In this document: one piece after another, positions 1 through 22,294 of the stretch
Numbering within the stretch: the stretch's first letter is position 1
Layout of the letters: every line of letters begins with the position of its first letter
From: a virus
DNA: 22,294 nucleotides
Strand: one strand, 5' to 3'
IMG/VR virus record: IMGVR_UViG_3300031839_000336
Coordinates: 1 to 22,294 of that record
Position numbers and translations under genes: made by a program
The notes under the pieces: generated by a model
Told to the model about the DNA's origin: nothing
Databases searched by the model: none
Seen by the model: only the letters and a program-made list of their open reading frames with translations

Positions 1-873
1 GCACAACGGTACGTCCGTATGCTTGAAGGTTTCCCAGATGGGAACACTTTCCACATTCCATCAATCGGTCAAGCACAGGTAGACAACTACGTAGAAGATG
101 CGTCAGTTGAATATCGTCCACTTGACACAGGTGAGTTCACCTTCACAGTTGATAAGTATCTGTCCTCAGCTACTTACATGACTAAGAAGGCCGAGCAAGA
201 TACCTTCTACGCAAGTGAACTAATGAGCCGTTTTGTTCCTGAACAAGATCGTGCTATCATGGCTCACTTCGAAACAACCACTCTGGCTGCACCTGAAGCA
301 GGTCTATCTGCTAACGATCAGTCTTTGGTTGATGGAGGAATCCACCGTTTCTCAGGCGGCAATGCAGGTAAAATCGAAGTCGAAGACTTTGCTTATGCTC
401 GTATGAAGCTGAAGATGGCAAATGTACCTGATCAAGCAATGGTTGCTATCGTAGACCCATCAGTTGAGTTTACAATTAATACCTTGTCTCAGCTGTCAGC
501 TGTTACTAACAACCCTAAGTTTGAGGGTATTGTAAGTTCAGGTATTGCTACTGGTATGCGTTTCGTAGCTAACGTCTATGGTTTTGATGTATATACATCT
601 AACTACTTGGCTGAGGCAACAGACAGTGCTCTGAAAGAACGGGACAACTCAACTACAAACGACTTTAGCACAACTAATGGTAAAGTTAACTTGTTCTTCT
701 CAGCTAATGCTACTGTGAATCCATTCGTGGGTGCATGGCGTCAGATGCCTGAGGTGGACTATGAGTATAACAAAGACTTCCAACGTCACGAGTTTGTAAC
801 TACTGCTCGTTATGGTGTTAAGTTGTACCGTCCTGAAAACATGGTTCGTGTTATCACGACACCTACAGTATAA
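1..873 (+). CDS. Major capsid protein (5' truncated)
   Basis: The reading frame is open from the first base of the window, so the gene starts upstream; the ATG at 19 is an internal Met. The visible 290 residues look like the body and C-terminus of a T7/SIO1-type podovirus capsid protein (HK97-like fold). Recognisable parts are a 'FHIPSIGQ' segment followed by an acidic E-loop-like stretch, a long charged helix region ('KKAEQD'), and a C-terminal 'YGVKLYRPENMV' block typical of capsid C-termini. It would form the icosahedral shell. It sits directly upstream of small beta-rich proteins and the gp11-like adaptor, the place of gene 10 in T7 order. I see no slippery site at the stop that would suggest a T7-style capsid frameshift product. 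Identity rests on remembered family resemblance and position. Confidence 0.85.
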   Translation, partial: AQRYVRMLEGFPDGNTFHIPSIGQAQVDNYVEDASVEYRPLDTGEFTFTVDKYLSSATYMTKKAEQDTFYASELMSRFVPEQDRAIMAHFETTTLAAPEAGLSANDQSLVDGGIHRFSGGNAGKIEVEDFAYARMKLKMANVPDQAMVAIVDPSVEFTINTLSQLSAVTNNPKFEGIVSSGIATGMRFVANVYGFDVYTSNYLAEATDSALKERDNSTTNDFSTTNGKVNLFFSANATVNPFVGAWRQMPEVDYEYNKDFQRHEFVTTARYGVKLYRPENMVRVITTPTV

Positions 874-884
874 GGAGAGACTAG

Positions 885-1358
885 ATGTCTTACACTAACG
901 CAGATGGCCTTTTCGTCCTCACTGATGGGGATCAAGGGGCTGTAAAAGATAATGGTGGTGCTCTTATTGGAACTAAGAGCCTTGTCATTGACATCCCAGA
1001 TGCAACTTTGATTGGTACTGCTCAAGTAGCACCTACACCAAACGATGCATTCATTCCAGCTGGAGCATACATCACGAAAGCAACTTTGGTTGTTACTACT
1101 GCATGGACTTCAGGTGGTTCGGGTACTTTGAGCATTGGTTTGTTTACACTTGCTAATGCAGCTATTGATGCAGACGGCATCGATGCCACAATTGCCAAAT
1201 CAGCTTTAGCAGTTAATACTGCTGTTGACTGTAATGGTGCTTTGGTTTCGACTCAAGCCACTGTTGGTGCAGCAGATGCCTATGTTGGCTTGTTGTACGG
1301 AACAGCAGCATTTACAGCTGGTGCAGGTAAACTCGTCATTGAGTATATCGAAGTATAA
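885..1358 (+). CDS. Small beta-rich virion protein, probable capsid decoration protein
   Basis: The product is 157 residues, rich in Ala, Gly, Thr and Val, with alternating hydrophobic residues that suggest a beta-sandwich. There is no signal peptide or TM segment. AGGAGA lies about 6 bases before the ATG. The gene begins 11 bases after the capsid stop and is followed by a GC-rich hairpin, so it is probably expressed at capsid level. Its middle ('PAGAYITKATLVV') and end ('GKLVIEYIEV') follow the same pattern as the next gene ('PFAGTISKVVTVL', 'ATLRFVVVLD'), so the two may share a fold. A head-decoration or surface-exposed role is inferred from position and composition; no catalytic motif is visible. 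Confidence 0.6.
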   Translation: MSYTNADGLFVLTDGDQGAVKDNGGALIGTKSLVIDIPDATLIGTAQVAPTPNDAFIPAGAYITKATLVVTTAWTSGGSGTLSIGLFTLANAAIDADGIDATIAKSALAVNTAVDCNGALVSTQATVGAADAYVGLLYGTAAFTAGAGKLVIEYIEV

Positions 1359-1369
1359 ACTAATTGGTT

Positions 1370-1390
1370 GGGGGGCTACGGTCCCCCTTC
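1370..1390 (+). terminator. Possible attenuating hairpin after the capsid genes
   Basis: A run of G (1370-1375) pairs with a run of C (1383-1387) around a 7-base CTACGGT loop, giving a 5-bp all-GC stem. The bases after it are pyrimidine-rich (TTCCTTCC) but not a clean T tract. In T7 a partly read-through terminator follows the capsid gene, and this hairpin is in the matching place in the 53-base gap before the next gene. It may instead stabilise the 3' end of the capsid message. Weak termination is the most that can be claimed. Confidence 0.4.
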
Positions 1391-1411
1391 CTTCCATCTT
1401 AGGAGATTGCA

Positions 1412-1882
1412 ATGGCAAACGTAAACCATAGTACACTAACAGACCCTTACTTGCATGAACCTAAGGGCGTAGCAGCAGCATCCTCAGGGGCTGTGTATGT
1501 TGCTAATGGGTCAGGGTCAGGGGCTTGGACTGCTAAAGAAACTCTTGTAGGAGAAACCTTAACAGGTTACATCGACAATATTTCTGCTTCCAGTACAGTT
1601 TATGTACCCATCCCTTTTGCTGGTACTATAAGTAAAGTAGTTACAGTTCTTGAAGCTGCTATAAGCAGTGCCGATGCTACACTAACAGTAAAAAATTCAG
1701 CTGCTGCATCTATGGGAACAATAACTGTAGCCAATTCAGGATCAGCAGCAGGTGATGTAGATACTCTGTCTCCTTCATCTAATAACACGGTGACAGCAAA
1801 TAGCTTCATTACTATAGCCTCAGACGGTGCTTCCACCAACACAGCAACCCTTCGTTTTGTAGTCGTATTGGATCGAACATAA
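1412..1882 (+). CDS. Virion protein with LHEPKG N-terminal motif, head-fibre-like
   Basis: This 156-residue protein has AGGAG about 7 bases before the ATG. The N-terminus carries 'LHEPKGVAAASSGAVYVA' followed by a Gly/Ser-rich stretch. I associate this signature with short structural or fibre-like proteins that follow the capsid gene in many marine podoviruses. The remainder is Ser/Thr/Ala-rich and beta-predicted, ending in a hydrophobic strand ('TLRFVVVLDRT'). There is no signal peptide. The stop overlaps the next start as TAATG. It could be a head fibre, a capsid decoration protein or a surface adhesin; the sequence alone does not decide. Confidence 0.6.
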   Translation: MANVNHSTLTDPYLHEPKGVAAASSGAVYVANGSGSGAWTAKETLVGETLTGYIDNISASSTVYVPIPFAGTISKVVTVLEAAISSADATLTVKNSAAASMGTITVANSGSAAGDVDTLSPSSNNTVTANSFITIASDGASTNTATLRFVVVLDRT

Positions 1883-2613
1883 TGAGAAACACACTCCTTC
1901 AAATGGTTCAGTCTATTCTGAGTGACATGGACTCAGAGGCTGTGAACTCAATTAGTGATACAGTAGAAGCTGAACAGGTTGCATCTGTTATCCAAGATAC
2001 ATTCTTTAATATTGTTGCAGCAAGGGATATACCTGAGCACAGACAACTTATTAAACTTACTTCATTGTCAGATAATACTAAACCTACTCACTTCACATAC
2101 CCATCTAACACTCGTCAACTTAGTCGAGTAGACTACAATATAGCTGACTCAGGTACAACCTACCAAGAGATAATGTTTGTAGAGCCTATGAACTTCATTG
2201 ATCGTATGAACCAAGATTCCTCTACAACAATAACTGTCACTGATGTTCTAGGTGGCACACAGTTGTTTATCGGCAATGATCGTCACCCATCATACTACAC
2301 TAGCTTTGATGATGACCACATCGTTATGGACTCCTACAAGGCTTCTGTTGACTCTGTGTTGCAGAATAGTAAGACCAGAGCCTTTGGTTATATCTACCCA
2401 ACCTTTACTATTGACGATGACTTCCAGCCTGACCTAGATGACACTATGCTTCCATACTTACTGGCTGAAGCTAAATCAACTTGCTTCTCTTTGTTTAAGT
2501 CTGGATCAGACCCTAAGATCGAACAGTCTGCTCGTAGGTTAAAGTCATTCGTACAGAACGATATGTACAAAACAAAGAGGGCTAATGTAAGGCCTTACTA
2601 CGGGAGAAACTAA
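1882..2613 (+). CDS. Head-tail adaptor (tail tubular protein A, T7 gp11-like)
   Basis: The 243-residue product fits the size, composition and position of the podovirus gp11/gatekeeper family, which forms a ring below the portal and connects it to the nozzle. Features seen are an N-terminal helical start ('LLQMVQSILSDMDSEAVN'), a central beta region, the acidic segment 'TIDDDFQPDLDDTMLPYLLAEAKS' (residues roughly 175-200), and a Lys/Arg-rich C-terminus with a helix of the type that inserts into the portal. The acidic segment followed by 'PYLLAEAKS' is characteristic of this family. Start and stop overlap the neighbours as TAATG on both sides, so translation is probably coupled. Confidence 0.85.
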   Translation: MRNTLLQMVQSILSDMDSEAVNSISDTVEAEQVASVIQDTFFNIVAARDIPEHRQLIKLTSLSDNTKPTHFTYPSNTRQLSRVDYNIADSGTTYQEIMFVEPMNFIDRMNQDSSTTITVTDVLGGTQLFIGNDRHPSYYTSFDDDHIVMDSYKASVDSVLQNSKTRAFGYIYPTFTIDDDFQPDLDDTMLPYLLAEAKSTCFSLFKSGSDPKIEQSARRLKSFVQNDMYKTKRANVRPYYGRN

Positions 2614-2945
2614 TGGTCGAGTTTATAGAAGACACTGTTAACCAACGGTGTGTTTGTAAGACAGACAAACTTGCTACAGACATCATAATTGAAAAGGCCA
2701 ACGATGGTTTTATTTTCTTTGAGATTAAGTTTGAGAAAGGTCTCCTACCAGAAGAGTTCAAAGGTAAGTACTCAGGGATACCAGCAGCTAAGAGAGCTAT
2801 AGAGAACTATCTAAAGAAAAAGAATATGTCCAAGACAGCCCGTCGAAACTACTTCACAGAAGCCAGAGAAGAACGGAAGAGAAAAGATGCCGCAAAGAAT
2901 AAGTCAAAAGGTAGTGAACACGTTCATCAAGGGCTTGATAACTGA
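2613..2945 (+). CDS. Small basic protein between the tail adaptor and nozzle genes
   Basis: A 110-residue protein whose start overlaps the gp11-like stop and whose last 59 bases overlap the nozzle gene in another frame. The N-terminal half is mixed alpha/beta; the C-terminal third is a Lys/Arg-rich helix ('ARRNYFTEAREERKRKDAAK'). I do not recognise a named family. Conservation of the slot between adaptor and nozzle, as I recall from related phages, would suggest an assembly or tail-completion factor, or a nucleic-acid-binding protein. The overlap means its basic tail is encoded by the same DNA as the start of the nozzle protein. No catalytic residues are evident. Confidence 0.7.
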   Translation: MVEFIEDTVNQRCVCKTDKLATDIIIEKANDGFIFFEIKFEKGLLPEEFKGKYSGIPAAKRAIENYLKKKNMSKTARRNYFTEAREERKRKDAAKNKSKGSEHVHQGLDN

Positions 2946-5064
2946 GGCTGGTGAACTAACATTTCCTGAGGATGCATCTATTGACGAACTCAACTGTCTC
3001 CTCGACAGGGATGGTTCTCGTAGACGTAGACTAGCTGTAGAGGTAGAAGAAAACAATGTGTTGTCTACCTTTGCTGTTACTTCCTCAGACTTTGAATTTA
3101 CTACAGGACGTTGGACAAATGTAGGAGGTCAGGCAGGTCTTGAGTTTATGGTTGTACAAAATAATAGTACACTATACTTTTACAACCTATCGTCAGAACC
3201 TTACTCAGGTAACCAGAAGTCTTTCTCTGTAGACCTAACTACCTTTGAACATGCAGGTAGCACTGGGGCAGGTACAGCTAAAGTACAACTAGCCTCTCTT
3301 AGTGGTGACCTTGTGGTAGCTTCTTCAGCTATCAACCCTTTCTACATTGAGTATGACCCAGACGCAGACACTATATCAACAGAACAGATTACCCCTCGTG
3401 TCAGAGACTTTGATTGGCAAGATGACACCCAAGCATACTCAGAAGAAACACAAACTCCTTCAAACGGACGTAAGTATGATACAGCTAACGCAGGGTGGTC
3501 AGGAGAAAAAGGAGAGGCTGCTCTTGCTGCCTACTTAGCCGTTGATGAAGATGGTGATGGGAACCCAGATAATGTTTATCCACCACTTACCCACCCTTGG
3601 TATTCAGGTAAAGATGCCAGTGGTAACTTCAGTGTAGCTGAGTGGGAGAAGGTTTACAGTGGTACATCCCTTACAGGTAACGGACATTTTATTTTAGACT
3701 TCTTTAACAAAGTAAGAGATGGTCTACCTACCGAGGCTGAGTCTACTAGGTTCCAAGCCATAGCAGCTTTCTCAGGACGTATCTTCTATGCTGGATTGAC
3801 ATCTAATAAAAACAGTGGTAGAATACTATTTAGTAAACAACTGGATAGTATTTCTGAAGCTGGTCGGTGTCACCAACAGAATGATCCTACAGCAGACTAC
3901 TCTAGTGATCTACTAGATACAGATGGTGGTGTGATTGTAATACCTGAAGCTCACAACATCCAGAAACTACATGCACTTGGTGCTAACCTGATGGTCTTTG
4001 CTGAGAACGGTGTGTGGCAGATCAACGGTGTTGATGGTGTCTTCAGAGCTACTGAGTACTCTATCTCTCGTATTACTGATGTAGGGATTAATAATGCTTC
4101 TACGTTTGTAACTGTAAGTGACATCCCTATGTGGTGGTCCAAGCATGGTATCCACACTATCTCCTTCGATCAGGTCAGTGGTAGAGGACAAGAACAGAAC
4201 CTTACTATTTCCACCATACAAACATTCTTTGATAAGATTGATGGTAATGCAAAGCAAAGATGTATTGCTTCCTATGATGAGACTAACAAAAGAGTTCACT
4301 GGTTCTATCCTAGTAATGGAACAGGAGACTACAACAAGAAGAACCAAGTACTAACATTAGACATTTCACTGCAATCATTCTACCCTTGGACGGTTGCTGA
4401 CAGTGCCTCTAACACTGACTACATCATTGGTGCTGAGTACCTGTCAGGTTTTGGTTCTGAATACACAAACTTTGATGTGTATACAGCTAATGGTGATGAC
4501 GTAGTTACCTCAGGTGGGGATGATGTTGTAGTAAACAAACTTTCTCAACTTGCTCAAGCTGATAGTGCTGTATCCTTAATGATCTACGATGCATCTTCAG
4601 GTAAGATGACTATAGGCTTCTTCCAGAACTCTGGCTTCCTAGACTGGGGTGATGCTAACTACAGTAGTTATGCTGAAGCTGGGTATGACTTCATGGGTGA
4701 TTTGATACTCAAGAAGAATGCACCATACTTACAAGTTTATTTACGTCCAACTGAAACAGGGTTTGCAGGTAGTGAAGAATTAGGGTATAATCCCGTAAGG
4801 GAATCTTCGTTGCTGGTATCGTCGTATTGGGACTTTAGGAACAACACTTCGTCTTCACCACAACAAGCCTACCGACTTAAATATACTCCCGTAGTTAATG
4901 AATCAGCTTTATCTACATGGGACTACCCTGAAAATGTCGTAACCACACGACTAAAGATGAGAGGTCGAGGCCGTAGTATGCGCCTTAGGTTCGAGAGTGA
5001 ACAAGGCAAAGACTTCGTACTACTAGGTTTCGGAATACTTAGTGCAGCAAATACGAGATTTTAA
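2887..5064 (+). CDS. Tail nozzle protein (tail tubular protein B, T7 gp12-like)
   Basis: The 725-residue product has the usual length and N-terminus of the gp12 nozzle family ('MPQRISQKVVNTFIKGLITE', then an Asp-Glu-Leu-Asn-Cys and Arg-rich 'GSRRRR' block). This supports the ATG at 2887 even though it lies 59 bases inside the upstream gene. The body is beta-rich with a repeated Phe/Tyr/Trp and Asn/Gly pattern, consistent with a beta-propeller-like architecture; segments such as 'VFAENGVWQINGVDG' fit that. It would form the tube through which DNA leaves the virion. A purine-rich GAAGAGAAAAG serves as ribosome site. Confidence 0.88.
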   Translation: MPQRISQKVVNTFIKGLITEAGELTFPEDASIDELNCLLDRDGSRRRRLAVEVEENNVLSTFAVTSSDFEFTTGRWTNVGGQAGLEFMVVQNNSTLYFYNLSSEPYSGNQKSFSVDLTTFEHAGSTGAGTAKVQLASLSGDLVVASSAINPFYIEYDPDADTISTEQITPRVRDFDWQDDTQAYSEETQTPSNGRKYDTANAGWSGEKGEAALAAYLAVDEDGDGNPDNVYPPLTHPWYSGKDASGNFSVAEWEKVYSGTSLTGNGHFILDFFNKVRDGLPTEAESTRFQAIAAFSGRIFYAGLTSNKNSGRILFSKQLDSISEAGRCHQQNDPTADYSSDLLDTDGGVIVIPEAHNIQKLHALGANLMVFAENGVWQINGVDGVFRATEYSISRITDVGINNASTFVTVSDIPMWWSKHGIHTISFDQVSGRGQEQNLTISTIQTFFDKIDGNAKQRCIASYDETNKRVHWFYPSNGTGDYNKKNQVLTLDISLQSFYPWTVADSASNTDYIIGAEYLSGFGSEYTNFDVYTANGDDVVTSGGDDVVVNKLSQLAQADSAVSLMIYDASSGKMTIGFFQNSGFLDWGDANYSSYAEAGYDFMGDLILKKNAPYLQVYLRPTETGFAGSEELGYNPVRESSLLVSSYWDFRNNTSSSPQQAYRLKYTPVVNESALSTWDYPENVVTTRLKMRGRGRSMRLRFESEQGKDFVLLGFGILSAANTRF

Positions 5065-5512
5065 GATACAAAGAGAAGACTTTAACGAAGTAAAAGATCA
5101 GGTAGACGAACTTACTCATAAAAACTGGGAAGATACAGGGCTTAGTAAGTACGGTATTAAGTTAAACCCAGACTGGGATATTTATGAGACTTTAAATAAA
5201 AGCTATATGTTAGGTGTGTATACAGTACGTAAACAAAACAACCTTGTAGGTTATCTTACTGTCGTTTCAAGAGAACACCATCATTATAAAAACACTGTAT
5301 TTGCTTCTAATGATATTTTATTTATAGAAAAAGAGCATCGTAAAGGACTACTAGGTTATTTTCTTGTTAAGTATGCTGTTAAAGACTTAAAGGATTTAGG
5401 TGCAGATGTTCTTCTTTTTAGTTCAAATATCGACAAACCTTATGACTCTATCCTTCAAAGGCTAGACTTTCAACCTCACGAAAAAATATTCATTAAAAAA
5501 CTAGGAGACTGA
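5042..5512 (+). CDS. GNAT-fold protein, T7 gp13-like
   Basis: The 156-residue protein starts with GTG at 5042, 23 bases inside the nozzle gene; there is no suitable ATG near the N-terminus. The pattern 'FIEKEHRKGLLGYFLVKYAV' followed by 'KDLGAD' resembles motif A of GCN5-related N-acetyltransferases (the beta4-alpha3 CoA pyrophosphate loop), and the C-terminus 'LQRLDFQP' resembles the usual 'yekLGF' motif B end. The loop is imperfect: HRKGLLG does not fit the R/QxxGxG/A consensus exactly. In T7-like phages a protein in this position (gp13) is needed for virion morphogenesis, and GNAT-like proteins occur there in marine relatives. Whether it still acetylates anything is unknown. Confidence 0.7.
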   Translation: MQQIRDFKIQREDFNEVKDQVDELTHKNWEDTGLSKYGIKLNPDWDIYETLNKSYMLGVYTVRKQNNLVGYLTVVSREHHHYKNTVFASNDILFIEKEHRKGLLGYFLVKYAVKDLKDLGADVLLFSSNIDKPYDSILQRLDFQPHEKIFIKKLGD

Positions 5513-5513
5513 A

Positions 5514-5942
5514 ATGGGAACAGGTCTAGAAATTGCTCTAATTGCATCAGCAGTAGCAGGAACAGCAGGAACCATAGCTTCTGTCAATCAACAGAAGAGA
5601 GCTGCCCGTGCTCAACGACAACAACAGACGTTACAGACACGCCGTAGTCAACGTCAAGCTATACGAGAGACACAACTTAAACAGGCTCAACTAAGGGCTA
5701 GTGCTTTAGGTGCTGGTGTTGTTGGTGGTTCTGCTATAGGTGGTGGACTGTCATCGTTGTCATCACAGCTTGGTGGTGCACAAGGCTTTGCTGGTCAGAT
5801 GTCAGGCCTATCTAATCAAATCAGTATAGCCTCTCAGAAGGCTCAGACCTACGGTGCTATAGGTAGTCTTGGTATGACAGCCTTTGAAGGCTTGGGTGGA
5901 TTTGGTGTAGTTGAAAAAATGTTGACGAAGCCAAAGGAATAA
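5514..5942 (+). CDS. Internal virion protein, T7 gp14-like
   Basis: This 142-residue protein starts with a hydrophobic Ala/Gly helix (residues about 6-25, 'EIALIASAVAGTAGTIASV'), followed by a long Gln/Arg-rich amphipathic helix ('RAARAQRQQQTLQTRRSQRQ') and a Gly/Ser-rich C-terminal half. This is the usual architecture of the gp14/internal virion protein B group, an inner-core protein ejected into the outer membrane during infection. AGGAG lies 7 bases before the ATG, and the gene directly precedes the giant ejection proteins, as in T7. Confidence 0.8.
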   Translation: MGTGLEIALIASAVAGTAGTIASVNQQKRAARAQRQQQTLQTRRSQRQAIRETQLKQAQLRASALGAGVVGGSAIGGGLSSLSSQLGGAQGFAGQMSGLSNQISIASQKAQTYGAIGSLGMTAFEGLGGFGVVEKMLTKPKE

Positions 5943-5945
5943 TTA

Positions 5946-8900
5946 ATGGCTAATATCCTTGAAGAGTCTCAGAACGTAAAAATACTCGGTGACGATGAAG
6001 TTGTCTATGAGGAAGTACAGCCTGACCCTCGTTCAGCCTCTACAGAACGTAGGGATACAGCTGTTCTAGGTGCTACAGGCCAACTTCCTGAGGAGGTTAC
6101 AGACCTACGGGCAGAAGTAAGTAGTCGTGTAAATGATACTATGGCAACAACAGTTAGAAACTTACAGGTTTCTGAGCAAGAAAGTATAGAGGATGCTGCT
6201 GTTCGTCTTGAGAATGAATCTTCTAAAGGAAGTGAGCTAGTCACTCTTGGTGACTTCTTTGATAACTCTTTCCAAGCCATGAAGAACCCTAACCTAACAG
6301 AGGCTGAAAACCGTGCCTCTATTAAGTACCAACTTACTGTAGAAAAGTTGCAAGATGCTATAGCAGATAACGCAGCTAGAACTGGATTAGGTACAGTAGT
6401 TAATTGGTTTGATCGTTACATTTTACGTCAGATACCTATAGGAGCTTTCGAAGACCTTACTTTAAAAAGCACTGGTGTTAATGTTGAGTTTGCTCGTGCT
6501 ATTTCTGGTGACATGTCAGTACAAGATTATGAGTTATTTCTTGACACACGAATTGATGAGTACCTAGAGCAAGGTATTCTTTTTGGGGATAACCCCTTTG
6601 CTTTACAAGACCTTCTTGCAGCAGCCACTCGGTTAGGTAACGATGACAATGCTATAGGCGATGCTATCTTAGGGGCAGTAGATATTTTCCCCCTTGCAGG
6701 GGCAACTTTAAGAGGTGGTGTACGTACAGTATCTTCTATCGATAAGTCCCGTAAACTTGCTAAAATAATTAATGATATGGGTAAGTCACCTACAGCATCT
6801 ACCCGTACTGGAGCTTTGGCTGGACCTGAGGCAGCTACAGAGGTGGCTGAAAATATAGCCAAACGTACAGATGAACCTGAGAACCTAGCTACTATGGGGC
6901 CGAGCATGGCTGACCCTGTTTCAGATAATGCTCCTGTACGTCCTTTAGGTGCTGCTGCTGTTGATAATGATGTAGCCTCTGAAGTTGCAAGAGATGCTTA
7001 TCAATACGTTGCTAATGCTCTTGGTGAAATTTATGATAAAGAAGCTCTTGGGGCTTATATAACTCGTAAGGTCGAGGCTATTCAAGCTAAGTTAAACAAA
7101 GGTATCATTAACCAAGACATTGACTACACGACAGGTAAGTTGTCTGTTGTTATGGGGAATCCTCGTACAGGTATGCCTGTTACAAAAAGGACAGCTACTC
7201 GTTATGCAGAAGATGTTCCTGAGGCTACAGTAGTTCCCATTGATGAGGCTAACAATAAGTGGGCTATTCAAATTGATGAGGTAATAGAGCTTGATGATTT
7301 TGTAGACTCAAGTAAGTTTGAAAATAGTTGGCAGTTTACTACAGATAGTAAAGCTAACTTCCTTAATCGTGTTGCTGGTGTTACTCAAAAAGTCTTTACT
7401 AAAGTATTTGGTAACCCTTATTCAGCTGGGGTTAACCTACGTGACAATGCTAGTCTTACTAACTTAGTAAACCGTGCAGAGAGTGGTGCTGTACGACTAA
7501 CACAAATATCTGCACCTATGATAGAAAAGATGGGGAAAGTTTCAGGTAAGGACTTCGAGAAGATCGGAGACATTATTGCTCGTCTTCAATCAGGTGATGC
7601 TGCATCTACTCGTACATGGTTTACTGATGACCAGTTTATTGATCTTTGGAAAGCCGATAATAACGGTAGAATGCCTAGTCAAAAAGTTTTAGATGCCTAC
7701 CGTGCTTCTGTTAATCTTAGTGACTTCAACTATATTGTCCGTGCTACAGAACTTGTTAAGACTATGCAACGTGCAGGTTATAGACGTATATCAGTTGTTG
7801 TGGGTGGTGAGCCAAGATTCTTGGCTGGTAAGAAGCTAGATGATATTGAGGATGATGCCTTGTTTATTGATGCAAGGTCTGGTGCTACCTTTACAAAAGC
7901 TGATTACGATGGACCTCTTGCCAATATCTTTGAGATAGACATGGATGTTAACGGTGTCAAGTATGTTGTAGACACAGATTTAGTAAAACCTCTTGAAATT
8001 GAAGATGCTATGGGTTATAATGCTGGTGGGCCTCGTATCAATCCATCAGCTACAGAGTTTGTAGTCTTGCTTGACGAGACAGGTAAACCTATTAATGTTG
8101 TTTTATCTGCAAGCTCACCTAAAACATCTAATCTAGCAGCCCAGCAAATGGATACTTTGTTTGTAGCTGCTAAGGCAGATAACCTTACCGACGATATTGT
8201 ACAAGCTAACAACAAGTGGAACACAAGTCTTGAGACACGGGCCGATGTTCTTAGGTGGTTCGAGGAAAACAACATAAATGTCAAAGGAAAGAAACCACAG
8301 TTTGTTTCTAAAGGTCGTGACGAAAATGTATTTACTGGGGTAAATGCTAGTGTCTTCGTACCTAAGGGTTCCTTAGAAGACTTCTTTACCTTTACTAATA
8401 AACGTAATGACAAACCTCTTACCCACTTTGGTAACGGTGCTGCTACAGTAAACGACAATCCTTTAAGAGGTATCCTTAACCAAACAAACACTGTTAACAG
8501 ATCACTAGCTTTTAGTAAGTACAATGATGCAGCCCAAGTTTCTCTTGGTATGAAGATTAAACAGATTGCTGATCCCAATAGCTCTAACAAGGACTACCGT
8601 TCTTATTATAATAACATAGAGTCTTGGTTACCTAAAGACAGTAGTAATGAAGTTATCCGTAAAATCTATGAACGTAAAAGAATTACAGACTTACGGTTAG
8701 GGGGAGAAGGTTTAGGGGATATGGTTGTCACACGTTTAGCTGATGATGCCTCTAATCTTATCTACGATCTAACAGGTAAGAAGTTTAACCCCGGTAACCC
8801 TACACACTTTCTAACCAACTACGGGTTTAAGTCTACCTTCCTTGGCGATCCATTTCAAACATTCCTTCAGTCTGTCCAATCTGTGCCTATTGTAGTTATG

Positions 8901-10355
8901 GCTGGTTTAGACGATGGTTTGTCAGGTATGGTGATGGCATCAAACCTTTTGAAGTCTCTTAAACTAGAAGGTAAGCCTCTAGATATTTTCTTAGACAGGT
9001 TTGCTAACTACTATGGCTACACAAAACAGGAGTCGAGTGATCTTCGTCAACTCTTTATTGACATGGCTAGGTATGAGGTTGACCCTTCTAATCTTGTAGA
9101 GGGTTTTCAGACCAACTCTAGACCCTCTGCTAGGTCTACCAGTAAAACACTAAGGATAGCTGGTAACACAGTTAACAAGGCTTGGGAAAAAACAAACAAT
9201 GCTGGCATGTACTTTTTCAACAAGGGTGAGCAGATTACCCGTGTAACTGCCTTTGGTGCTGCTGCTCGTAAGTGGGGTAAAGCCAACAAAGGTAAGAGCT
9301 TCTTGTCAGAGGAAGCCCGTGTTTGGATTTCAAATAAAGAACAAGCATACTCCTTGAACATGACCAACATGAGCCGTGCTCAAATACAACAAGGTATTCT
9401 AAGAGTACCTACCCAGTTCTACTCTTTTATGCTGAGGGCTTTTGAGGGTATATTTGTAGGGAAAGACTTGACACCTTCAGAACGTATGAAGTTGGCTGTT
9501 ATGATGGGACCGTTCTGGGGTACTACAGGAATAGGTATATCAAATGCAGCCCCTACGGTAGAAGCTATAAACTCTTACTTACCTGAAGACTTTCAAATTG
9601 AGCCGGGGTCAGACGTATACCGTCTAATTAAGAACGGACCTGTAGATGCTTTGTTTGCTTGGGGAGGTGGTGAGGAATCTCCTGAGACTTCTTTGGCAAG
9701 TCGTGTAGGTTTAGGTGACGGTGTTATGTCTACCTTACGTAACTACCGTGATAGTTCCTTCATCGAACAACTTAGTGGTGCTGGTGGTGGTAAAACGGGG
9801 GATACTTTGGTAGATTTCTCTAAGGCTCTAGGTGCTATCTTTCGTGGTGACCCTATAAAAATAGATGAAGAAGTCTTAGACCTTTTCCGTAACTTTAAGT
9901 TTGTTGATAACTCAGCTAAAGCTATAGGCATGGTTGTAAAAAAAGCCTACATATCTAAGAGTGGTGGGGAAGTAGACTTTAAATTTAACAACCTTGATAT
10001 TCTTTTTACTTCCTTAGGTATTCCTCTTGAAGAGGTGCAGCAAGTATACGACTCAAGAAGTATTATCTACAACAAACAAAAAGTTTTCAGAGCTTATTCA
10101 AAAGAAATTAGTAAGATGGTTGATGGCTACTGGAGGGCTATAAACGATATGGATTCTGACTTAGCTAATCAGTATATGAAAAGTATACACATGTCTGTAG
10201 ACACTATGACGGGTCTACCTCCAGAACAACTAGATAAACTACGTCTTCAAGTCTACAACGGTTTCTCAGGTCAGACTACATTTGAGAGAGTCAAACAACT
10301 CAAACGCATGGGTTTGTACACAGAAGCAGAACAGCTTCTTGAAACTACAAGGTAA
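5946..10355 (+). CDS. Giant internal virion (DNA ejection) protein, 1469 residues
   Basis: This is the largest gene in the window and lies directly after the gp14-like gene, where T7 has gp15 and gp16. It has AAAGGAAT ahead of its ATG. The product is mostly soluble and helical, with an acidic N-terminal region and two more hydrophobic stretches in the C-terminal third ('SVPIVVMAGLDDGLSG' and 'LAVMMGPFWGTTGIGIS'). The C-terminal ~250 residues contain long charged helices. I cannot find a convincing lysozyme or lytic transglycosylase motif in its N-terminus, unlike T7 gp16. The role is inferred: inner-core protein ejected to form a channel across the cell envelope for genome entry. Confidence 0.75.
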   Translation: MANILEESQNVKILGDDEVVYEEVQPDPRSASTERRDTAVLGATGQLPEEVTDLRAEVSSRVNDTMATTVRNLQVSEQESIEDAAVRLENESSKGSELVTLGDFFDNSFQAMKNPNLTEAENRASIKYQLTVEKLQDAIADNAARTGLGTVVNWFDRYILRQIPIGAFEDLTLKSTGVNVEFARAISGDMSVQDYELFLDTRIDEYLEQGILFGDNPFALQDLLAAATRLGNDDNAIGDAILGAVDIFPLAGATLRGGVRTVSSIDKSRKLAKIINDMGKSPTASTRTGALAGPEAATEVAENIAKRTDEPENLATMGPSMADPVSDNAPVRPLGAAAVDNDVASEVARDAYQYVANALGEIYDKEALGAYITRKVEAIQAKLNKGIINQDIDYTTGKLSVVMGNPRTGMPVTKRTATRYAEDVPEATVVPIDEANNKWAIQIDEVIELDDFVDSSKFENSWQFTTDSKANFLNRVAGVTQKVFTKVFGNPYSAGVNLRDNASLTNLVNRAESGAVRLTQISAPMIEKMGKVSGKDFEKIGDIIARLQSGDAASTRTWFTDDQFIDLWKADNNGRMPSQKVLDAYRASVNLSDFNYIVRATELVKTMQRAGYRRISVVVGGEPRFLAGKKLDDIEDDALFIDARSGATFTKADYDGPLANIFEIDMDVNGVKYVVDTDLVKPLEIEDAMGYNAGGPRINPSATEFVVLLDETGKPINVVLSASSPKTSNLAAQQMDTLFVAAKADNLTDDIVQANNKWNTSLETRADVLRWFEENNINVKGKKPQFVSKGRDENVFTGVNASVFVPKGSLEDFFTFTNKRNDKPLTHFGNGAATVNDNPLRGILNQTNTVNRSLAFSKYNDAAQVSLGMKIKQIADPNSSNKDYRSYYNNIESWLPKDSSNEVIRKIYERKRITDLRLGGEGLGDMVVTRLADDASNLIYDLTGKKFNPGNPTHFLTNYGFKSTFLGDPFQTFLQSVQSVPIVVMAGLDDGLSGMVMASNLLKSLKLEGKPLDIFLDRFANYYGYTKQESSDLRQLFIDMARYEVDPSNLVEGFQTNSRPSARSTSKTLRIAGNTVNKAWEKTNNAGMYFFNKGEQITRVTAFGAAARKWGKANKGKSFLSEEARVWISNKEQAYSLNMTNMSRAQIQQGILRVPTQFYSFMLRAFEGIFVGKDLTPSERMKLAVMMGPFWGTTGIGISNAAPTVEAINSYLPEDFQIEPGSDVYRLIKNGPVDALFAWGGGEESPETSLASRVGLGDGVMSTLRNYRDSSFIEQLSGAGGGKTGDTLVDFSKALGAIFRGDPIKIDEEVLDLFRNFKFVDNSAKAIGMVVKKAYISKSGGEVDFKFNNLDILFTSLGIPLEEVQQVYDSRSIIYNKQKVFRAYSKEISKMVDGYWRAINDMDSDLANQYMKSIHMSVDTMTGLPPEQLDKLRLQVYNGFSGQTTFERVKQLKRMGLYTEAEQLLETTR

Positions 10356-10364
10356 GGAAATAAA

Positions 10365-13046
10365 ATGGCTGGACTGTTTCAACCACAACTACAGACTCAA
10401 ATACAAGCAGAGAGACCTGTCGTAGATGAGTCTGCTGCTAGTGCTATAGGGGCTGTAACAAATATTGCTGCTGATTACTTTAAATCGGTGGCACAATCAA
10501 AACCTTCTGGGCCTACATACAAACAAGCTAAATTAGAAAAGTTCTCCACCACTTTAAATAACCTACAGCAGAAATCTGAAAGTGGTCAGGTTTCCCAAGA
10601 TAGAATACTAGCAGACCTTAACATTGCTGCACAACAAGTAGCAGCTCTTGATGTACCTGAGGCTCTTAGAGTTCAGTTTGAACAACTCTCTGGTAAACCT
10701 TTTGATGCCTTCTCTTACGATGACCCAGAGGAGTTCCAAAATGCTCAACTCCTCAAGACTGATTTTGCTATTGGGATGCGTCCTTCAGCTGTCTCTGCTC
10801 TTGAGGCCGAGGGTAAAGCAGCTACTCCTGAGGCTGTTGATGCTGCTGTTCTCGGTATGGTGGAAGAGAAGAACTTTTTAGATAACCAATTCGAAGTACA
10901 AAGAAAAAGACGTGCTATGGGACTCTCGGTGGAGACTACACCTCTTCTCGAAAATCTTAAGTCCGACTACACTACACTTCTTAATGCAGTTAAAGCTGCT
11001 CAAGGAGATAACATTGTAGAGCAATCTGAGTTTAGAAATTTACAGGCATCTGTGAGTAATCTTATTGCTACTAAGTATGCAGGGTTTGAAAGTAATCCAG
11101 AGATTAACGGTGTCCTTCAACAGATGAATGGTTTACTTGATGACATTGGTAAGGGTGTTAGTTCTACACCTTCAGCTGTCTTGGCTGATAAGATTCAGCT
11201 TGCCCTTCAAAGTGAGGGGTTTAATGACATAACTATTGCTGTTACACGAGGATTGTTGGAAAAAAATCCTGAAACATTTGAAAAGGATATGCTAAAAAAT
11301 GAACAAGGTAAAACTGTAGCTGATGCTATTGTTACATTGCTAAAAGATGTATCAACCCCTAAGCCTTCAATAGACATATTTAACTCAAAGGTAACCCCTA
11401 CTCAGGCTGTCGTATCTGGTGTAAACCCGTCTAGCTTCGAAATCCCTACCGTCAAAGACAACCCTGAGGAATACCAACAAGTAGTGGAAAAGTTTTCTGA
11501 GGCTGCTACAACCACAGACCCTAACCGTCTAATAAACAACCCTAGAGCACGTAACAACTGGATTACCACCATGAATGTTGTTGGTAATGCTGTAGCATCT
11601 CAGAGTGATGAGTACATTCTAGGTGAGAAGTTGCTGTCTGTATTTGCAAGTAACGGAGTAGTTAAAAACTTAGACATTATTTATCGTACAGACCCACAGA
11701 ATGCTGCTCAAACTAATGATGTATTACAGCAAGGGCTAGTAGCAGAACGTGTACGTCAATCAAACGAGTTGAATAATCGTTTAGAGGCTGGTGTAGGTGC
11801 AGGTCAACTTATACTTACTACACCTAGTGGTGAGTTGCAGTTAAATAACGATCTTATTGGCAGTAATGCCGCAAGTCTTCCCGGCGGTGTAGCTAAGTGG
11901 AATGAAATGCGAGGTAAGATTGAAGCTGCTGGTGGTCTTGAAGCCTTCTTGAAGCTACCTAAACTTACGTTTGGTAAAGGTGCAAACGTAGATGCTTCTA
12001 TTATGGTGGATGGTAATGTTTATTTTCTATCAGACCTGTTTGGAATTGAGTTTAATAGAGTAGTTAAGCTAACCAATAATCTAAAGATGATAGATACTAA
12101 ACTGGGTGACCTTGAGGGTTTGGCTACAAAGTACCCAGAAGAAACAGATCGGCTACGGGGTAAGACTTCCAGTACATCCTTTGATGTAACCCAGTTGTCA
12201 GGCCAAACAACTAAAGACCTTATAGCTACAGCTGAGAGTGCTTTGGGGCTTAACGAAGACAAGCAGAAGAATATTCTAGCTAGTTATCTGTCGGCTGGTG
12301 GTATAGAAATTGACCCATCTCAGACAGCTTGGTGTGCATCTTTCGTTAATGCTACTCTAGCTAAAACTGGTCTCGACGGAACAGGTGCTCTTAATGCTCG
12401 TTCCTTCCTTAACTGGGGTACTGAAATTACTACACCCCAACTTGGTGACGTTGTTGTACTGTCTCGTGGGTCAGATCCAGCAAAGGGTCATGTAGGTTTC
12501 TTCAAAGGATTCGATGCTGAAGGTAACATCCTTATACTCGGAGGTAATCAAGGTGACTCTGTAAGTGTAAACGCCTACAATAAGGATCGTCTACTAGGTT
12601 ATCGTAGACCTGATGGAGCTACAGGTATAGGTACTGAGGCTGGTCTCTCCCAAGCTATCTACCGTTCTGCTACAGACCCTAGCTTCCTGCCTGATCTTGT
12701 TGGCCCTGATGCGATGTCGGCTGCGCCTGTAACATCTTTACGTCCTAGGGCTAGGCCAGAACAAGAAGTTGCCGAAGCTGAGTTACCTGAACCTGTACGT
12801 GAACGTAGAACAGGTGCTGGAGAGTCTCAGGTAGGTGACAGAGGATTAGTACGTGTAGCTAACTCACCTATTTTTGACCGTGACCTGATGAGGTTTCTTC
12901 AAGCACTAAAAGTAGACCCTGAACAGAGTTTTGTTGTAGCCGACTTAGATGAACTTGCTGCTGCTGAAGCAGACGGACGCCTTAAAAAAGGTGATAAGGT
13001 TGTAGTTGGGCAGGGTGCAAGTGCCTTCGTTGCGGAGATTGAGTAA
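10365..13046 (+). CDS. Internal virion protein with C-terminal CHAP/NlpC-P60-like peptidoglycan hydrolase domain
   Basis: The 893-residue product has AAGGAA 7 bases before the ATG. Residues 1-600 are mainly helical with no recognised domain. Residues about 630-770 form a cysteine peptidase-like murein hydrolase: 'TAWCASFVN' with Cys657 as the probable nucleophile, 'PQLGDVVVL' as the usual GD-hydrophobic strand, 'GHVGFF' with His709, and 'GGNQGD' with Asn728 as likely third residue. A Pro/Arg-rich linker ('TSLRPRARPEQE') follows, then a ~70-residue acidic C-terminal domain. The domain would cut the cell wall locally for DNA entry, or may also act at lysis since no separate endolysin is visible in the window. 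Confidence 0.82.
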   Translation: MAGLFQPQLQTQIQAERPVVDESAASAIGAVTNIAADYFKSVAQSKPSGPTYKQAKLEKFSTTLNNLQQKSESGQVSQDRILADLNIAAQQVAALDVPEALRVQFEQLSGKPFDAFSYDDPEEFQNAQLLKTDFAIGMRPSAVSALEAEGKAATPEAVDAAVLGMVEEKNFLDNQFEVQRKRRAMGLSVETTPLLENLKSDYTTLLNAVKAAQGDNIVEQSEFRNLQASVSNLIATKYAGFESNPEINGVLQQMNGLLDDIGKGVSSTPSAVLADKIQLALQSEGFNDITIAVTRGLLEKNPETFEKDMLKNEQGKTVADAIVTLLKDVSTPKPSIDIFNSKVTPTQAVVSGVNPSSFEIPTVKDNPEEYQQVVEKFSEAATTTDPNRLINNPRARNNWITTMNVVGNAVASQSDEYILGEKLLSVFASNGVVKNLDIIYRTDPQNAAQTNDVLQQGLVAERVRQSNELNNRLEAGVGAGQLILTTPSGELQLNNDLIGSNAASLPGGVAKWNEMRGKIEAAGGLEAFLKLPKLTFGKGANVDASIMVDGNVYFLSDLFGIEFNRVVKLTNNLKMIDTKLGDLEGLATKYPEETDRLRGKTSSTSFDVTQLSGQTTKDLIATAESALGLNEDKQKNILASYLSAGGIEIDPSQTAWCASFVNATLAKTGLDGTGALNARSFLNWGTEITTPQLGDVVVLSRGSDPAKGHVGFFKGFDAEGNILILGGNQGDSVSVNAYNKDRLLGYRRPDGATGIGTEAGLSQAIYRSATDPSFLPDLVGPDAMSAAPVTSLRPRARPEQEVAEAELPEPVRERRTGAGESQVGDRGLVRVANSPIFDRDLMRFLQALKVDPEQSFVVADLDELAAAEADGRLKKGDKVVVGQGASAFVAEIE

Positions 13047-13897
13047 TGGGTTACAAAGTATTAGGGGAGGTTAAGGACTTTGTAAAAGAAGTTTCTTCTG
13101 AACAAGTAGATAAACCTAGTTACAAAATATTAGGACAAGCTAAGGACTTTGCAACAGAAGTTGCTTCTACATTTATGACAGGGGCAAAAGAATTAGCAGG
13201 GCAAGCTAAGGAAGTTGCAGAGGATGCAGTAGAAGCAGCCCCTAAAGTAATAGAACAAGCTAAGGAAGCTTCTCAAACAGTAGGTAAAAGTTTTAAAGCC
13301 ATGACATCCACCCCTGTTACAATGATGTTAGATGACATATTTTTACCTACCCTTGGACGTAAAATTACAGAGAAAAACTTCTCCGAAGGAGCTAAAGACA
13401 TTCTTAGGAAAATTGTTATAGATAATAAACTTAGTCCCGGTGATAGTCTAAAGGTAGACTACGAAGACTTTAATAAATATGGGGCTAAAATGTCGGCCAA
13501 TTTTTTTGGAGGTATCAATGAAGATACTCAATCTTTTATTGGTAGGTTATCAGACCTTTCTCCTGCCGATGAAGTTAAGATGACACTTGGAGAAGCTCTA
13601 CTGAAAGTAGACAAAAAGGGTAACGTATCTGTTGAAGACCAGTATGATTTCAATAGCTGGACATTCTTTGGTAAAGGTAAAGATTCTAATGGTAAGTACA
13701 AAAATTTAACATCTGATGAGTTTGAAAAATCAGATATTACTTTTACTGAAGCCTTGAGAGACACCATTCAGAACAGCCCTTCTTCCTACCAGATGATGAG
13801 AAACCTAGCCTTCTTGTTTGGTAGCAGGGACTATGAGGATGATACAAGAGATACAGGACGTAAAGTTAATATTAAATTAGGAAAGGTAGAAAGATGA
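13046..13897 (+). CDS. Probable virion-associated protein with amphipathic repeat N-terminus
   Basis: The 283-residue protein overlaps the previous stop as TAATG. Residues 3-18 and 26-41 are near repeats ('YKVLGEVKDFVKEVSS' and 'YKILGQAKDFATEVAS'). They continue into an Ala/Lys/Glu-rich amphipathic stretch to about residue 90 with recurring 'QAKE' units. The C-terminal two thirds are globular, with aromatic and Gly/Asp-rich segments ('YDFNSWTFFGKG'), and the end is basic. I do not recognise a family. Its place after the ejection proteins, where T7 has the tail fibre, makes a virion or receptor-related role possible, but no fibre-like repeats are seen. No signal peptide or TM segment. Confidence 0.65.
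   Translation: MGYKVLGEVKDFVKEVSSEQVDKPSYKILGQAKDFATEVASTFMTGAKELAGQAKEVAEDAVEAAPKVIEQAKEASQTVGKSFKAMTSTPVTMMLDDIFLPTLGRKITEKNFSEGAKDILRKIVIDNKLSPGDSLKVDYEDFNKYGAKMSANFFGGINEDTQSFIGRLSDLSPADEVKMTLGEALLKVDKKGNVSVEDQYDFNSWTFFGKGKDSNGKYKNLTSDEFEKSDITFTEALRDTIQNSPSSYQMMRNLAFLFGSRDYEDDTRDTGRKVNIKLGKVER
13052..13168 (+). repeat. Imperfect 48-bp direct repeat inside the 283-residue protein gene
   Basis: The 48 bases at 13052-13099 recur at 13121-13168 with 8 mismatches by my count, 69 bases apart and in frame. The shared core includes TACAAA, TTAGG, TAAGGACTTT and GAAGTT. A shorter piece, CAAGCTAAGGA, appears three times (near 13136, 13202 and 13256). The pattern looks like an internal duplication that built the amphipathic N-terminus. 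Confidence 0.75.
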
Positions 13898-14121
13898 CAC
13901 CTGAGTGGCTCGACAAGTGGCGTATATGGCCTCGTCTAATTATCACCCTGTATGGTCTAGCTTTCTACCAAACAACTAACTGGTTTATGAACCTACCTGA
14001 CCCCACCAATGCACAGGCTGGTTTTGTTTCTGTCATTGTTGGTGCTGGGGCTGGATTCTTTGGGATATACGTCAATGGTAAAAACAGTAGCAATACTTCT
14101 TCTGGTAGTAGGTCTTCTTAG
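13894..14121 (+). CDS. Small two-TM membrane protein, holin candidate
   Basis: A 75-residue protein starting at the ATGA overlap with the upstream stop. The short N-terminus is charged ('MTPEWLDKWRIWPR'), followed by TM1 (about residues 14-32), a loop 'LPDPTNAQ', TM2 (about 42-60, Gly/Ala-rich) and a Ser-rich C-terminal tail. The 'PDPTNAQAGFVSVIVGAGAG' segment is a signature I associate with holin-annotated proteins of marine phages. Holins make the inner-membrane lesions that trigger lysis. The last 47 bases overlap the next gene in a different frame. Function is inferred from topology, resemblance and the neighbouring lipoprotein. Confidence 0.7.
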   Translation: MTPEWLDKWRIWPRLIITLYGLAFYQTTNWFMNLPDPTNAQAGFVSVIVGAGAGFFGIYVNGKNSSNTSSGSRSS

Positions 14122-14458
14122 TGGCTGTAGTCAACTTAATCCTCTAGGCTTCCTGTCTAGTGGCGGTACTAACGTAGCTGCAAACACTCAGATAGGCAAG
14201 ACTAACACTCAAACAGTTGGTACTACAAAGAACACTGAACAGAAGATAGTAGTAGAAACTCTAACTGGTGAAATTGAACAGTCTAACGATGACAATAAAG
14301 TTAGTACTGAGTCAGTAGATAACTTAACAATTAACGAAATCCCTCCATGGGTCATCCTCCTTCTAGTTCTTGGTTGGATGCTGCCTACTCCTCAAGAGAT
14401 GGGTAGAGGTCTTTTAAAAATAATAACACTAGGAAGATACCGTGGAAAACCAAACTGA
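14075..14458 (+). CDS. Lipoprotein with C-terminal TM segment, candidate unimolecular spanin
   Basis: The frame is open from an earlier ATG at 14009, but the ATG at 14075 gives a textbook lipoprotein signal: Lys3, a hydrophobic core, and lipobox 'LLSGC' with Cys18. The mature region is Thr/Asn/Gln-rich, with a hydrophobic segment at about residues 90-105 ('PPWVILLLVLGWML') and then a basic tail ending in 'GRYRGKPN'. An outer-membrane lipid anchor plus an inner-membrane C-terminal TM is the topology of u-spanins (phage T1 gp11 type), which fuse the two membranes at the end of lysis. The 127-residue length fits. It overlaps the holin candidate, a common arrangement for lysis genes. Confidence 0.6.
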   Translation: MVKTVAILLLVVGLLSGCSQLNPLGFLSSGGTNVAANTQIGKTNTQTVGTTKNTEQKIVVETLTGEIEQSNDDNKVSTESVDNLTINEIPPWVILLLVLGWMLPTPQEMGRGLLKIITLGRYRGKPN

Positions 14459-14717
14459 ATGGCACTTATCTAAATCTGTCCCTCTAACCTTTGTCGTGGC
14501 TATTTTTATTCAGACTGTATCGTTGGTGTGGTATGTGTCCTCAATGGATAATGCTATCAAGAACAACGAGAAAGAACTACTAAGGCAAGATGTACGTGTC
14601 AGTACACTAGAAGGTGTAGTACAAGCCCAAGCCCTTACTCTGGCTCGTATAGATGAGAACATAAAGTCTATTAGGGTTATGATGGAAAGGGTAGCCTACA
14701 AAGACGAAGCTCGGTAA
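14442..14717 (+). CDS. Single-TM plus coiled-coil membrane protein
   Basis: A 91-residue protein starting with GTG at 14442, preceded by AGGAAG 6 bases upstream and overlapping the previous gene by 17 bases. After 'WHLSKSVPLTFVVAIF' comes one TM helix (about residues 13-32). The remaining ~58 residues form a charged heptad-like helix ('IKNNEKELLRQDVRVSTLEG'). The topology resembles an i-spanin (Rz-like) or a small holin-associated protein. The start 'W-H-L-S-K-S-V-P' recurs, as I recall, in small phage membrane proteins near lysis genes. Its role beside the holin and spanin candidates is probably lysis-related, but that is inference. Confidence 0.65.
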   Translation: MENQTEWHLSKSVPLTFVVAIFIQTVSLVWYVSSMDNAIKNNEKELLRQDVRVSTLEGVVQAQALTLARIDENIKSIRVMMERVAYKDEAR

Positions 14718-15187
14718 TGGACCCTCTTAGCTGTATAGCAGCCGCCAGTACCGCATACACCGCCCTTAAGAAAGGCTTTGCTGTAGGCAAGGAGCTATCC
14801 TCAATGGGCACTCAGCTTCAGCAGTGGTCAAAGGCTCTGAGTGATCTTGACTTTGCACATGAGCAAGCATCTAAGCCACCCATGTACAAGATGTTTTCTG
14901 ACACACAATCTCAGGCACTAGAGGCTTGGTCAGCTAAACAACAGGCAACTCAGATGAGAGAGGAACTCCGTAGCCACATAAGTTTCGTGTACGGACCTTC
15001 GGCTTGGGACGAAATAGTACGTACTGAGGCTAGAATGCGTAAGGAACAACGAGAGTTGGTCTACAAGAAGAAAGAGTTTGTAGACAACTGCATCAACTGG
15101 TCGATAGGTATTCTTTTATTTCTCTCAGGTATAGCTGGTATTGCCTTGGTCTTTTACTTGGTAGGCAAACAACAAGGAAAGTGGTAA
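14717..15187 (+). CDS. Phage protein with C-terminal TM anchor
   Basis: The 156-residue product starts at a TAATG overlap. An N-terminal Ala-rich helical segment ('IAAASTAYTALKKGFAVGKE') leads to a charged helical middle with 'REELRSHISFVYGPSAWDEI' and an Arg/Lys/Glu-rich helix. A TM segment at about residues 130-150 ('SIGILLFLSGIAGIALVFYL') is followed by a short basic tail. I recall similar proteins, often labelled hypothetical, after the tail and lysis genes of many marine phages. Topology suggests a cytoplasmic body anchored in the inner membrane. It could be a lysis accessory or a virion-maturation protein; the sequence does not decide. Confidence 0.65.
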   Translation: MDPLSCIAAASTAYTALKKGFAVGKELSSMGTQLQQWSKALSDLDFAHEQASKPPMYKMFSDTQSQALEAWSAKQQATQMREELRSHISFVYGPSAWDEIVRTEARMRKEQRELVYKKKEFVDNCINWSIGILLFLSGIAGIALVFYLVGKQQGKW

Positions 15188-15435
15188 TGGCTAAAGTAGA
15201 TAAGTCAAAGATGAAGTGCAACAAACCTAGAAGCACACCTAATCACCCTAAGAAGTCTCATGTTGTCAAAGCATGTGAGGGTGGCAAGGAGAAGATCATT
15301 AGGTTTGGACAACAAGGTGTGAAGGGTAGTCCTAAGGGATCAGCCCGTAACAAATCATTCAAAGCTCGTCATGCCAAGAACATTAAGAAGGGTAAGATGA
15401 GTGCAGCATATTGGGCAAATAAGGTGAAGTGGTAA
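15187..15435 (+). CDS. Small basic phage protein (82 residues)
   Basis: The frame is open from a GTG at 15181, but the ATG at 15187 overlaps the upstream stop as TAATG, the same junction used by its neighbours, so this start is preferred. The product is Lys/Arg-rich, with 'PNHPKKSHVVKACEGG', 'KIIRFGQQGVKGSP' and 'SFKARHAKNIKKGKMSAAYW'. This is a conserved unnamed family in marine phages by my recollection. It is likely nucleic-acid-binding or packaged in the virion, judging only by charge. First member of a five-gene run of small basic proteins. Confidence 0.7.
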   Translation: MAKVDKSKMKCNKPRSTPNHPKKSHVVKACEGGKEKIIRFGQQGVKGSPKGSARNKSFKARHAKNIKKGKMSAAYWANKVKW

Positions 15436-15436
15436 A

Positions 15437-15610
15437 ATGGCAGCTCCTACTCCTACAAACAGAGCATTGTATAGTCGTGTGAAGACTGAAGCTAAACGTA
15501 AATTCAAGGTTTGGCCTAGTGCTTATGCCTCAGCTTGGCTCACCCGTGAGTACAAGAAACGGGGTGGTAAGTACAGTGGTACTACTGCAAACAAGGTGAG
15601 GAAGAAGTAA
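15437..15610 (+). CDS. Small basic protein (57 residues)
   Basis: A short gene starting one base after the previous stop (TAAAATG), with AGGTGAAGTGG upstream as a possible ribosome site. The translated product starts 'MAAPTPTNRALYSRVKTEAK' and contains 'PSAYASAWLTREYKKRGGKY', a motif found in small DUF5872-like phage and giant-virus proteins. It ends in 'KVRKK'. The motif plus a conserved Tyr/Trp pattern argues for a folded mini-domain and not a chance ORF. No function known. Its stop overlaps the next start as TAATG. Confidence 0.72.
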   Translation: MAAPTPTNRALYSRVKTEAKRKFKVWPSAYASAWLTREYKKRGGKYSGTTANKVRKK

Positions 15611-15780
15611 TGGCTAAGGGTGTAAAACATTATTTAAGAGATGGTACAGAGCATAAAGGTGGTATGCACAAGATGCCAAATGGTCAGATGCATTCAGGTA
15701 AGACACACGGTAAAACCAGTAAACGTCTATACCACTTTAAAGACCTGAGTGCTACATCAAAGAAGAAGGCTAAGAAGTAA
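15610..15780 (+). CDS. Small His/Lys-rich protein (56 residues)
   Basis: A gene joined by TAATG to both neighbours. The product begins 'MAKGVKHYLRDGTEHKGGMH', continues with 'KMPNGQMHSGKTHGKTSK' and 'RLYHFKDLS', and ends in a Lys run. Seven His residues in 56 could allow metal binding, but they are not arranged as a known zinc finger. The 'YLRDGTEHKGGMHKMPNG' part matches a small-protein family I recall from marine phages, next to DUF5872-like genes. Function unknown. Confidence 0.7.
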   Translation: MAKGVKHYLRDGTEHKGGMHKMPNGQMHSGKTHGKTSKRLYHFKDLSATSKKKAKK

Positions 15781-16001
15781 TGGCTAAAGGTGGGCTAGGT
15801 AAGTGGTTTGGTGAACAGTGGGTAGATGTCAAAACTGGTAAGCCATGTGGACGTAAGAGTGCTAAGAATAGTAAACGTCCTTATCCAGCTTGTAGGCCAA
15901 AGGCTGTGGCTGGTAGTATAAGTAAGAAAGAAGCTCGAAAGAAAACAGGACCAAAGAAAGTTAAGTGGTCTACAACTGCATCAGGGAAGAAAAGGAAATA
16001 A
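15780..16001 (+). CDS. Small basic protein, DUF5872-like (73 residues)
   Basis: A TAATG-coupled gene. The N-terminus 'MAKGGLGKWFGEQWVDVKTG' followed by 'KPCGRKSAKNSKRPYPACRP' is the signature I associate with DUF5872-like phage proteins: a 'GKWF..QWVDV' start and two Cys in 'PCGR' and 'PACRP'. The C-terminus is Lys/Gly-rich and probably disordered. The Cys pair and Trp residues suggest a small folded head with a basic tail. No biochemical role is known to me; DNA condensation or a virion role is a guess from charge. Confidence 0.75.
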   Translation: MAKGGLGKWFGEQWVDVKTGKPCGRKSAKNSKRPYPACRPKAVAGSISKKEARKKTGPKKVKWSTTASGKKRK

Positions 16002-16003
16002 CT

Positions 16004-16099
16004 ATGCCATACAAAAAAGGAAAAGTTAAGCCATACGAGTCTAAGACTAAGACTCCAATGAAACCTAAGAAGAAGCCAATGAAAAAGAAGAAGAAGTAA
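16004..16099 (+). CDS. Lys-rich micro-protein (31 residues)
   Basis: An ATG at 16004 lies two bases after the previous stop, with AAAGGAAAT just upstream. It encodes 31 residues, 15 of them Lys, in 'KPYESKTKTP' and 'MKPKKKPMKKKKK' blocks. The stop is directly before the transcription terminator, so it is the last gene of the + strand arm. Translation is supported by spacing and ribosome site, but a peptide this simple could be a decayed or non-functional end. If made, it would bind nucleic acid strongly. Confidence 0.55.
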   Translation: MPYKKGKVKPYESKTKTPMKPKKKPMKKKKK

Positions 16100-16106
16100 T
16101 AAAGTT

Positions 16107-16137
16107 AAAGCCCCAAGGAGAAATCCAAGGGGCTTTT
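16107..16137. terminator. Bidirectional intrinsic terminator between convergent arms
   Basis: AAAGCCCC (16107-16114) pairs with GGGGCTTT (16129-16136). Inside, GGA (16117-16119) and TCC (16124-16126) pair around a GAAA tetraloop, separated by an AA/AA internal loop. TTTTCTTTT follows on the + strand, giving a strong intrinsic terminator for the structural/lysis arm. On the - strand the same hairpin ends in GGGGCTTTAACTTT, so it can also stop transcription from the nucleotide-metabolism arm. It sits 8 bases after the last + gene and 10 bases before the last - gene's stop. Confidence 0.85.
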
Positions 16138-16146
16138 CTTTTAGTG

Positions 16147-16329
16147 TTAGGTAGACTCAGGCCACCTATAACATACATAACCTTTAACTATATAACCATT
16201 AGTCTCTACAAACTTGAATCCATCAGGCATTGTACTGAGGCATCTCTCCTCTGAATCTAGTACCTCAGGAAAAGCTACCGATACACAAGTTAGATTAGTT
16301 GTACAGGCAAGTATTATTGCTGAAAACAT
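16147..16329 (-). CDS. Small Cys-containing protein with signal-like N-terminus
   Basis: The 60-residue product starts one base after the upstream gene's stop. It has an exact AAGGAGGT 7 bases before its ATG, encoded within the end of that gene. The N-terminus 'MFSAIILACTTNLTCVSVAF' is hydrophobic and resembles a weak signal peptide or lipobox (LAC). The rest has Cys30 ('RCLSTMPDGF') and Cys53 ('YVCYRWPEST'), which could form a disulphide outside the cytoplasm. I recall similar small exported Cys proteins in marine podoviruses but no function. It could act at the envelope, for example in superinfection exclusion; this is a guess. Confidence 0.6.
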   Translation of the reverse strand: MFSAIILACTTNLTCVSVAFPEVLDSEERCLSTMPDGFKFVETNGYIVKGYVCYRWPEST

Positions 16330-16330
16330 A

Positions 16331-16558
16331 CTATGGACCTCCTTCCATTTCTTTGATTAGTCTAGCTAAGTACCACTGTGCTTTCTTTAGGTCTTCTAGG
16401 CAATTACCCTTGTACCTGTACCTGTGCAAATACTTCTTGACGTTACCCTCTAAGTATCCCATGAACATCATATAATCCATGTTGTCTTTCAGGTAGTCAA
16501 TACATTCTATCTGACCATTACCGTAGTGTGCAGGTTTGTTTACTACATCTTCTGTCAT
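16331..16558 (-). CDS. DUF3310 protein
   Basis: A longer frame begins at 16618, but the ATG at 16558 forms an ATGA overlap with the upstream stop, has GGAG upstream and starts directly at the family's N-terminus, so 75 residues is preferred. The sequence carries the DUF3310 hallmarks: 'NKPAHYGNGQIECIDYL', 'GYLEGNVKKYLHRYRYKG', and 'DLKKAQWYLARLI'. This family is widespread in phages and is often listed as a nucleotide-kinase-like or SaV-like protein without firm biochemistry. It lies in the nucleotide-metabolism arm. Its 3' end also encodes the ribosome site of the next gene. Confidence 0.88.
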   Translation of the reverse strand: MTEDVVNKPAHYGNGQIECIDYLKDNMDYMMFMGYLEGNVKKYLHRYRYKGNCLEDLKKAQWYLARLIKEMEGGP

Positions 16559-16779
16559 CTCAGTCTCCACTTCAAATAAATAATACGTAGTGTCTGGTAG
16601 GCTGTAAGAGTAGGCCACATAATACAGAACATTAATACGTTTATCTCTTCATACGTAATATTAAGAATATCTGATAGCCAAACGAGAAACAAAACACAAG
16701 CATCAAAGATGTTATCTACCAATTCTATACCACTTCCAGCCATTGTAACCCCACTCGTTATTGTTTCTGTTTGTATCAT
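16555..16779 (-). CDS. Small membrane protein (74 residues)
   Basis: The start at 16779 forms a TAATG overlap with the upstream stop. A second Met at residue 13 ('MAGSGIELVDN') is an alternative, with GTGGGG upstream. The product has an N-terminal hydrophobic helix ('FDACVLFLVWLSDIL', about 27-41), the motif 'NITYEEINVLMFCIMWPTL', a second hydrophobic stretch (about 47-67), and a basic end 'YLKWRLR'. 'ITYEEIN' ahead of a TM helix recurs in small marine-phage membrane proteins that I recall without function. It is coupled to DUF3310 by ATGA. Confidence 0.65.
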   Translation of the reverse strand: MIQTETITSGVTMAGSGIELVDNIFDACVLFLVWLSDILNITYEEINVLMFCIMWPTLTAYQTLRIIYLKWRLR

Positions 16780-17219
16780 TAGAGAGTTATCAACTCAGCT
16801 TTTGTATATGGGATGTGGAAGAACTTCTCACCTTTGACTATGTACCTACCCTTGGCTTCCTTCAGGCTTTCGTCAGTCAACAGAGTATCCTTGATGCGCC
16901 ATGCTTGTTTGAAGTCAGGTCTAAAGATGTAGAAGTTAAGTACACCATCCTTATGTTTCTCCTTCAGTCTCTTCTTTCGTTCAGGTAGACGAACCTCAGC
17001 CCAGTGTGTAGGCCAGTCACCTTTCCATGCTGTCTTAACCTCTGCCTCGTTGTAGTATGTGAGGCCGTTCTTCTCTGAGACTACATCTACGTTGTAGTTC
17101 TCTTCGTTGTTTACGATGGTGTGACCATTGCTACTAAGATAACCTGCTAAGGCTTTACGGGCTGGTTCATCATAGGCTTCATACAAAGCCTTACTGAATG
17201 GCCTCTTTACCATGTTCAT
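16779..17219 (-). CDS. Uncharacterised protein with a possible PD-(D/E)XK nuclease motif
   Basis: A 146-residue protein joined by ATGA to glutaredoxin. Residues about 20-35 form a helix and strand, then Asp45 ('YNVDVVS') and Glu60-x-Lys62 ('NEAEVKTAW') lie 15 residues apart in predicted beta-strands. That layout fits the D...ExK active site of the restriction-endonuclease-like fold. 'WKGDWPTHWAEVRLPERKKR' and 'LNFYIFRPDFKQAWRI' are strongly patterned and, as I recall, conserved in phage homologues. It might be a structure-specific nuclease or an inactive relative. Position between glutaredoxin and a small membrane protein gives no further clue. Nuclease function is a hypothesis. Confidence 0.6.
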   Translation of the reverse strand: MNMVKRPFSKALYEAYDEPARKALAGYLSSNGHTIVNNEENYNVDVVSEKNGLTYYNEAEVKTAWKGDWPTHWAEVRLPERKKRLKEKHKDGVLNFYIFRPDFKQAWRIKDTLLTDESLKEAKGRYIVKGEKFFHIPYTKAELITL

Positions 17220-17461
17220 ACTGGTACTCCATCAATTATATCTAGGAACTCTCTTAGATCAGTGTATCCCCCGATGTGTGTCCCATCAGATGAGAAGATT
17301 TGAGGTACAGTCTTGAAGTCTGCTTCCTTCATCAAGGAGAGTACCCACCTAGAACTATCTGTCTCTATATTGTACTCAACGTAACTTATTTCAGCCCCTT
17401 TCAAGAGAGCCTTGGCAGTATCACAGAAACTACATTGGTTACGAGTTAATATTGTGTACAT
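17216..17461 (-). CDS. Glutaredoxin
   Basis: The 81-residue product has the glutaredoxin fold signatures: active-site 'CSFC' (Cys10, Cys13) after a first beta-strand 'MYTILTRN', the cis-Pro 'TVPQIF', and 'GGYTDL' for glutathione binding. Length is normal for phage glutaredoxins. Reduced by glutathione, it would supply electrons to ribonucleotide reductase, which lies just upstream in the same transcript. AAGGA lies about 9 bases before the ATG. It is coupled by ATGA to the next gene. Confidence 0.93.
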   Translation of the reverse strand: MYTILTRNQCSFCDTAKALLKGAEISYVEYNIETDSSRWVLSLMKEADFKTVPQIFSSDGTHIGGYTDLREFLDIIDGVPV

Positions 17462-17516
17462 GTTTAGTATCCTTGGTTAAGTGAGCAGTTTAGACACATG
17501 CTCAGGTGTAGATTAT

Positions 17517-17576
17517 TTATGTTAACATGTCAATGAGAATTGTCACAGCCACTGTTATTGCTAATAGTTCAAACAT
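17517..17576 (-). CDS. Hydrophobic micro-protein ORF (19 residues) behind RNR
   Basis: Thirteen bases after the RNR stop lies an ATG preceded by AAAGGAGA, the ribosome site being 5 bases from the start. The frame encodes 19 residues, 'MFELLAITVAVTILIDMLT', then TAA. The peptide is almost wholly hydrophobic with one acidic residue near each end, long enough to span a membrane once. It lies in the 128-base gap between RNR and glutaredoxin, and its ribosome site is among the best in the window. I know no named family. It may be a real membrane microprotein or a leader peptide affecting glutaredoxin translation. Confidence 0.55.
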   Translation of the reverse strand: MFELLAITVAVTILIDMLT

Positions 17577-17589
17577 GTTTTCTCCTTTC
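17577..17589 (-). promoter_or_regulatory. Strong Shine-Dalgarno site of the 19-codon ORF
   Basis: Read on the - strand, the spacer between the RNR stop and the micro-ORF ATG is GAAAGGAGAAAAC. AAAGGAG gives near-complete pairing to the 16S rRNA 3' end with a 5-base spacer. No other start codon is close enough to use it, which is the main argument that the micro-ORF is translated. Confidence 0.7.
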
Positions 17590-19506
17590 TTATATTAGGT
17601 CTACGATTTCACAACTATCTCCAGAACAAGCCAAGGTTTGGCTACCTGCCGTATTGTCTTCATTCTCATACTCCGATAACTTAGACCAGTCAATCCTTGT
17701 AGGCATAACAGATGTCAACATATCGTAGTCTGACTTACCACACTCTTGATAAGGTGCTTGCTGGTAGGTGTGCTCATGGTAAGGCAAGAAGGATACACCT
17801 GACATCTCATCAAAGTGTTTGTACACGAATGCACCTACCTCAAACCATTCATCCTTCTTGACGTTGATTGTTACAGAGGGTTTATGTTCACACCAGTTAC
17901 GTTGGTAGGCAAGCCACATCTCAAGTTGTTCTACGGCTGTCATATCAGCTGTGACTACAGCCCCTTCAGGAGCCTTCTGTGGGAAACTAAACACAGTCGT
18001 AGTATCAGGTTTACCTCTTTCGGGTTCATTAGGTATACCTTGATCCTTCATAAACTGTGTCACTGGGTCTTTGTTGTCACCTCTGACGGTACGGATGTAG
18101 TAACGAGAGTGACGAGCATGGATACCACTTGCTGAGTCAACGAGTTGGGAGACTGTTCCTGATGGCTTAACACAGGTGACAGCAGCAGATACAGGGATAC
18201 CAAGTTTAGCAGCCCACTCGGCATTAGTATCAACAGCAACTTGTTTAAGGTGTGTTAGTGTCTTACTCAATCCTTTGTTCTTCAAAGTCATCAGAGGATT
18301 GTCCATGATACCTGTCAGGGAGACACCAAGCAGACGTTCTTCTGCTGTGTTATCTGTCCACTGTTTACGTAGATAAGGAAACTTAGTGTAGGTTGATTGG
18401 ATCGTACCTAAAATAGTAGCTAGACGTACCTTCTCCTCTAGTGTCTCAAGAGTATCTGTTGCTCGTACTACACACTCGGTTAAGTTACAGAACTGTGATG
18501 GACGTAGGATAATCTCAGAGCATGGGTTGGTCCCGAACTCGTAGTTAGGATCACGGCGTCCATTCTTAGCTGCCTGTGCCTTAGATGCCTCACGATTAAA
18601 GATACCTCGTTCACCACTACCACTCTCAACCAAGGCCATCCACTCTCGCATGAATGAAACAGCATCAGGTTTTTTAGTATAAGCCACGGAGTTGTTAGCT
18701 AGTGTTCGTTGACCTTCACGTACAATACCTAAAGCTGGGTCATCCCACCATTCACCTGACTTAGCATGACGCATACGGTCATCACTTAGGTCAGACAAAG
18801 AGATCATAGCTGATCGACGTACACCTCCTACAACAACTACCTCACCAATCTTACACATGATGTCATGACACTCAATAGACTCTAGTTTACGGCCCTGTGC
18901 TTCCTTGAAGGTACGGACAGTAAAGTTAAATAGATCAACCAAAGGTGCTGGACCTGAAGCACGTCCACCGAATGTCTTGAGTGGAGCACCAGCTGGACGA
19001 ACCTTAGATACATCCCATGTAGGGATTTCACCACTGTACAGGAGTGCAATCAATTGACGAAGAGCCTTAGCCCAACCTTCCTTACTGTCCTTAACGACGA
19101 TGTTAGTCTCACTGTCGAACAACTCAGGGACTTCAGGGAGCTTAGTAACGGACTGACTCTCGACGGAGAAGCCAACACCAGTACCACAGAGCAAGATAAA
19201 CATAGCCTCATCGAAGGATTTAAGGTCATCTACGGCTAGGTAACTACAGTTGTACATGCATGTGTTGTCTCGGTCAGCAGCTGGGCCAGCAGTCATAAGT
19301 GAACGCATGGAAGGCATTACCTCAAGGCCAAGGATAGCTTGCTCTAGTTTGTACTTAGTGTCTGGGTCAACCATGTCTCGGATAATATTGACTGAGAAAC
19401 GTGTGACAGTATCGTCCCATGACTCACGTCCTGTATCGTCGTAGTACTTGGCATACCGTGACTTATGAATGAAAGACTGGTAGTCTGTTGGCAGGTGGTT
19501 GTTCAT
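17590..19506 (-). CDS. nrdJ: Adenosylcobalamin-dependent (class II) ribonucleoside-triphosphate reductase
   Basis: A 638-residue enzyme that reduces ribonucleotides to deoxyribonucleotides using a B12-derived radical. 'GTNPCSEI' holds the thiyl-radical Cys329 and Glu331; Cys340 ('QFCNLTEC') lies 11 residues later, the same spacing as C408/C419 in the Lactobacillus leichmannii enzyme. An N-terminal redox Cys lies in 'NTCMYNCSYL' (Cys83/Cys87). The C-terminal pair 'CSGDSC' (Cys627/Cys632) matches the CxxxxC shuttle. There is no partner small subunit in the window. The monomeric type fits, though 638 is shorter than the 739 residues of the Lactobacillus protein. It overlaps mazG by ATGA. A B12-dependent RNR is the hallmark of cobaviruses. 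Confidence 0.95.
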   Translation of the reverse strand: MNNHLPTDYQSFIHKSRYAKYYDDTGRESWDDTVTRFSVNIIRDMVDPDTKYKLEQAILGLEVMPSMRSLMTAGPAADRDNTCMYNCSYLAVDDLKSFDEAMFILLCGTGVGFSVESQSVTKLPEVPELFDSETNIVVKDSKEGWAKALRQLIALLYSGEIPTWDVSKVRPAGAPLKTFGGRASGPAPLVDLFNFTVRTFKEAQGRKLESIECHDIMCKIGEVVVVGGVRRSAMISLSDLSDDRMRHAKSGEWWDDPALGIVREGQRTLANNSVAYTKKPDAVSFMREWMALVESGSGERGIFNREASKAQAAKNGRRDPNYEFGTNPCSEIILRPSQFCNLTECVVRATDTLETLEEKVRLATILGTIQSTYTKFPYLRKQWTDNTAEERLLGVSLTGIMDNPLMTLKNKGLSKTLTHLKQVAVDTNAEWAAKLGIPVSAAVTCVKPSGTVSQLVDSASGIHARHSRYYIRTVRGDNKDPVTQFMKDQGIPNEPERGKPDTTTVFSFPQKAPEGAVVTADMTAVEQLEMWLAYQRNWCEHKPSVTINVKKDEWFEVGAFVYKHFDEMSGVSFLPYHEHTYQQAPYQECGKSDYDMLTSVMPTRIDWSKLSEYENEDNTAGSQTLACSGDSCEIVDLI

Positions 19507-19859
19507 CTGTTATCTCCTGATCCTTGAAGGACACCACGGGATGCCCTGTCCTCTAGCTTGTCTACGTTTCTATGTATGACTTCTTGAAGATCACTACCAA
19601 AGTAATTAGCTATTGCTGTATCGTAGAAGAGGACATCACCTAGTTCATTTACGATTTCTCCCTTCTTGATAGTGGAGCCATCACGGATCATCTTCTTGAC
19701 CTTCTCTGCTACCTCACCTGCTTCACCTACTAGACCGAGTACATTCTCAATCAATCTAGTCTCACCCTTTGTTAGTATCTTACCCTCAACAAAAGCAGAG
19801 TATTCTAAGGCAGAGACATCACTCCCTTTAAAGGCATCAATATCGTCTTGGCTAATCAT
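19503..19859 (-). CDS. mazG: MazG-like nucleotide pyrophosphohydrolase
   Basis: The 118-residue protein shows the all-alpha NTP-pyrophosphohydrolase metal site: 'GLVGEAGEVAEKVKK' with Glu46/Glu49 and 'NELGDVLFY' with Glu72/Asp75 (ExxE...ExxD). The family hydrolyses (d)NTPs to monophosphates and pyrophosphate. In phages it may recycle host nucleotides, remove non-canonical ones or alter ppGpp signalling. It is coupled to RNR downstream and to a small acidic gene upstream by ATGA overlaps, placing it in the nucleotide operon. It is a single-domain form, shorter than the two-domain E. coli MazG. Confidence 0.9.
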   Translation of the reverse strand: MISQDDIDAFKGSDVSALEYSAFVEGKILTKGETRLIENVLGLVGEAGEVAEKVKKMIRDGSTIKKGEIVNELGDVLFYDTAIANYFGSDLQEVIHRNVDKLEDRASRGVLQGSGDNR

Positions 19860-20044
19860 CCTTCTTCAATCCTTTTCCATTCTTTTATTTCTTCATCTAG
19901 GTTTATGTAGTCATCAAAGTCTATAAGCCCTTCGTCCAGTAAGAACTTAACTACGTACTCTTCTGTTATTTCATTCTCTTCTAGTAGATGCATTAGACCG
20001 TAGTTTTCTACTAAGGCTTTTAATTTAGATTCGAAGTCAAACAT
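19856..20044 (-). CDS. Small acidic protein (62 residues)
   Basis: A 62-residue product with about 19 acidic against 6 basic residues. It starts inside the previous gene (25-base overlap) after GGAG, and ends in an ATGA overlap with mazG. Segments are 'LKALVENYGLMHLLEENEI' and 'VVKFLLDEGLIDFDDYINLD'. It is predicted helical. I recall similar 'LLEENEITEE' mini-proteins in cyanophages and other marine podoviruses without function. The high negative charge is compatible with a DNA-mimic inhibitor, but this is a guess. Confidence 0.65.
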   Translation of the reverse strand: MFDFESKLKALVENYGLMHLLEENEITEEYVVKFLLDEGLIDFDDYINLDEEIKEWKRIEEG

Positions 20045-20241
20045 TTGTACTCAATCTCCACAGGTTCAGGGCTACGGTTAATTGTGTGGGTGTCTTTGTA
20101 TGCCTCAGAAAAGCTAGAGTAGTAAACGTCTACCTCTGCCCAAGAGTTATCTGGAAACAAACCAAGACAAATATTATAGCACATTCCATCTTCTTCTTCA
20201 AATGGTCCTTCTATAAATTTGTGTATTTTTATTGTTGTCAT
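20020..20241 (-). CDS. Small uncharacterised protein (73 residues)
   Basis: The ATG at 20241 overlaps the endonuclease I stop as ATGA and has GGAG 8 bases upstream. A GTG at 20250 is a less likely start. The product starts 'MTTIKIHKFIEGPFEEEDGM', continues with 'CYNICLGLFPDNSWAEVDVY' and ends near 'PVEIEYKCLTSN'. It looks like a small beta-rich soluble domain; no TM, signal or catalytic motif is evident. Its 3' end overlaps the next gene by 25 bases. Unknown function. Confidence 0.65.
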   Translation of the reverse strand: MTTIKIHKFIEGPFEEEDGMCYNICLGLFPDNSWAEVDVYYSSFSEAYKDTHTINRSPEPVEIEYKCLTSNLN

Positions 20242-20621
20242 TTGAGCCACTCCTCAGGAATTAGTTTATCAGCATAAAGGAATCCGTTTTTGTCACACCA
20301 CATTCCATAAGTTGTCTTCGATCCTTTGTTGATCTTAGCCCTAGAGTTGCTGAATACAAAACGAATGTCAAGTTTTGGATACTGTTTCTTTATTAAAAAA
20401 TGTTTCTTTCTATCAGCTAGAATAAACCTACCTTTAGTTTCTATGATGACTCCATTAGGTAACTCGAAGTCAGGTGTGTAGGTTCTAAACTCATGTACTT
20501 CATACCTGATCTTAAACTTTTCATACTTAAAGGGAATTGATAACTCCTGAAGTTGTTTAGAGACTCTGTCCTCAAGGCCAGACCGATAGCCATACTTGAT
20601 ACCATACTTTTTAGAACTCAT
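20238..20621 (-). CDS. Endonuclease I (T7 gp3-like Holliday-junction resolvase)
   Basis: The open frame starts at a TTG at 20636, but the ATG at 20621, preceded by GAGGTGG, is the better start and gives 127 residues. The active site matches T7 endonuclease I: Glu17 in 'SGLEDRV', Asp51 in 'YTPDFELP', and Glu61-Thr-Lys63 in 'VIIETKGRF', against E20, D55, E65, K67 in T7 (the same spacings of 10 and 2 in the second half). It would resolve branched phage DNA and degrade host DNA for recycling. It overlaps the end of the upstream nuclease gene by 11 bases. Confidence 0.92.
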   Translation of the reverse strand: MSSKKYGIKYGYRSGLEDRVSKQLQELSIPFKYEKFKIRYEVHEFRTYTPDFELPNGVIIETKGRFILADRKKHFLIKKQYPKLDIRFVFSNSRAKINKGSKTTYGMWCDKNGFLYADKLIPEEWLK

Positions 20622-21474
20622 TTCGATCCACCTCAAATGCTCTCGGCTCAGAGACTACATCAACCAAGTGAACTGGTCCTGTGCTGTACAAGAAGGTACG
20701 AGCCTCAGGCCAGCAGATACGATTGAACTCACAGTAATTACAAGAGATAGATAACTTAGTATTAGGGCTAGTCTTTGACTGAGGTATTGGAGCTATACGA
20801 TCCTCAGGGATAGGACCAGTCACCATCTCTTTTGTTTCCGACATCTCTTGTTCTTTAGTCTTTAACTCTTCCGTAAAGTCATAGACATCTAGGCAGATGT
20901 GTCCGTTTACTTTGTCAATAACTAGGAAGGCTCCAGCTGTCTTGTTGGTAACCAGAGGATCATCCTTAGCTGCATACACATAGGACGATAGCTGAGAGAT
21001 GTAACCAAAGGGATCATCATTTCGTAGGTTACCTTCCTTGAACTTCTTGAAGGCAAAGGGAGAGGCTGACTTAACGTCTACAGTCATACCATCAATCACT
21101 GCATCTCTGTGTCCTTTGATACCATGTACACTCAAACGATCCTGTTGACCTTTAACATCATGACCTGCTGCAAGTGCAAGAGTCAGTGCTAACTCTTCGA
21201 TCATGTCACCAAAGAAGAACTTGAGTAGGCCATTGGGCTGTATCTTCTCAGCATCTTTAGTCTGGTTGATCTTGTACCAGAGTTTACGTTTACATGCTGT
21301 ACCAATGGAAGACAGGGACAAGTAACCTCGTGGCTCTTGTGGTTTACTGAACCGTTGGTTTGCTACAAGTGCAATCCCTTTACCCATTATTGAACCAAGG
21401 GTTCCATCCCAACCACCCTTACCTTCGATCACATTGTACATGTCTTCTACTAATGTTTTAATTTCTTTTGTCAT
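20611..21474 (-). CDS. Cas4/RecB-like PD-(D/E)XK exonuclease with Fe-S cluster cysteines
   Basis: The 287-residue protein has AAGGAG 7-8 bases before the ATG, encoded at the end of thyX. Motifs run in RecB-family order: Cys61 ('GTACKRKLWY'), a Glu in 'FFFGDMIEELAL' (93/94), Asp124 in 'GHRDAVIDG', Asp133-Val-Lys135 in 'TVDVKSAS', Gln161-xxx-Tyr165 in 'SQLSSYVY', then 'CNYCEFNRIC' (Cys245, Cys248, Cys254). Four Cys in a 1+3 arrangement are the [4Fe-4S] clamp of Cas4/AddB nucleases. It probably degrades DNA ends, taking the role of the T7 gp6 exonuclease next to endonuclease I. No CRISPR genes are near, so it is a phage replication/recombination enzyme. Confidence 0.9.
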   Translation of the reverse strand: MTKEIKTLVEDMYNVIEGKGGWDGTLGSIMGKGIALVANQRFSKPQEPRGYLSLSSIGTACKRKLWYKINQTKDAEKIQPNGLLKFFFGDMIEELALTLALAAGHDVKGQQDRLSVHGIKGHRDAVIDGMTVDVKSASPFAFKKFKEGNLRNDDPFGYISQLSSYVYAAKDDPLVTNKTAGAFLVIDKVNGHICLDVYDFTEELKTKEQEMSETKEMVTGPIPEDRIAPIPQSKTSPNTKLSISCNYCEFNRICWPEARTFLYSTGPVHLVDVVSEPRAFEVDRNEF

Positions 21475-21476
21475 TA

Positions 21477-22136
21477 TTATTCTCCTTCATTAAGTAAAGA
21501 TTTCCAAGACACAGGGAACAACTCAGCCATCTTCTCACTGATCTGGTCTGCTACTACCCGTGTCTCTGCCTGTGTGTCAGGTGCACAACGGAGCCTACAC
21601 ATGTCAGCCCAAGCATCCAGACTACCTGACCAGTACCATTCTGTCATCAGGCTAGTTGGCAGTACCATACGTGCTTGTTCCTCACAGACACCACGAGATA
21701 ACAGATAGGTGTACTGTTTAGCTGCCTCTATACCTGCCTGTTCTATAACAGAATCCAACACACTGTCTTCCATGTCATCCCCACTGCCTTGCTTCTTATC
21801 CAAGGATGCTTCCCTTAGTTGAGGCTTGTAGAACTCAGGCTTATCTGACACATACCTACGACTGATTTCATTCCAACGTAGGAACTTATGCTTGACTAGC
21901 TGCCTAGCTACAAACACTGGAGCCTTGATGTGGAAGGATGCAAAGCAATGTCCGAACGGAGAGATGTGCTTGTGCTTGGCAAGGTACTTAATAAGTTTAT
22001 GATCCTTCTCCTTCAGCACAGGTGGACCCCACACATCACTCGTATCCATCTCAGATGTCTTACCAAAACTTACCCGTGCTGCGTTAGCAACTGACAGGTC
22101 AGTGCCGAGTCGATCAATGTAAGTTACCTCAGTCAT
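21477..22136 (-). CDS. thyX: Flavin-dependent thymidylate synthase
   Basis: A 219-residue ThyX, which makes dTMP from dUMP using methylene-tetrahydrofolate and FAD. 'LVKHKFLRWNEISRRYV' aligns with the ThyX motif RHRx7S, but the RHR is KHK. The usual 'NEISRRY' and 'PEFY' parts are intact. Other family elements are 'SVANAARVSF' at the N-terminus, 'ISPFGHCFASFHI' and 'QARMVLPTSLMTEWYWSGSL', the C-terminal helix carrying the substrate-binding residues. Length fits phage ThyX. It overlaps the upstream partial gene by 8 bases. It works with RNR to feed DNA synthesis with dTTP. Confidence 0.93.
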   Translation of the reverse strand: MTEVTYIDRLGTDLSVANAARVSFGKTSEMDTSDVWGPPVLKEKDHKLIKYLAKHKHISPFGHCFASFHIKAPVFVARQLVKHKFLRWNEISRRYVSDKPEFYKPQLREASLDKKQGSGDDMEDSVLDSVIEQAGIEAAKQYTYLLSRGVCEEQARMVLPTSLMTEWYWSGSLDAWADMCRLRCAPDTQAETRVVADQISEKMAELFPVSWKSLLNEGE

Positions 22137-22294
22137 CTACCTTTACTCCGACACACTCTAGCATTTGATTCTTATCACTAACCAATACACTTGCATGTTT
22201 TAACTGTGCTCTACACAAAGTCTCGTTGGCATGTGTGCTGAGGTGGTGGTAACGAACACCCTGTTCTGGGATAACTATGAACCAGATTAGTAAG
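22129..22294 (-). CDS. Uncharacterised small protein (5' truncated)
   Basis: Read on the - strand, one frame is open from the window edge to a TGA at 22129-22131, 8 bases inside thyX. The 54 visible residues include 'WFIVIPEQGVRYHHLSTHAN', 'ETLCRAQLKHASVLVSDK' and the end 'CVGVKVDD'. The overlap with the thyX start matches the coupling seen throughout this strand, which supports it as a real gene. It starts beyond the window. Function unknown; no motif stands out. Confidence 0.55.
   Translation of the reverse strand, partial: LLIWFIVIPEQGVRYHHLSTHANETLCRAQLKHASVLVSDKNQMLECVGVKVDD

Follow-up and report, generated by a model that had tools for sequence, protein, structure and literature searches.

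Five small, strongly basic genes, designated A to E, form a cassette (15187-16099, all on the + strand) at the end of the late operon of a marine phage, and conserved linkage together with fusion of the same domains in other phages lends good support to the view that they act as a set. The window analysed here is the whole stretch of 22,294 nucleotides from IMG/VR record IMGVR_UViG_3300031839_000336. Our preferred reading, held tentatively and with a probability of roughly 0.4, is that the products are a modular set of nucleic-acid-binding proteins for packaging or condensation of the genome, like the internal proteins of T4. Most of the genes belong to little-known small families whose recurrent association or fusion beside capsid and packaging genes of aquatic viruses suggests joint action on viral DNA. 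DNA binding by A to E is suggested by their charge; residence in the virion is suggested by one relative detected by proteomics, and the proteins may condense the DNA there.

The cassette consists of gene A (15187-15435; 82 aa), gene B (15437-15610; 57 aa), gene C (15610-15780; 56 aa), gene D (15780-16001; 73 aa) and gene E (16004-16099; 31 aa, 15 of them Lys). The junctions are of the TAATG type before A and at B/C and C/D, with gaps of 1 base between A and B and of 2 bases between D and E; as further TAATG joints occur at 1882, 2613, 13046 and 14717, such coupling is ordinary in this window. All five products are rich in Lys and Arg (K+R fraction 0.27-0.48, pI 10.4-10.9, net charge per residue +0.21 to +0.45), and no other of the 28 window genes compared is as positively charged as any of them. 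A strong hairpin at ~16107-16136 (folding energy -19.1 kcal/mol on the + strand and -19.4 on the - strand; z -3.9 and -4.5) is a probable bidirectional rho-independent terminator between convergent arms; it is not among the terminators returned by a simple scan of the window. The preliminary description of this DNA had already given the layout, sizes and junctions, the basic character, the Lys content of about one half in E and a terminator after the cassette, and all of these are borne out by the ORF coordinates, charge comparison and folding energies.

Spanin-like and other small genes precede the cassette, which in the window comes behind the lysis genes and outside the capsid block. The spanin-like gene (14009-14458; phrog_1804, phrog_30566) overlaps a 75-aa gene at 13894-14121. 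Directly upstream of A is a gene of 156 aa (14717-15187, +; phrog_32327) with a C-terminal hydrophobic segment and a stop that overlaps the start of A; it has relatives in 18/82 loci with B or D and may belong to the neighbourhood. The opposite arm, which converges at the hairpin, carries ribonucleotide reductase, ThyX and glutaredoxin-like genes, labels that come from reading the ORF translations and from features named in DNA matches. The best DNA matches of the window are roseophages (major capsid protein [MCP] 73% to ICBM2, ribonucleotide reductase region 77% to CRP-4), and the cobavirus ICBM2 has the same layout: its late arm carries an A homologue close to its end, with a single gene between this homologue's position and an annotated bidirectional terminator counted as the next step.

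Genes A to D are under purifying selection. Compared with homologues at 70-97% nucleotide identity, they differ mainly at third codon positions (first/second/third: A 612/547/1881, B 69/72/216, C 665/457/2057, D 1278/1015/4129), and the median NG86 dN/dS is 0.087 for A, 0.149 for B, 0.086 for C and 0.079 for D, in 56, 10, 85 and 121 comparisons, respectively, which include redundant loci and are thus non-independent. A lack of conservation in the small frames, which had been named as an argument against the proposal, is not what is found for A to D, with their third-position bias and median dN/dS of 0.079-0.149. E is conserved in near relatives only: it occurs in 8 sequences including the window, which all belong to one 100-mer cluster and to contigs of the L001, L002 and L161 type, with in-frame length changes between the window, L001 and L002. 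Lys-rich ORFs of the MPYKNGKK type follow D at three other loci (L006, L027 and L066), with a looser one at L021, and in 35/81 loci the cassette is followed by a small basic ORF of some kind, these E-like peptides included; a tblastn search with the E-like peptide from L027 found no match in phages. The suggestion that such genes are missed by gene callers has examples in phage SIO1, where A is unannotated (L422 3001-3240), and in DSL-LC04, where D is (L320 4182-4412). In CRP-2, the annotated coding sequence is out of frame relative to the D match (L423 2317-2532).

Linkage was assessed in IMG/VR scans that used D, A, B and C as seeds, with the best 80 hits taken for each, so that the frequencies are those of close relatives. 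Among the matches listed, D-seeded non-redundant clusters contained B in 31/31, A in 25/31 and C in 6/31, and B-seeded ones contained D in 31/31, A in 24/31 and C in 7/31. C-seeded clusters had B in 23/49, D in 27/49 and A in 24/49, and A-seeded clusters had B in 7/74, D in 10/74 and C in 6/74, with 64/74 lacking D, again among the matches listed. These counts indicate that B and D are a unit, that A usually accompanies them but is widespread alone, and hence also works without them, and that C is a frequent guest. The commonest patterns in the 166 non-redundant clusters, among the matches listed, were A alone (59), ABD (26), C alone (13), CA (11), ACBD (9) and BD (8). Both B and D were present in 72 of the 82 clusters with either (among the matches listed), B only in 1 and D only in 9; with profiles rebuilt on more loci, D stood without B only at one locus (L268), which starts 12 nt before D. 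In most cases 4-60 bases separate B from the following D, and gene order shuffles between clusters (ABD, ACBD, ABDC, BDCA). No family matches on opposite strands were found in the non-redundant clusters of the four seed sets, nor in 80 loci seeded by the D protein of P-SCSP2 (P0002), among the matches listed in each case. In this more distant, P-SCSP2-D-seeded set, DUF6321 takes the place of A: among the matches listed, B was present in 74/80 loci, DUF6321 in 68/80, A in 1 and A or DUF6321 in 69/80 (by cluster, B 14/15 and A or DUF6321 12/15), and in the 6 loci without B, no more than 270 nt separate D from the start of the locus.

The proposal that the genes act as a set is upheld by this conserved clustering on one strand, together with the fusions described below, and scattered occurrence in unrelated contexts, which would speak against it, is not the pattern of B and D. 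Two further small families were observed at these loci. A basic Gly/Met/Lys-rich family (KKMGY...GGM...GASNPAERPMK) occurs in 24/82 loci with B or D, just after D or C (L315, L022, L024, L242 and others), and a very basic 81-aa family with an HNH-like stretch, DGKDVHHKDGNPKNNKSSNL, lies upstream of the cassette at L172 844-1107 and at 10 other loci.

B and D correspond to two halves of one named domain family, DUF5872 (PF19197). B matches profile positions 1-49 with 44 bits (41 bits in a six-frame search), over the gathering cut-off of 27.5, and D matches positions 53-107 with 23.2 bits (E 1.1e-4), below that cut-off; the P-SCSP2 homologue of D reaches 53.3 bits. No ORF with both B and D matches was found among 411 sequences, so a single-polypeptide form of DUF5872 was not seen in that set. 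A scan for the D pattern across 84,980 prokaryote species, with a single genome per species, gave 6 loci, so that D is essentially viral.

A belongs to phrog_7595, which it matches over its full length (109.8 bits, profile 9-96 of 96), and is found in 49 phage records. The window protein itself has no Pfam match, including to DUF5754 (cut-off 27.4 bits) and DUF6321 (cut-off 28.5 bits), and its weak likeness to DUF5754/Tlr6F (PF19058) and DUF6321 (PF19846) runs through its relatives. DUF5754 is matched by 18/55 A members at E <= 0.1, over the cut-off only in the A region of the contig L404 (38.6 bits), and DUF6321 by 10/55 at E <= 0.1 (best 0.003). With three A ORFs matching the DUF6321 profile as well, hhalign of A against DUF6321 gave 93.7%; leaving out these 3 shared rows lowered the figure to 49.5% (20 columns); profile comparison of A or DUF6321 with B, C and D gave <1% throughout. 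Kinship of A and DUF6321 is, on these alignments, likely. Two other labels for A were considered. PF23980 ('tail tube initiator') was matched by 10/55 members (best E 1.4e-4); a closer look at 10 members gave four matches, of 12.7-14.5 bits against a cut-off of 27, and it was dropped; phrog_220 ('DNA pilot'; A 13.4 bits, L404 A region 31.7 bits) was left unused, as the origin of that name is uncertain. C, with its GTEHKGGMHKMPNGQ-type motif, occurs in part of the cassettes only, and neither C nor E had a family match in Pfam- or PHROG-type profile searches. The preliminary description had spoken of unnamed small families, a term that still suits C but has to be given up for B (over the cut-off) and D (below it), which match DUF5872, and qualified for A, which weakly resembles DUF5754/Tlr6F via its relatives.

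The same domains are found fused in other phages. A 337-aa T4-GC_119 protein of S-BM3 matches DUF6321 (82 bits) and B (21.6 bits, below cut-off) and has an N-terminal D-like stretch (WF...W...C...C) with a weak match to phrog_23735 (18.4 bits). The T4-GC_119 proteins of P-SSM2 and S-SM1 carry B and DUF6321 in one chain, and a D-like N-terminal stretch was recognised in them by eye. B in the P-SSM2 protein scores 21.3 bits (i-E 2e-7) with a profile that predates the addition of those records, the higher B scores in cyanomyovirus fusions coming from a profile that had absorbed their rows. In L404 (2951-8229), a 692-aa ORF joins B and DUF5754/A in one protein, D being in the preceding ORF. That ORF, of 1034 aa, combines DUF5872 (54.5 bits, D) with LysM and YkuD (L,D-transpeptidase) domains and is itself preceded by a 918-aa match to virion-structural PHROGs. 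L404 is a crAss-like contig, a protein of which resembles crAss-like phage proteins in tblastn. The stretches of crAss001 and phi14:2 that were searched contained no A, B, D or DUF6321 and one chance-level C match (8.2 bits), and a link of the L404 proteins to crAss cargo proteins is not claimed.

The identifiable neighbours of the relatives are head and packaging genes. Ten large neighbours from ten loci comprised three terminase large subunits, two scaffold proteins and five without a functional name. In named phages, relatives adjoin the scaffold and MCP (P-SCSP2), cement and adaptor genes (DSL-LC04) or the terminase small subunit (S-BM3, P-SSM2 and S-CREM2), with MCP and tail tube genes also among the neighbours.

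Proteomics of relatives is divided. S-CREM2 ORF137, which carries DUF6321 without B and D and is acidic overall, was detected in purified virions with 4 unique peptides and 4.1% coverage (PMC10665884). Its neighbour ORF136 (L329 4302-5015), a basic protein of 237 aa (pI 10) with no family over cut-off, was found in the virions with 8 peptides (same paper). S-SZBM1_192, a basic DUF6321 protein of 165 aa, is not among the 30 virion proteins in Table 1 of PMC9146016. It was equated with PP650_gp084 by counting gene order and lengths. Trypsin cuts Lys-rich peptides too small, so that absence from standard proteomics is weak evidence. Virions of S-SM1 were analysed by mass spectrometry (passages of PMC3037559), and the S-SM1 fusion protein SSM1_115 is labelled only 'hypothetical' in its record; the notes 'similar to Synechococcus phage S-SM1 protein' on PSSM2_123 and PSSM4_160 were for that reason dropped as virion evidence. 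The cryo-EM passages on P-SCSP1u do not name the product of its DUF6321 gene, and the passages searched on P-SCSP1u and P-SSP7 yielded no virion evidence. Passages of PMC9602691, PMC10172136, PMC6775973, PMC3671162, PMC8547959, PMC10575957, PMC9860041 and PMC13002823 were also covered.

An AlphaFold2 model of A (pLDDT 86.7, pTM 0.73) has a beta-hairpin and three helices, and D was modelled at pLDDT 77.3. PDB fold searches with the two models gave no match and no DNA-binding fold, and no useful match came from PDB sequence searches with A, B, C, D and the L404 protein. Among 182 unique A sequences, 62 have two N-terminal Cys, 120 have neither of them and none has a single one (4 further, unreadable sequences were left out); there were 4 joint changes on the tree (sign test p 0.125). 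D has two Cys, C23 and C38, that are invariant in a 55-row alignment. These patterns would fit disulphides or paired metal ligands; a zinc-binding reading of D and DUF6321 would have Cys pairs to draw on.

Several observations count against an internal-protein role: the models show no DNA-binding fold, S-SZBM1_192 is missing from the listed virion proteins, A is mostly found without B and D, and the window cassette follows the lysis genes instead of lying in the capsid block. The low coverage of S-CREM2 ORF137, its acidity and its lack of B and D weigh in the same direction, as do the 'hypothetical' label of SSM1_115, the silence of the P-SCSP1u passages on the DUF6321 product and the absence of the families from the crAss001 and phi14:2 stretches. 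The strongest alternative, which we consider somewhat unlikely, is that the proteins are accessory factors of assembly or packaging that bind terminase, portal or DNA transiently and are absent from the virion. That relatives repeatedly adjoin genes for terminase subunits, scaffold and adaptor would suit such factors, as would the unlisted DUF6321 relative of S-SZBM1; detection of S-CREM2 ORF137 in virions argues the other way, and the making of several basic peptides together may point to a stoichiometric and not a catalytic role.

A role in the cell unrelated to the particle, as late host-takeover or RNA- or ribosome-binding proteins, is unlikely. Charge fits RNA as well as DNA, and in both the window and ICBM2 the genes close the late arm, directly behind the lysis genes and outside the capsid block, but other lineages have them within the head and packaging block, and D occurs within a large LysM and L,D-transpeptidase protein beside a virion-structural protein. 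It is very improbable that unrelated small genes have merely piled up at an operon end with neutral linkage. C varies in place and is often absent, E is local and gene order shuffles, as such a process would predict; for A, B and D it was already disfavoured, given the B-D linkage of 31/31 from either seed (among the matches listed), dN/dS of about 0.1 and the distant fusions.

If the proteins are indeed a packaging or condensation set, the cassette would be the separate-gene form of modular, virus-specific basic domains, the modules being A (Tlr6F/DUF5754-like, probably DUF6321-related), B and D (halves of DUF5872), C and the Lys-rich tail peptide E. They would be made together late, within the block of head, packaging and lysis genes, would most likely bind phage DNA jointly during head filling, and may then remain on it, condensing it or serving as internal proteins like those of T4. 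A broader and rather doubtful extension is that Tlr6F/DUF6321, split DUF5872 and Lys-rich tails are a shared toolkit, separate or fused, that travels with DNA in the virions of phages, giant viruses and polinton-like viruses, with the Cys pairs locking it in the oxidising particle. The families were already known as DUFs; the cassette and their unification appear to be new. A literature search that took in few subscription journals and preprints found the cassette undescribed and DUF5872, DUF6321 and DUF5754/Tlr6F not linked. Joining DUF6321, split DUF5872 and the Tlr6F-like gene into a single functional set makes the role of these virus-wide proteins testable in small cultivated phages, such as the cobaviruses and the Roseobacter phages CRP-207 and CRP-2, both of which carry A, B and D; the A and D cases show that gene callers lose or truncate them.

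Comparison with known systems places the cassette as follows. Tlr6F/DUF5754, to which A is related through intermediate sequences, is a small protein conserved in polinton-like viruses, virophages, giant viruses and some phages (passages of PMC4642659 and PMC12220804), which a 2015 paper called important and conserved in a diversity of viruses, with no known function (PMC4642659). DUF5872, named in a haptophyte giant virus with no function given in the passages of PMC12085832, is in Pfam one family of 116 positions, whereas the window has two genes in its place, separated by C. The T4-GC_119 proteins of cyanomyoviruses (DUF6321; phrog_727, phrog_3477), encoded near gp15/gp16 or between gp16 and gp17, unite B, DUF6321 and a D-like stretch much as the cassette does, but in one polypeptide, with a changed domain order and with DUF6321 instead of A. 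The T4 internal proteins IPI-IPIII, likewise small and basic, are made late and accompany the DNA in the head, and internal head proteins of the T4 type are processed by the prohead protease.
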